From the IMG/VR virus record IMGVR_UViG_3300037247_001036, positions 1 to 48,409 of that record: DNA of 48,409 nucleotides, one strand, 5' to 3'. The translations under genes were made by a program, and so were the position numbers. The notes beneath the pieces were generated by a model that did not search any database, was not told the DNA's origin, and saw only the letters and a program-made list of their open reading frames with translations. The DNA is from a virus. Of the stretch, positions 1 through 48,409 are shown piece after piece. Numbering within the stretch: position 1 is the first letter of the stretch; each line of letters opens with the position of its first letter.

Positions 1-127
1 TCCGGCTTCTTGATGACCTTGATCTTCAAGGGGCCGGCGCCGTCGAGCTGTCCGAAGTTCCACGCCTTGTCAGTGTTCTGCCCGAGGGCATCCCGAAGTT
101 TGCCGAGCTTGACGTTCTTGTTCGGGC
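1..127. repeat. Terminal direct repeat, left copy (contig circularises)
   Basis: The first 127 bases are identical to 48283-48409. The repeat lies inside one open reading frame that continues seamlessly across the join. It is therefore most simply an assembler overlap on a circular or circularly permuted molecule. A length of 127 is a common final k-mer size in short-read assembly. A true short terminal redundancy cannot be excluded from sequence alone. Confidence 0.95.
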
Positions 128-407
128 CGAACTCGAGATTGCCTTTCTTGTCGAGGTCAAGGAAGAAACCTTGCCTGACCATAAGGCGCTCGAGACCCAA
201 ACGCTCAGCGAGTGCTTCGTCATCGACGAGGAAGGGGACATCGCAGAGGATCGAGACTTCGCCGTCGTCGTTCTTGACCGCTCGAATTACGGTCTCCTCG
301 ATTGTGGCGATGTAGGTGTCCTCGGGAAGCGGCGTCGTGTGCGTTTCAAACGCACCCTCGACAACGGTTGCCTTAAACGCCGCAGGATCGAAGGTAGATA
401 TGTCCAT
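1..407 (-). CDS. ssDNA-binding-like protein (DUF669-like), 5' part; continues at 48409..48225
   Basis: The ATG is at 407 and the frame is open to base 1. Joined across the circle to 48225, it encodes 154 residues. The N-terminal half contains an EDTYIATIEE-type strand, typical of small phage ssDNA-binding proteins. The middle reads LERLMVRQGFFLDLDKKG and the rest is basic (VKLGKL, LKIKVIKKP). It starts 5 bases after the stop of the Sak4-like ATPase gene, a pairing frequent in phage recombination modules. An ssDNA-binding or annealing role is inferred mainly from that context. The upstream stop/start spacing with AAGGAGTAACTTTA ahead of the ATG supports this start. Confidence 0.55.
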   Translation of the reverse strand, partial: MDISTFDPAAFKATVVEGAFETHTTPLPEDTYIATIEETVIRAVKNDDGEVSILCDVPFLVDDEALAERLGLERLMVRQGFFLDLDKKGNLEFGPNKNVKLGKLRDALGQNTDKAWNFGQLDGAGPLKIKVIKKP

Positions 408-412
408 TAAAG

Positions 413-1330
413 TTACTCCTTAGTTACGGTTTCGGTTTCAGTTTCGGTTTCAGTGCTTGGTGTGACTTCGACCAGTTTACTGCGTTCCTCCCAAGCCTTG
501 ACAATGAGGCCGAAGTCGGGTGCCATATTGGCGTCAAGTGGGAGGCATCTCGTCTTGAGGTCTGTGTTGTCCTCAATGGTAGACCACGAGAAGGTGCGAC
601 CAGTGCGGACGGATAGGACCACATCACTGTAGAGGCGGGGGATTTTCGGAGCCAGCTTCTTCCCGAGCATACCTAGCGTTTGCTGAGGTATGCCTGTGAT
701 GATGTTGGGCTCACGCTCGACATGGCCGATGGTTACGGAGAAGCAGCTGAGCGCGCCTGTGAGTTTCTGGATAATCATTTCCTCGGCGCGCATCGAGACG
801 CCCCACTCACCTTCGTGGGCTGTGGGCTTGGCCCCAAGCATCATATCCAAGGCCATGATGTTCATGCCCGAGATGCCGTCGAAGGCGAAGGCGCGGTCTG
901 GCCCCCAAGAGTCGATGGGACCAAACTCCTCACCCGTCCTCTCGTCCACGAAGTTTGCCATGTAGCTGAGCATTTCGTAGAACTGTTGGTACTCGTGCTT
1001 GTCGATGCCGGTCTTGATGTCGCTGAGTCCCTTGTAACTCATGCTGCCGATTTGCTTAGCCATCTTCAACATCGTGGCCCACGAGGGATTGGAAGGTGCC
1101 ACGTAGCGCCAGTGGACTCGATCTATGTCGAGGTCTTTTGCCCTCACGGCGTCGAGAAGGCTTTCCTCGCCGCCAGGGTCGGTGAAGAGGCAAAAGAGTT
1201 CGAGGCCTGCTTCAACTAGGGTGGATAGGCTCCAGGTCTTACCCGTACCGGGCGGACCCATCAAGAGCGTTCGGCTGCCCCTCAAGACTGGGGCGGCGTT
1301 CAGGGGTGGGAGGTCGGTCTTTTCCGGCAT
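413..1330 (-). CDS. Sak4-like AAA/RecA-fold ATPase (recombination)
   Basis: Encodes 305 residues. A Walker A motif GPPGTGKT lies at residues 25-32. A Walker B-like strand AFAFDG lies near residue 155, followed by the sensor-like strand SVTIGHVE. This is the architecture of phage Sak4 single-strand annealing and recombination ATPases, which work with an ssDNA-binding protein; one follows directly downstream. I chose the ATG at 1330 because GGAGA lies 6 bases upstream; an in-frame ATG at 1351 is possible. The C terminus is an odd run of Thr-Glu dipeptides encoded by a short imperfect DNA repeat at 425-465. The upstream gene overlaps its 5' end by 92 bases. Confidence 0.75.
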   Translation of the reverse strand: MPEKTDLPPLNAAPVLRGSRTLLMGPPGTGKTWSLSTLVEAGLELFCLFTDPGGEESLLDAVRAKDLDIDRVHWRYVAPSNPSWATMLKMAKQIGSMSYKGLSDIKTGIDKHEYQQFYEMLSYMANFVDERTGEEFGPIDSWGPDRAFAFDGISGMNIMALDMMLGAKPTAHEGEWGVSMRAEEMIIQKLTGALSCFSVTIGHVEREPNIITGIPQQTLGMLGKKLAPKIPRLYSDVVLSVRTGRTFSWSTIEDNTDLKTRCLPLDANMAPDFGLIVKAWEERSKLVEVTPSTETETETETVTKE

Positions 1331-1667
1331 AGTGTGTCTCCAGGATTTCATATTCGAGCAGTTTCCTTGGGAGGAACTTAATGTGCTCGGTGTGGATTTG
1401 GGTGATGAGGGAGCCGTCGCCGTGTTCGGAGCAGGGGCGAGTTACAGCTTCAAAAGAATGGTGTAGGTTTGGCTGGTTAAAGATCGTGTGAGTCATTCGT
1501 CCCCAGAGGTGGCCGCACTCGGGGCAGATAAACACTTGGCTACGGATGTAACCGTCGGAGGCGGTGAACTGGAATATGCCGAGGAAAGTCCCCAGCGCGC
1601 CACCACCGCCCTCAAGGAGGAGAAAGCGTGTCTCGTGGATGCGCTGAAGGGCGGGTACGTCAGTCAC
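1239..1667 (-). CDS. Small putative zinc-binding protein, unknown function
   Basis: Encodes 142 residues from a GTG at 1667 that overlaps the TGA of the upstream gene (GTGA). AGAGGAAG lies 5 bases ahead. Centrally it has CPECGHLWG, then CSEHG about 30 residues later, a possible metal site. The last 30 residues lie inside the start of the ATPase gene in another frame. The gene is accepted because of the coupled start, ribosome site and Cys pattern. No function can be assigned. Confidence 0.6.
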   Translation of the reverse strand: MTDVPALQRIHETRFLLLEGGGGALGTFLGIFQFTASDGYIRSQVFICPECGHLWGRMTHTIFNQPNLHHSFEAVTRPCSEHGDGSLITQIHTEHIKFLPRKLLEYEILETHYAGKDRPPTPERRPSLEGQPNALDGSARYG

Positions 1668-2005
1668 GCTTTCTTCCTCTTGGGCCCGTTGCGCTTGCGA
1701 TGGATCGTGCCGTTTATGCTTATCGGTAACGACCCACAGCGAGGGCAACGCTTAGTGTCTCGCCGCCGCCTGATCTTGTTCCTGCCACACTTCGGACAGG
1801 AGGCAAGAAAGAGGCGAGGTTGTCGAGGCACGTCTACGCCCGTTATCCCACAAAGGGCCTCGACAACTCCCGTCATCCGGTGATCCAAGGATAGTTTGCG
1901 GAGTACTACGGAGCCAACTATCCTTGGATCTCCCCGAGTGCGAATGCACTCGGCCGCAACGGCTCCTGTGGGAGTAGGGCACCAGGGGACCGTTGCCAAT
2001 CGCAT
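1664..2005 (-). CDS. Zinc-ribbon protein, unknown function
   Basis: Encodes 113 residues. The C-terminal third has two knuckles, CPKCG and CPRCG, separated by a very basic stretch (NKIRRRRDTKR). It then ends in a basic tail (KRNGPKRKKA). This is a classic zinc ribbon likely to contact nucleic acid. The N-terminal half, with ECIRTRGDPRIVG, may be helical. The ATG at 2005 overlaps the stop of the upstream gene (TAATG). The TGA at 1664 overlaps the GTG of the next gene, so it is coupled on both sides. Confidence 0.7.
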   Translation of the reverse strand: MRLATVPWCPTPTGAVAAECIRTRGDPRIVGSVVLRKLSLDHRMTGVVEALCGITGVDVPRQPRLFLASCPKCGRNKIRRRRDTKRCPRCGSLPISINGTIHRKRNGPKRKKA

Positions 2006-2442
2006 TAGTCTGCTTTCTCGTCGTCGTTGATCTCGGAGATGGGGAGGGCTTTGATCTCCTCCAGGTTGTCGGTGAACAGGTCCTCGGCAAGTTCGCTGCG
2101 CTTCTTACGCATCACGGCGCTCTTGATCTTCTTGATCGCCTGCTGTTCCTGCTTAAGGAGTTCCTCGTAGGCCTCAACATTGATCTTGCCGACAACCCAC
2201 TTGATCTCCTGGGAAGACTCCAGGTCGAGGTCCACATCGACCTCCGCCACCTTCACCACCGTCATTAAGTGGCGAGTCTCCGTCGGGACGACGATGTAGT
2301 CGTCCACAGCGATGTCGGGGTCCAATGTCTTGAAGACGTACTTCGCGCCGTCGTAAGTAGCACCACCAGCAACGTTTTCGTAGGATGCCCGAATGGCGCG
2401 GGCGTTCTTGTTGATGAGAAATATTGCAGTTGAGTAGTTCAT
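2005..2442 (-). CDS. Conserved-looking phage protein with helical C terminus
   Basis: Encodes 145 residues. The N-terminal half is beta-rich (MNYSTAIFLINKNARAIRA; DDYIVVPTETRHLMTVVKV). The second half is a charged helix (EELLKQEQQAIKKIKSAVMR) followed by an acidic end. AAGGAT lies just ahead of the ATG. I recall similar phage hypotheticals with this N terminus but no function. Its place next to the nuclease and Sak4 genes suggests DNA metabolism, as inference only. Confidence 0.65.
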   Translation of the reverse strand: MNYSTAIFLINKNARAIRASYENVAGGATYDGAKYVFKTLDPDIAVDDYIVVPTETRHLMTVVKVAEVDVDLDLESSQEIKWVVGKINVEAYEELLKQEQQAIKKIKSAVMRKKRSELAEDLFTDNLEEIKALPISEINDDEKAD

Positions 2443-2460
2443 TTCGGTATCCTTTCAGGT

Positions 2461-2640
2461 TCAGAGTAAGCTAGGGGTTGCCTGTCGGTAGCGTTCTTTG
2501 AGCTTCGCACATTCATGCAGTGTGAACGTGACGAGCACCTTGTGCGTCTTGTTGTTGGCGTCGATGTTCTCGATCACGTAGTAGCCGCTGATTATACTCC
2601 AGACGATGGCGTAGCAATCAGGGCATTCCATTTGCCTCAC
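2461..2640 (-). CDS. Small CxxC protein
   Basis: Encodes 59 residues if the GTG at 2640 is used. That codon overlaps the TGA of the nuclease gene (GTGA) and has GAGGAG 8 bases upstream. An ATG at 2631 is the alternative. The protein carries CPDC near its start and HEC late, a possible zinc knuckle. Between them are beta strands (AIVWSIISGYYVIENID). Function unknown. Confidence 0.6.
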   Translation of the reverse strand: MRQMECPDCYAIVWSIISGYYVIENIDANNKTHKVLVTFTLHECAKLKERYRQATPSLL

Positions 2641-3590
2641 GCTACTAACTCCTCGGGCTTCGAGTGGCGGCGGGTTGGATCTTGCTCTAAGGGGTTCCAC
2701 CAGCGTTGGGCGTAATCGTTGAGCCACATATCAGGGTCGCGCATGGTGCAGAGAGGTAGAAATGAGCAGCCGCTATAGGAACTGCAAGCCTCGCCGTAAC
2801 TCCGGCCCCAGTCTTTTGCCTCCCATTGCGCGACGGCGTGGCGGAGCTTCCTGTGGACTTCCTCCCACCAGCGGTCTAGCTGCCACTGTTGGTAAGTCAA
2901 CGGAACGGAGAAAAACTTGTACTGGGTCTTTTGTATCACCACGATCCTTACGAGCATGTCCCACACGTCGAACTCGTGATACCGCCCTGCGAAGACGTAG
3001 CCGATGAACTGGCCCCTCATGCGATGCACGTCGCCGACCTTGGAGTCGGGCGCTCGGCCTGTTGTCTTTTCATCGATGATAGTTAGCCTCGCATAGGCCC
3101 AAGCGAGCATGTCGAAGCGGCCACCGTAGAGGATAGGGTTGCCGGTAACTGGGTGCATCACGGCGGTGGGGATGGCGAAGGTGAATTCGATGGCCGGCTT
3201 GCCGTTCGTCATGTAATAGGGCTTGACGTGATCGAAGGCGGGGTCATACTCGCGGAAGTAGTCGATCAAGGCGCCAGCGGTGTTAATCATCGTCTTGGCG
3301 TGGCCGTCAGGTGGCTCGAAGTCGCCCCAGTAGATTAGTAGCTCCCGGACACCGACATTGATTGCTGCGGATAGCTCTTTGTTCTCCGAGTCCGGCTGCC
3401 ATAAGGCGTTGCGAACGTACTCGATACCATGGGCGAAGGCGCCTCCGGCGTGGAGGTCTACTGAGTGGCGGAGTGGTCCCCAATGTTGTAAGTAGTGTTT
3501 GTGAAACTTCTCATCACAAGCGTCTACGTCGAGCAGCATGGACGAGTCCACGACCTCGGGGAAAGCGAGGGACTGGTTGGCGTCGATCAT
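2637..3590 (-). CDS. Cas4/RecB-like PD-(D/E)XK nuclease with Fe-S cluster motif
   Basis: Encodes 317 residues from the ATG at 3590, which overlaps the preceding stop (ATGA); an in-frame ATG at 3605 is possible. The nuclease core is visible as GGRFDML (Asp), then IIDEKTT (Asp-Glu-x-Lys), then MRGQFIGY (Gln), in the usual order. Near residues 267-280 are three cysteines spaced CSSYSGCSFLPLC. A single early cysteine (VDACDEKF) completes the four ligands seen in Cas4/AddB-type Fe-S nucleases. Such enzymes resect DNA ends and make ssDNA for Sak4-type annealing proteins, encoded three genes downstream. Degradation of host DNA is another possibility. Confidence 0.75.
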   Translation of the reverse strand: MIDANQSLAFPEVVDSSMLLDVDACDEKFHKHYLQHWGPLRHSVDLHAGGAFAHGIEYVRNALWQPDSENKELSAAINVGVRELLIYWGDFEPPDGHAKTMINTAGALIDYFREYDPAFDHVKPYYMTNGKPAIEFTFAIPTAVMHPVTGNPILYGGRFDMLAWAYARLTIIDEKTTGRAPDSKVGDVHRMRGQFIGYVFAGRYHEFDVWDMLVRIVVIQKTQYKFFSVPLTYQQWQLDRWWEEVHRKLRHAVAQWEAKDWGRSYGEACSSYSGCSFLPLCTMRDPDMWLNDYAQRWWNPLEQDPTRRHSKPEELVA

Positions 3591-3772
3591 TCGACTGACC
3601 CCCATCCGTGGATCAAACGGTGTTTGACTACATCGACTTCCACGTTAGACGCAGAGAGAAGTTCTTTAGCCAGTTTAAGCACGTCTGCGGTGAACCGTTC
3701 AATCTCGTCACCGTTTTGTCGCCCGTTTATGCTTGAGGTCTTAACTGTTATAGTTACATCGTAGCTATCCAT
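3587..3772 (-). CDS. Small hypothetical protein
   Basis: Encodes 61 residues, predicted as a beta strand (YDVTITVKTSSI) followed by a helix (FTADVLKLAKELL). Its ATG lies within ATGGATAG, overlapping the stop of the upstream gene. Its TGA overlaps the nuclease start. The double coupling supports expression. Function unknown. Confidence 0.55.
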   Translation of the reverse strand: MDSYDVTITVKTSSINGRQNGDEIERFTADVLKLAKELLSASNVEVDVVKHRLIHGWGSVE

Positions 3773-4046
3773 CTGCCGCCTCCTTGGGATAAGACAACGT
3801 GAGGAGCTTGCCTTTCACCTCGACCATCGCTCGACCTATGAAATTGCCGAGGTCTATAAGCCCCGCCGCTGGCTTCTCTGTGCTGCACTCGACGAAGACC
3901 GACGTGCGGAAAGCGTAGAGGCGGTTGCGGAGTCCGATGGCGCGCTCGTTCGACTCGAGCATGATTGTGATGGGCTCGACGCGAGCGTTGCGGAAGAGTT
4001 TGGAGTATTCCGCAGGGTAGCGAGCGGTTTTGCGAGGCGTGGGCAT
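3765..4046 (-). CDS. Hypothetical protein (ssDNA/RNA-binding-like size), unknown
   Basis: Encodes 93 residues with a basic N terminus (MPTPRKTARYPAEYSKLFR) followed by ITIMLESNERAIGLRNRLYAFR and a beta-rich end. The middle segment, pairing an ILE-rich strand with a helix, resembles the 136-aa-class protein encoded at 4875-5255 (IVLELPNEKAAQTLRFRLH). The two may share a domain. It starts 1 base after the stop of a 30-residue membrane peptide gene. Function unknown. Confidence 0.6.
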   Translation of the reverse strand: MPTPRKTARYPAEYSKLFRNARVEPITIMLESNERAIGLRNRLYAFRTSVFVECSTEKPAAGLIDLGNFIGRAMVEVKGKLLTLSYPKEAADG

Positions 4047-4047
4047 T

Positions 4048-4140
4048 TTAGCTTAGGAGCCCCCCTATTACTAGGAACAGAATGAAGATGCTGAGCCAAT
4101 AAACGATTGCCCAAGGGTCACGTCCGTCGGGGTAATTCAT
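4048..4140 (-). CDS. 30-residue single-span membrane peptide
   Basis: Encodes 30 residues: a short polar head (MNYPDGRDPWAIVYW) then a strongly hydrophobic segment (LSIFILFLVIGGLLS) that could span the membrane once. AGGAAG lies 6 bases ahead of the ATG and overlaps the stop of the upstream gene. Only one base separates its TAA from the next ATG. The gap between neighbours is otherwise unexplained, so it is probably a real small gene. It might act on the host membrane early in infection, as inference. Confidence 0.6.
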   Translation of the reverse strand: MNYPDGRDPWAIVYWLSIFILFLVIGGLLS

Positions 4141-4150
4141 CGCACGCTTC

Positions 4151-4354
4151 CTAAGCAAAGTCGTCGGCGGTGAAGGCCACGACTGGTGCCTTCTTCGCTT
4201 TTTTGCTCGAAGCCATCTCGGCGCGGATTTCGCGGATCATGCGAGTGACCTCGCCTACCTCCTCATCCGTCACGCTGTCAGTCGTGCGAAGGCGCTCCGC
4301 GATGAGGTTGATATGCGCCGCCTTCTCGTCGAGGGTCATTGAGGTGTCGCTCAT
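4151..4354 (-). CDS. Small helical protein
   Basis: Encodes 67 residues, nearly all helical and charged, with a basic patch (SSKKAKKAP) and an acidic end (FTADDFA). GGAG lies 6 bases ahead of the ATG, within the end of the upstream gene. Function unknown; the pattern would fit a small host-protein-binding or nucleic-acid-binding factor. Confidence 0.6.
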   Translation of the reverse strand: MSDTSMTLDEKAAHINLIAERLRTTDSVTDEEVGEVTRMIREIRAEMASSKKAKKAPVVAFTADDFA

Positions 4355-4357
4355 GAG

Positions 4358-4537
4358 TTACTCCTTTTGCTTTTTAATCCAGGCCCGAAGGAGCTTGGTT
4401 ACGAGCTTACTGAACGCCCCATACTTTGGCTTCTTCCGAACTGGGTCCCAGAGCAGGATGTCTAGTCTCTCCCTGACCGATTGCGGGATGGACAAGGTGA
4501 TTTCGACAGGCGGATCGGCGCTCGGACTTCTACTCAC
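4358..4537 (-). CDS. Small ribbon-helix-helix-like protein
   Basis: Encodes 59 residues from a GTG at 4537 with AGGAG 6 bases upstream. The order is a beta strand (VEITLSIPQSVRERLD) then helices (AFSKLVTKLLRAWIKK), as in ribbon-helix-helix DNA-binding proteins. The fold call is by pattern only. It is the first gene after the putative internal promoter at 4565-4593 and sits directly downstream of an XRE-type regulator. A regulatory role is plausible. Confidence 0.6.
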   Translation of the reverse strand: MSRSPSADPPVEITLSIPQSVRERLDILLWDPVRKKPKYGAFSKLVTKLLRAWIKKQKE

Positions 4538-4564
4538 TGGAAGCTCCTAAAGATTGTCATTATC

Positions 4565-4593
4565 ACAATATCACATTAACCCCGTGGTGTCAA
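4565..4593 (-). promoter_or_regulatory. Putative internal sigma70 promoter with operator-like repeats
   Basis: Read leftward, TTGACA (4593-4588) is followed by 17 bases and then TATTGT (4570-4565). The spacer contains ACCACGGGGTT, a motif that recurs in other intergenic regions here. Short direct repeats of ATCACA flank the -10. It sits in the 59-base gap between the XRE gene and the GTG at 4537, one of the few real gaps in this operon. It could be autoregulated by the XRE protein. Confidence 0.5.
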
Positions 4594-4596
4594 ATG

Positions 4597-4878
4597 TTAT
4601 CTTTCCACCTTGGCTCTATTCTGCTTCTCCTGAATATGTAGCTCGTAGCCGAGGGCGGCAAGGATGCGTTCGACGGCAAACACAGCCCGTATTCCATAGT
4701 AGCCAGCCTCGTAGTTGCTGATATTCTGATTACCTTCACCACACATTCGGCCAAGGGTCCCCTGTGAGAGTCCTTGTCGTACCCTCTCCCTGCGAATGAA
4801 GTCGCATGTCCAGTGGACCTTGTGGGTGCTGTGCGATAGTGGACGCCCCCGTACTAGGCCGGGAATGGCCTCGGTCAT
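4597..4878 (-). CDS. XRE/Cro-type helix-turn-helix regulator
   Basis: Encodes 93 residues. An HTH_3-like domain covers about residues 27-82: FIRRERVRQGLSQGTLGRMC, then the recognition helix region NQNISNYEAG, then a closing helix ending in LAALGYEL. Phage repressors and Cro proteins have this size and fold. It starts by ATGA overlap with the gene above. It is followed by a promoter-like gap with repeated motifs, its likely target. With no integrase visible, control of lytic timing is more likely than lysogeny. Confidence 0.8.
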   Translation of the reverse strand: MTEAIPGLVRGRPLSHSTHKVHWTCDFIRRERVRQGLSQGTLGRMCGEGNQNISNYEAGYYGIRAVFAVERILAALGYELHIQEKQNRAKVER

Positions 4879-5255
4879 TGCTTCTCTCCGTCGAGGAAGC
4901 GTTGCAACGCCGCTTGCCCCTTGCCTGTGGATATTGGAGGCTCCGGCTCGCTTGCGATAGGCTCGGGCGCCTCGACTGTGATCCCCGCCTTGCGTAGCTC
5001 GGGGAGGAACTCGTCGTCGGCAGGGGCGGCGATTAGGAGGCCAATCTCGCCTTCGCCTTTCTGCACTCGGAAGATGACTCCATTGGCGAGGTTCATGAGT
5101 TCATGCCGCTCTTTCCGCAGCTCCTTGCGAAGGTTGTGGAGGCGGAAGCGCAAGGTCTGCGCCGCTTTTTCGTTGGGGAGTTCCAAGACGATGCGTTTCT
5201 GAGCTGCTAGGCAGAATAGCTCTAGCAGCTCAGGAGCGTAGCTACTCACAGGCAT
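4875..5255 (-). CDS. Hypothetical protein with proline/glutamate-rich linker
   Basis: Encodes 126 residues from the ATG at 5255; an in-frame ATG at 5285 is possible. An N-terminal helix-strand unit (IVLELPNEKAAQTLRFRLH) leads to a basic helix (LRKELRKERHEL) and a beta section. An EPEPP linker precedes a terminal helix (QAALQRFLDGEKQ). Its TGA overlaps the XRE start. Function unknown; the basic helix suggests nucleic-acid contact. Confidence 0.6.
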   Translation of the reverse strand: MPVSSYAPELLELFCLAAQKRIVLELPNEKAAQTLRFRLHNLRKELRKERHELMNLANGVIFRVQKGEGEIGLLIAAPADDEFLPELRKAGITVEAPEPIASEPEPPISTGKGQAALQRFLDGEKQ

Positions 5256-5451
5256 CAGGTGGTTTCCTTCCATGAAACTCGTCAATCGAGCCGGGGACGA
5301 GACCCTCGCGGACGAAGCCAGAGGATATGTCGTGCTCCAACGCGGCGAAGGCGGAGGCGAGGCGCTTGGCTACCGCGCGCCAGTCCACTAGCCCACCCCG
5401 CTGCTCTAGCTCCTTGGCGAGGTTGAATAGCTCTTGGGCGCGCGGAGTCAT
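5242..5451 (-). CDS. Small hypothetical protein
   Basis: Encodes 69 residues, mainly helical (AQELFNLAKELEQRGG, then WRAVAKRLASAFAALE). The ATG at 5451 overlaps the stop of the coiled-coil gene (ATGA). Its 3' end overlaps the next gene by 14 bases if the ATG at 5255 is used. Function unknown. Confidence 0.6.
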   Translation of the reverse strand: MTPRAQELFNLAKELEQRGGLVDWRAVAKRLASAFAALEHDISSGFVREGLVPGSIDEFHGRKPPDACE

Positions 5452-5621
5452 GTTCGGGGCCTCAGCATCTCGAGGACCGTTCTGTTCATCTCCAGCTGCG
5501 TTTTCATGTAGGAGTTCATGTTGTTGAGCGTATTGTTGACTGACTGAAGCGTCTCGAGCATGAGTTGCTGCGTGGCGCCTAGCTCGTCCAGCTTCTCTTT
5601 GATGATCTCAAGGTCGTTCAT
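5448..5621 (-). CDS. Small coiled-coil protein
   Basis: Encodes 57 residues from the ATG at 5621, which overlaps the upstream TGA (ATGA) and is preceded by AAGGAGG. Almost the whole length has a heptad-like pattern (LEIIKEKLDELGATQQLML; LQSVNNTLNNMNSYMK). It probably forms a homo- or hetero-oligomer. No transmembrane segment is evident. Function unknown. Confidence 0.6.
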   Translation of the reverse strand: MNDLEIIKEKLDELGATQQLMLETLQSVNNTLNNMNSYMKTQLEMNRTVLEMLRPRT

Positions 5622-6001
5622 CCGCCGCCTCCTTGGCACTCCATGTTCGCAGGCATGGCGTCGCACCGGCAGTCGGGCTCGCCTGGCTTACGGAAGACTA
5701 TACCCCGAGCCCTTCCTTGGCGCTCCCAACCCTGAGCGACGAGTGAGTTGATCTCCTCGATATCGTCACGCAGCCCCTTGCGAGCGCTCTCAGGTACACT
5801 GTCCTGGCTCAAGTCGGTTAAGCTTTTGCGCTCGCGGAAGTCGAGCGTAAAGGACTTGCCGTCCTTTGCAAGGTAGATGTAGGTGGGGCGGGAGTTGAAG
5901 GCCACGCATAGGTCGCCCTGGCAATGGACGAAGAAGGGATCGACAGGCATCGAGCTCATGATTGGGCAGATGCGGCCTTTCATTTCAACTTGTGTCGTCA
6001 T
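5618..6001 (-). CDS. Cys-rich hypothetical protein
   Basis: Encodes 127 residues from the ATG at 6001, with AGGAG 7 bases upstream. A longer in-frame extension exists but lies over the protease gene and looks non-coding. Cysteines occur as CPIM, HCQGDLC and, near the end, CRCDAM with a final Cys. This could be a metal site. A beta-rich middle (TYIYLAKDGKSFTLDFRE) precedes a helix. It follows the cysteine protease gene with a 17-base overlap. Function unknown. Confidence 0.6.
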   Translation of the reverse strand: MTTQVEMKGRICPIMSSMPVDPFFVHCQGDLCVAFNSRPTYIYLAKDGKSFTLDFRERKSLTDLSQDSVPESARKGLRDDIEEINSLVAQGWERQGRARGIVFRKPGEPDCRCDAMPANMECQGGGG

Positions 6002-6551
6002 CTTCTGTCTCCTTGTTAGGTGTGAACGGCGGCCATCGCCAGCCGATGAGGCGCCAAAGGCCGTTGGTTGTGCTGAGCATGGCGACCCACTCGTAGGGCG
6101 CGTCCTTGAAGGGGTACACCCAAGGGATGATGTTGTCCAGTACCATTGTGCCGGTCTCAGTGAAGGCGAGCAGCACCATGTGGTCGCAAGTGACACCACC
6201 GTACCGCGCCGAAGGTATCTTGCATAGGGCGGGGCGTAAGCCGGCTATGTCAACGCCGAGCTTGGCGAGCGTTGCTCGCTTGGTGAGGGTGGCATCGTCG
6301 CAGTCGAAGGAAGGAAGGTCGTCGATGTTGAAGTTGGGAAGGCTGATGTCGTAGGCGTTCCAGACATCAGTTACGTCCGCTCGGTAGCCAAGGTCGTTGA
6401 CGGCGCGGTTTACTTCTTCAAGCTGGATCATTGACACTGGGGGTGAACCGGCGACGAACTCGGTCGCGGATTGGTCCTCATGGCGCGAGACGAAATCGAG
6501 CCATTGAGGGGGCGAAGGAAGGCGAGGGCCGATTGGGATATTGATAGTCAT
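5985..6551 (-). CDS. Transglutaminase-like cysteine protease (BTLCP-like)
   Basis: Encodes 188 residues. The pattern FDCDD (Cys84), CDHMVLL (His124) and TMVLDN (Asp139) gives a Cys-His-Asp triad. Its spacing matches bacterial transglutaminase-like cysteine proteinases (BTLCP/peptidase C93 type). There is no signal peptide, so it should act in the host cytoplasm, or in the virion if packaged. Its position in the early block argues for processing or inactivating a host or phage protein soon after infection. The ATG overlaps the upstream stop (ATGA). The family call rests on the triad and the DNx strand; substrate unknown. Confidence 0.65.
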   Translation of the reverse strand: MTINIPIGPRLPSPPQWLDFVSRHEDQSATEFVAGSPPVSMIQLEEVNRAVNDLGYRADVTDVWNAYDISLPNFNIDDLPSFDCDDATLTKRATLAKLGVDIAGLRPALCKIPSARYGGVTCDHMVLLAFTETGTMVLDNIIPWVYPFKDAPYEWVAMLSTTNGLWRLIGWRWPPFTPNKETEDDDTS

Positions 6552-6718
6552 TTCTTGCTCCGTTCTTCTGTGAACTCGATGTAAGTACGTATTGCTATCA
6601 TCATTGGCCTTGCGTATAGGTTGCGAATTACGTGGTCGCAGAGGCCAAGCTCGTTGCGTAGGTAGGTGTTTAGTGCCTCGCGGACGGCGATTAGAGCTTG
6701 GGGATTGAGCTTAGCCAC
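6548..6718 (-). CDS. Small hypothetical helical protein
   Basis: Encodes 56 residues from a GTG at 6718 with GGAG 8 bases upstream. A longer in-frame start would run through the 14-bp hairpin at 6741-6776 and is less likely. The sequence is helical (QALIAVREALNTYLRNELG; MMIAIRTYIEFTEE). Its TGA overlaps the protease start. Function unknown. Confidence 0.55.
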   Translation of the reverse strand: MAKLNPQALIAVREALNTYLRNELGLCDHVIRNLYARPMMIAIRTYIEFTEERSKK

Positions 6719-6740
6719 TTTACGACTCCGTTCAAGGCCC

Positions 6741-6776
6741 CTTGTGGGGGTGGCTGGTGCTCGCCACCCCCACAAG
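6741..6776 (-). terminator. 14-bp perfect hairpin between early genes (terminator or mRNA stabiliser)
   Basis: CTTGTGGGGGTGGC at 6741-6754 pairs perfectly with 6763-6776 around an 8-base loop. It lies in a 72-base gap just after a leftward stop codon. No U-tract follows on the minus strand. It may be a leaky terminator, a processing site or a 3' end stabiliser rather than a full intrinsic terminator. Confidence 0.6.
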
Positions 6777-6790
6777 AAAGCCAAGTCCTG

Positions 6791-7159
6791 CTAAGCCGCC
6801 GGCTCTTCAGGCGCCTGTGTGTTCTCGACCTCGACTGTTCCGGTCGCCTCGGCACCCTCGTCCTGAGTGCCTGTGTCGGCCTCGGTTGGCTCGGCGCCCG
6901 GCTCGACTTTGCTGCCGGTGTCGGGATCGGTTGCAGTCTCCTCTGGTTCCTTCGCCTCCTTGGGCGCGTTAAAGGCCATGATCGAGAGGTCTTCCGGGTG
7001 ACTTCGGCAGATGCCCGATGCGGTAAGTGTCCTCGCGGCATCTTCCACATTGCGGAAATCGGCGGCAGCTTGGGGATCATCGGTGAGAGCTCCTGAGACC
7101 CCGAGGTAGAGGGTGTCTTCAAGGAACTCGGGCGTGGTTTGGATACGGTATAAGGTCAC
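6791..7159 (-). CDS. Protein with acidic disordered C-terminal tail
   Basis: Encodes 122 residues from a GTG at 7159 with AGGAG 6 bases upstream. Residues 1-65 look folded (TLYRIQTTPEFLEDTLYLG; FRNVEDAARTLTASG). The rest is a low-complexity tail of Glu, Thr, Pro, Ala and Gly, strongly acidic and lacking positive charge. DNA-mimic or flexible-tether functions are possible but unproven. The hairpin at 6741-6776 follows its stop. Confidence 0.6.
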   Translation of the reverse strand: MTLYRIQTTPEFLEDTLYLGVSGALTDDPQAAADFRNVEDAARTLTASGICRSHPEDLSIMAFNAPKEAKEPEETATDPDTGSKVEPGAEPTEADTGTQDEGAEATGTVEVENTQAPEEPAA

Positions 7160-7195
7160 TGTAGTCTCCTTTCGATGCTAACGCCTCAGCTTTGG

Positions 7196-7417
7196 TCAGT
7201 TTCTTCGGGAGCCGGGGCGTTTCTGCGACTCCCTCAGAAGAATTTGCAGCGCCGCAACTCCTGCATGCTTGGAGCAGAAGTAGTGGCCGTCGATCTTGTA
7301 GCGCGAGGACCCTTTGCATTGCTTGTCAGTATCCTTCGTGTCGTTGCGGTACTTGGTCTCGCGCTGCGCCTCACACTGAGGCCGGTCTATGGGGTGGAGG
7401 CATTCGGCTTTGGGCAT
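7196..7417 (-). CDS. Small Cys/His zinc-finger-like protein
   Basis: Encodes 73 residues with cysteines at CLHP, QCEAQ and QCKGS and a closing YKIDGHYFCSKHAG. This is a likely zinc site of the type seen in short phage proteins. A basic helix ends the protein (LQILLRESQKRPGSRRN). The ATG overlaps the upstream stop (TAATG). Function unknown; nucleic-acid or protein binding is expected. Confidence 0.65.
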   Translation of the reverse strand: MPKAECLHPIDRPQCEAQRETKYRNDTKDTDKQCKGSSRYKIDGHYFCSKHAGVAALQILLRESQKRPGSRRN

Positions 7418-7647
7418 TATCCGTCCTCCGGCTCCGGGGTGGTGGGGGCTATATCACGAGCCATTTCCAGCCCTCTTGAATAGAAAGGCTGATTTTGTTG
7501 TTTATGAGCTTTTTCAACCATCTCACTTTCCGCCGTTAATTGAGCAAGGGCCTCGATCATTCTCGCAGCATCTTCGCGGAAGGCATCGCTGAGCGAGCGT
7601 TTCGTCCTCAAAATAGCGGCGGCGGCTCTGTAAAAGTTATACATCAC
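7417..7647 (-). CDS. Small helical hypothetical protein
   Basis: Encodes 75-76 residues. Either the GTG at 7647 or the ATG at 7644 is the start, and both overlap the TGA of the long coiled-coil gene. GGAG lies immediately upstream. It is helical through LRTKRSLSDAFREDAARMIE and ends in a short acidic tail. Function unknown. Confidence 0.55.
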   Translation of the reverse strand: MMYNFYRAAAAILRTKRSLSDAFREDAARMIEALAQLTAESEMVEKAHKQQNQPFYSRGLEMARDIAPTTPEPEDG

Positions 7648-8684
7648 TCCGTCCCTTCGCCCGCTTGCGGCCCGCCGATAACTGTAGTTGGGTCGTATGC
7701 TTTCTCCTGAGCTTCAATGAGCTTGCTCGCATGGTCCTTCTGGTCATCGGTTAAAGCGAGGTCCAGCCCCGTCCCTTTGCCCGCTTGCGGCGCGGCGGCG
7801 TTCATGGCTTCCCATATTTCCTTGAAAAGGGCTGGGAATAATTTTTCCGAGTCGCAGTATGCCGTAAATGCCGCTTCGTACATTTCCTCGGTCGGCTCGA
7901 TCGGGCGCACCATCCACCCCTCCGGCACCCGCTGATACCCCTCGGCGGCTTTGGCGGTGTCGATGAGGGCGGCGTTCACCAGCTTCAAGTGTTCGTCAAC
8001 GGGTCCGTATGTCTGTAAGCCTCCGGCTTCGTAGATAGCTTGGCGGGCCGCCGTAATGCAAAGCACGCTGTGTTCCAAAGCCTCCCGCAGCGCCGCCAAT
8101 TGCCGCCGGATTTCAGTAATTGTAGAAACAAAGTCAGTGCATTGGATGGCGGCTCTGTTGTAATCTTTCCGCCATCTCTCGGCTTCCTTGCGGGCTTCGT
8201 CGGTATCTGGGAAAAACCTCTCGCGCACGACAGAAAAGGCACTCTGGGTTTCATCATAATCACGTTTCTGTTCTCCAACGGCTTCGGCGGTGTCGGTGAG
8301 GACGGCTCGGGCTTTCTCCTCGTCCGGTATTCTCCCACCTTCGGTGGCATTAACCATGAACTCCAAAGCCCCCCGCAGCGCCGCTATCTGTGCGCCCCGC
8401 GTCTTGGCAACTTTGCATTCTGCTAAATAAACTAAAACAGCCGCCTCAAGGTCATCGAGAGCTTGATGATATTTCTTTCTCGTGACATCCAATTCCCGCC
8501 GGGCTTCGTCGCGCTCTTTAACCAAGCCTTTGACATCAAGCACTTTGTCATACAAATTGCGCTCCACCAGATCGGCGGCGTCGAGGTAGGCGTGGATGCC
8601 GAAGGCCAGTGGTATTTGCCCACGTTGCTTGGCGTGATTGTGGGCTATTCGGGCAGCCTCTAGAGCTTTGGGGTCGAGGGTCAT
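7644..8684 (-). CDS. Long coiled-coil protein with internal duplication
   Basis: Encodes 346 residues from the ATG at 8684, preceded by GGAGTGGAG and overlapping the upstream stop (ATGA). Residues about 45-180 form heptad-rich helices (VKERDEARRELDVTRKK). Two related segments, QIAALRGALEFMV and QLAALREALEHSV, are each followed by a TDTAEAV or DTAKAAE helix, suggesting an internal duplication. A second duplication gives APQAGKGTG and GPQAGEGTE near the C terminus. The section VPEGWMVRPIEPTEEMYEAA resembles short domains seen in other phage proteins. By far the longest unassigned early gene; function unknown. Confidence 0.6.
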   Translation of the reverse strand: MTLDPKALEAARIAHNHAKQRGQIPLAFGIHAYLDAADLVERNLYDKVLDVKGLVKERDEARRELDVTRKKYHQALDDLEAAVLVYLAECKVAKTRGAQIAALRGALEFMVNATEGGRIPDEEKARAVLTDTAEAVGEQKRDYDETQSAFSVVRERFFPDTDEARKEAERWRKDYNRAAIQCTDFVSTITEIRRQLAALREALEHSVLCITAARQAIYEAGGLQTYGPVDEHLKLVNAALIDTAKAAEGYQRVPEGWMVRPIEPTEEMYEAAFTAYCDSEKLFPALFKEIWEAMNAAAPQAGKGTGLDLALTDDQKDHASKLIEAQEKAYDPTTVIGGPQAGEGTE

Positions 8685-8947
8685 ACTCCACTCCTGTATT
8701 TGTCCACGTCGCCGGCAGCGAGGCCCATATTCCTCGCCTCGGTGAAGTCTGTCATGCGCTGGCTGCTGTCGGTCGCACCAACTTGGTTGGGCTTGGCGAA
8801 GATGGAGCGCGAAGGCTTGGGGCCTAGCCACTGCTGGCGGCCGAGGAAGGACAGGAAAAGCTCCCGAGCTTTGGTCTTGCACCTCGGTGGGCGCCCTTGT
8901 ACGTCCTGTCGCAGCTTGCCAATGGGCCTAGTCTTTAACGTGCTCAT
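8681..8947 (-). CDS. Basic hypothetical protein
   Basis: Encodes 88 residues with a very basic first half (TLKTRPIGKLRQDVQGRPP; CKTKARELFLSFLGRQQW). The second half is neutral. Its ATG lies 20 bases inside the preceding gene. Its TGA overlaps the next start. Nucleic-acid binding is possible from charge only. Confidence 0.5.
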   Translation of the reverse strand: MSTLKTRPIGKLRQDVQGRPPRCKTKARELFLSFLGRQQWLGPKPSRSIFAKPNQVGATDSSQRMTDFTEARNMGLAAGDVDKYRSGV

Positions 8948-9146
8948 CTTTCTGCTCCCTAGGGCCGAACTTTAAGGAGCGTTCGTGGCTCGCCTCTCGA
9001 ATTAACTCCTTGATAGCGAACGGTGTGTGCTCCGTCCGGTTTAGGAGCCAGGTGACGATGCTGGCGTACCAAGCTATCGCCGCCTGCTGCTCTGCGAACT
9101 CTCGCCCCGAGAGGGTTTTTGTGTCTGTGAGAGGTTTCCTGGTCAT
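8928..9146 (-). CDS. Small hypothetical protein
   Basis: Encodes 72 residues. A helix-rich segment (EFAEQQAAIAWYASIVTWLL) is followed by a charged C-terminal tail. The hydrophobic stretch AAIAWYASIVTWLL could be membrane-associated or a packed helix. ATGA overlap with the gene above supports the start. Function unknown. Confidence 0.55.
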   Translation of the reverse strand: MTRKPLTDTKTLSGREFAEQQAAIAWYASIVTWLLNRTEHTPFAIKELIREASHERSLKFGPREQKDEHVKD

Positions 9147-9328
9147 AGCAGCACCTCAGTCTCAACAGTCTTGGTGATGCGGAGGTTGAAAGTCAGTGGG
9201 GGGGGTCGGCTTCCAACTATCATCTCCACTTGATGACCGCGCAACTCCAACTCGCACATTCTCTCCTCCATTTCCTTCTTGAGATTAGTGAGTTGGTTGA
9301 TGAGTTCCTGGTCTGTGTCTATGGTCAT
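9143..9328 (-). CDS. Small coiled-coil protein
   Basis: Encodes 61 residues from the ATG at 9328, which overlaps the upstream TGA (TGATG) and has AGAGGAAC ahead. A short coiled coil (LINQLTNLKKEMEERMCEL) precedes beta-type sequence. Longer in-frame extension upstream is over another gene. Function unknown. Confidence 0.55.
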   Translation of the reverse strand: MTIDTDQELINQLTNLKKEMEERMCELELRGHQVEMIVGSRPPPLTFNLRITKTVETEVLL

Positions 9329-9612
9329 CAGATGTTCCTCTGGCCGATCTTCTCGAGCCCTAGGGCGGTAAAGGCTGGCTCCACTGTTGCCCACTTGTCC
9401 TTGTCGATAACTCCGACGACAAGGATTTTCTTGCTGCTGCTAAAAGCGCTGCTTGCAGCGACGGTCCACTTAGGGGCCTCGTTCCGCTTGAGCCAGCGGT
9501 GGACAGCAGTTATATGGACGCCGAATGTTTCAGCCATTTGCTCATCCGTGACGCCGCTGGCTCTTAATGCATCGAGGTGGGCGGCGGTGGTGGTCTGGTG
9601 TTTACCTGCCAT
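9328..9612 (-). CDS. Helix-turn-helix protein
   Basis: Encodes 94 residues from the ATG at 9612 with AGGAG upstream. Residues about 8-45 form a helix-turn-helix: LDALRASGVTDEQMAETFGV then HITAVHRWLKRNEAP, as in small transcription factors or resolvase-type HTH units. The rest is beta-rich (KILVVGVIDKDKWATVE). It could be a second early regulator besides the XRE protein. Target unknown. Confidence 0.65.
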   Translation of the reverse strand: MAGKHQTTTAAHLDALRASGVTDEQMAETFGVHITAVHRWLKRNEAPKWTVAASSAFSSSKKILVVGVIDKDKWATVEPAFTALGLEKIGQRNI

Positions 9613-9690
9613 GATTGTCTCCTTGGGGTTGGGCGGCACGGGCCGGTTCTGTATCTTCCCGCAGTCTGTTACATTCCCCGGCTAAGGTGA

Positions 9691-9873
9691 TTACTCCCTC
9701 CGCTGCGTCGCCGTGCCATGAGCTTCCTTGAGTTGATTGTTGGCCTCGATCTCTTCCTTCAAGATTTCATCTTCGAGGGCGTCGATGAAGGCCATGAAGA
9801 CTGCGCGGGCGGGGCCGCCAACGTGGCGGGAGGCGGCGCGGGCGGCCTCTTGGACTCGCATGAGTGTGGTCAT
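9691..9873 (-). CDS. Small protein, paralogue of the 12196-12348 product
   Basis: Encodes 60 residues. Its first 40 residues align with the 50-residue protein encoded at 12196-12348: both begin MTxLxRV, share xxH with a following GP, then Arg, VF, and a DEI before a charged tail. This indicates a duplication within the early operon. GGAGG lies ahead of the ATG, and TAATG overlaps the upstream stop. About 78 bases without a gene follow it (9613-9690). Function unknown. Confidence 0.6.
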   Translation of the reverse strand: MTTLMRVQEAARAASRHVGGPARAVFMAFIDALEDEILKEEIEANNQLKEAHGTATQRRE

Positions 9874-10073
9874 TAGGAACCTCCAGTCAGTAACGAAGAC
9901 TCGGGCGGGAGCTTCCGGTTGGCCTCCTCACCTACTTCCTCAAGATCAACGCGCTCAACGAGGCCGGTTTCAATCATCCTAGCAACGCATTGGTCTATTT
10001 CGCGCCTTGGCGCCTTCTTGCTCCATAGGATGATAGAGCGCAGTTGGTTGTCCTCCGTCACGTCACACCTCAT
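9873..10073 (-). CDS. Small winged-helix-like protein
   Basis: Encodes 66 residues. The pattern NQLRSIILWSKKAPRREIDQ then CVARMIETGLVERVD resembles a short winged helix used for DNA binding; this is by pattern only. The ATG lies in the last 11 bases of the previous gene. Function unknown. Confidence 0.55.
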   Translation of the reverse strand: MRCDVTEDNQLRSIILWSKKAPRREIDQCVARMIETGLVERVDLEEVGEEANRKLPPESSLLTGGS

Positions 10074-10479
10074 GTGGGTTGTTGATGCGCGCTGTGAGGC
10101 GGTCGATGGTATTGAGTGCGTCGGTGAGTTCTGCCTCGGCCTCGCACCAGTGGTCGCGGAGTTCGAGGGCGTTGCGGTGGGTCATGGTGCCGGCTGAGTC
10201 GAGGTGGGCCTCGATGTACTCTGCGCAGTGTTGTCGAAATCTTCGAGAGGCGCCGCAGGTGCAAGGGGGGAAGGGCTCCTTCACCTTTCCAGCAACCTTC
10301 GCCGTCGTGCTTTGGGCACAGGTCGAAACGTGGAAGACTGCGGAGTCTGACTTGGGAAGGGTGTGAAGTAGGCTGCCTTCCCTAGACTTGCGCTTCTCCT
10401 CGTCGCGTAACATGTCGCGGAACTCGTTGAAGTTGCAGGCTGCGTCCGCTGCGCGATTGACGCGGCTAAGGTCATCCAT
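10063..10479 (-). CDS. Cys/His-rich hypothetical protein
   Basis: Encodes 138 residues. The middle contains HVSTCAQST, then CTCGASRRF and QHC, a likely zinc site. It is followed by a long C-terminal helix (CEAEAELTDALNTIDRLTAR). AGGAGACAGGAA precedes the ATG. Its stop is inside the start of the next gene. Function unknown. Confidence 0.6.
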   Translation of the reverse strand: MDDLSRVNRAADAACNFNEFRDMLRDEEKRKSREGSLLHTLPKSDSAVFHVSTCAQSTTAKVAGKVKEPFPPCTCGASRRFRQHCAEYIEAHLDSAGTMTHRNALELRDHWCEAEAELTDALNTIDRLTARINNPHEV

Positions 10480-10765
10480 TTCCTGTCTCCTCTGGGTTCA
10501 CATCTGGCATAATAAGCTCGACTGCTCTCAGGGTGAGCGCGCCGTAGACTTTTGGTCCCGCTTGCTGTTTGACAGAAAGAAGGGCGGCGCGGAGTGTCCA
10601 GGCGAGGGCGATGATCGCAGGGTATACAACACTCGAGGAGACGGCGGGTCCCTGACTGAAGTTTCTCAGTATACGTGCGAAGCTCTCGCCCATGTCGTCT
10701 CGGGTCTTGTTGAACACGTCGCGCTGAAGGGCGGTGTTGAACATGTCGGTGACTAGCTCGGGCAT
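10472..10765 (-). CDS. Hypothetical protein
   Basis: Encodes 97 residues from the ATG at 10765, which overlaps the stop of the Arg-rich peptide gene (TAATG) and is preceded by GAGGAGC. A hydrophobic section (VVYPAIIALAWTLRAALL) may be a membrane helix. The N-terminal part is amphipathic. Function unknown. Confidence 0.55.
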   Translation of the reverse strand: MPELVTDMFNTALQRDVFNKTRDDMGESFARILRNFSQGPAVSSSVVYPAIIALAWTLRAALLSVKQQAGPKVYGALTLRAVELIMPDVNPEETGNG

Positions 10766-10893
10766 TACCTTGCTCCTCTCTTGCGCTCGGCTTCGAGCCG
10801 ACGCTGGCGACGGGAGCGGGCGCGGAGTTGTTGGGGGCGCTGCCGCTTCTTGTCGCTCTGGTGCCTCCGGAGGCGTTTGCGTCCTTGCCTCAT
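10765..10893 (-). CDS. 42-residue Arg/Lys/Gln-rich peptide
   Basis: Encodes 42 residues. About half are Arg or Lys (RKRLRRHQSDKKRQ; RSRRQRRLEAERKRG). It is coupled on both sides: ATGA with the upstream gene and TAATG with the downstream gene, so it fills the gap exactly. The composition suggests RNA or DNA binding, like small antiterminator N-type peptides. That is analogy only. Confidence 0.55.
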   Translation of the reverse strand: MRQGRKRLRRHQSDKKRQRPQQLRARSRRQRRLEAERKRGAR

Positions 10894-11201
10894 ATCGTTT
10901 GATCCTCAATCTCCCGAAGCTTCCCAGCTACCACTCGCGCAGCTATTGCCTCGACTCGGAGTTTCCTGGCGAAGGCCTCGTGGCCGATGTTGCTTGCTTG
11001 TTCAGCCAGCATTTCGTCCGATTGTGCTTCGTGTTCGAGGTAGGTGGCGAAGCGTTCTCGCTCGGCGGCTGTGAGTAGTAAGGGCATAGCTTGTCTCCAC
11101 CATATGAGTGCGCGCAGCCACATACGGAAAATGGTTCGACGTGAGGCACTGTAGTTTCGTGCGTGGCGTATACGCTTGCGTGTTTGCCGAAAGAAGGTCA
11201 T
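10890..11201 (-). CDS. Hypothetical helical protein with basic N terminus
   Basis: Encodes 103 residues from the ATG at 11201 (ATGA overlap). An in-frame ATG at 11087 with GGAGA upstream would give 65 residues, and I cannot decide between them. The longer form adds a basic, Trp-rich N terminus (RTIFRMWLRALIWWRQA). The common part is a helical bundle-like sequence (ERFATYLEHEAQSDEMLAE). Function unknown. Confidence 0.5.
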   Translation of the reverse strand: MTFFRQTRKRIRHARNYSASRRTIFRMWLRALIWWRQAMPLLLTAAERERFATYLEHEAQSDEMLAEQASNIGHEAFARKLRVEAIAARVVAGKLREIEDQTI

Positions 11202-11446
11202 GTGGGATCGCCTGGAGCAGGGTTAAAGAGCCAGCTGTTGAGAAGCCGCTCGAAGTTCTCCGCGTCGTCTAAAATGGCGTTGATGACTGCATCGGCGGTC
11301 CAGTCTCCTCCTTTACCAATGCTGGCTTTTCTGGCCCAGGCTCTAAGGTCCAACTCTGCTTGGTGACGCTTGGCCTCGCCTTGGTCTGTGAAAAGCTCTA
11401 GGTCGCTGGTCCGGTGGGCAGTCACTTGTTCAACTGCGTAAGTCAT
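11198..11446 (-). CDS. Small hypothetical protein
   Basis: Encodes 82 residues with AGGAG 8 bases ahead of the ATG. It looks helical after a short N-terminal strand (LDLRAWARKASIGKG; DAVINAILDDAENFERLL). It starts just downstream of the hairpin at 11473-11498. Function unknown. Confidence 0.6.
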   Translation of the reverse strand: MTYAVEQVTAHRTSDLELFTDQGEAKRHQAELDLRAWARKASIGKGGDWTADAVINAILDDAENFERLLNSWLFNPAPGDPT

Positions 11447-11472
11447 GGTGGTTGTCTCCTAGGTGCATCTGA

Positions 11473-11498
11473 GGGCAGGCGGGGTGAGGCGCCTGCCC
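11473..11498 (-). terminator. 9-bp GC-rich hairpin between early genes
   Basis: GGGCAGGCG at 11473-11481 pairs perfectly with 11490-11498 around an 8-base loop. It lies in the 61-base gap after the leftward stop at 11508. No U-tract follows. Its placement matches that of the 6741-6776 hairpin, suggesting a partial terminator or RNA-processing element. Confidence 0.5.
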
Positions 11499-11507
11499 AG
11501 GGCTGCG

Positions 11508-11723
11508 CTAGTCGTCGTCGGTGCCGCGCTTGTCCTTGTCGGGGAGCAACTCGATCTCCGGCGGCTCGCCCTTACAGAACAGGGTGATCTCGGCCTCGTC
11601 GCCATCTTCGTCGCCTCCCACCTGGGCGATGATGGTTAGCCAGTTGGTGTGCTTACCCAAGCGCCGCTGTGCTGTGATCTTGGTGACGCCGTGGATCGAG
11701 AAGTCAGCGTGGTAGTAGGTCAT
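11508..11723 (-). CDS. Small acidic beta-rich protein
   Basis: Encodes 71 residues: beta-rich first half (HADFSIHGVTKITAQRR; WLTIIAQVGGDEDGDEAEI) and a charged, acidic tail (KDKRGTDDD). The ATG at 11723 lies one base before the TGA at 11725-11727 of the upstream gene. Function unknown. Confidence 0.6.
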   Translation of the reverse strand: MTYYHADFSIHGVTKITAQRRLGKHTNWLTIIAQVGGDEDGDEAEITLFCKGEPPEIELLPDKDKRGTDDD

Positions 11724-11724
11724 G

Positions 11725-11904
11725 TCAGGCCTCCACGGTGACAGTCAGCGACTGCGGGAAGGGCCTGGGAAGGGCTGACTTGCTGATGTAGATGGTGCCG
11801 ATTGGAGCGCCGGGACTGATCTTCATGCCTTCCTCATCCACCTCCATGTAGCGGATGGTATTCTTTGTCTCGCGCTCGAATATGAACTTGCCAGTGATTT
11901 GCAT
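11725..11904 (-). CDS. Conserved-type 59-residue phage protein
   Basis: Encodes 59 residues. The pattern FERETKNTIRYMEVDE then GTIYISKSALPRPFPQ and a TVTVEA end is familiar from short proteins in many actinobacterial and proteobacterial phages and plasmids. I know no function for it. AAGGAG, part of the upstream gene's end, sits 8 bases before the ATG. The stop is directly followed by the next start. Confidence 0.65.
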   Translation of the reverse strand: MQITGKFIFERETKNTIRYMEVDEEGMKISPGAPIGTIYISKSALPRPFPQSLTVTVEA

Positions 11905-11909
11905 TGGGC

Positions 11910-12203
11910 TTACTCCTTGTGTTGTAGCTCAAATAGGTGCCAGACGAAAACGCCGTGGAGGACCGTGCCGATGTGCTGCGTTCGATAGAGGTTGACTCCG
12001 ATCTCGTGTCCAGTTCCACGGAGGATGAATTCCCTCGTCTCCGTTTCGTTCCCAGGGTCAACCTTCGCCCAGATAAGGGGTATGGGGTTCATGCCCTCAC
12101 TTGAGTCCTGCACAGCGAAGTGAAGAACCTCGGCTCCAAGGGGAAGCTCTATGGGCTGGACTTCGCCACGAAATACGAGTTGGTATTTATAGACCTTATC
12201 CAT
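11910..12203 (-). CDS. DUF7352-like small protein
   Basis: Encodes 97 residues from the ATG at 12203 with GGAGG 5 bases upstream. It overlaps the upstream stop. The pattern VYKYQLVFRGEVQPIELPLG, then HFAVQD, IWAKVDP and LRGTGHEI matches a short all-beta family often found in phage early regions (DUF7352 as I recall it). It ends in VFVWHLFEL. Function unknown. Confidence 0.6.
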   Translation of the reverse strand: MDKVYKYQLVFRGEVQPIELPLGAEVLHFAVQDSSEGMNPIPLIWAKVDPGNETETREFILRGTGHEIGVNLYRTQHIGTVLHGVFVWHLFELQHKE

Positions 12204-12348
12204 CTCCGGCCTCCTTCTCGCGCCTCTCGGCGTCGATCTCGTCTTGCAGGTACTCCTGCAACGCGTGTAGGAATACACGAAGCGGGCCACGGGCCGTGTG
12301 CTTTGTGGCTTGGTGAACGGCGCGCAATACTCGTTCGAGTGCGGTCAT
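12196..12348 (-). CDS. 50-residue protein, paralogue of the 9691-9873 product
   Basis: Encodes 50 residues with AGGAGG 5 bases ahead of the ATG and overlaps the next start by 8 bases. It aligns with the first 40 residues of the protein encoded at 9691-9873 (MTxLxRV, H, GP, R, VF, DEI). Both are short amphipathic helices. Function unknown. Confidence 0.6.
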   Translation of the reverse strand: MTALERVLRAVHQATKHTARGPLRVFLHALQEYLQDEIDAERREKEAGDG

Positions 12349-12357
12349 CGCTGCCTC

Positions 12358-12840
12358 CTACAGAAAGTCGTCGATGCCGTAAGGCACGATGGTCTCGCCC
12401 TCGACAACAGCTTTGCGCGGCTTCGACTTGGGTGGCTTTGCGTGTGGGAACAGCTCGTGTTGGCCGCTAGGTGTGTAGAGCCTGAAGCAGCCCTGGCAAG
12501 CTTCCACCTTCGAGTGGATGTATTCCAGCTCTCTCGGTACGTCGTAGGGCAAGCCTGTGTCGGCGTCGAGGCGCTCTAGGTGGATGGAACGGAGGTGGTG
12601 GGAGTGCCGCCGCTTGCGTATCATAATGCGGGGATTGGGAGTGTCGTAGTGGCGGCCGCAGGTGCAAGTGCGGCGGTCGATGATGAGGACTACAGCCTCG
12701 ATGTCCCAGTTCTCTTCGGCCATTACGATACGGCTCGCGAAGGTTTCGTTCTCTTGCGCCATAGGCGCTGGCGGTGGGGCTGGTTCCGCGGGAAAGTCGT
12801 TGAGGCCGTAGGCCTCGTCGCCCCAGGCTAGGTCGGACAT
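12358..12840 (-). CDS. First early gene; putative zinc-binding protein
   Basis: Encodes 160 residues from the ATG at 12840; GGAG lies 10 bases upstream. Longer in-frame extension runs through the promoter and is rejected. The N terminus is acidic and Pro-rich. The middle has RRTCTCGRHYD and, later, EACQGCFRLY, giving CxC and CxxC ligands for a metal, with a His-rich stretch between. The C terminus is basic then acidic (PKSKPRKAVVEGE). As the first gene after the early promoter it should be made immediately on infection. Function unknown. Confidence 0.65.
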   Translation of the reverse strand: MSDLAWGDEAYGLNDFPAEPAPPPAPMAQENETFASRIVMAEENWDIEAVVLIIDRRTCTCGRHYDTPNPRIMIRKRRHSHHLRSIHLERLDADTGLPYDVPRELEYIHSKVEACQGCFRLYTPSGQHELFPHAKPPKSKPRKAVVEGETIVPYGIDDFL

Positions 12841-12903
12841 GGTTGGTTGGCTCCTGTTAGTTGGAATGGTCAATTGGTGGCGTGCGGGATTGCCGCCATG
12901 ATT

Positions 12904-12933
12904 ATTGTACCATGGGGTTGACCCCATTGTAAA
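12904..12933 (-). promoter_or_regulatory. Early leftward sigma70 promoter with palindromic spacer
   Basis: Read leftward, TTTACA (12933-12928) and TACAAT (12909-12904) each match 5 of 6 consensus bases and are separated by 18 bases. The spacer contains ATGGGGT-CA-ACCCCAT, a palindrome with 7-bp arms (12912-12927). A repressor bound there would cover the polymerase site. It drives the roughly 13-kb leftward block starting at 12840. Confidence 0.7.
12912..12927. promoter_or_regulatory. Operator-like palindrome in the early promoter spacer
   Basis: ATGGGGT and ACCCCAT are perfect 7-bp arms around a 2-base centre. The half-site with flanks (ACCATGGGGTT) recurs at both outer ends of the dyad (13174-13188, 13377-13391) and, as ACCACGGGGTT, in the internal promoter at 4578-4588. 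The XRE-type regulator (4597-4878) is the obvious candidate to bind it; this is inference. Confidence 0.5.
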
Positions 12934-13173
12934 TAGGTACATAATCCTACCACCGATCGGTGGATCGCCGGAGGTCGGTCGAGTGGCTTCGCCACCGTGG
13001 CGACGCGGCGGTGGGGTGGGGTGGGGTGGGACCGACGTGGTGGTAGGGTGGATCGTCCCACCGGGATAGGCCGCTATGAACAACGGGGTTTATCTTTTGA
13101 ACTCGACCCACGGTAGCCTTTGTCAGTGTGTGGTCCTTTGTCGGGGGTGGGGTGCGGGAGGTGAAAGTGATTT

Positions 13174-13391
13174 CCCCATGGTTGACCGGCGATGGGTCTG
13201 GATAGTGTCTGATATGGTCTGATAGCCTGGTTGTACGGACTCCCCCATGTATCAGTATCTATATATAATAATAAATAAAAAAAAATCTAATATAAAGAAA
13301 GACTTAGATGGATATATGGGGTGGGGTCCGTACAACCAGACGATCAGGCTTTTTCAGATGCTTTTCAGACGTTATGCGGTCAACCATGGGG
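13174..13391. repeat. 218-bp imperfect dyad with AT-rich core; candidate replication origin
   Basis: The left arm from 13174 and the reverse complement of the right arm ending at 13391 align over roughly 85 bases. A perfect 15-bp outer repeat (13174-13188 with 13377-13391) and a perfect 12-bp inner repeat (13229-13240 with 13326-13337) anchor the arms. Between them both arms carry TCTGA-type boxes. On the left these are GTCTGGATA at 13196 and GTCTGATA at 13207 and 13217, about 10 bases apart. On the right they occur inverted at 13336-13370. The core (about 13257-13311) is nearly all A/T. Iteron-like boxes beside an AT-rich unwinding region are the hallmark of an origin. Confidence 0.6.
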
Positions 13392-13431
13392 TTAGGGGAA
13401 ACGAGGCTAAAAGGGGGAATGAGGCATAATT

Positions 13432-13470
13432 AATAAAGCACGGGGATGTCGGATGTATGTCCCGGTGGTT
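13432..13470 (-). terminator. Terminator-like hairpin, leftward
   Basis: Read leftward, AACCACCGGGACAT, a 9-base loop and ATCCCCGTGCT form an imperfect stem followed by TTTATT. It resembles the hairpins at 23526-23558 and 42946-42980, which follow genes. No leftward gene precedes it here. It may block antisense transcription from entering the origin and early promoter. Confidence 0.4.
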
Positions 13471-13554
13471 CATCCCCAGATTGGCACGGTTCTTGCCGCG
13501 AGATTTGGCGAGGATAATTGATGGAATTATTTTGAGAAATCGCCGCCGAGGCTA

Positions 13555-13608
13555 TTGACATGATCCGCGATCTATACCTATAATGTGGCACCGTTCGATA
13601 TTGAACGG
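13555..13608 (+). promoter_or_regulatory. Consensus sigma70 promoter with +1 palindrome
   Basis: TTGACA (13555-13560) and TATAAT (13579-13584) are both perfect hexamers, spaced by 18 bases. At the expected start of transcription lies CCGTTCGATATTGAACGG (13591-13608), with perfect 6-bp arms, an operator or a 5' stabilising hairpin. It serves the single gene at 13632. Confidence 0.8.
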
Positions 13609-13631
13609 CAACAAACTAGAGGATAGTTGAA

Positions 13632-14234
13632 ATGGCGAAAGCTCCAACAACTAACGATAGTGCAGACTCGAAGAAGAAAAGTAGGGTCTGCACGAAGGTC
13701 TACATCGGTCCCGATGGTGAAACGTCATCGGCCCATGCAGACGCCACGGAATTGCAATTCCGTTTCCATGATGGGCCCGACGGCGCGATCAAGACCGTTC
13801 ACTCCGTCAAGGTCGGCGACAACCCGGACAACGTGGAGAAATGCCTCGCGTGGTTTGGCCGTTCGGAGAAATACGGCAATTTCTACGCCGGCGCCAAAGG
13901 CAACGCCGCCGAGGCTGTCGAGTCGTTCGTCACAGGTTCCGAAATCCTCGCCGCCGGCGAGTGGAAGGAGCGGCGCGAAGGTGTCGAGTCCCGCCCGTCA
14001 ATGGTACTCGCCGCCGTTCTGGCATTCCTGGAGTCGGAAGGCGAAACCGTGGACGACGCCCGCAAGGCGCGAGTGAGGGAAAAGGTCTCGACGACCGAGG
14101 GTCGGAAGAAGGCCCGTGCTAATGTGGAGATCGAGGCGCACTATCAATCCATCGTCGCCGCTCATGCCGCCGAAAAGGCAAAGACCGCGAAGGCGGCAGC
14201 GAAGGATGCGGACGCCGGCCTTTCCGGTTTCTAA
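13632..14234 (+). CDS. Abundant-type unknown protein in its own transcription unit
   Basis: Encodes 200 residues. Its own strong promoter and terminator bracket it. The fold appears alpha/beta: TELQFRFHDGPDGAIKTV, then NVEKCLAWFGRSEKYGNFYA, then a long helix. The C terminus is Ala/Lys-rich (AAEKAKTAKAAAKDADAG) and ends in LSGF. AGAGGATAG precedes the ATG. It sits between the candidate origin and the packaging genes. The strong isolated expression suggests a protein needed in quantity, such as a nucleoid-like or host-takeover factor. I do not recognise the family. Confidence 0.8.
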   Translation: MAKAPTTNDSADSKKKSRVCTKVYIGPDGETSSAHADATELQFRFHDGPDGAIKTVHSVKVGDNPDNVEKCLAWFGRSEKYGNFYAGAKGNAAEAVESFVTGSEILAAGEWKERREGVESRPSMVLAAVLAFLESEGETVDDARKARVREKVSTTEGRKKARANVEIEAHYQSIVAAHAAEKAKTAKAAAKDADAGLSGF

Positions 14235-14250
14235 ATCCCCAACCAAACTC

Positions 14251-14285
14251 AAGCCCCCGTCAATCCGGCGGGGGCTTTTCTTTTG
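14251..14285 (+). terminator. Intrinsic terminator of the 13632 unit
   Basis: AAGCCCCCG (14251-14259) pairs with CGGGGGCTT (14269-14277) and is followed by TTTTCTTTTG. This is a textbook rho-independent terminator 17 bases after the stop codon. Confidence 0.9.
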
Positions 14286-14487
14286 CCTGCCTCCACCCGC
14301 CCCAGTTGCAAAGCCCCTGCCGCACAACCCTAACTAGCTTCCACCCTGGCGCGAGGGCGGCGAGTCGTTACTCCCCATAGGTGTATCACCTCGTGGTTGC
14401 ATGGTGCCGTGGCAGCTACCATGACGTGTGCGCGCCTGAGTTGTGGCGGCCACGTCATCACAACTTGCCCATACCCCGCCGCCCTCC

Positions 14488-14517
14488 CCTTCGGGGGGTG
14501 CCCTTGCCCCCCGAAGG
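14488..14517. terminator. 11-bp GC-rich hairpin
   Basis: CCTTCGGGGGG (14488-14498) pairs perfectly with CCCCCCGAAGG (14507-14517) around an 8-base loop. No U-tract lies on either side. It could be a backup terminator or an RNA-stability element. Confidence 0.45.
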
Positions 14518-14773
14518 CCCAACACGGAACACAAGCGGCGAAAAGTGAACCCGCTGGTTGACCCATTTGTTTCTTGACACGCGGCGCGGATCGTGCGCCA
14601 AATACCCCTATGCGGTGGCACCCCGCTGGCGGCTGGAGTTGATGGCCGTGAGGGGTTCTAGAGAAAGCCCACCGCAGCACTTTAGCTACCCGCGAGAACG
14701 GGCCTGAGTATCGGGCAATGTGCTTGCCTAGAAAGGGCTACGGTCAAAACCACTGCGGGAGGCGGCGTCCAAA

Positions 14774-15307
14774 ATGTGGTGGCGCTTCGTGGTGCCAGAG
14801 ATGGCTGAGTTACAAGTCGCCGCAGTCAACCACCATCATCGGTTTATTGTGGACTGGGAGCTTGAGCACCCCGGCGGCAAAATGAAAGAACTCGCTGCGA
14901 TCCTCGGCTGCACCGAGTCCCACCTCTCCGTTGTCCGCAACTCCGACGCCTTCAAAGACTATCGCGACCGCAGGCGAGCCGCACACGACGAGAAGATCTC
15001 GAAGTCCGTGATCGACGGCGTCGAGGAGCTCGCGAGCACGTCTGTAGAAGTCCTCAACGAACGCATCCAGAAGGAGCGTGAGGACTTGGGCCTCGGCATC
15101 ATCCGCGAAACTGCCGATATGGCCTTAAAAGCGCTCGGGTATGGCGGGAGCCGTAATGGTCCCGTCGTGGGCAACTTGACTGTCATCAACGGGGTGCCGG
15201 CTGAGGACCTCGAGCGCGCTCGGGTCAGGATGCGTGAGAAAAATGCTCCAGTGGTGATCGACAATGACGATACAGCAGGACGAAAGGCCTTGCCCGCCCC
15301 CTCATAG
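14774..15307 (+). CDS. terS: Terminase small subunit (putative)
   Basis: Encodes 177 residues; an internal ATG at 14801 would remove nine. Residues about 30-60 hold a helix-turn-helix-like unit (MKELAAILGCTESHLSVVRN, then SDAFKDYRDRR), typical of small terminase subunits that bind the packaging site. A helical middle supports ring assembly (VEELASTSVEVLNERIQKE). Its place at the head of the rightward block, two genes before the large subunit, supports the call. GGGAGG lies 11 bases ahead of the ATG at 14774. Confidence 0.65.
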   Translation: MWWRFVVPEMAELQVAAVNHHHRFIVDWELEHPGGKMKELAAILGCTESHLSVVRNSDAFKDYRDRRRAAHDEKISKSVIDGVEELASTSVEVLNERIQKEREDLGLGIIRETADMALKALGYGGSRNGPVVGNLTVINGVPAEDLERARVRMREKNAPVVIDNDDTAGRKALPAPS

Positions 15308-15791
15308 GTTCCATCCCGCAGGAAGGGTCTATTCGGCATCGTTTGCGCCAAGCCCTCCCCTGTTTATAGCGAGTCAACTGCGAAGGAATACGGGCCGAAG
15401 GCAGGCGGGCATCAGATATGAGGCGAGGGGCCAGAAGTGGCTTGCTGCGAAGTATCCTGACAATTACATCCCCGCCCCTTGGCTTAATTTCCACAACGGG
15501 CAGCCAAGGGTGTGTCAGCCCGATGGGCTCCTTATAGATGTAAAGCGTGGAAGGATAACCGTTGTTGAATTCAAGCTCAGGCATACGAGCGACGCTTGGT
15601 TCCAGGTGCGGGAACTCTACGAGCCTGTTATCCGTGCCATTTTCCCTTGGTCCGGGTGGCAATTTCCTGCTTTGGAGATTGTCTGTTGGTTCGACCCCCA
15701 TGTTCCCTTCCCCGAACACTACCATTTCACACACGACCCTATGTGGGTTCGCTGCGCCGAGTTCGGCATCCATATTTGGAAGGGGCGGTGA
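15264..15791 (+). CDS. PD-(D/E)XK-type nuclease between the terminase genes
   Basis: Encodes 175 residues. The core is CQPDGLLIDV (Asp87), then ITVVEFKL (Glu102, Lys104), then WFQVRELY (Gln114), in the order of PD-(D/E)XK nucleases. A C-terminal Trp- and His-rich half follows. The gene overlaps TerS by 44 bases. The start is uncertain: no clear ribosome site precedes 15264, and the first 45 residues look poorly structured. Lying between TerS and TerL, it may help DNA processing during packaging or degrade host DNA. Confidence 0.6.
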   Translation: MTIQQDERPCPPPHRFHPAGRVYSASFAPSPPLFIASQLRRNTGRRQAGIRYEARGQKWLAAKYPDNYIPAPWLNFHNGQPRVCQPDGLLIDVKRGRITVVEFKLRHTSDAWFQVRELYEPVIRAIFPWSGWQFPALEIVCWFDPHVPFPEHYHFTHDPMWVRCAEFGIHIWKGR

Positions 15792-15973
15792 TGCCTGACT
15801 TCCCTTTCTTCTATTTGCTGCTGATCGTCGGTTACATCTGGATGATCAACTCGACGGTCGGCCCGAAAGCCCTTCGTGAATGGCGGGCCTTCGGTCGGCG
15901 TCAGCGGGAAGGCCCATATAGATACCTCCTTAGGTGTGAGAGGGAGAGGAAGGAGGCAGACCGTGATGCCTGA
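15791..15973 (+). CDS. Small single-span membrane protein
   Basis: Encodes 60 residues. Residues 4-19 are hydrophobic (FPFFYLLLIVGYIWMI). The rest is a positively charged helix (ALREWRAFGRRQREG). The ATG overlaps the nuclease stop (TGATG), and its own stop overlaps the large terminase start. A holin-like role is possible from shape, but the lysis genes lie elsewhere. Function unknown. Confidence 0.6.
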   Translation: MPDFPFFYLLLIVGYIWMINSTVGPKALREWRAFGRRQREGPYRYLLRCERERKEADRDA

Positions 15974-17474
15974 CGGCGAGCAAGTCCCCATCTCCGAAGT
16001 CGTACAGCTGGCGGCAATCGACAGCTTGCTCTTCGCTCGCACCTTCTTCCCCAAGACCGTGCGCCAGGAGCCAGCCGTGTTCCACTCGGAAGTATGGGAC
16101 CTCCTCGAAAGCGAGCATCGCCTAGTGAACCTCCAAATCTTCCGTGATGGCGCCAAGACCACCACCTGCCGCCTCTACGGCGCCAAGCGCATCGCCTACG
16201 CCATCGCTCGCACAATCCTTTTCGTAGGCAAGTCTGAAGGCCACGCAGTCCGCAGCACGAAGTGGCTAAGGAAACAAGTGCAGCACAATCGCCGTTTCGC
16301 TGACACCTTTGGCCTCCGTCCGGGTAAGAAGTGGCAGGACACCGAGGCCGAGATCATACACGGCGAGGATGAACAGCCTATCTGGATTATGGCGACGGGC
16401 ATCACCGGCTCCACCCGCGGCATCCTCCAAGACGACTTCCGCCCCGATCTCATCATCGTGGACGACGTTATTGACGAGGAGAACAGTGCGACGCCCGACG
16501 GAAGGCAGAAGATCTCCGACCTCATCTACGGCGCCCTCGTCGGCTCTCTCGCGCCTGCTTCGGAGTCCCCTGATGCCAAGCTCGTTATGCTCCAAACCCC
16601 ACTCAACAAGGAAGACGCATCGACGCTCGCCCTGAAAGATAAGGGGTGGAAGTCCAAGCGGTTCGGCTGTTGGACACCGGCGACAGAGGGGCTCGACCTC
16701 CGCCTACAAGAGAGTGTGTGGCCCGAGCGGTGGCCGAGCGCAGAAATGAGGCAGAAGAAGGAAGAATACATCTCGCGCAACAAACTCTCCCTCTTCCTCC
16801 GCGAGTATGAATGCAAGATCACCTCGCCAGAGACCGCCGCCTTCGGCCGCAATTGGCTAGAATACTACCAACTCGCCCCCGAGCACTTAGTCAAGTCAAT
16901 GGCTATTGACCCGGTGCCGCCACCCAGTGACATCCAAATCGCCAAAGGACTGCGGGGCAAGGACTACGAGGCCTTTGCCGTGGTCGGTGCCCACGCTGGC
17001 GACGTCTACCTGCTCGATTACAGTCTTAATCGCGGCCACGAGCCTGACTGGACTATCATGGAGTTCTTCCGCCTCTGCCTCAAGTGGCGGCCTCGCATAG
17101 TCACGGTGGAGACCACAGCATATCAGCGGACGTTGAAGTGGCTCTTAGAGCAAGCGATGAGGAACAGGCGGCAATACTGGGTCGTGCAGGACTTCACTGA
17201 CAGCCGCAGCAAATTCGACCGTATCGTGGACAGCCTCTCTGGCGTTGCTTCTCAAGGTCGCTTCTATGTGAAAGAGGAGCATACCGAGTTCATCTCGCAG
17301 TTCGAGTCCTATCCCGACATCCCAAACGAAGACCTCCTCGAAGCCACCGCGGTAGCGACAGCCAAGCTCCTCGGCTTGCCCATGGGCGACGACGCTGAGG
17401 ACAGCGCCTATGCGGAGTTGATGGCTGAAGAGAAGGACATCCCTGCGCTCGAATACCACATGGGAGCACCCTAA
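15966..17474 (+). CDS. terL: Terminase large subunit
   Basis: Encodes 502 residues from the ATG at 15966, which overlaps the preceding stop (ATGCCTGA). An in-frame upstream extension is ignored. The motor has a Walker A-like RDGAKTT at 60-66 (with R in place of the usual G/P start) and Walker B DLIIVDDVID near 162. The nuclease domain shows acidic motifs at MAIDPV (about 313), VTVETTAY (about 379) and a late helix with ATAVAT. This is the packaging ATPase/nuclease. The family resembles podovirus terminases. Confidence 0.9.
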   Translation: MPDGEQVPISEVVQLAAIDSLLFARTFFPKTVRQEPAVFHSEVWDLLESEHRLVNLQIFRDGAKTTTCRLYGAKRIAYAIARTILFVGKSEGHAVRSTKWLRKQVQHNRRFADTFGLRPGKKWQDTEAEIIHGEDEQPIWIMATGITGSTRGILQDDFRPDLIIVDDVIDEENSATPDGRQKISDLIYGALVGSLAPASESPDAKLVMLQTPLNKEDASTLALKDKGWKSKRFGCWTPATEGLDLRLQESVWPERWPSAEMRQKKEEYISRNKLSLFLREYECKITSPETAAFGRNWLEYYQLAPEHLVKSMAIDPVPPPSDIQIAKGLRGKDYEAFAVVGAHAGDVYLLDYSLNRGHEPDWTIMEFFRLCLKWRPRIVTVETTAYQRTLKWLLEQAMRNRRQYWVVQDFTDSRSKFDRIVDSLSGVASQGRFYVKEEHTEFISQFESYPDIPNEDLLEATAVATAKLLGLPMGDDAEDSAYAELMAEEKDIPALEYHMGAP

Positions 17475-17665
17475 TGTTCATCAAAATCGACTTGAAGGAC
17501 GACGTAAGTAATGGCGACGCTGTGCTCGTGGCACGAAGGATCATCGACGCACTGGATGATGCTGACAAGGTTCCCGACGAGATCACTGAAATATCGCTGG
17601 GGGGATACCCGGATATCTGGATCAGCGATGAGGCCAATGACAAGCGCGAGGGGCACCGTGAGTAA
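17474..17665 (+). CDS. Small acidic hypothetical protein
   Basis: Encodes 63 residues; the ATG overlaps the terminase stop (TAATG). The pattern MFIKIDLKDD then VLVARRIIDALDDADKVPDE is alpha/beta and acidic. It sits between packaging and portal genes. Function unknown. Confidence 0.6.
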   Translation: MFIKIDLKDDVSNGDAVLVARRIIDALDDADKVPDEITEISLGGYPDIWISDEANDKREGHRE

Positions 17666-17786
17666 GTTCCTCACCAGACAGAGACTCAAAGCCGCCGTCA
17701 GCCGTGTGCTCCGTAACCCTGCGACGAGCAAGGCAGCGAAGACTAAGGCAGGTCTCAGCCTAACGCAGAAGGTACTGAGGGCGTAA
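17658..17786 (+). CDS. 42-residue basic peptide
   Basis: Encodes 42 residues from a GTG at 17658 with GAGGGG 5 bases upstream. The sequence is rich in Lys, Arg and Ala (SKFLTRQRLKAAVSRVLRN; KAAKTKAGLSLTQKVLRA). Its TAA overlaps the next ATG (TAATG). Nucleic-acid binding is possible. It could be a packaged basic peptide, as inference. Confidence 0.55.
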   Translation: MSKFLTRQRLKAAVSRVLRNPATSKAAKTKAGLSLTQKVLRA

Positions 17787-18031
17787 TGGCTATCGTGCGC
17801 CTCCCCGGCACCAAGCTCACACCGAAGATCCTCCTTGCTCAAACTCTGGAAGATGCAGACCATATCGAGTCGGTGGTAGTCATTACGAAGTGGAAAGATG
17901 ACGACACAACGGTCGCTTGGTCGCGACAGGAACAGCAAGATGTGGCCTTCGCCGTGCAAATCCTTGAGATGAAGTTGCGCCAGGTGATAGACGGCCCCTC
18001 CACCGACGACGAAGTAGAGGACGCCTCCTGA
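17786..18031 (+). CDS. Small hypothetical protein upstream of portal
   Basis: Encodes 81 residues: a short N-terminal strand, a central beta part (HIESVVVITKWKDDDTTVAW) and a helix ending in an acidic tail. The portal gene starts on its stop (TGATG). Function unknown. Confidence 0.6.
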   Translation: MAIVRLPGTKLTPKILLAQTLEDADHIESVVVITKWKDDDTTVAWSRQEQQDVAFAVQILEMKLRQVIDGPSTDDEVEDAS

Positions 18032-19974
18032 TGCCCGGCCTGACACTCGACATTAAGCGCAGCGGCAAACTGCACCAACTCATCGTTGACGAGGTGCGGG
18101 ACCGGATACAGTTCTCCAAGCGCAAGTTCCAAGGGCGGCACAAGAAGTGGATCGCTGACGAGGAGCGTGCGCTGGCGTTCCTGCCCGAGCGCGAAGTGGA
18201 TGCGAAGAGGCGCCTCAAGCGCGAGGGTGGTCTGCCTCAGTACACCACTATCCAAATCCCATATTCCTACGCCATCCTCATGACCTCCCACGCCTACTGG
18301 ACGACCGTGTTCATGTCGCGGTCGCCGGTGCTGCAATACTCCGGCCGCCATGGTGAGAGCGAGATGCAGATACAGGCCATGGAAGCCCTGATCGACTACC
18401 AGATGCTCGTCGGGGAAATGATGGTGCCGCTCTACTTGTGGCTCCTCGACCAGGGCAAGTATGGGCTCGGCGTAATTGGTGAGTATTGGGACAAAGAGGA
18501 GCGCATCATCGCTCAGATCGTCGAAGAGCCTGCTCAGTTCTTCGGCTCGATACAAATTCGTAAGGGGCGGAAACGCAAGATCACGGATAAGGTGCCTGGG
18601 TATGTGGGCAACAAGTTATACAACGTGAGGCCTTTCGACTTCTTCCCTGATCCTCGTGTGCCTGTGCATCGCTTCCAAGAGGGCGAATTCTGCGGCGTCT
18701 ATGGCGAACTCGGCTGGAACACTATCCTTCGTCGTGCAGAGCAGGGCATGTATACGAACATCGAGCTTCTGCGCCCTGGTGAACGAGGGAGTGTGGGGGA
18801 GCGAGAGGCCGGAAGTGCACAACTTGAACTTCCCGACACTGACGAGTTCCACACAACTAATCCCTTCGACAAGAAGGCCTCGGACATCACGAAGATTTAC
18901 GAGTGCTACATCGAGCTTATCCCCTCTAAGTGGGAACTCGGCAAGGGTGATATGCCTGAGAAGTGGGTGTTCACGGTCACTAATGACTTCAAGATCGTCA
19001 TTGGCGCCCAGCCTCTTGGCGCATGGCACGACAAGTTCCCGTTCCATGTGATCGAATTCGAACCTGAGGCCTATTCAATCGTCCCGAGGGGCATCCCGGA
19101 GATCCTCCAACCCATACAGAACACCGTCGACTGGCTCTTCAATTCTCATATGTACAACGTGCGTAAGGTTATGAACGACCAGTTCGTCGTCGATCCATCG
19201 CGCATCGTGATGAAGGATGCGCTGGATGGAGTTCCGGGCGGCATGATTAGGCTCAAGCCTAGTGCCTACGGCACCGATCCCAAGCTCGCCATCCACCAAC
19301 TCCAAGTGGTTGATGTGACGCAGAACCATTTGCGCGACTTGCAAGTCGTCAATGATATGGGGCAGAGGACGCTAGGTGTCAGCGACGCAATCCTCGGCCT
19401 ACAGCAACGCACCGGGCGACGGAGTGCGACAGAGACTCGCCAGTCCACGACCTTCGGTATCAATCGACTCAAGACTGTGGCAGAGTACATCAGCGCGATG
19501 GGCTGGTCCCCGATGAGTCAAATGCTCGTGCAGAACTCGCAGCAGTATTACGATATGGAGCGAAAGTTTCGCATCGTGGGGGATCTGGTTGATTTCGCCG
19601 GGCCAAGGTTCATCGACGTGGACCCGGCGGCGATACAAGGTTTTTTCGACTTCGTGCCGATTGACGGAACGCTCCCTGTCGATCGGTTTGCTCAGGCTAA
19701 CTTGTGGCGTGAGTTACTGGCTCAGATGAAGAACGTGCCAGGGCTCACCGAACAATACGACGTGGCAAAGATTTTCGCATGGGTGGCGCAGCTTGCGGGA
19801 CTCAAGAATATTCAAAGGTTTAGGGTTCAAATCGCTCCCGACGCTGCTCTCGCCGCCCAAGCTCAGCAGGGCAACGTCGTGCCAATTCCCGGTGCTGCTC
19901 CAGCGCGGGGAGGTCTTCGTGATTTGAGCGTGGTGCCTGAGCCTGGCCAAGTAAGCGGACTGGGAACTACGTGA
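18031..19974 (+). CDS. Portal protein
   Basis: Encodes 647 residues, the size of podovirus head-tail connectors. The N-terminal half has helices and the motif region PYSYAILMTSHAYWTTVFM. Long helices follow around residues 440-540, and the C-terminal tail has low complexity. It follows terminase and precedes scaffold and capsid, which fixes the assignment. Twelve copies should form the DNA entry ring. The stop overlaps the next start (TGATG). Confidence 0.85.
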   Translation: MPGLTLDIKRSGKLHQLIVDEVRDRIQFSKRKFQGRHKKWIADEERALAFLPEREVDAKRRLKREGGLPQYTTIQIPYSYAILMTSHAYWTTVFMSRSPVLQYSGRHGESEMQIQAMEALIDYQMLVGEMMVPLYLWLLDQGKYGLGVIGEYWDKEERIIAQIVEEPAQFFGSIQIRKGRKRKITDKVPGYVGNKLYNVRPFDFFPDPRVPVHRFQEGEFCGVYGELGWNTILRRAEQGMYTNIELLRPGERGSVGEREAGSAQLELPDTDEFHTTNPFDKKASDITKIYECYIELIPSKWELGKGDMPEKWVFTVTNDFKIVIGAQPLGAWHDKFPFHVIEFEPEAYSIVPRGIPEILQPIQNTVDWLFNSHMYNVRKVMNDQFVVDPSRIVMKDALDGVPGGMIRLKPSAYGTDPKLAIHQLQVVDVTQNHLRDLQVVNDMGQRTLGVSDAILGLQQRTGRRSATETRQSTTFGINRLKTVAEYISAMGWSPMSQMLVQNSQQYYDMERKFRIVGDLVDFAGPRFIDVDPAAIQGFFDFVPIDGTLPVDRFAQANLWRELLAQMKNVPGLTEQYDVAKIFAWVAQLAGLKNIQRFRVQIAPDAALAAQAQQGNVVPIPGAAPARGGLRDLSVVPEPGQVSGLGTT

Positions 19975-20378
19975 TGGTTAATGATACGGAGGTTACACAA
20001 GTACCTGAGGACGTGCGGGATGCTATTCGAGTTAAGGAAGCGTTCTCAGGCTTCCTGCAAACAGAGGCGTGGTTGTATCTCGCAGCCTGGATAGAGGATC
20101 AGGTGAGGCAGAGGGGAGATGCGGTTATACTAAAGCCCCTCGAAAACATCCTTGAAGCCACGCAGCAGGAATTCACTAAGGGGGAGATGGCCTTCGGCAG
20201 GACGATGCTGGCCTTCCCGAAGACCCTCCTCGGCACAGCCCAAGAGACTATCGACGACTATAATGCGAAGAAGGAGCAAGACGATGGCGAAGCGGAAGAC
20301 GAAAGCGAAGGACTCGAGTTCCCCGACGGAGACACCGGCGGAGGAACAGCCTACAGCGGAGACGGAGACTCCAGCTGA
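19974..20378 (+). CDS. Hypothetical protein between portal and scaffold
   Basis: Encodes 134 residues from the ATG at 19974 (TGATG with the portal stop). It is helical (VEEAFSG-like segment; WLYLAAWIEDQVRQRG; GEMAFGRTMLAFPKTLLG) and ends in a disordered acidic tail (DDGEAEDESEGLEF). The last 95 bases overlap the scaffold start in another frame. Function unknown; a role in head assembly is suggested by position. Confidence 0.6.
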   Translation: MVNDTEVTQVPEDVRDAIRVKEAFSGFLQTEAWLYLAAWIEDQVRQRGDAVILKPLENILEATQQEFTKGEMAFGRTMLAFPKTLLGTAQETIDDYNAKKEQDDGEAEDESEGLEFPDGDTGGGTAYSGDGDSS

Positions 20379-21294
20379 GGCGACTGCCGAGACCGCCTCC
20401 GATCCTGCTGAGGCTGCGCTCGAGGCAGCCGAGGCAGAGGAAAAGGAAAAGCTCCAGGAATTCTTCTCCGACGAAGGAGACACTGAACTCGATCTGGACG
20501 AACCGCTTGAGGAAGTGTCCAGACAGGAGGCCGCTCAGGAAGCGGCACCACCAGAGGGGGAAACTCCGCCAGAGGAACCCACGCCTGAGGGCGAAGAGGC
20601 ACCTCCAGCGGAGCCAACGCCGCCTGTGGAGGAGCCGACCCCTGAAGCAGTGCCTCCAGCCGAGGAACCGCCAGCAGAGACGCCGACTGCCCCGGTTCCA
20701 GAACCGGCACCCGTACTGAGTGCTGAGCAAGTTCAGCAGCAGTACCAAACCTGGCGTGGTCAGCAGGAGGCACAACTTGCCGCCCACCACTACGCCATCG
20801 ATGAGGAAACGGCGCAGAGGCTCAACGATGAGCCGGGAGTTGCAATCCCGCAACTCATGGCTCGAGTCCACGTGGACAGTATGGTTTCGACCTTGGGATA
20901 TGTGGCGAACCAGCTGCCGGCAATGATCGACCAAGCTCTCGCGCGGCGGGAAACTCGGTCCAGCGATGAGGAAAGGTTCTATGATCGCTGGCCAGGTCTC
21001 AAGTTCGAAGAGCATGGTGAAGCAATCGGGCTCATTGGGAACGCTTACAGACAAGCGAACCCAGGGGCCACGCCGGAGCAGTTCATTCGCGACGTGGGGG
21101 CTCAGACAATGGTGGCCTTCGGTCTTGCGCTCGGCAACACGCCGATAGTGCAGGAGCCGGAACCGACACCGGCGCAAGTGCCCTTCACGCCAGCGAACGC
21201 AAGCCCCCCGAGTTCAGGACCGGCGCCACAGCTGAGCGGCATCGCCAAGGCGGACAAGGAATTGTTCGATAGCGATGACCTTGACTTGGACTGA
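20284..21294 (+). CDS. Scaffolding protein
   Basis: Encodes 336 residues from the ATG at 20284, with GAAGGAG 7 bases upstream. After a basic start (AKRKTKAKDS) comes a long acidic, Pro/Glu/Ala-rich section (PEEPTPEGEEAPPAEPTPP). It ends in a helical C-terminal half that should contact capsid protein. Position between portal and major capsid, acidity and low complexity match phage scaffolds. The Pro-Glu repeats are encoded by slipped DNA repeats. Confidence 0.75.
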   Translation: MAKRKTKAKDSSSPTETPAEEQPTAETETPAEATAETASDPAEAALEAAEAEEKEKLQEFFSDEGDTELDLDEPLEEVSRQEAAQEAAPPEGETPPEEPTPEGEEAPPAEPTPPVEEPTPEAVPPAEEPPAETPTAPVPEPAPVLSAEQVQQQYQTWRGQQEAQLAAHHYAIDEETAQRLNDEPGVAIPQLMARVHVDSMVSTLGYVANQLPAMIDQALARRETRSSDEERFYDRWPGLKFEEHGEAIGLIGNAYRQANPGATPEQFIRDVGAQTMVAFGLALGNTPIVQEPEPTPAQVPFTPANASPPSSGPAPQLSGIAKADKELFDSDDLDLD

Positions 21295-21313
21295 ACGAAG
21301 GAGGTAGCATGTA

Positions 21314-22540
21314 ATGGCTGCTGTAGCGGGTCTCCGCGGCACTGGTGATTGGGGTACGGACGAGCGCCCCAAGAACTTCCGCGAGATGATCCTTTTCAGG
21401 AACCCGAATGGGACCGCTCCCATCTTCGCCCTCTCGGCGAGGATACAGAAGGAGAGCGTGGACGATCCGGAGTTCTCTTGGTGGGATGAGCCGAACAACC
21501 TCATCCGCCTACAGGTTGCCGGCGCCCTGGGCTCTGGAGATACGACAGTTGTCGTAGACTCATTGGATCCGACGGCGGCGAACCCCGACCTGGTGTGGGG
21601 CGTTGCGTCTCACCTCAAGCCGGGCGACCTGTTGCTCGTTGAGCCTGCGACGGATGTTGCCACGTTCGTCAATGAAGTGCTGGAGGTCGTTACCGTGCTC
21701 AGTGACACGTCGTTCACTGTGAAGCGGGGCGCCTCGGGGACATCGGCGAATTCGATCGCCAACGACTTGTTCCTGCTGTTGATCGGCTCGGCGTTCGAGG
21801 AAGGTACGCCTTCTCCGAGGGCCGTGTCTCGTAACCCGATCAAGTACAGCCAGTTTACGCAGATCTGGAAGGACACCTACGAACTGACCGGCACGGCGAA
21901 AGCGACTCGTGCCCGCACTGGCGACGTCATACGCAACGACAAGAAGCGTAAGGCGTTCGACCATTCGCGGAGCATCGAACTCGCAATCCTGTTCGGTCAG
22001 AAGTCGGAGGTCACCGGTCCTGAAGGGAAGCCACTTCGGACGATGGATGGGCTCAGGAACTTCATGCCGTCGAAGACGCAGAACATACTGGCGTCAACGA
22101 CGGTGACGAACTTCCTCAACGCTGTGTTCGAGGTGTTCGACTACGACACTCCGGCAGGTGATGAGCGCATTTGCTTCTGTGGCAATGCCGCGCTCAATGC
22201 CCTGAACCTCATGATCCAGACTGACTCGAACACGCAGATCCAGTTCGGTGGCGTGATCACTCAGTTCGGTATGAACTTCAGGGAGTTCATCCTGCCGCAG
22301 GGTCGGTTGTTCCTGCGGACGCATCCGTTGCTCAACCGTCATGGGCTGTACAAGAACTCGATGTTCCTCATCGACTTCAGTGCACTGCGTTGGCGCCCCT
22401 TGCGAGGTAGGGATACTACCTTCAAGGACAACATCCAGCTTCCCGATGAAGATACGCAGAAAGGCCAGTGGATGACCGAGGCAGGTCTCGAAGTCCGCTA
22501 CGGCGGCCTGACGTGTGGCTACGTCGGCAACATCGCCTAA
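21314..22540 (+). CDS. Major capsid protein (SU10/DUF5309-type)
   Basis: Encodes 408 residues. The order of an N-terminal RPKNFREMILFRNPN section, a beta insertion (GDTTVVVDS; GDLLLVEP), the segment KYSQFTQIWKDTYELTGTA and a C-terminal GGLTCGYVGNIA fits the SU10 major capsid family with an HK97 fold. It follows the scaffold by 19 bases with GGAGG upstream. It should be the most abundant virion protein. No proteolytic maturation site is obvious. Confidence 0.85.
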   Translation: MAAVAGLRGTGDWGTDERPKNFREMILFRNPNGTAPIFALSARIQKESVDDPEFSWWDEPNNLIRLQVAGALGSGDTTVVVDSLDPTAANPDLVWGVASHLKPGDLLLVEPATDVATFVNEVLEVVTVLSDTSFTVKRGASGTSANSIANDLFLLLIGSAFEEGTPSPRAVSRNPIKYSQFTQIWKDTYELTGTAKATRARTGDVIRNDKKRKAFDHSRSIELAILFGQKSEVTGPEGKPLRTMDGLRNFMPSKTQNILASTTVTNFLNAVFEVFDYDTPAGDERICFCGNAALNALNLMIQTDSNTQIQFGGVITQFGMNFREFILPQGRLFLRTHPLLNRHGLYKNSMFLIDFSALRWRPLRGRDTTFKDNIQLPDEDTQKGQWMTEAGLEVRYGGLTCGYVGNIA

Positions 22541-22562
22541 CGCGGCGGGGAAGGAGGAAGCT

Positions 22563-23516
22563 ATGAGTAAGCAAAATCTCGAAGGCGGCACGATGCTTGA
22601 CGTCATTCAAAAGACGTTTAAGATCAAGACGTCTACCGTCACTCTCGCCGACGCCCTCACCTTGACGGCGAAGGACCCGCCTCTCCAGTTCCTTGATCCT
22701 GGAGGATCGGGGCGGACGATCACCCTTCCGGCGGAGGCCGACAGTGTGGGGCTCTTGTTCCTCATGGTCAACACGGCGGATGCTTCGGAGGACCTGACTG
22801 TCCAGGACGACGCCTCTGGAGCGGTGGCGACCATCAGCCAGAATGAGTCTGCCTTCCTTACTTGCGACGGCACGACTTGGAAGGGGATGGTCGCTACCAC
22901 AAGTGCGACGTTGACCGCTGCGAACACGGCGATCACGGATGCTGGAGGGTTCACGTCGGAGACGAATGTGGAGGCGGCACTGCAGGAGATCTATCAGGAT
23001 CTTCTGTCAGTCCAGTCCTTCATTCCAATCTCCCTCATGACCTTCCGGGAGGCGACCAACTTCGACGTCGATAACATCGCAGCGAACGGTGGTATCTTGG
23101 CGAGCGATACGACGCCCGTCCTGGATGCCATCAACGCTGCGACGGACGGTTGCCAGCGGCTCTTGTGGGCCAACACCAACAACGATCAGGTCATCACGCA
23201 GATACCTCTGCCGCCCGATCTGGACGTGACGAAGGACATCGTGCTCCATTTCCGCATCGTTAGCGGAAGCACGACGGACGCCGTTGGGTTCACTGTCGCC
23301 TCGTTCTTCAACGAGGGCGACACGTCGGTCGCGGATACGAGTGGTACGAACCAGACGGCGACCTGGGCGGAGGTCGTGGCAACCATTGCTGCAGCGGACA
23401 TCCCAGCGGGAGCGCAGACGCTCACGATCGGGCTGACTCCTGTGGCACACACCACGGACACGATGGCGATGAGCGCCTGCTGGATCGAATACGGCAGGGC
23501 AATCCTCGGCAGTTAA
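22563..23516 (+). CDS. Capsid decoration or head-fibre-like structural protein
   Basis: Encodes 317 residues from the ATG at 22563 with AGGAGG 6 bases upstream. It has two parts. The N-terminal part holds beta repeats (SGRTITLPAEADSVGLLFL) found in phage fibre and decoration proteins. The C-terminal jelly-roll-like part includes DIVLHFRIVSGSTTDAVGF. Location right after the capsid gene and before a terminator suggests a highly expressed surface protein. The assignment is by position and pattern. Confidence 0.6.
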   Translation: MSKQNLEGGTMLDVIQKTFKIKTSTVTLADALTLTAKDPPLQFLDPGGSGRTITLPAEADSVGLLFLMVNTADASEDLTVQDDASGAVATISQNESAFLTCDGTTWKGMVATTSATLTAANTAITDAGGFTSETNVEAALQEIYQDLLSVQSFIPISLMTFREATNFDVDNIAANGGILASDTTPVLDAINAATDGCQRLLWANTNNDQVITQIPLPPDLDVTKDIVLHFRIVSGSTTDAVGFTVASFFNEGDTSVADTSGTNQTATWAEVVATIAAADIPAGAQTLTIGLTPVAHTTDTMAMSACWIEYGRAILGS

Positions 23517-23525
23517 GGGCGTTGA

Positions 23526-23565
23526 ACCACGGGGATGTCAAATCGATATCCCCGTGGTCTTTTCA
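23526..23565 (+). terminator. Intrinsic terminator after the capsid genes
   Basis: ACCACGGGGAT (23526-23536) pairs perfectly with ATCCCCGTGGT (23548-23558), followed by CTTTTC. It probably lowers expression of the distal late genes relative to the capsid genes. It also resembles hairpins at 13432-13470 and 42946-42980. Confidence 0.85.
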
Positions 23566-23576
23566 AGGAGTTTGAC

Positions 23577-23840
23577 ATGGGCCTGCACATAACTGAACTA
23601 TCAGAAGGTTCCGACACGCCCGAGACTGTTGTGCTTGATCTGACTGATGATGAGGTCAAGAAGTTCAAAGTTGGGCAGAAGGTCACTGTCACGATCAAAG
23701 GCTCCGTTGGGATGCTCTCGGTCCCGCCGCAGGGATCGAGTGAGGAGTTCCCAGCTGAAATGGGTATCCGCATGACGGATAAAACCATCAGGGGTTCCAA
23801 TGTTTTTGCGGAACTTGCTGAAGATGACGAAGAGGAGTAA
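23577..23840 (+). CDS. Small acidic beta-barrel-like protein
   Basis: Encodes 87 residues from the ATG at 23577 with AAGGAG 7 bases upstream. It is beta-rich (VKKFKVGQKVTVTIKGSVG) and ends in an acidic tail (ELAEDDEEE). Such small acidic proteins occur next to capsid genes in other phages. Function unknown. Confidence 0.65.
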   Translation: MGLHITELSEGSDTPETVVLDLTDDEVKKFKVGQKVTVTIKGSVGMLSVPPQGSSEEFPAEMGIRMTDKTIRGSNVFAELAEDDEEE

Positions 23841-23845
23841 AGTAA

Positions 23846-24298
23846 ATGAGCGGCAGCTATGCTACTCCGGCGTTTCAGACGCCAAATGCCTCGGCCTACA
23901 AGGGTATGGTCGAAATCAAGGGAGGCACCGGTCGTCGGATCGAGTTCTACGACTTCCTGTTCGGAGCCAGTGGTACGCCCTCCGACGACACCATCACTTA
24001 CTCGATAATCCGCACGACGGGCACTGCGGGGGCGGGAGCGAGCGTCACGTCCGAAGCCCTCGACCCCGCCGACGTCGCCTCGACGACGACCAATCTCGAA
24101 GACCTCACCACCGAGGCGACCACTGCCGGCATCGAGCTGTTCGAGCTGCCGGTCAACGTGCGTGCGAGTTATCGGTGGGTGGCGGCGCCGAAGGGTGAGA
24201 TCATTGTGGCTGCGACGGCCAACCTCGGTTGTGCCTTCCGGTCGAAGTCGCCCGGCTTCATCCTCCAGACCGACTGCACCGTTCATCACAAAGAGTGA
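23846..24298 (+). CDS. Putative structural protein (beta-rich)
   Basis: Encodes 150 residues with GAGGAG 7 bases ahead. The sequence is Gly/Thr/Ala-rich and beta-like (GGTGRRIEFYDFLFG; ITYSIIRTTGTAGAGASV). It ends with KSPGFILQTDCTVHHKE. It resembles small virion or tail-related proteins. Its stop overlaps the next start (TGATG). Confidence 0.6.
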   Translation: MSGSYATPAFQTPNASAYKGMVEIKGGTGRRIEFYDFLFGASGTPSDDTITYSIIRTTGTAGAGASVTSEALDPADVASTTTNLEDLTTEATTAGIELFELPVNVRASYRWVAAPKGEIIVAATANLGCAFRSKSPGFILQTDCTVHHKE

Positions 24299-24558
24299 TG
24301 CGGCGTCCTGGCGGATACCTTAGCGGCGTTGATCCGACTGGCAGTACCCCACCTGAGTGTGACACGTTCACGTGTGGGCATTGTCAGCGGATCACCTTCG
24401 TGAAACCGCTCTGCGATCCCGCGGACATGGGAGGACTGTGTAAGGTGTGCATGGGCCTCATCTGCTCGAATTGTGTGGGGAAGGACTGTGCTCCCTGGGA
24501 GAAGCAGATGGAAATTGCTGAGGCGCGAGATAGAGCGCTGAGGTCGTATGGAATGTGA
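24298..24558 (+). CDS. Zinc-knuckle protein
   Basis: Encodes 86 residues from the ATG at 24298. Cysteines are arranged CDTFTCGHC, PLCDP, CKVC and CSNCVGKDC, enough for two zinc sites. A charged C-terminal helix follows (EKQMEIAEARDRALRS). Small proteins like this lie among tail genes of many phages, of unknown role. TGATG links it to both neighbours. Confidence 0.65.
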   Translation: MRRPGGYLSGVDPTGSTPPECDTFTCGHCQRITFVKPLCDPADMGGLCKVCMGLICSNCVGKDCAPWEKQMEIAEARDRALRSYGM

Positions 24559-25067
24559 TGCCCTCCCGCCTAGTCATATGCCCAGTCGATGTCACGGTGA
24601 GCCCTGATGGCGTAACTCACCGCGCCCGACGTGTCGACAATATCCCCGATCCAGGTAAACTCCAAGAGGACGGCATAACACCTGTCCAAGATTGTCCTGC
24701 ATCTACAGGCGACTGCATCTCATCGGGCCAACCGGGCGAGGAAAATGATTTTTGCGTTTGTGTGGTTACTGCGATTGACATGTCGGAAATTGATGCAGAC
24801 CCCGACATCATTACGATCTTTGAGGGTGAGGATCAAGCTCCTGGTATATGGCGTTTGTGGATTGAAAACACGCCGAAAGTATTAGGTTGGAAGGCAGGAA
24901 AAGTCAACAAGATCAAAGGCAAACTTAACAAGGAAGGCGTTGTCACCTCTGATCTCACTGAGGATAGTAAGCTTTGGGAATTTGCCAACAGGATCGGACG
25001 GAAGTATGGACCTAATGGAGACGTTCGCACGATAAACCCCGCGAAGAATACAGGTCGGGGGGCTTAG
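24558..25067 (+). CDS. Hypothetical protein, AT-richer fibre module
   Basis: Encodes 169 residues from the ATG at 24558; a GTG at 24555 is alternative. The sequence has a Cys cluster (CPASTGDC, NDFCVCVV) and a beta part (APGIWRLWIENTPKVLGW). The C terminus is basic. The DNA is lower in G+C than the preceding capsid genes. Function unknown; probably a tail or fibre component by position. Confidence 0.55.
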   Translation: MPSRLVICPVDVTVSPDGVTHRARRVDNIPDPGKLQEDGITPVQDCPASTGDCISSGQPGEENDFCVCVVTAIDMSEIDADPDIITIFEGEDQAPGIWRLWIENTPKVLGWKAGKVNKIKGKLNKEGVVTSDLTEDSKLWEFANRIGRKYGPNGDVRTINPAKNTGRGA

Positions 25068-25808
25068 ATGACTGTCGTTATAGATGATGTGTTTACTGTA
25101 GCATTCAATACCGATTTAGTGGATCATACTCCAACGGGTGTGGGAACTGGATATACAGAAATAGAAAACACTGGCACTACAACGGTAGTCGCATTCTGTG
25201 ATGCCGCTAATGACCGGCTTCAATTAACTGCCGATGACGATGATGATCGCAAACTATATACCGCGCAAGGCACTTACACTTCAAACGAGTACGATGTTGA
25301 GATTGAAATCCGAGTCCGGGCGGCAACGTTCAATGACCCATTTTGGCTCTTGGGGAGAACCACGGACTCAAATAACTACTACGCGACGGGAATTGAGAGA
25401 ACCGCTGGAGTTGATGCTTACCTTTTAAAGAAAGTGTCTGGTGTCGTCACTGTTTTGGATTCTGCCGATACTGATAATAATTGGACAGCAACGTCGCTTA
25501 AGCTTGAAATCCGTGATGCTGCCAAAAAACTTTTTTGGGACTCAAGTGGGGGTAAAGATAGCTATTCAGAAATATTAAGTACTGCGGATGATGTTATAAC
25601 TGCCATCGGCGAGGCAGGAATCGCCTGGGGCAATATCCGTGATGCCGGTGATGACGCAGATGCCTCCTGGAAAGTGGACGGTTTCCTCGTCACCGAGGTC
25701 GCTGGGGGGCCACCGCCTGAAACCGAGTTCGGATTACACGCCGTCGAGGCGGGGGTTGCCGGTGCTCAACAAGGTCTCTGTGGGATTGAGGATACGAGGG
25801 TGCCATGA
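25068..25808 (+). CDS. Lectin-like fibre or tail protein
   Basis: Encodes 246 residues. The central section (EYDVEIEIRVRAATFNDPFW, then LLGRTTDSNNYYATGIERT, LKLEIRD) is typical of a concanavalin/LamG-like beta-sandwich. The C-terminal 30 residues look like a linker (GGPPPETEFGLHAVEAG). Clearly A/T-richer than the head genes. A carbohydrate-binding role in host recognition is inferred. Confidence 0.55.
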   Translation: MTVVIDDVFTVAFNTDLVDHTPTGVGTGYTEIENTGTTTVVAFCDAANDRLQLTADDDDDRKLYTAQGTYTSNEYDVEIEIRVRAATFNDPFWLLGRTTDSNNYYATGIERTAGVDAYLLKKVSGVVTVLDSADTDNNWTATSLKLEIRDAAKKLFWDSSGGKDSYSEILSTADDVITAIGEAGIAWGNIRDAGDDADASWKVDGFLVTEVAGGPPPETEFGLHAVEAGVAGAQQGLCGIEDTRVP

Positions 25809-27487
25809 GAATACCATCAGGAGTAACCGACCAATTTATATATTTTGTGGCTGTAGACTCCACGGACTTGAAGACCCGTGAGACTGGGCTAGGGACATTC
25901 ACGGTTTACCGATCTCGGAATGGTGCGGCGGCGGCGGCGATGACCACACCGACGATCAACGAGACAGATAGCTCGAACATGCCGGGTGTTTACGAGCTGC
26001 TTCTCGATGAGGATATGGCTATTGCCGCGGGCAATCAGTCTGAGGAAATAGTATTCCACATCACGCAGGCAAGCATGGCGCCGGTGACACGGACCATCGA
26101 GCTTTATCGTTCCTCTGTGACGCCGGGTGAGACGCTTACGGTGTCGAGCGGCGTGGGGGAGGCCAATATCGCTAGCACTGATGATATTGATCTAAGTGCC
26201 ACGCAGAAGGCGTCCGTCAATACGGAAGTCGATAATGCTATCGAGACCTACAAGCTCGATCATCTGGTCGCAGCGGCGGACGGTGACGATCCGGTTGATG
26301 GCTCAATTATGGCGCATTTGGTCTCCGCAACCGAGGATTGGAGTACGTTTGTTCCGAGTACGGATAGCTTACAAGCTATTCGCGACCAGGGTGATGCGGC
26401 TTGGGTGACAGCACCAAACGATCCTACTGCTGCTGACATTGCTGATGCGGTTTGGAATGAGGCAATTGAAGATCATGATACACAGGGCAACACTGGATGG
26501 ATGGCTGCCCTAGGCGTCTATGCCGGTCCTGATGGGCCTGGGATTTACATCGACTCTGGAGCGGCAAATACCAATACTGTCGTAGGAACGGACGGGACGA
26601 AGATCAATCCTGTTTCAACGTTTGCCGCCGCGAGATCCCTTGCAGATGACATTGGCTCGAAAATCTACTATCTTGAAGGTAACTCCGACATTACTCTCGC
26701 CGCGACCCATACAGACTGGGAATTTATTGGCATTGGGAGTGTAGCCGATAACATTGTGAACCTTGGTTCGCAGGATGTCTCCCGATCGTTGTTCAGAAAC
26801 TTGACCGTTGAAGGAACTCAAGGCGGGGCCGGGCGCATAACCGCAAGGGATTGTGCTCTCCAAGACCCTGGCGCCGGTGATACGACATTGCATATCTTCG
26901 CTGAACGCTGCGGATTTGTGGACAGAATTCAGGTCGATACATCGAACGATAACGTGTTCGACCAGTGTTACTCATTGGTGGCAGGGACAGGTGCTCCTGT
27001 TATCCAGGCTACTGGTGCAGCCGGTACGTTGTCGGTCCGTCATTACAGCGGCGGGCTTGAGTTCGAGACCCTTTCCGCCTCTCACAATGTGACGTGGGAA
27101 GGCATCGGGCAGGTTATTTTCAATGCGGACTGTAACGTGAACGCTAACGTTTCCGTCAGAGGGGTTGGGTCGATCACTGATAACACCGCCGGAATGTCAA
27201 GTCTGACGGAAACCTCACTTATGAACATGACAAAGGTCCTCAGCGAGGTCAATAACGCGCTGGACACGGCGATTTCAGAACTTTCCCAGGGCATACCAAC
27301 GGCGACACCGACCCTGCGCACCGCCGCGATGTTAATGTACATGGCTTTGCGGAACAAGTTGGATGTTGCGACATCGGGCACCGACACCCTGGAAATCCAC
27401 AGCGACGACGGCACTCGGATCGCCCAGAAATTGCTGAACGATGATGGCAGCGATTACTCCGAGGACAAGATGAGTTCGGGGGCGTAG
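25805..27487 (+). CDS. Beta-helix tail fibre or tailspike protein
   Basis: Encodes 560 residues; the ATG overlaps the previous stop (ATGA). The N-terminal 100 residues look like an attachment domain (GVTDQFIYFVAVDS, GLGTFTVYRS). After a linker, residues about 230-450 have the short repeating strands of a right-handed beta-helix (ITLAATHTDWEFIGIGS; RNLTVEGTQGGAGRITARDC). A C-terminal helix follows. This is the likely receptor-binding or polysaccharide-contacting protein; no catalytic residues can be named. Confidence 0.65.
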   Translation: MRIPSGVTDQFIYFVAVDSTDLKTRETGLGTFTVYRSRNGAAAAAMTTPTINETDSSNMPGVYELLLDEDMAIAAGNQSEEIVFHITQASMAPVTRTIELYRSSVTPGETLTVSSGVGEANIASTDDIDLSATQKASVNTEVDNAIETYKLDHLVAAADGDDPVDGSIMAHLVSATEDWSTFVPSTDSLQAIRDQGDAAWVTAPNDPTAADIADAVWNEAIEDHDTQGNTGWMAALGVYAGPDGPGIYIDSGAANTNTVVGTDGTKINPVSTFAAARSLADDIGSKIYYLEGNSDITLAATHTDWEFIGIGSVADNIVNLGSQDVSRSLFRNLTVEGTQGGAGRITARDCALQDPGAGDTTLHIFAERCGFVDRIQVDTSNDNVFDQCYSLVAGTGAPVIQATGAAGTLSVRHYSGGLEFETLSASHNVTWEGIGQVIFNADCNVNANVSVRGVGSITDNTAGMSSLTETSLMNMTKVLSEVNNALDTAISELSQGIPTATPTLRTAAMLMYMALRNKLDVATSGTDTLEIHSDDGTRIAQKLLNDDGSDYSEDKMSSGA

Positions 27488-27715
27488 ATGGCGCTCGATA
27501 GTTTGGAAAAACGGCGTAACGTGCCTGGTGTCGGGCGTCCGTGGATGCGGATGATCCACCCGGTCGCTACGCCAGACGAGCAATGGCGGATGGCTGTGGG
27601 GCTGACTTATGGCGGGAATGCGATAGGGGCGCCGGCAGGCGGCGATGGTACTGATATGCCTTGGTCGCTTCCCACTGTACCGCCGCCATCGCCTTCGCAG
27701 GCTGTAGGTTACTGA
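27488..27715 (+). CDS. Small structural-type protein
   Basis: Encodes 75 residues: basic start (LEKRRNVPGVGRPWMRMIH), then a Gly/Pro-rich tail. It starts 1 base after the preceding stop. The next gene's ATG lies on its stop (TGATG). Function unknown; probably a virion component by position. Confidence 0.55.
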   Translation: MALDSLEKRRNVPGVGRPWMRMIHPVATPDEQWRMAVGLTYGGNAIGAPAGGDGTDMPWSLPTVPPPSPSQAVGY

Positions 27716-28686
27716 TGACTGAACATTGGCTATATCAGATACGAGCGGAGCCGGTCCTCCCTGAGGCCTCGCGGCCAGAGGCGCTTCGTCTGAAGTGGTT
27801 CAAGCCGCTCAACGAGCCGCCAGATGAGATCGAGCGCTACCTCGCCACGCTGTATGATCAATGGGCGGCGCAAGAGGCACTCGTCTTCGGCGTTAACTCG
27901 TGGGATAACAATGCGCAGGCGTGGGACGACTCGACGACGGACTGGGATGGTAATCCAATTGTTCCAGCGCCTGACCTTTCATTCCAGTCTCCGTGGCGTG
28001 AGCCCGTCGCTCCTCTTGAAGAGCTTCACACTTCACTCCATCAGACGACTGCAATTGACCCATTCCATCTGCTAGACCCAGAGCGCACGCAGGTCGATAA
28101 GTGGTATAAGCCACTTAGTGAGCCCGTCTTACCGCTCGACCCGATAGCGCACCTCGATGCCTCGGGTGGGGTACACCAAGGCGAACCTTCGCTGTTCGTC
28201 GTCTCCGAACTCGTCACGATGGACAAGTGGTTTAAGCCACTGTCCGAGCCGGCGGACGAGATCACACCGTTGCCAGAAGGCGCAAAGCAGTCGTTTGTGA
28301 TTGACACGTTGCAACTTCTGCAGCCCGAAAGCATCACGGTAGATAAATGGTTTAAGAACCTCAACGAGCCCGTCCTGCCCCCGTTCGACCCGAACCTACT
28401 CGGGATCAACCACTTCTTCTACGTTCCTGAGCCGATCCTGCTTGAAACGATCACGATGGATAAGTGGTGGAAGCCGCTTCGCGACCCGAGCGAATTAAGG
28501 GACTTGGGTCTGCCCGTGGCACTTATTCCTGCCTTCATCGCCGACGCGCAGCTTTTCTGTCCTCCGTGGGTGCCTGATGCGCCACTAGATGGGGTGTGGT
28601 CGGCGGAGGGTGCGGCGGCGGGGGTTTGGGCGAGTGAAGGTTCGGCGTCGGGGGCGTGGACTGAGGAGAATAAGCCGCCATGTTAA
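27715..28686 (+). CDS. Repeat protein with five DKW[FYW]KPL..P units
   Basis: Encodes 323 residues from the ATG at 27715. Five copies of a short motif recur: LKWFKPLNEP, DKWYKPLSEP, DKWFKPLSEP, DKWFKNLNEP and DKWWKPLRDP. Each is followed by a Pro/Leu-rich spacer of about 45-55 residues. The C terminus has a second small repeat (VWSAEGAAAGVWASEGSA). This looks like a tandem-repeat tail or fibre protein in which each unit may bind the same partner. I do not recognise a family. Confidence 0.65.
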   Translation: MTEHWLYQIRAEPVLPEASRPEALRLKWFKPLNEPPDEIERYLATLYDQWAAQEALVFGVNSWDNNAQAWDDSTTDWDGNPIVPAPDLSFQSPWREPVAPLEELHTSLHQTTAIDPFHLLDPERTQVDKWYKPLSEPVLPLDPIAHLDASGGVHQGEPSLFVVSELVTMDKWFKPLSEPADEITPLPEGAKQSFVIDTLQLLQPESITVDKWFKNLNEPVLPPFDPNLLGINHFFYVPEPILLETITMDKWWKPLRDPSELRDLGLPVALIPAFIADAQLFCPPWVPDAPLDGVWSAEGAAAGVWASEGSASGAWTEENKPPC

Positions 28687-29318
28687 GGGATGATGCTAGG
28701 CAGCGTGTCCAGAACACTCTCGGCTTCCGCACTGATCGAGCGGACGAGATTGTCGATGCGCTCAGAGATGCACAAGTCAACCTTGAGCAAGAACCCGTGC
28801 TGCCTTGGTTCCTAAAGACGGAGGTGACGAGCCAGAGTACGACGGACGGTGAGGAGCGGGTAGTCATTCCGCCGAACTTCCTCCGCGAAAATGACGAGGA
28901 TGCGCTGTGGTACTTCAACGCGAGTGCAACAGACCCTGCAAACGAGTGGACGCCGCTGGCGAAGGACGAGTTGGAGATATTACGAGAGACCCATCCTGGC
29001 TCCGGTTCGCCGCTGGCCTACCACCTCGACGACCTGTACTTCCGCATCTTCCCGACGCCGGACGCTGCATACCTCCTGAAGATCATCCACTATAAGGAGG
29101 CCGCAGTTCTCACATCCAATATCGAGAACGACTGGCTCAAATACTTTCCTTATCTCATGATAGGGGAAGCGGGGCGGCTCATAGCGCCAGGGTTTCGCGA
29201 TGCGCAAGGGAAGGCGACATTCGATGAGTGGGCCATCCAGGGGCGGGAGCGAATGCTCCGCGCTGTGGAAGCTCGTGAACACGCAGGACAACGCTATATT
29301 ATGGGAGGGCCTGACTGA
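28680..29318 (+). CDS. Head-tail adaptor protein (SU10-type, putative)
   Basis: Encodes 212 residues. The N-terminal helices (RQRVQNTLGFRTDRADEIVD), LPWFLKTE, and the later YFRIFPTPDAAYLLKIIHYK strand match what I recall of SU10-type adaptor proteins that bind below the portal. A C-terminal helix precedes the stop, which overlaps the fibre gene start. The matching capsid type supports the call. Confidence 0.6.
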   Translation: MLRDDARQRVQNTLGFRTDRADEIVDALRDAQVNLEQEPVLPWFLKTEVTSQSTTDGEERVVIPPNFLRENDEDALWYFNASATDPANEWTPLAKDELEILRETHPGSGSPLAYHLDDLYFRIFPTPDAAYLLKIIHYKEAAVLTSNIENDWLKYFPYLMIGEAGRLIAPGFRDAQGKATFDEWAIQGRERMLRAVEAREHAGQRYIMGGPD

Positions 29319-30640
29319 TGGCACTCGAAACCGGCACCTTTATTGACGACCTCGTAGACACCAATCCTCCGGGCACTGATCCGAAGAAGGAGGGTGACGA
29401 TCACCTGCGACTGATCAAGTCAATTCTGAAGGGCACATTTCCGGATGCACCGCGAGCGTTCCACTTCCCGAACGCCCCGGCGGCCAAGACGGGGAACTAC
29501 ACGGTCGTTCTGACTGACCAGAACGCGCTGATCACGGTGGATGCGAGTGGGGCGGTGAGGACGGTGACACTGCCGACGTTTGCCTCTGTGTTTGCGGGCT
29601 TCTCGGTGACGATACAGAAGTCGGATACCAGCGTGAATACGGTGACAGTCGATGGCAATGGGGCTGAGACGATCAACGGTGATGCGAATAAGGTGCTGCG
29701 GCGCCCGCACGAGTCGATGACTGTCACCTCCGATGGAAGCGATTGGAAGGTCAGAAGTCGGGGGTTCGACGAGACGGAGTTGATCGAAGGCGCCAATGTG
29801 GCGTCGGCGGCCTCGCCCAATATCTGGGAGGGCGACGGCGACACTCACCATATCACTGGCACCACGACGATCACGGGCTACGCCGCCGCGCCGCAAGCGG
29901 GTGCTCGTAGGTGGCTGATCATGGACGACGCTGTTCAGTTCACAGACAGCGCTACCCTCAATATCCAAGGCGATGCCAACTACACCTCAGTGTTGGACGA
30001 CATCATTGAGGTGTATGCCGAGACGACGACGGTATTCAAACTCGTCATCCACAAGAAGGACGGCACGCCAGTGGTTAGTGGTGCGGGCGGCGATGTTACA
30101 GGCCCTGGTTCGGCCACCAATCGCACTGTTGCACTCTTTGACGGCACCACTGGTAAGTTAATCAAGAACGGCCCCACCAGTCTCACCAGTGGCAATGTCC
30201 TCACGGCCAACGGCACGGGCGCTGATCCGACTTTTCAAGCGCCTGCTGGTGGCCCTTCTCAGGCGACGAAGGCTGCTATCGAGGCGGAGACCGACCAGAA
30301 CACCTATGCGCCGCCTGATCTACTCAAGCATAGTCCTGGTGTGGCCAAGGCGTGGGTTATAATCAGTGACATCGGCGGCTTGGTTGCTGACTATAATGTC
30401 ACGAGCGTAGGTGATGATGGAACTGGGGATTGGGCTATAAATCTAACAACAGCTTTTTCCTCTGCTACTTATGCAGTCGTTGGCGGGCATCGAATGAGTG
30501 GAGTTGCAGTCTCACGCACGCTTGCTATTGATGATCAACTTGCTGGTAGTTTTGGGCTTCGGATGTTCAACGAGACCCCTGCTGATGCTGATCCAGACTC
30601 GGGTGGACAGGCGTATGCAATAGCCTTTGGAGATCAATAA
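29318..30640 (+). CDS. Tail fibre protein
   Basis: Encodes 440 residues. The N terminus (ETGTFIDDLVDTNPPGTDPK, then EGDDHLRLIKSILKGTFP) is the recurring attachment domain of podovirus tail fibres. Beta repeats follow (VTIQKSDTSVNTVTVDGNG). A C-terminal receptor-type domain begins near residue 340. DNA from about 30340 is noticeably richer in A/T than the preceding part, suggesting exchange of the tip. Confidence 0.7.
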   Translation: MALETGTFIDDLVDTNPPGTDPKKEGDDHLRLIKSILKGTFPDAPRAFHFPNAPAAKTGNYTVVLTDQNALITVDASGAVRTVTLPTFASVFAGFSVTIQKSDTSVNTVTVDGNGAETINGDANKVLRRPHESMTVTSDGSDWKVRSRGFDETELIEGANVASAASPNIWEGDGDTHHITGTTTITGYAAAPQAGARRWLIMDDAVQFTDSATLNIQGDANYTSVLDDIIEVYAETTTVFKLVIHKKDGTPVVSGAGGDVTGPGSATNRTVALFDGTTGKLIKNGPTSLTSGNVLTANGTGADPTFQAPAGGPSQATKAAIEAETDQNTYAPPDLLKHSPGVAKAWVIISDIGGLVADYNVTSVGDDGTGDWAINLTTAFSSATYAVVGGHRMSGVAVSRTLAIDDQLAGSFGLRMFNETPADADPDSGGQAYAIAFGDQ

Positions 30641-31143
30641 TGACGACAAAACGGATTATATATACTCGTCCGGATGGTGGAGTGTCAATTCTCCAGCCCT
30701 CCCCTAACCACATCGCCGAGTTGATGGCTGGTGGAATGACTGAGGAAGCTGCCATCGCAAGCGTCCAAGCTAAGGATGTTCCTGCTGGTTCGATTGATGT
30801 TGAGGTCATCGAGAAGAGCCTGTTAACGGCTGATCGTGCCTTCCGTAACCAATGGCGCCGAGCGGGTAAGGGTGCTCCCATTGTAGATGTGGCTCTCGCT
30901 CGGAAGCCCCACGCTGTAAGGATCGCACACGCACGTCGAAAGGCAATTAACGTGCTTGGTCAACGCGAAGATGAACTCCGTATGGTAGGTGACACGGCAG
31001 CAGCGGACGCTGTGTCAGCGGAGATTGCCTCGATTACAGCTATCAATAAGGCAACAGTCTTTACACAAATCGCTGCTGCCTCGACACCGGCCGAGCTGAA
31101 GGCAGTTTGGCCAGCGGTGCTGGACGAGTTCAAGCCTTTCTAG
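30640..31143 (+). CDS. Fibre-associated hypothetical protein
   Basis: Encodes 167 residues; the ATG overlaps the fibre stop (TAATG). N-terminal beta part (RIIYTRPDGGVSILQPSPN), then basic helices (HAVRIAHARRKAINVLGQRE). Proteins of this pattern often follow fibre genes and may assist fibre folding or cap the fibre. No family is certain. Confidence 0.55.
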   Translation: MTTKRIIYTRPDGGVSILQPSPNHIAELMAGGMTEEAAIASVQAKDVPAGSIDVEVIEKSLLTADRAFRNQWRRAGKGAPIVDVALARKPHAVRIAHARRKAINVLGQREDELRMVGDTAAADAVSAEIASITAINKATVFTQIAAASTPAELKAVWPAVLDEFKPF

Positions 31144-31186
31144 GTGACGGTGTCATGAAGTTAGCAGTTGCATTGAGGAGGTGGAG

Positions 31187-31531
31187 ATGAACAAAGTGCC
31201 GAGTTGGGCAAAGGGGCTGAAGTTCTGGATTATCCTCATCACCTCAGTGTTCGCTCTCTATGCCGGAGCGGCGGCGATTGGGCTTGAGATGCCTCGGTGG
31301 GCTTGGATTTCGGAGTTGCGCGTGGTCGCAGGAGATGTCAAGAGTAACCGAGTGCAGCTTTACCAAGGCAAGGTTGATAGCCTGGAGAGGAGACATACGG
31401 CAGCTATAATTGCCTTAAGCCGTGCTAAGCCGGGTACTCGTCTTTACAATGTTCTGTTTAGTAAGGAGCGAACGTTGGGGCGCCAGTTGGACGAGGCCAT
31501 GGAGAAGTTGAGAAAGGTGAGAGGTTTTTGA
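31187..31531 (+). CDS. Single-span membrane protein of the lysis cassette (i-spanin- or holin-like)
   Basis: Encodes 114 residues from the ATG at 31187 with AGGAGG 5 bases ahead. One transmembrane segment lies near the N terminus (FWIILITSVFALYAGAAAIG). A long charged helix follows (QGKVDSLERRHTAAIIALSR). This fits an inner-membrane spanin; a holin is the alternative. It directly precedes the endolysin and a lipoprotein gene. Confidence 0.55.
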   Translation: MNKVPSWAKGLKFWIILITSVFALYAGAAAIGLEMPRWAWISELRVVAGDVKSNRVQLYQGKVDSLERRHTAAIIALSRAKPGTRLYNVLFSKERTLGRQLDEAMEKLRKVRGF

Positions 31532-31998
31532 TGATCGACGTCAGCCATTTTCGCCTATGGGTAATTAAGCCCACATTGGAACATCTGGGGATGTGGTCTC
31601 CAGCGGCGGAGCAACTCATGATCGGCACGGCGCTGCAGGAGTCGCGCCTGACGTATCTCGTGCAGCTTGGTGGGGGGCCGGCGGTGGGGGTATATCAGAT
31701 CGAGCCCGATACCCACGACGACATCTGGCGCAACTATCTTAAGGGGCATGAGGAGATCAGAGCGAAGGTATATGGCCTGCGGGCCGATCTACCAACACCC
31801 ATCAGGCAGCTCCACAGCAACCTCGCCTATGCAACGGCAATTGCTCGCCTCGTATATTGGCGAAAGACAGAACCTCTCCCCGAGGCGAATGACCTTCGGG
31901 GCCTCGCTGATTACTGGAAGCGGCACTATAATACGCCTGCCGGCGGAGGGCGCCGTGATGAGTTCACCGCTGTCTATAAACGCTACGTAGGAGATTAA
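31531..31998 (+). CDS. Endolysin, transglycosylase/lysozyme-like
   Basis: Encodes 155 residues from the ATG at 31531, which overlaps the upstream stop (TGATG). TALQESRLTYLVQLGGGPAV then GVYQIEPDT is the active-site region of SLT-type lytic transglycosylases, with the catalytic Glu in QES. There is no signal peptide, so a holin must let it out. It should cut peptidoglycan at the end of infection. Flanked by membrane and lipoprotein genes, as in other lysis cassettes. Confidence 0.7.
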   Translation: MIDVSHFRLWVIKPTLEHLGMWSPAAEQLMIGTALQESRLTYLVQLGGGPAVGVYQIEPDTHDDIWRNYLKGHEEIRAKVYGLRADLPTPIRQLHSNLAYATAIARLVYWRKTEPLPEANDLRGLADYWKRHYNTPAGGGRRDEFTAVYKRYVGD

Positions 31999-31999
31999 G

Positions 32000-32356
32000 A
32001 TGAAGAAACTGTTGCTGGTAGTTAGTTTGCTCCTGCTTACGGGATGCGGCGATGTGGGGGTGGCAGCCCTGGGCTCCCTCGTCACCGGCGGGGTGGCTTA
32101 TGGCTCTAAGGTTGTCATCCAGGACACCGAAGATGCTGCGATTTGGCGCAGCGCACATCGAACTCGCGTTAGCCAGTGTGAGACGAAGTTAATGCAGCGT
32201 ATTGATGATCTCACGCTAACAGACTTCGATGAGACTTTGAAGCGCTGCGAGAAGTTCCTGATGTTCGGCCGTGATCACCAGCCGCAAATCTTTCTCGAAC
32301 GGATGCAGGAGCGTGTTCTCAAAGCAAGGGAGAAAAGCGGTGCCACCAAAAACTGA
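32000..32356 (+). CDS. Lipoprotein of the lysis cassette (o-spanin-like)
   Basis: Encodes 118 residues. MKKLLLVVSLLLLTGCGDV is a signal peptide with a lipobox LTGC and lipidated Cys16. The mature part is helical with two more cysteines (SQCETKLMQ; KRCEKFLM). Next to an endolysin this suggests an outer-membrane spanin subunit, which would imply a Gram-negative host. It is longer than many o-spanins, so other envelope functions are possible. Confidence 0.65.
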   Translation: MKKLLLVVSLLLLTGCGDVGVAALGSLVTGGVAYGSKVVIQDTEDAAIWRSAHRTRVSQCETKLMQRIDDLTLTDFDETLKRCEKFLMFGRDHQPQIFLERMQERVLKAREKSGATKN

Positions 32357-32498
32357 AAAGCAGCGCCGGGCGGCAGGGGCAGAGCTCGGGCGCCGAAGGC
32401 GGGGTGTGAGTGGTGGTAAGGGACGAGCCTTCGGGACCGCTAGTGTCTCCGACGTGAGGGACTTCGCTAAGAAGCCGAAGAAGAAGGGGAAGAAGTAG
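32340..32498 (+). CDS. 52-residue basic protein (DUF3008-like)
   Basis: Encodes 52 residues from a GTG at 32340 with AGGGAG upstream. The start overlaps the lipoprotein gene. PPKTEKQRRAAGAELGRRRR and the end KKPKKKGKK match the short basic proteins common in phages, and recall DUF3008. Possible nucleic-acid binding. The stop overlaps the next start (TAGTG). Confidence 0.6.
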   Translation: MPPKTEKQRRAAGAELGRRRRGVSGGKGRAFGTASVSDVRDFAKKPKKKGKK

Positions 32499-34087
32499 TG
32501 GCTCGTATACCAATCCATAACATAGGCTCCGTGGGGGTAGTCAAGGACATCCCTCCGCACCTCCTCCCCCCCGAGGCGTGGACGGATGCTCGGAACATCC
32601 GTTTTCAGGACAATAAAGCCCTGAAGTTCGACGGACACCGAGCAGTCTTTGACCCCCCCGGAGTTGCGCCCTACTGGGCCCTCGGTGTCCCCACTGCGGC
32701 GAGTTATTTCATCCTGTATGCAGGGCTCGCGAAGGTGCGGACTATAGAGGGTGTTACGCATAGCGACATCACGCGCGCCTCTGGCGATTACACTGGCGCC
32801 GCGACGGATAAGTGGAACGGTGGGGTGCTCGCGGGCATCCCTGTGTTTACTAATGGAGTGGACGACCCTCAGTCGTGGAGCCCGGTGGCGGCGGCCACGG
32901 CGCTCGTGGACCTGCCGAATTGGCCTGCGGATCATCAGTGTAAAGTTATTGTGCCTTTTAAGAATTTCCTTGTTGCGCTGCATATCACTAAGAGTAGCAC
33001 TGTGAGCCCACATATGGTACGGACGAGTCATCCAGCCGACCCCGGCTCCGTGCCTGTAAGTTGGGACGAGACCGATGCTACGAAGGACGTGACGGAGTTC
33101 GAGTTGACTGACTCCCAGGCGGGTGTTATCCAAGACGCTTTGGTGCTCGGCGACATTCTCATCATCTACAAAGATAACTCCACGTGGGGATTGCAGCATA
33201 CTGGTGGGTTTGGTATATTTCGGAGTTTTAAGATATTCGATGAGACAGGTATATTGACTCAGCGCTGTGTGGCGCTGACGCCCAAGGGCGACAGGCACTT
33301 CGTGATGACTGGCGACGACATCATCATCCATAGCGGGAATAGGGCGAGTATCCAGAGTGTGATCGACTCCCGCTGGAAGAAGTTTATCAATGCCACTCTC
33401 GACACGGACAACTTTGGCCGCTCCTTCGTGGCGCGTAATCGTCGATTGAGCGAGATGTGGTTCTGTTACCCCGAGACTGGTTCGACGCTCCCCACTTTGG
33501 CAATCGTGTGGAATTCAGTTACAGGCGCTATCGGAGTGCGGGAATTGTCAGACCTCAATTTCATAGCAAACACAGTCATCAAGGACACGGGTATCGCTGA
33601 TCCCACTTGGGATGCTGATAGTGAGAGTTGGGACTCAGATGCGACGAAGTGGGGGCAGAGGGAGTTCTTTCCGCAAGGCATTGACATGCTCGGCGTGGAC
33701 GCGACGAATACCAAGCTTTTCCAGATCGACAACACGAACCAGTTTAACTCAGTCAATATGACGGTGCTACTGGAGCGTGAGGGGATTGCCTTGATTGGTC
33801 AAGATAGGCAGGGGAACCCGAAGGCTGATCCTACGGTGAGGAAACTCTTTAAGCGCATCTGGATTAAGGCTGAAGGGAGTCCCTTTAATGTGAGCTTGGG
33901 GAAGCAGGAGGAAATTGATGGCGCCATCGAATATGCGCCCTCACAAGTCTTCACGCCGGGTGTGGATAAATATCTCGACTTCACAGTCAACGGTCCACTC
34001 GGCGCCGTCAAGTTTGAGTCGTCCGCTGACGTGGCTTGGCAGCTTCACGGCTACGAGCTCGATATAGAAGCACTAGGAGAGCACTGA
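32498..34087 (+). CDS. Tail nozzle-like structural protein
   Basis: Encodes 529 residues from a GTG at 32498. The sequence is beta-rich throughout, with repeating short strands (GDILIIYKDNSTWGLQHTGG; GDRHFVMTGDDIIIHSG). It starts with VKDIPPHLLPPEAWTDARN, typical of podovirus stabilisation or nozzle proteins below the adaptor. Its position before the ejection proteins supports this. The exact family is uncertain. Confidence 0.55.
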   Translation: MARIPIHNIGSVGVVKDIPPHLLPPEAWTDARNIRFQDNKALKFDGHRAVFDPPGVAPYWALGVPTAASYFILYAGLAKVRTIEGVTHSDITRASGDYTGAATDKWNGGVLAGIPVFTNGVDDPQSWSPVAAATALVDLPNWPADHQCKVIVPFKNFLVALHITKSSTVSPHMVRTSHPADPGSVPVSWDETDATKDVTEFELTDSQAGVIQDALVLGDILIIYKDNSTWGLQHTGGFGIFRSFKIFDETGILTQRCVALTPKGDRHFVMTGDDIIIHSGNRASIQSVIDSRWKKFINATLDTDNFGRSFVARNRRLSEMWFCYPETGSTLPTLAIVWNSVTGAIGVRELSDLNFIANTVIKDTGIADPTWDADSESWDSDATKWGQREFFPQGIDMLGVDATNTKLFQIDNTNQFNSVNMTVLLEREGIALIGQDRQGNPKADPTVRKLFKRIWIKAEGSPFNVSLGKQEEIDGAIEYAPSQVFTPGVDKYLDFTVNGPLGAVKFESSADVAWQLHGYELDIEALGEH

Positions 34088-34335
34088 TGGCGTATGAGCC
34101 TCGCGACCCTCCTATCGAGATCGACGAGATCATTGCGGAGTACCTCATAAGCGAACTGCGGGAGATTGCGGCGCAGTTTAGACAGGTGGAACAGATAAGG
34201 CTTATTGAATTGCATGTGGCGCCGGATAAACCGAGGAATGGTGACATTATCCTCGCCGACGGTACAGACTTCAACCCTGGATCAGGAGCAGGTTTCTATG
34301 GACGCTCAGCTGGCACGTACGTCTTCCTCGGTTAA
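34087..34335 (+). CDS. Small structural protein with PGSGxGxYGxxxGxYxxLG end
   Basis: Encodes 82 residues from the ATG at 34087 (TGATG). A helical N-terminal half (DEIIAEYLISELREIAAQFR) leads to a C-terminal strand motif NGDIILADGTDFNPGSG then GFYGRSAGTYVFLG. I recognise this from many small phage tail-region proteins. The next gene starts within it. Function unknown. Confidence 0.6.
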   Translation: MAYEPRDPPIEIDEIIAEYLISELREIAAQFRQVEQIRLIELHVAPDKPRNGDIILADGTDFNPGSGAGFYGRSAGTYVFLG

Positions 34336-34753
34336 CTGCACAGCCGAATACGTGCCGCAAGTAGCTGTGCCTACCGCATGGCCGCTTGTAGAGCACTGGA
34401 TCGAGGAGGCGGCAGATGAGTCGCGAGGGAAGATCGTCGCAGGCGATATCCTCACGGCGCTCTTAGAAGGCCATATGCACTTGTGGCTGGTGAGGGATAA
34501 GGGGCTTGTAACGGCGGTGTGTGTGACTGAGTTTCTATGCTTCCCTCAGAAGAAACTCTGTGCCATCGTCATTATGATGGGCGAGGGGCTAGAGAAGTGG
34601 TTTTATTTGAAGGAGACGCTCGAGAAGTGGGCGTGGTTGCAGGGATGTAGAGGGATGCGCCATATTGCTCGCAAGGGGTGGGCGAGGGTGCTGACCGATT
34701 ACGACTGGACTCACGTAGTTCTCGAGAAGGATTTGGAGGGTTTCGATGCTTGA
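34298..34753 (+). CDS. GNAT-like virion-associated protein (T7 gp13-type, putative)
   Basis: Encodes 151 residues from the ATG at 34298 with AGGAG upstream. The pattern HLWLVRDKGLVTAVCVTEFL then GCRGMRHIARKGWARVLTD and HVVLEKDL resembles the acetyltransferase-like small proteins that precede ejection proteins in T7-like phages. No catalytic activity can be claimed. The 3' end overlaps the next start. Confidence 0.5.
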   Translation: MDAQLARTSSSVNCTAEYVPQVAVPTAWPLVEHWIEEAADESRGKIVAGDILTALLEGHMHLWLVRDKGLVTAVCVTEFLCFPQKKLCAIVIMMGEGLEKWFYLKETLEKWAWLQGCRGMRHIARKGWARVLTDYDWTHVVLEKDLEGFDA

Positions 34754-35690
34754 ACTATTAGCCGACCTTTCACTGCTCTACGTGTGTGCTTGCTACCTGG
34801 CGAGCCAGTTTAAACTGTTCAGGCCCCCGAAAGGAAGTTTTGGCTTCGGAGGGGGTGGTGGAGGCACGAACACGTCGAGCACTGTGACGGAACTGTCACC
34901 TGAGCAGTCGGAGATCATCGGACTTGCGACGCCCGTGGCTAAGCAGTTTGTGCAGAACCCGCCGACGCTCTTCCCCGGCACACAGATTGCGCCGCAAGAT
35001 CCCCTCCAGTTACAGGCGCAGGAGTCGGCACTAGCGACTGGTGGGTCGCTTCAAGATGCGGCGGCGAGGGCTCAGACGGCGCAGAATTTCCTACTTGGCC
35101 CGGCTTTGTTCCCTGAGTCCAACCCCGCCCTTGCGGCAAATATCAGGGGTGCGATTAGGCCACTCGAACAGCAATTCTCAGAGGTGGTCCTGCCGGGGAT
35201 AAGGCAGGGAGCTATTACCGCGGGCCAGTTCGGTGGAAGCCGGCAGGGGATTGCTGAAGGGATTGCGGGAAGGGGACTCGCGCAGGCTTCAGGGGATGTA
35301 ACGGCGCAGTTGTCTAGTGAGGCGTTCCAGAGTGGCCTCGATGCGCTTACGAAGGCTCTTGTGTTCGCCCCGACGACAGCGCAATTCCAGCTTCTGCCCG
35401 CGCAGATACAGGAGGCGGTCGGAGCGCAACGGCAGCAACTTGCGCAGCAGCAACTCAGTGAGGAAGCGCAAAGGTTCATTGCAGAGCAGCTTCTGCCGTT
35501 CTCGGCAGCGCAGGATGTTGCAGCGCTCGCGTTCGGTATTGGTGGCGGTAGCAGCGTGACGACATCCACGCTACCTGGGCAACAGCTTAATCCGTTCCAG
35601 GCAGGAGTAGGACTCGCGAGCTTGGGGGCGGGCGCGCTAGGTGGGTCACCTGTTGCTGGCTTGTTTGACTTCTTCAACAGTTTCGGATAA
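34746..35690 (+). CDS. Ejection (internal virion) protein, gp14-like
   Basis: Encodes 314 residues; ATGCTTGA overlaps the upstream stop. A hydrophobic N terminus (LLADLSLLYVCACYLASQF) precedes a Gly-rich linker and a long Gln/Ala-rich helical middle (AQRQQLAQQQLSEEAQRF). Position and composition match podovirus internal proteins that leave the head to extend the tail across the envelope. Confidence 0.6.
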   Translation: MLELLADLSLLYVCACYLASQFKLFRPPKGSFGFGGGGGGTNTSSTVTELSPEQSEIIGLATPVAKQFVQNPPTLFPGTQIAPQDPLQLQAQESALATGGSLQDAAARAQTAQNFLLGPALFPESNPALAANIRGAIRPLEQQFSEVVLPGIRQGAITAGQFGGSRQGIAEGIAGRGLAQASGDVTAQLSSEAFQSGLDALTKALVFAPTTAQFQLLPAQIQEAVGAQRQQLAQQQLSEEAQRFIAEQLLPFSAAQDVAALAFGIGGGSSVTTSTLPGQQLNPFQAGVGLASLGAGALGGSPVAGLFDFFNSFG

Positions 35691-35701
35691 GGAGACGAAA
35701 G

Positions 35702-36568
35702 ATGCCTGGACTCGAAACACTTGCTGGAGCTTCGCTCTTAGGTGGCGGCGCGGCAGCAGCTGCACCGGCGCTTGGTGCGGCAGCACTTGGAGCAGCGGCT
35801 CCTGTCTTGGGGGGAGCCGCGCTGCCCGCTGGGCTGACCGCTGCAGCAGCGCCCGCCGTCACCGCGGCTGCAGGGGCGCCATTAGGGGCGGCGGCGTTGG
35901 GGGCCGGCGGCCCTCTTGCAGCAGCGGCTGAGTCGGCGCTGCTTGCGTCCACGCCCGCCGGCGCTGCTCAAGTGGCACAACTTGCCGCAGCGTCAGGAGC
36001 CATCCCGCCCGCTAACATCGCCGCCTTGGGTGGGGCGGGAGCGCCGGGACAGGGACTGGGTGCATTGATTAATCCGGCGGGGGCGCCAGGAGCACTTGGT
36101 GGAGCGCCTCCTGGAGCCGGTGCTGTTGCGGGGGCACCGGCGGCAGGTCCTGCACAGCCGGGGATCAGTACGGCACTCGATGCGATAAAGGGGACGACTC
36201 CAGGCGGGGCGATACCTCCCGGAGCCACACCACCAGTAGGACCGCCGCCGCTTCCAGGGGCCGATCCTAGGCTTAGTCCAGGAGGGCTTCCCTCAGGACC
36301 GCCAGGGGCGCCCGCTGCGCCAGGGGCAATTGCGGGCGCCCCTGGGCAAGGACTGGGCCTCAATGATTTGCTCAAGGCGCTTAGGGCCGTGAAACCCCCA
36401 CAAGCGCAGCAACAGCCGCGTGGAGGCGGCGGCGGGGGTGGGCGTATTCCGAGCCCACAGAGGTTCCAGCCTGACTTGTCAGGCACGACGGGGCTCTTGC
36501 AGGGTGGAGTGCCGGGGCAGATACCTTCACTGGCAGAGTTGATCGCCGGTAGGGGATTTGGGAGGTAG
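35702..36568 (+). CDS. Ala/Gly/Pro-rich protein in the ejection cluster
   Basis: Encodes 288 residues with GGAG 8 bases ahead of the ATG. Residues 1-110 are almost entirely Ala, Gly, Leu and Pro (AAAAAPALGAAALGAAAPV), then Gly-Ala-Pro repeats, then a short basic section (LKALRAVKPPQAQQQPRGGG). The end is ordinary (IPSLAELIAGRGFGR). It may be an extended, flexible ejected protein or partner of the channel proteins. No family recognised. Confidence 0.6.
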   Translation: MPGLETLAGASLLGGGAAAAAPALGAAALGAAAPVLGGAALPAGLTAAAAPAVTAAAGAPLGAAALGAGGPLAAAAESALLASTPAGAAQVAQLAAASGAIPPANIAALGGAGAPGQGLGALINPAGAPGALGGAPPGAGAVAGAPAAGPAQPGISTALDAIKGTTPGGAIPPGATPPVGPPPLPGADPRLSPGGLPSGPPGAPAAPGAIAGAPGQGLGLNDLLKALRAVKPPQAQQQPRGGGGGGGRIPSPQRFQPDLSGTTGLLQGGVPGQIPSLAELIAGRGFGR

Positions 36569-36570
36569 GT

Positions 36571-38502
36571 ATGGCACATAATCTTGGCGCTCTCATAGGG
36601 GGAGGGCCTGCCGCTGCGAGTCCCCCTACGCCCTTACTTCCTCCTGGGCGATTTGGCCCTCAGGTATCGCTGGAGGCGGAGGCACAGGCTGACTTGCAAC
36701 GCCTACTCGCACTACAACCTCAGAGAGGCACACCGACGCCAACAGGAGACGTGTCGAACGAGCCAGAGTTCATCAATACGCCTGGCGCGACGGCCTATCG
36801 GACGGCGCTCAATGAGACTATCTCTAAGTACGGGAGTGTGGAGAACTTCGCGCGTCTCATTGGGGCGACGCCACCTCCTGATGATGCTGGGGGCGAGCCG
36901 GTACCAGAGCCGGCGGCGCCAAGTGGGACGGAAGTGGAGCCAGACCTCGCAGCGGCACAGAGAAGGTTTCCTGCGGAGAAAGTGCCTGTGGGGCGTTTCG
37001 CTCCCGTGACGATCCCCCTAGACCCACCTGCTGAGGAGCAGCCCATCTTGCGCCGCATAGCACCAATGGAGAAACTGGCACCTCCGCTTCCATTGCCGAC
37101 TACGGTGAAGCCTACACCACCCATCGGGACGCTTCCTCCCAGCGAGGCCGCCCCCGGCCCTCTGCCACCCGCCCCGTCCACGAGCGGCACCTTACAGGCG
37201 GCGGCACCTCCGCCCGCCGCCTTGTCAGGGGCGCCCACAGCAGAACCGCCGCCTCTCGGTAGTCTCATCCCATCGAAGGCGCCGCCAGGCGTGGAAGTAG
37301 GGCCGAAGCCACAGACTCCTGAAGCGCACGCTGCTCTTGCCTCGCGGTGGGAGAGCTTCTTCAACAAGCCTGAGACCCGTGCGGCGCTTATACAGTTTGG
37401 TGTCTCGATGCTGCAAGCGGGACGGCCTGGAAGTGGGTTCCTTGAGAACCTTGGGCGCTCGGCGGGTGAGGCGGGTGAGGCTTCTAATCGCGCAGCTGCC
37501 ATTCGTGAGGCAGAGGCGGAAAGGGCAAGAGTGGCCGGGATTGAGGAGAGGGAGATTTCACTCAAAGAGAGGAAGCAGTTGCAACCCGGCGCCTTCGAGC
37601 GTAAGGTCACGGCCATTGCCAAGCTCACGGGACTGCAGAAGTCAGCGATTGCCAAGAGGCTCTTACTTGGTAAGGAACAGAGTTCTGAATTCTTCCGCAT
37701 CATCGACGAGCTTGACTCCCTGCGGCAGGAAGGTCGTCATCCTGAGAACGATCAGAGGGCGGCGCAGCTGCAGGCTCGGGCTGACAAGCTCACTTCCAAA
37801 AGCGGTACGTTCTTCAAGTTCGGCCCGGAGGGAATAGAGTTCTTTGGGCAAGGGGATGTGGGAGGGATTGCCGCAAACTTGTCTGCCTCAAAGCAGCTTG
37901 ACCAAGTCGCTGTGGTCCAAGAACTTTCGAAGTCTGTCGATATGCTTACTAACGTGATCGCCGAGATCGACACCAATCCCACTGCGTTTGGTGCAGCCGG
38001 TACAGTGCGCCGAGGTGTGCAAAGGGGAGTGGGCGCCGTTTCGTCACTCAGTGAGGGTTTGGGTTTGTTGACGGGAGGCATAATCGACCTTGAGGGGGCC
38101 ATTAAGCGGATAACCGGCGAGATTGGTCGTAGAGGAGAGACTGCCGAGTTCGCGGGTCTCTTCGATCCACAGTTGTCGGAAACGGAGTTGCTTGAGAACA
38201 CCCTCGCTTTCGACCTTGCCCGTCTTCGACTTCTTGGGGCCGGCGGCAAGGTTAGGGCACTTAGGCAGGTGTTCGCTGACGCAAAGAATGATGTGCAACT
38301 TACGGGCATCACGCTATTCCCCGCTGATGTGAGGTCGCGGATGGTCAACATTAGAAACCAGTTCCTTCAGGCGCGGGCTGATGCTCTTAAGCGGTTGTCG
38401 AGTGGAGGAAGGCAGCAGGGGCCGAGTAAGCCCATTAGCGAGATGACGGATGAGGAACTCCGGCGGGCAACGGATGCAATACTGGGGACTGGGGGTCGCT
38501 GA
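36571..38502 (+). CDS. Ejection (internal virion) protein
   Basis: Encodes 643 residues. A Pro-rich N-terminal third (MAHNLGALIGGGPAAASPPT) is followed by a long helical section from about residue 290. It ends with GPSKPISEMTDEELRRATDA. The N terminus resembles that of the next gene product. It is probably a structural part of the ejected channel. GGGAGG precedes the ATG, and the stop overlaps the next ATG (TGATG). Confidence 0.6.
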   Translation: MAHNLGALIGGGPAAASPPTPLLPPGRFGPQVSLEAEAQADLQRLLALQPQRGTPTPTGDVSNEPEFINTPGATAYRTALNETISKYGSVENFARLIGATPPPDDAGGEPVPEPAAPSGTEVEPDLAAAQRRFPAEKVPVGRFAPVTIPLDPPAEEQPILRRIAPMEKLAPPLPLPTTVKPTPPIGTLPPSEAAPGPLPPAPSTSGTLQAAAPPPAALSGAPTAEPPPLGSLIPSKAPPGVEVGPKPQTPEAHAALASRWESFFNKPETRAALIQFGVSMLQAGRPGSGFLENLGRSAGEAGEASNRAAAIREAEAERARVAGIEEREISLKERKQLQPGAFERKVTAIAKLTGLQKSAIAKRLLLGKEQSSEFFRIIDELDSLRQEGRHPENDQRAAQLQARADKLTSKSGTFFKFGPEGIEFFGQGDVGGIAANLSASKQLDQVAVVQELSKSVDMLTNVIAEIDTNPTAFGAAGTVRRGVQRGVGAVSSLSEGLGLLTGGIIDLEGAIKRITGEIGRRGETAEFAGLFDPQLSETELLENTLAFDLARLRLLGAGGKVRALRQVFADAKNDVQLTGITLFPADVRSRMVNIRNQFLQARADALKRLSSGGRQQGPSKPISEMTDEELRRATDAILGTGGR

Positions 38503-41126
38503 TGGCCCACGAATTCAACATAGGTAGAGTGCTCGGTGCGGGCCAAGCTGAGGCGGCTGAGGGACCCCGCCCACTTCCCGAGTTCGGACCGGAGGTACAG
38601 GCGGCGACGCAAGAGGCGTTCTCGAAACTCGAACTCGATACATTCCGTGCTGCGCGGGAACGTGGCCTCTTGTCGCCGGAGCAGCAGAGGGCGATAGTGG
38701 AGAGGCAGCAAGCGGCGCCGCTCCCCGACATCGATCCTTTTACACAGCCACCCCGTGACGTTCTTGCCGAGGGCGGCCCTGGCATACCTTTTGTGGAGCC
38801 GCTGGAGGAGGCGACAGGTGGCCTCTTGAGCCGCGAGCTCTTTGGGGCGGTTGGGGGGATTTTAGGAACGGCTGCGGGCATACCGGCAGCTCCCGAGACA
38901 TTGGGCCTTAGCGTCGTGGCTGGTGGGCAATTGGGCGCCGCCGGTAGCAGCATGGTTTTCGACACGCTCCAGGACCTGCTATCCGAAACGGGTTTGATTG
39001 AACCCTCGCCGCGCTCGACAGTAGAGAAGCTTGAGGCGGCTGCGAGGGAGGCGTTTATTGACTTCATGTTCGCCGGCGTGGGTGCAGGTGTGAGGCCGAT
39101 TTTGCAGTCCAGGCAAGCCCTGTCGAGGTTCTTCGGACTCAACGATCCGGCAGTCAGGCAGTTGCTATTCAAGGCCGACTTACTTGGGATCAAACTGGGT
39201 GCGGTTGACCTCGGAGGCACCCTGCCTAAGACATATGCCGCAACGATATCAGTATTTCCATGGTCGGGCGGCGCAGGATTGCGCCGTGGGATCAAGGCAA
39301 AGTCGCGGCAGGCCCAGAGGGCGATCAATAATATCCTCAACACTCTGGCTCCCAATTCGACGCTCGCAGGTGCCCTTGGCATAGACACAGGCCGGGCGGC
39401 AAGGAATGTGCGTCAGGAGTTCAAGCGCATCGCTGACAAGCTATACACGAACTTCAGTGGCCTCGCATCGAAGGCGAGTGTGAAGGAGATCATTCCGACT
39501 GTCCACCTCAAGAAGGTGGCGGGCGACATGGCCACGGAGGCAGATGCCGGTCGTATCTTCCTTGGGGTGGGTGGTGAGCTGCCTGCAGTACACGGGCAGA
39601 GAATTAAGGAGTGGCTGAAGAAGGTGGAGAATATTCCGCAGGAAATTACTATGGCTCAGTACCGTAGGCTCTCTGAGGAATTCAAGGAGATCATGGGCAG
39701 CGCCTCGGCCGCCGGCGCGGACGTGAGGAACGCCAAGATATTCAAGGACGCTCTGGAATACGACCTTAACAATATCCGTGTGGACTTGCTGCCGCCTGGA
39801 GAGGGTGAGGCAATTCGCAGGTCGCTGGAGGTAGCTAACAACTTCTATGCGAAAGGGCTCATCGAGTTCCAATTCCCCACGAGGGTACCCTCTTTACAGA
39901 AGATTGTTTCCGCGGGCGAGTTTCCCGATGTGGTCGTGGGCGGCCGGAGGCTCACACCTGCGCAGTCCTTCGAGATAGCCCAGTCGCGGCTTAAGGATAA
40001 GGACTTGCTCGATAAGACGTTTGCCGTCTACGATACTCGTGGCGGCTTAGGTGTCGAGGCGGTGTTTACCAGTTCCACACAGGCGAGGGAGTTCATCAGA
40101 GCCAATCCTAATGCGAGGTTCCTGGACCTACGCACACTTCGGAGGTTGGAGGCACAGGCCCCCGGTGGAGGCGGTGATCTCATACCACAGCAGCAGCAAC
40201 TTGAAAATCTACGGAATACTCTGGAGTCCGTCGGTAGGAAGGTCAGGCCGCCCAAGGTGGGCACTGTGCGTGAGACGGTGCCGACGCTGCCGAGAGGTTT
40301 TGCCGGCCAAAGTACATTTGAGACGGCAACTGCCCAACGCCTCGAGCGCGCAGACCGGCGCATATTCAAGCCTGGGGTGGGCAAGCCAGGGGCGCTCAAC
40401 GAGGATGAGCTTGCTAATGTAGTGATAAATCTGCGGAGCGCTCGTGCGGTTGACGACTTAGAGGCGCTCGTAGGAACGCCACAATTGAGGAGGGCTGCAC
40501 GGAAACACGTCGAGAATGCAGTAGAGTCGTCGAAGGAGCAGGTGGCAGCGGGAAACGATGTGTTTGACATAATCAACCCTGAGAAACTCATGAAAAACTT
40601 GGGGCTCAAGGCGGTCGATAAGGGCGAGAGGGAGGCGCTCACGGCGTTGTTTAAGAAGGGAGGGGTGAGGCTAAGTGACCTAGAGGACTTGGCCGAGGTT
40701 GTTAGTAAAATTCAGGGAGTCGGCGATACGGCAGTGTTTGTCAAGCGCCGTGCAATACTTGCTGGGGCGACGGGAGTGGTGGGCGCCGCCGCTGGTATAG
40801 GTGGGGCGGTTGGTGGGTTTGAGGGAGCTGGGGGGGGAGCGATGATACCCGTCGTCGCCTTCGCCTTACTCGCCCGACGGGGCGCCAGGATCATAACGAG
40901 CCGCCGGGCGCTCAGGAATATCACAACGGCGCTGGATCAGCAACTCTCGCAGAGCGCACGAAATCAGGCACTTGGGCGGGTCGTCCGCTTCATCACTAGA
41001 GGCGAGGAGCAGGATGCAATCGAGGCCGAGCGTGCGGAGTTGCAGGCGGCGAAGGATAATGCGGCTCCGCAGGATGAGTTTGGGGTCGCTGGACAGGCGA
41101 GGCTCAGTGAGCCGGCGCCACGCTAG
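38502..41126 (+). CDS. Large ejection (internal virion) protein
   Basis: Encodes 874 residues, the largest in the genome. Hydrophobic segments occur near residues 106-150 (FGAVGGILGTAAGIPAA) and 750-790 (AILAGATGVVGAAAGIGGAV). Long helical parts lie between. This suits a protein that crosses the host inner membrane during DNA entry. I see no lysozyme motif. It is the last late gene and its stop overlaps, tail to tail, the end of the leftward block. Confidence 0.6.
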   Translation: MAHEFNIGRVLGAGQAEAAEGPRPLPEFGPEVQAATQEAFSKLELDTFRAARERGLLSPEQQRAIVERQQAAPLPDIDPFTQPPRDVLAEGGPGIPFVEPLEEATGGLLSRELFGAVGGILGTAAGIPAAPETLGLSVVAGGQLGAAGSSMVFDTLQDLLSETGLIEPSPRSTVEKLEAAAREAFIDFMFAGVGAGVRPILQSRQALSRFFGLNDPAVRQLLFKADLLGIKLGAVDLGGTLPKTYAATISVFPWSGGAGLRRGIKAKSRQAQRAINNILNTLAPNSTLAGALGIDTGRAARNVRQEFKRIADKLYTNFSGLASKASVKEIIPTVHLKKVAGDMATEADAGRIFLGVGGELPAVHGQRIKEWLKKVENIPQEITMAQYRRLSEEFKEIMGSASAAGADVRNAKIFKDALEYDLNNIRVDLLPPGEGEAIRRSLEVANNFYAKGLIEFQFPTRVPSLQKIVSAGEFPDVVVGGRRLTPAQSFEIAQSRLKDKDLLDKTFAVYDTRGGLGVEAVFTSSTQAREFIRANPNARFLDLRTLRRLEAQAPGGGGDLIPQQQQLENLRNTLESVGRKVRPPKVGTVRETVPTLPRGFAGQSTFETATAQRLERADRRIFKPGVGKPGALNEDELANVVINLRSARAVDDLEALVGTPQLRRAARKHVENAVESSKEQVAAGNDVFDIINPEKLMKNLGLKAVDKGEREALTALFKKGGVRLSDLEDLAEVVSKIQGVGDTAVFVKRRAILAGATGVVGAAAGIGGAVGGFEGAGGGAMIPVVAFALLARRGARIITSRRALRNITTALDQQLSQSARNQALGRVVRFITRGEEQDAIEAERAELQAAKDNAAPQDEFGVAGQARLSEPAPR

Positions 41127-41355
41127 TTTTTACCTTGGGGTCGGCCTCCAGTCGCTTACAGTGGTCCCAGATCAGCTCGCCCAGTGTCGGAAGACTGACT
41201 CCCCATTTCTCGGCCAGCCTGATGAATGTCACTCCACTGGAATGGATTTCATAGCACAGCAACTCGCCGAAGCTGTTGCCGCAGCCTGTTGGGTTGCTGG
41301 CGTACTGTTCCTCGATCAAGCGGCGAAATCGCCCTATGTGTGTTTCCTCAGTCAT
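41104..41355 (-). CDS. Small protein with helix-turn-helix-like segment
   Basis: Encodes 83 residues. VTFIRLAEKWGVSLPTLGEL reads like a helix-turn-helix; two Cys lie before it (TGCGNSFGELLC). ATGACTGA overlaps the upstream stop. Its 3' end overlaps the late block by 23 bases, convergently. A DNA-binding role is inferred. Confidence 0.6.
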   Translation of the reverse strand: MTEETHIGRFRRLIEEQYASNPTGCGNSFGELLCYEIHSSGVTFIRLAEKWGVSLPTLGELIWDHCKRLEADPKVKTSVAPAH

Positions 41356-42550
41356 CCTTCTTATCCTTCAGTGGTCTGTAGAATTTGCCCTCGGGCCTAC
41401 TTACGACCTCGATATACCCTGCCTGGACGGCCGAGTTAACTGCCTCCGAAAACTCCTTCAAGTTCATAATCGGCATACAGTGCCGCCAGAGGGTCTGGTG
41501 TTCAATGTTCTTGTATGCACGGATGTAGGCGAGCAGTTCCTTCACTGGCCGCGCCATCCCTGTCACGCCAATCGAGTGGAAGACCATCTGCATATCTTCC
41601 TCAAGCCCTGTTACTAGGCCGTTGGCGGAGGCGAGGTCTTCCTCCTCGATCACCAACTCATCTCTTTTCGCCGCCGCCATGACCATCGCGAGCTTGTGTA
41701 TGTGGGTCTGTTTGCGAGCGATATAGCCGCCGAAGCGGTCGGACGCTAAGTGTTCGGGTCTGTGTCCCCAATGGTGCTCATACCAAGCGGTGCCCCACGC
41801 CTTCGCGTCAGGGGTTAATTCGTATTCACCAATCAAGTCACTGATCTGATCTAGGTCCTCGACGAGTTTCTTCCCCCTCTCTACGAACTCGTCGCCCTCT
41901 ACAACATCGGCGGGGTAGGGCACGAGTTGGCGCTTGGCACTAGCATAGACAAAGACGATACGGGATGTCAGGCCGCCGCCGACGAGTGACTCGGGGAAGT
42001 TGTCACGGAGCCAGGCCGGTGTGGTGGCGCCAATTATATTTATCCAGGGGTTAACGATCTCATCGCTCCCCTGCGTCTTAGTCGCCTTCCGCCACACCTC
42101 CTTCTGTCCATCCCATAGGGATACGAGTACGTCGACGAGGTCTCTATCGTCAGGCTTCAAAAAGGTGCCGAGTTCCGACACAGCGCAAGTGATGCAGGAC
42201 ATGGGTAGGAACTCGTCTCCGTAGGGCATGTCCATACGAGCATCGACGAGAGCCTTTGTGAGAGCTTGCCAAGTGAGACTTTGGGGGCCGAATTTGATCC
42301 CCTCGATCTCTTCGAGTAACTTAAGTCCAATGCGGATGGAGGTCGACTTAGTGGCAATTCCTGCTGGAGCCACGAACACGATATAGAAGTTAGGCGTCCA
42401 CTGGAAATATCTTTGGTCTATCCACACTCGGCGCCGGAGGGCCCCCGCAATGGTGGAGACTCCCACCCAGAAATGGAATAGGTCTGGAGCTTCGCTGTGT
42501 TGCGTATAGATTTGGTATTCCCGTAGCCAGTTGTCAAAATTCCGGGCCAA
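41348..42550 (-). CDS. DUF3987-like ATPase (replicative helicase/primase-like)
   Basis: Encodes 400 residues. FHFWVGVSTIAGALRRRVWI and a P-loop-like PAGIATKST (62-70), then SLTWQALTKAL, match the DUF3987 type of phage protein usually held to be the replicative helicase. The P-loop is atypical: Thr replaces the usual Gly before Lys. The only start after the upstream stop is a TTG at 42550, with a poor ribosome site; it lies in frame with that stop. This is the sole helicase-like gene found, so it is probably the fork helicase. Primase activity is not visible. Confidence 0.6.
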   Translation of the reverse strand: MARNFDNWLREYQIYTQHSEAPDLFHFWVGVSTIAGALRRRVWIDQRYFQWTPNFYIVFVAPAGIATKSTSIRIGLKLLEEIEGIKFGPQSLTWQALTKALVDARMDMPYGDEFLPMSCITCAVSELGTFLKPDDRDLVDVLVSLWDGQKEVWRKATKTQGSDEIVNPWINIIGATTPAWLRDNFPESLVGGGLTSRIVFVYASAKRQLVPYPADVVEGDEFVERGKKLVEDLDQISDLIGEYELTPDAKAWGTAWYEHHWGHRPEHLASDRFGGYIARKQTHIHKLAMVMAAAKRDELVIEEEDLASANGLVTGLEEDMQMVFHSIGVTGMARPVKELLAYIRAYKNIEHQTLWRHCMPIMNLKEFSEAVNSAVQAGYIEVVSRPEGKFYRPLKDKKDD

Positions 42551-42562
42551 AGTACATGGCCC

Positions 42563-42928
42563 TTACCAGGGTTCTCCGTCCAAGGGCATCTTGTGTTTCA
42601 ACGCCGGCCTGCTCTCGAATATAGGCATGTTGTGCGCCTCAGCAAACACGTATTCACGCCTCACACCTTCGGACGTTGCCCATCCCTCGATCTTCACAAT
42701 CACGAAGTCCTTTGCTCCTCGAAGCATGGGGAGAGTTTGTCTTTCCCAAAAGGCATAGTCGGTGGGAAAGCCATACTTGACAGCAAGAGGGTGGAAGTGC
42801 AGCACCGGAGAATAGATTATCTCGTCGTTGAGTAGAAAGATAGACGCCACTCGCATTACGTCGCTGTAGCGGTGCTGTCGAACCTTTGGGTCTTCGTGAG
42901 TGTAGGGGGATGCGAGGTAGGTATACAT
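42563..42928 (-). CDS. DUF1937-like protein (nucleoside deoxyribosyltransferase-like)
   Basis: Encodes 121 residues. MYTYLASPYTHEDPKVRQHR, then SPVLHFHPLA and TDYAFWE, and KIEGWATSEGVRREY match DUF1937, a small Rossmann-like family related to nucleoside 2-deoxyribosyltransferases. Its work on nucleotides is plausible in a replication cluster. AAAAGGAGG lies 5 bases ahead of the ATG. Confidence 0.7.
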   Translation of the reverse strand: MYTYLASPYTHEDPKVRQHRYSDVMRVASIFLLNDEIIYSPVLHFHPLAVKYGFPTDYAFWERQTLPMLRGAKDFVIVKIEGWATSEGVRREYVFAEAHNMPIFESRPALKHKMPLDGEPW

Positions 42929-42945
42929 TAAGGCCTCCTTTTTTA

Positions 42946-42980
42946 AACCATGGGGATATATGTTCTACATCCCGCTGGTT
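42946..42980 (-). terminator. Terminator-like hairpin after the polymerase C-terminal gene
   Basis: Read leftward, AACCAGCGGGAT (42980-42969) pairs with ATCCCCATGGTT (42957-42946) except for two central mismatches. Only a short TTT follows, so termination may be partial. It starts at the stop codon of the polymerase gene. It is similar to hairpins at 13432-13470 and 23526-23558. Confidence 0.5.
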
Positions 42981-43747
42981 CACCATTCAACTCCCACCAC
43001 ATCCCCCCACGACTTCCGACTAGTGGAGAGTTTCCAGGGGATGACGAGGGGGTCAGGGTAGGGCACGGTTATGTGAAGTTCATCGCGTACCAGCTTCCGC
43101 TCTCTGTCTCTATTCATCGGCCACTGGACGACGATGCTGTCGTGGACTTGGAGGAGTATGTCTGTCCACTCGACGTTGTGGTAGACGTTGAGGGCACCCT
43201 TATCGCATACCATTGCGACAGTTGATTGTGGTATCCAGGCAAGGGCTTGGGGCAGAAGCCCCTCCATGTAGTCGTAGTATACGCGCCTTGCGCCGAAGGC
43301 GTTGTGGACTGTGCGAGTTTCGGCTAGTTCGCGCTCTATCGACTCCATACGGCGCTTTATAGCAGGGTGGAGGCCGAACCACCGCTGTTGGAAACGCTCA
43401 GCCTCGACTATGAGCCAACCGAGCGTGAGAGCCATCGTCTTGGCGGAGCCCCCGTAGTCGGTCAGATGGACTGCGCGCTTACAGTCATGATAGATGCCGC
43501 CAGGGCGGTCGGTAGCCTTCAACGCCTCGTCACTCATGCCCTTCGTTTTCTCAGGAAATACATCCCTGGCGTTCTTAATGTGCAACTTGAGGCCGCTCCT
43601 GAACGCCGCCTTGAGGTCCTCGTCGCCGGCGTCCCATGCAACGACCTGGGCGTCGGCGCCGGAGAGGTCGCACTCGGCTATGACACACCCAGGGTCGGGG
43701 ACGAAGAAGCGGCGGATGTTAGGCAACTCAATCGTCTGGGCTACCAT
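42980..43747 (-). CDS. polA: DNA polymerase I family, C-terminal (catalytic palm/fingers) part, split gene
   Basis: Encodes 255 residues. It starts exactly where family A polymerases resume: LPNIRRFFVPDPG, then motif A CDLSGADAQ (Asp27), motif B DCKRAVHLTDYGG (Lys90, Tyr98) and motif C VHDS (Asp203). It lacks the exonuclease and thumb, which are in the gene at 43901-45625. GGAGG lies 7 bases ahead of the ATG at 43747. At the position four before motif-B Tyr, where E. coli has Phe762, this enzyme has His94. It must assemble with the other half to be active, unless a recombination event has split a single gene recently. Confidence 0.8.
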   Translation of the reverse strand: MVAQTIELPNIRRFFVPDPGCVIAECDLSGADAQVVAWDAGDEDLKAAFRSGLKLHIKNARDVFPEKTKGMSDEALKATDRPGGIYHDCKRAVHLTDYGGSAKTMALTLGWLIVEAERFQQRWFGLHPAIKRRMESIERELAETRTVHNAFGARRVYYDYMEGLLPQALAWIPQSTVAMVCDKGALNVYHNVEWTDILLQVHDSIVVQWPMNRDRERKLVRDELHITVPYPDPLVIPWKLSTSRKSWGDVVGVEW

Positions 43748-43901
43748 CCCGCGCCTCCAGCTTCTCCAGCCTCTCAGTCAGTGCTTCCAATATAGGAAGC
43801 ATCCAGAATATTATGCCGATGGAGTGAGGAATAGTCGTCCCTAGTCTACGCGCCAAGGCATCTACCCGGTCTCTGTTCTCTTGCGAAATCTTAAAGGGCA
43901 T
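43728..43901 (-). CDS. 57-residue protein encoded between the polymerase halves
   Basis: Encodes 57 residues. The start overlaps the N-terminal polymerase stop (TGATG), and the end overlaps the C-terminal polymerase start by 20 bases. The sequence is a helix (ISQENRDRVDALARRLGTT), a hydrophobic segment (PHSIGIIFWMLPILEAL) and a charged helix (TERLEKLEARDG). It is not a homing endonuclease or intein. It could bridge the polymerase halves or be an inserted unrelated gene. Confidence 0.65.
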   Translation of the reverse strand: MPFKISQENRDRVDALARRLGTTIPHSIGIIFWMLPILEALTERLEKLEARDGSPDD

Positions 43902-45625
43902 CACTCGTCCTCCGTCCCCTTAGGCAAATTCTGCAAGTTCGTCCCGCGCCCAAAGGCGTTCTCACTACTCGACCACCGATAGGTCTCGGTGCCGCCGATG
44001 TTATACGAGCAACGCATCCTGTCATCCGGGTCGAGCTTGGCTAGGCAGAAGTTGTTGAGGAAGATACCGAGGCTACGGTATTCCTGCAACATCTCGACGA
44101 TGGGAGTTAGGACTGGCTCGATGCGCTTGATACGTTCGAGAGCCTCGTCATTCATCGTCCGCGCGCGAGTCTTGCGGTGCTTGTACTCACTTACACAAAA
44201 TATGTCATAGAATAACTCGCATTGCTGCATAGGACTTCGCCACCAGGAGGATTTCTTCTCCTGCGGAGGGAATACGTCCTGCGGCACTACGATGTCGAAG
44301 CGGCGGTCGTATTCCCCTATGACGGCGGACAACTCCATCGTGACCTCAGCGCGAACTTGCAAGTCCTGCCGGACGCCGTGGAGCATCATGTCGAGGACCA
44401 TAGGGAATTGGTCCATGAGGAACTTGTAGGTCTCTTCCTGGCCCTGGGATTTGATGGCTCCTTCGAGAACGTAGCTGATCTCGTGGGTTGACACCGCATC
44501 CTTGCAGTTGTATCTCCACCGCTGCTCCGCATCGACCTTGAGTTCCCTTATTCCTTTCCCTTCATCCTTCCAGTAACGGTGGTATTCGCAGCAGATGGAA
44601 CTCAGCCGCCCAAGGTCCTTTGGCACGCCTGGCCAACAGGCGTGGTAGGCGAGCATGGTGTCCATCCAGCACGTGGGGATGAAACACCAATAGCGGGCGA
44701 AGTACTGGGCATCGTAGAGGTAGTTCTGACCCACGACTTGGATGTTGGGGTGAGTGAGGAGCCTGCGGCAATACTGTATAATCGCTATCTCGGCCTCCAA
44801 GGACCAATAATGCTCGCGAGGGTCCTCGGCGCCCATGAAGGGGATGCAAATCGCACTGCGATCCGACGTGGCTATCCCTATGCAGTCGATGTGCCCTTGA
44901 AACGTCTCTAAGTCCACTGCGAGGCGGCGGGGACCGGACTCAAGTTCGGCATACGTGGCCGCCAGGCAGTCCACGACAGCTTCGAAAGTGGGTCTCACCA
45001 CGAATTGATAGTCGGGCTCCCCCCAATCGTCGTTAAGGGCCTTTGGCAGCCGTTGTTTTAAGTCATGCCTGATGTCATAGGTGTATTGCCATTGGCGCAT
45101 GGCTGCGGCGGGGTGGATGGTGGGCATGAGGGGGAAGCCGCCCATGTCGTCGCGGCAATAGAGTTGCGAGCCGCGACGGGCGATGATGCCAGTGGGGATG
45201 CGGCGGTAGTTGTCGTTATCGACTCCGAAGAAGTCGTCTGTGAGTGCCCACAGAGTGTAGTTGCCTAGGCCGATTACGACCTTAGGTTTGACCTCTAGCA
45301 ATTGCTGCCGCAGTTTGTTGACCCCCGCCTTCACGTTGTCGCGAGGGAACAGCCGCCTTACCTCTTCCTTCCCCTCCTTCTTCGCTACCACTGTGGGATA
45401 GAAGAACTGCCACATATCGTTGCCCGGCGGCTGTTCGCTTATGACGTTCGAGCAGAACACCTCGGTGCGATCTATACCAGCGGCGGCAAGGAGCTGGTCG
45501 AGTAGCTTGCCACTCTGGCCGACGAAAGGCTTTTGCTTGCCCGCCTCCTCCCTGCCGTAGCTTTCCCCCACGACTGCTATGTCGGCGTCGTGGGGGCCGC
45601 TGGTGCCGTGGAATAGGTCAGGCAC
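43901..45625 (-). CDS. polA: Uracil-DNA glycosylase-like domain fused to DNA polymerase I N-terminal part (exonuclease and thumb)
   Basis: Encodes 574 residues from a GTG at 45625, just after the preceding TGA. Residues about 1-200 look like a family 4/5 uracil-DNA glycosylase (DIAVVGESYGREEAG, QKPFVGQSGKLLDQLL; later MPTIHPAAAM). The 3'-5' exonuclease follows: AVDLET near 237, GQNYLYDAQYF near 300, CKDAVSTHE near 377. The thumb ends in TETYRWSSS and GTNLQNLPKG. It stops where motif A should begin; the remainder is at 42980-43747. The glycosylase fold may mark or cut uracil. Confidence 0.8.
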   Translation of the reverse strand: MPDLFHGTSGPHDADIAVVGESYGREEAGKQKPFVGQSGKLLDQLLAAAGIDRTEVFCSNVISEQPPGNDMWQFFYPTVVAKKEGKEEVRRLFPRDNVKAGVNKLRQQLLEVKPKVVIGLGNYTLWALTDDFFGVDNDNYRRIPTGIIARRGSQLYCRDDMGGFPLMPTIHPAAAMRQWQYTYDIRHDLKQRLPKALNDDWGEPDYQFVVRPTFEAVVDCLAATYAELESGPRRLAVDLETFQGHIDCIGIATSDRSAICIPFMGAEDPREHYWSLEAEIAIIQYCRRLLTHPNIQVVGQNYLYDAQYFARYWCFIPTCWMDTMLAYHACWPGVPKDLGRLSSICCEYHRYWKDEGKGIRELKVDAEQRWRYNCKDAVSTHEISYVLEGAIKSQGQEETYKFLMDQFPMVLDMMLHGVRQDLQVRAEVTMELSAVIGEYDRRFDIVVPQDVFPPQEKKSSWWRSPMQQCELFYDIFCVSEYKHRKTRARTMNDEALERIKRIEPVLTPIVEMLQEYRSLGIFLNNFCLAKLDPDDRMRCSYNIGGTETYRWSSSENAFGRGTNLQNLPKGTEDE

Positions 45626-45934
45626 TCACAGGCCTCCGGTCTTGTGTGCCTGACACGTCTGGCAAGTCCATCCACCGGAAGGGTGTGCTACCCAGGTGTG
45701 CCCAAGGTCACAGGAGCTAGGGGCGGCGGGGAATTCCTGTGGTTCTAAGATCGCCTGTCCAGCGAGGACGAGTGGGCCGTGGAACTCTATGATGAAATCG
45801 GGGTTGATGCGCAAGCGGATGGACTTGTGGTAGAAGCCCGTTTCGCTCTTGTGGGTGGTTTCAGCGAACTCGCGCATCTGGTGTTCGAGTTCCTTATACT
45901 CCTCATATTGGAGCTGCATGTATTGGACGGTCAT
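45626..45934 (-). CDS. Small zinc-knuckle protein
   Basis: Encodes 102 residues. N-terminal helix (YKELEHQMREFAETTHKSE), beta middle (IRLRINPDFIIEFHGPLVLA) and a C-terminal metal site: SSCDLGHTW and WTCQTCQAHK. It ends directly before the polymerase GTG (TGAGTG). Its own ATG overlaps the upstream stop (TAATG). Function unknown. Confidence 0.65.
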   Translation of the reverse strand: MTVQYMQLQYEEYKELEHQMREFAETTHKSETGFYHKSIRLRINPDFIIEFHGPLVLAGQAILEPQEFPAAPSSCDLGHTWVAHPSGGWTCQTCQAHKTGGL

Positions 45935-46155
45935 TACGCCCTCCCCGGCTCAGCCAATATAACCTCCGTCTGAGGCGAAATTTTTCCAGCGCGGATGTAC
46001 GCCTCGTAAGCCGCTGCCCTCTTCAACAGAACGGGGATGAGTAGGGATTGTCCTGGACCTATGGGGCAAGAGGCGACGGCCAACCGTAAACAGCTTAGAC
46101 GTATTTCTTCGTCGCTCAATTTCGAGGGGGGATCGGGTGCGTGGCTACCGTTCAT
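45934..46155 (-). CDS. Small hypothetical protein
   Basis: Encodes 73 residues from the ATG at 46155, chosen because AGGAG lies 6 bases ahead; an ATG at 46161 is too close to that site. A helix (SDEEIRLSCLRLAVASC) is followed by ILKRAAAYEAYIRAGK-type sequence. A similar EEL/RALELARS-type helix is in the next gene upstream, so the two may share a fold. Function unknown. Confidence 0.6.
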   Translation of the reverse strand: MNGSHAPDPPSKLSDEEIRLSCLRLAVASCPIGPGQSLLIPVLLKRAAAYEAYIRAGKISPQTEVILAEPGRA

Positions 46156-46312
46156 CTTCATCTCCTAGAACCTTGCCGGTGCGAAGAAAATGCTCGTACT
46201 TCTTCGCTCGCTTCAAGGTCTCCTCGTCGGTCTCGATTAGTCCTGTAGTCTTTGAGTTGCTGAAACTGCGCGCCAGCTCTAATGCGCGAAGGCGTAGCTC
46301 TTCAGTATTCAT
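46145..46312 (-). CDS. 55-residue helical protein
   Basis: Encodes 55 residues. NTEELRLRALELARSFSNSK then ETLKRAKKYEHFLRTGKVLG resembles the neighbour at 45934-46155 in layout: a first helix and then a YE[HA][FY][IL]R[TA]GK helix end. A duplication is likely. The ATG overlaps the methyltransferase stop (TAATG). Function unknown. Confidence 0.6.
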   Translation of the reverse strand: MNTEELRLRALELARSFSNSKTTGLIETDEETLKRAKKYEHFLRTGKVLGDEDER

Positions 46313-47595
46313 TAGTCGTCTCCTATAATATGGCGAAGCGCGAGCTTATACGCTTCATCGTCGATTTCAATTCCAGTAGCAATCATGTCACATTCCTTCG
46401 CTGCGGCAAAGATGGTGCCAGAGCCGCAACAAGGGTCGAGCACTTTGTCACCGGGGACGCAGGAGTATGATAGTAACTTGGTATAGAGTGCTACCGGCTT
46501 CTGTGCGGAGTAAACCCTGTCACGCAAGTTGGGCACTTCGATCACGTCAGAGTAGAGGCCGCCGAGGGGCTTGTTGCCCTTGGTGGCGAACATGATTAAC
46601 TCGTAGCCGCGGCGGAAGCCCCGAGTGCCAATAGGGGCGTGGGCGGTTGTTCCCTTGCTCCAGATGAGGGGTGTGCGGAAGGGGTCCCAGCCGGCGCTCT
46701 CGGCCGTCTTTCGGAGTGTTTGGAAGTAATCAATATCGCAGAACATAAATAAGTGGGCTTCCTTCTTGGCTAGACGGAAACCTGCATAGAATATGTGTTC
46801 CGCAATAGCAGTAGCCACGGCGCCAGTGTCCTCGTAGTTGTGAGAGAGCTTAGCGGCATCCCCAAACTTCTGCGCATCTATACCGTAGGGAGGGTCGGCT
46901 ATGATGCAATCGAAGTTTGGGCGCTTCACCTTCTCCAGTTCCTTGATAAGATCGCCATGGACAAGCGTATGGGGCGACTCCTTACCCACGCCGCGCTTCC
47001 GCAATTCATTATCGAACTCTCCCTGCAGCTTCCTCGTGACGATGTTGAAGGCCTCACGATCGCTTCTTGCCCCTCGAACCTCGGGATCGTCGAGGTGCGG
47101 CGCTAGGATACGAGCGCGGGCGACTTCTTTCTCTTTCGTAATGACTGCGGTGCCGCTGACCTTGGCAAGCTCCCTCGCCGTGTCCTTTACTGTCTGCTCC
47201 GGGTTCCTTGCTTGGCGCAGCGTGTGAAGTTCGTCAATCGCCGCCGCCCGATCCTGCCACGTGAGGTCCTCACGGATAATGTTTTCCTCTAGTTCCGTCT
47301 CGCGCATGTGGAGCCGCCCTCGGTCCTCGACGAGGATGAAGGGGATGCAAGTGGGTTCGAGGACTGTGCCGTCGTGCTCGTAGAGACGCCCCTCTGCGGC
47401 GAGGGAGGTTATTGCGAGGAGGCGGCGATGGCCAGCGACGAGGTAGAGTGCGTTGCCCTCTCTAGTACATACGATAGGGTGCAATAGCCCCTTGGTCGCA
47501 ATGCTCTCGGCTAGGTCCGCGAGTGCCTTCTGGTCGAAAGTCTTGCGCTGCCGGTCGGGGCGGACGACGATTTCATGAAGCGGTGCAGTTCTCAT
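46312..47595 (-). CDS. ParB-like nuclease domain fused to DNA methyltransferase
   Basis: Encodes 427 residues. Residues 1-170 match ParB/Srx-like domains (LADLAESIATKGLLHPIV, VAGHRRLLA, ETELEENIIREDLTWQDRA). The C-terminal half has DPPYG near 235 (methyltransferase motif IV) and then DPCCGSGT near 386 (motif I), an order typical of beta-class N6-adenine/N4-cytosine enzymes. Such fusions are widespread in phages and probably modify phage DNA against host restriction. The target sequence is unknown. Confidence 0.85.
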   Translation of the reverse strand: MRTAPLHEIVVRPDRQRKTFDQKALADLAESIATKGLLHPIVCTREGNALYLVAGHRRLLAITSLAAEGRLYEHDGTVLEPTCIPFILVEDRGRLHMRETELEENIIREDLTWQDRAAAIDELHTLRQARNPEQTVKDTARELAKVSGTAVITKEKEVARARILAPHLDDPEVRGARSDREAFNIVTRKLQGEFDNELRKRGVGKESPHTLVHGDLIKELEKVKRPNFDCIIADPPYGIDAQKFGDAAKLSHNYEDTGAVATAIAEHIFYAGFRLAKKEAHLFMFCDIDYFQTLRKTAESAGWDPFRTPLIWSKGTTAHAPIGTRGFRRGYELIMFATKGNKPLGGLYSDVIEVPNLRDRVYSAQKPVALYTKLLSYSCVPGDKVLDPCCGSGTIFAAAKECDMIATGIEIDDEAYKLALRHIIGDD

Positions 47596-47852
47596 TACGC
47601 CTCCAGGTCGTGCAATATGTTGATCTCTTTTTGTGTCATCCTAGGACCCTCGTTCCTCGTACCATGACATTTGGGGCACTCGCTAGATTGGCACAGTAAG
47701 CGTTGCTTAGACCTCAGTCCTCTCTCCCAAAATATCGGCAGACCCCAAGGCCCTACGTATCCTTGGCCTGCACAGCGCCAACACCACGTCCAGCGGCGTA
47801 GTTCGTCGCGGATCGGATGCGGGCGGATTGGAGACCACCAAGTTAATCTCAT
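47595..47852 (-). CDS. Zinc-knuckle protein
   Basis: Encodes 85 residues. Trp-rich start (WTWCWRCAGQGYVG), then CQSSECPKCHGTRNE, giving two CxxC-type pairs as in DnaJ-like zinc knuckles. The end overlaps the methyltransferase start (TAATG). No strong ribosome site precedes the ATG at 47852. Function unknown. Confidence 0.6.
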   Translation of the reverse strand: MRLTWWSPIRPHPIRDELRRWTWCWRCAGQGYVGPWGLPIFWERGLRSKQRLLCQSSECPKCHGTRNEGPRMTQKEINILHDLEA

Positions 47853-47863
47853 TATGAGGCTCT

Positions 47864-48058
47864 TTAGAAGTGCCCGAGTTCGCTGATGGCATCGACTACT
47901 CGTGCCACCTCCGGGTTGCCTTCGAGGGCTTCGAGGGCGGCGTTGACTCTGGTGAGTTCGCCTTCGAGTTGCGCCTTCTTACGCTGGAGGCGCTCTGTCA
48001 TGGTCGACTGGGCCAGTCTGGGCTCTTCAACTAGGGCACCTGAGTATTGATCTGTCAT
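47864..48058 (-). CDS. Small coiled-coil protein
   Basis: Encodes 64 residues. A long heptad-like helix (TERLQRKKAQLEGELTRVNA) leads to a helix ending in ISELGHF. Similar short proteins occur in other phages. It is the first gene after the structured leader and terminator at 48059-48224. AAGAAG lies ahead of the ATG. Function unknown. Confidence 0.6.
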   Translation of the reverse strand: MTDQYSGALVEEPRLAQSTMTERLQRKKAQLEGELTRVNAALEALEGNPEVARVVDAISELGHF

Positions 48059-48069
48059 GATGTATCTTC

Positions 48070-48114
48070 TTAAAAAGACCGAGGGGGGAGGGAGAGAGAA
48101 ATCTCCCCCCTCGG
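48070..48114 (-). terminator. Intrinsic terminator between the two leftward blocks
   Basis: Read leftward, CCGAGGGGGGAG (48114-48103) pairs with CTCCCCCCTCGG (48090-48079), 12 perfect base pairs, around a 12-base loop. It is followed by TCTTTTTA. It lies between the ssDNA-binding-like gene and the replication genes and should terminate most transcripts unless overridden. Confidence 0.85.
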
Positions 48115-48135
48115 CGAGTTGATGGGGAGGAAAGT

Positions 48136-48190
48136 GGTCGGGCTGTTAACAACGCCCCCCGACCGAAGGCGCCCTCGGGGGGTCACGCAT
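48136..48190 (-). promoter_or_regulatory. Attenuator-like leader with mutually exclusive stems
   Basis: The segment CCCCCCGACC (48155-48164) can pair with TCGGGGGG (48175-48182) or, instead, with GGTCGGG (48136-48142); both cannot form at once. A 14-codon frame (ATG at 48190, TAA at 48148-48146) runs through both stems. An intrinsic terminator follows at 48114-48079. This is the layout of transcription attenuation, but regulation is inferred, not shown. Confidence 0.45.
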
Positions 48191-48224
48191 GTCGCTGAAA
48201 GCCCCCCGAAGCCCTTGGCTGTAG

Positions 48225-48409
48225 CTAGCCCAGGGGTGCGAAGCTGACGGCGCGGTTGTACTCGATGGACGAGTCGTCCTTGTCCGGCTTCTTGATGACC
48301 TTGATCTTCAAGGGGCCGGCGCCGTCGAGCTGTCCGAAGTTCCACGCCTTGTCAGTGTTCTGCCCGAGGGCATCCCGAAGTTTGCCGAGCTTGACGTTCT
48401 TGTTCGGGC
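48225..48409 (-). CDS. ssDNA-binding-like protein, 3' part (continues from 1..407)
   Basis: This is the 3' part of the gene that starts at 407. Bases 48283-48409 repeat bases 1-127. The unique remainder, 48225-48282, supplies the last residues (DDSSIEYNRAVSFAPLG) and the TAG stop. The total is 465 bases, 154 residues. Confidence 0.6.
   Translation of the reverse strand, partial: PNKNVKLGKLRDALGQNTDKAWNFGQLDGAGPLKIKVIKKPDKDDSSIEYNRAVSFAPLG
48283..48409. repeat. Terminal direct repeat, right copy
   Basis: Identical to bases 1-127; see the left copy. Removing one copy gives a 48,282-bp circle in which every reading frame is intact across the join. Confidence 0.95.

Follow-up and report, generated by a model that had tools for sequence, protein, structure and literature searches.

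It is very probable that the virus recorded as IMGVR_UViG_3300037247_001036 (IMG/VR) makes one replicative DNA polymerase of family A as two co-translated polypeptides that reassemble, and that the split lies at a recurrent hotspot. The window, by which is meant the whole stretch of 48,409 nt that was analyzed, carries the two parts of the gene on the minus strand with a third ORF between them. A preliminary description of this DNA had reported this arrangement, and all of its coordinates hold.

The N half of the polymerase (43901..45625, minus strand) begins with GTG, encodes 574 aa and ends in GTNLQNLPKGTEDE followed by the stop codon. It contains a family 4-like uracil-DNA glycosylase domain, a 3′-5′ exonuclease, the thumb and the first strands of the palm, with Pfam matches to UDG (2e-18), DNA_pol_A_exo1 (2e-6) and DNA_pol_A (4e-4, model positions 33-136). 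The C half (42980..43747, minus strand), 255 aa beginning MVAQTIELPNIRRFF, holds the remaining palm and the fingers with motifs A, B and C (D27, K90/Y98, H202-D203), and matches DNA_pol_A at model positions 138-357 (5e-18). A family A polymerase domain usually lies on a single polypeptide, which is not part of its homology definition; here the Pfam DNA_pol_A domain is shared out over two ORFs, with the break at positions 136/138. The match to PHROG 17 runs from 476 to 989 for the N half and from 996 to 1196 for the C half, and that to the NCBIfam DNA polymerase I model (NF004397) from 327 to 645 and from 649 to 878. Since the N half stops at position 645 of NF004397 and the C half takes up at 649, the break has neither removed nor repeated any part; the C half resumes where a normal polymerase continues, as had been claimed. 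The N half ends six residues past NLQNLP, and the C half starts seven residues ahead of LPNIRR.

The N and C halves share one reading frame, with five in-frame stop codons between them (TGA, TAG, TAG, TAA, TGA), and therefore neither a single indel or sequencing frameshift nor a single readthrough would join them. The C half has its own ribosome-binding site (43748..43762, minus strand), in which GGAGG at 43758-43754 lies within the interval ORF; the Shine-Dalgarno (SD) energy before the ATG at 43747 is -9.3 kcal/mol. At the end of the N half a purine-rich stretch, AAGGGGACGGAGGACG (43906..43921, minus strand), codes for the KGTED tail and is SD-like for the interval gene. Its best anti-SD duplex, -10.2 kcal/mol, beats all background windows in the gene.

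Upstream of the polymerase, at 46312-47595 on the minus strand, there is a gene for a ParB N-terminal domain fused to an N6/N4 DNA methyltransferase, which is kept in that place in several relatives. After the polymerase halves, on the same strand, come a DUF1937 (deoxyribosyltransferase-like) gene at 42563-42928 and a DUF3987/primase-like gene at 41348-42550. A link to the aminoadenine (Z) phages was considered and rejected, the polymerase being only distantly DpoZ-like (NF038380, 1e-5, far below the cutoff).

Relatives were collected by scans of IMG/VR, which gave 12, 80 and 80 loci (the best 80 matches per scan from a family of 450-565 members, and thus no estimate of prevalence), and by tblastn of phage records. 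After the removal of loci on the same contig there were 141 contigs or records with both parts, including a few near-identical ones (132 different rows). Among these best matches the palm loop is split in 76 of the 141, the window included, and unsplit in 65. The break is in the same loop in all of the split ones. Their N halves end a few residues past NLQN(I/L)PKG, typically with KG(D/T/N)E(E/D) and a stop, and their C halves start from a few to about 30 residues ahead of LPNIRK. The cultured Vibrio phage vB_VspS_VS-ABTNL-3 has a split polymerase with a 184-codon gene between the parts; the unsplit relatives found by tblastn in phage records include MW202489 and Microcystis phage Mel-JY34. 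A scan of genome contigs yielded only four contigs, all from metagenome bins (L175-L178), two of which are split.

Some loci depart from this pattern. A second place of breakage, between exonuclease and thumb, is seen in L004 (Caulobacter phage Kuura), L013, L015, L087/L088 and L183 (MW202554), with about 0.7 kb of other genes at the break in L013 and L015. In L038 (1871-4132) the palm loop is split, and in addition about 660 nt separate the glycosylase domain from the exonuclease part downstream of it, which looks like a third point of fission. L145 and L174 are unsplit, and their genes have a loop of 50-60 residues in frame, which may be a remnant of re-fusion or of earlier cargo.

In the aligned relatives, split and unsplit alike, the catalytic residues (metal-binding aspartates, the lysine and tyrosine of motif B and the HD of motif C) are invariant. 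D27, K90, Y98 and H202-D203 of the C half are unchanged in 15 relatives, and the exonuclease residues D238/E240, D305 and Y372/D376 of the N half in the relatives aligned. For close split pairs the dN/dS values of both halves lie at 0.05-0.16, compared with 0.05-0.2 in unsplit pairs. Taken together, these findings indicate that both halves have been kept as working proteins. They make it scarcely credible that the split comes from faulty assembly or sequencing, or that the gene is a decaying pseudogene. The record of this virus lacks finished status, but 75 more contigs or records, one of them a cultured phage, are broken in the same loop, and five in-frame stops are not the mark of one indel. 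A sequencing frameshift had already been doubted in the preliminary description, rightly on this evidence.

The interval ORF (43728..43901, minus strand) encodes 57 aa from the ATG in TGATG and overlaps the C half by 20 nt, as had been described; an upstream GTG would give 58 aa and an overlap of 4 nt with the N-half stop. Judged from the TGATG, it is apparently translationally coupled to the N half. When the interval was shuffled with its dinucleotides preserved, 10% of the shuffles gave an ORF that started near the stop and reached the C half, and 5% gave one overlapping the stop. Taken alone, the evidence that this ORF is a gene is weaker than that for the split itself. The predicted protein is an orphan and mainly helical. 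No relative of it was found in viral contigs, in phage records or in any of the fetched loci, and there was no match in Pfam, PHROGs, NCBIfam or PDB sequences. Viral metagenomes had been named as the place to look for the halves and for this protein: the halves are present in many contigs, split and unsplit, and the 57-residue protein had no match. A single-sequence AlphaFold model consists of one helix (pLDDT 72, pTM 0.34); a sequence-based guess that the protein is a ribbon-helix-helix DNA-binding protein was dropped in view of this single low-confidence helix.

The intervals of other split genes are more informative. Across 66 distinct loci with a split gene, the N-half stop and the C-half start are between -4 and 2899 nt apart, with a median of 452 nt. 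In 13 of them it is 30 nt or less, which leaves no room for a gene: in L099, which belongs to the window's own sub-clade, TAA is followed directly by ATG, and in L075 stop and start overlap in ATGA. The next start is offset from the N-half stop by -4 in 30 of the 66 loci and by -1 in 11, and an SD energy of -4 kcal/mol or lower precedes the C half in 57. Pfam and PHROGs were used to identify the cargo in 78 interval ORFs. These include dUTPases (11 ORFs), the large chain of ribonucleotide reductase (3), DUF3310, methyltransferases, an RNase T-type exonuclease and a weak Mom-like match. HNH endonucleases are found in the intervals of L010, L025, L032, L059 and L066, and none is present in that of the window; in L005, L009 and L038 the cargo reads as MazG-like from the sequence. 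A dUTPase lies within the split in 30 contigs and elsewhere in two split loci; among 67 unsplit loci only one has it within the fetched flanks. The interval ORFs of L045, L051, L072 and L078 are dUTPase-like with parts of the conserved motifs lost, and are possibly decaying or repurposed cargo. From lineage to lineage, then, the cargo is unrelated, consisting of dUTPases, HNH endonucleases, ribonucleotide reductase or small orphans.

The preliminary description had supposed that the enzyme works as two or three subunits. Separate polypeptides are strongly supported. A three-subunit enzyme, in which the helical 57-residue protein would be a structural bridge between the halves, is very unlikely. 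Its ORF does overlap both halves with its start and its stop and has a good ribosome-binding context, and a predicted helix would suit the role. A bridge is difficult to reconcile, however, with the lack of a homologue in any relative searched, with the gene-free intervals in the same sub-clade and elsewhere, and with intervals that in other lineages hold enzymes with jobs of their own. The 57-residue gene is better regarded as cargo, the present occupant of the junction, which would be dispensable for bridging the halves.

It is more improbable still that a self-splicing intron or a split intein restores one polymerase chain. Group I introns are longer than 154 nt, and the 154-nt interval is thus too short for one; a search of window positions 43400-44300 gave no Rfam match at E ≤ 1. 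The halves end and begin a few residues from the junction with no intein sequence, and an intron would not fit in those relatives whose halves are only 0-4 nt apart. Introns and inteins are nonetheless both known from phage polymerase genes, and an intron was raised by the authors of the phage MEP401 study for their split PolA (PMC10580990). Within the present family an in-frame intein-like insert is found in the unsplit polymerase of L155 (IMG/VR 3300025997_000179, about 6000-6870). It lies elsewhere in the gene, near motif B, between FVHG and NSNYGG.

Reassembly of separate chains agrees with the place of the break. The unsplit polymerase of L040 (802 aa) was modeled with AlphaFold from a 49-row alignment (pLDDT 95.1, pTM 0.92). 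The model, which is of the single-chain form, has the Klenow fold, with a TM-score of about 0.8 to the Klenow and Bst fragments. The break site falls in a 31-residue coil (531-561) that links a palm strand to the short helix ahead of motif A, where confidence is lower at 541-560 (blocks with pLDDT 84 and 82). Since the site is a coil in this model, the cut leaves each secondary structure element whole. In the T4-related Aeromonas phages 25 and 44RR, the family B polymerase is split into gp43A and gp43B, and a review states that the parts co-purify and are active (Petrov et al., 2010, as reviewed in PMC2988022). From the position of the coil and this T4-like precedent, the two halves of the present enzyme would be expected to reassemble non-covalently into an active polymerase.

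The loop has a further property at the level of its codons. In unsplit genes the 36 nt past NLQN have a mean anti-SD pairing of -8.0 kcal/mol compared with -4.65 kcal/mol elsewhere in the gene (Wilcoxon p 5e-10); the corresponding values for split genes are -8.55 and -4.37 kcal/mol. Purine-rich triplets encode the acidic loop, and a gene cut there therefore carries a ribosome-binding site for the next gene. This signal is a correlation, and it could simply reflect which amino acids the loop contains.

A mechanism can be proposed on this basis. The break would have struck a long surface coil of the palm, which runs from NLQN-P-x-G to LPNIRxxF and lies immediately ahead of motif A. The codons of the acidic Gly/Asp/Glu loop (AAR GGN GAY GAR GAR) resemble a ribosome-binding site, and by this inferred Shine-Dalgarno route one stop and one start codon may suffice to make two translatable genes. 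The pieces would stay neighbours in one operon, with stops and starts overlapping or abutting. The junction, flanked by an essential gene on each side, would then be a neutral site that homing endonucleases, dUTPases, reductases and small orphan genes may enter and leave. The chances seem about even that the palm loop is in this way a reversible fission hotspot. The gene would break and rejoin there time and again, since the loop's codons already supply a ribosome-binding site and encode an expendable coil, and the break would be kept as a protected place, between two essential halves, for mobile or metabolic cargo such as a dUTPase, reductase or endonuclease.

The history of the break was followed on a tree of both polymerase parts with the loop left out (LG+G4, a simple model on divergent sequences). 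The window lies within a group of 44 contigs, all of them split (SH-aLRT 97), its nearest rows being L005, L018, L020 and L099. Close relatives with an intact gene and without the small ORF, a case raised in the preliminary description, are not among these nearest rows; intact polymerase genes occur in the clades neighbouring the group. The split label requires 12 changes on the tree, compared with 47.0 when labels are shuffled, and a single split clade is rejected (p-AU 5.14e-7, in a 72-row subset). If fission were irreversible 15 gains would be needed, and a single ancient split would need about 17 re-fusions. A two-rate model (lnL -43.66) was compared with models without re-fusion (-45.71) and without gain (-48.70); the comparison mildly prefers allowing both fission and re-fusion, and in the rooting attempt the outgroup was not monophyletic and the two rates were not separable. 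The change of split state is recurrent, about 12 times, with either direction allowed by the counts.

The close pair L066 and L075 bears on how the splits arose. Their DNA identity is 87% on the N side and 90% on the C side. L075 has an N half with the ending GGAGATAAAGAATGA, and the ATG within that ATGA is the start codon of its C half; in L066 the same ATGA opens a gene of 146 codons for an HNH endonuclease, and the start of the C half lies about 424 nt downstream. Because both genes are split and only that of L066 has the endonuclease, the latter must have entered or left an already split gene, and it did not create that break. The two-polypeptide reading also admits another origin, in which, as has been proposed for nrdA of phage Aeh1, the insertion of a homing endonuclease gene made each split. 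The endonuclease gene would since have disappeared or given way to other genes, and fission through small loop mutations would not be the principal route. We consider this possible but rather unlikely. It would account for the HNH genes in five intervals on different branches of the tree; cargo-free splits are present on several branches, and the one close pair goes against it.

Genes in pieces have been described in other phages. The split polymerase of the Aeromonas phages resembles the present one in being a replicative polymerase encoded by two adjacent genes, which are separated by an endonuclease or by an untranslated interval; it is of family B and known from a few genomes of T4-like myoviruses (PMC2988022), whereas the present polymerase is of family A, has a uracil-glycosylase domain and is split in many lineages with varied cargo. 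The closest case is that of the Methylophilales phages MEP401 and MEP402 (Zobellviridae), in which PolA is split by a small orphan ORF (ORF13-14-15; PMC10580990, OP830906). It too is a family A polymerase whose break falls in the palm ahead of motif A, and a small orphan lies between the parts. The PolA of MEP401, however, belongs to another family without the glycosylase domain, and its break is about 15 residues further on, after IKTLFLSRYGE and before MILNADAKALEW, directly before motif A. The site of the break and the difference in domains point to a separate, parallel event at a neighbouring site. In Aeromonas phage Aeh1 the essential enzyme NrdA is cut by the homing endonuclease gene mobE, and its two chains, according to a review, reassemble to full activity (Friedrich et al., 2007, as reviewed in PMC2988022); that enzyme is a ribonucleotide reductase, whereas in the present case the cargo is often no endonuclease and is sometimes absent. 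Phage MIJ3 has a split PolB with an intein, and other fractured genes carry split inteins and endonucleases; the likeness is a polymerase in two pieces with an HNH gene between them, but there inteins are believed to join the chains (PMC6892783), and the present halves have no intein sequence at either end. A literature search, which covered few subscription journals, found no paper on a palm-loop split in the glycosylase-domain polymerase family. The palm-loop split is a new, widespread and unusually broad variant of genes in pieces.

These findings mean that an essential enzyme can be carried in pieces across whole lineages of viruses. Split enzymes in phages have so far mostly been reported as single curiosities. 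The present family offers scores of genomes with broken or intact genes, about a dozen changes of state and one near-identical pair with the junction occupied or empty, and is thus a natural series for asking how genes break, why the pieces persist and whether they re-fuse. It also serves for asking how two chains form one active site next to a catalytic aspartate. In practice, automatic annotation counts the split polymerase as two partial polymerases, and a naturally split family A polymerase could serve as a tool whose activity depends on the joining of two parts.
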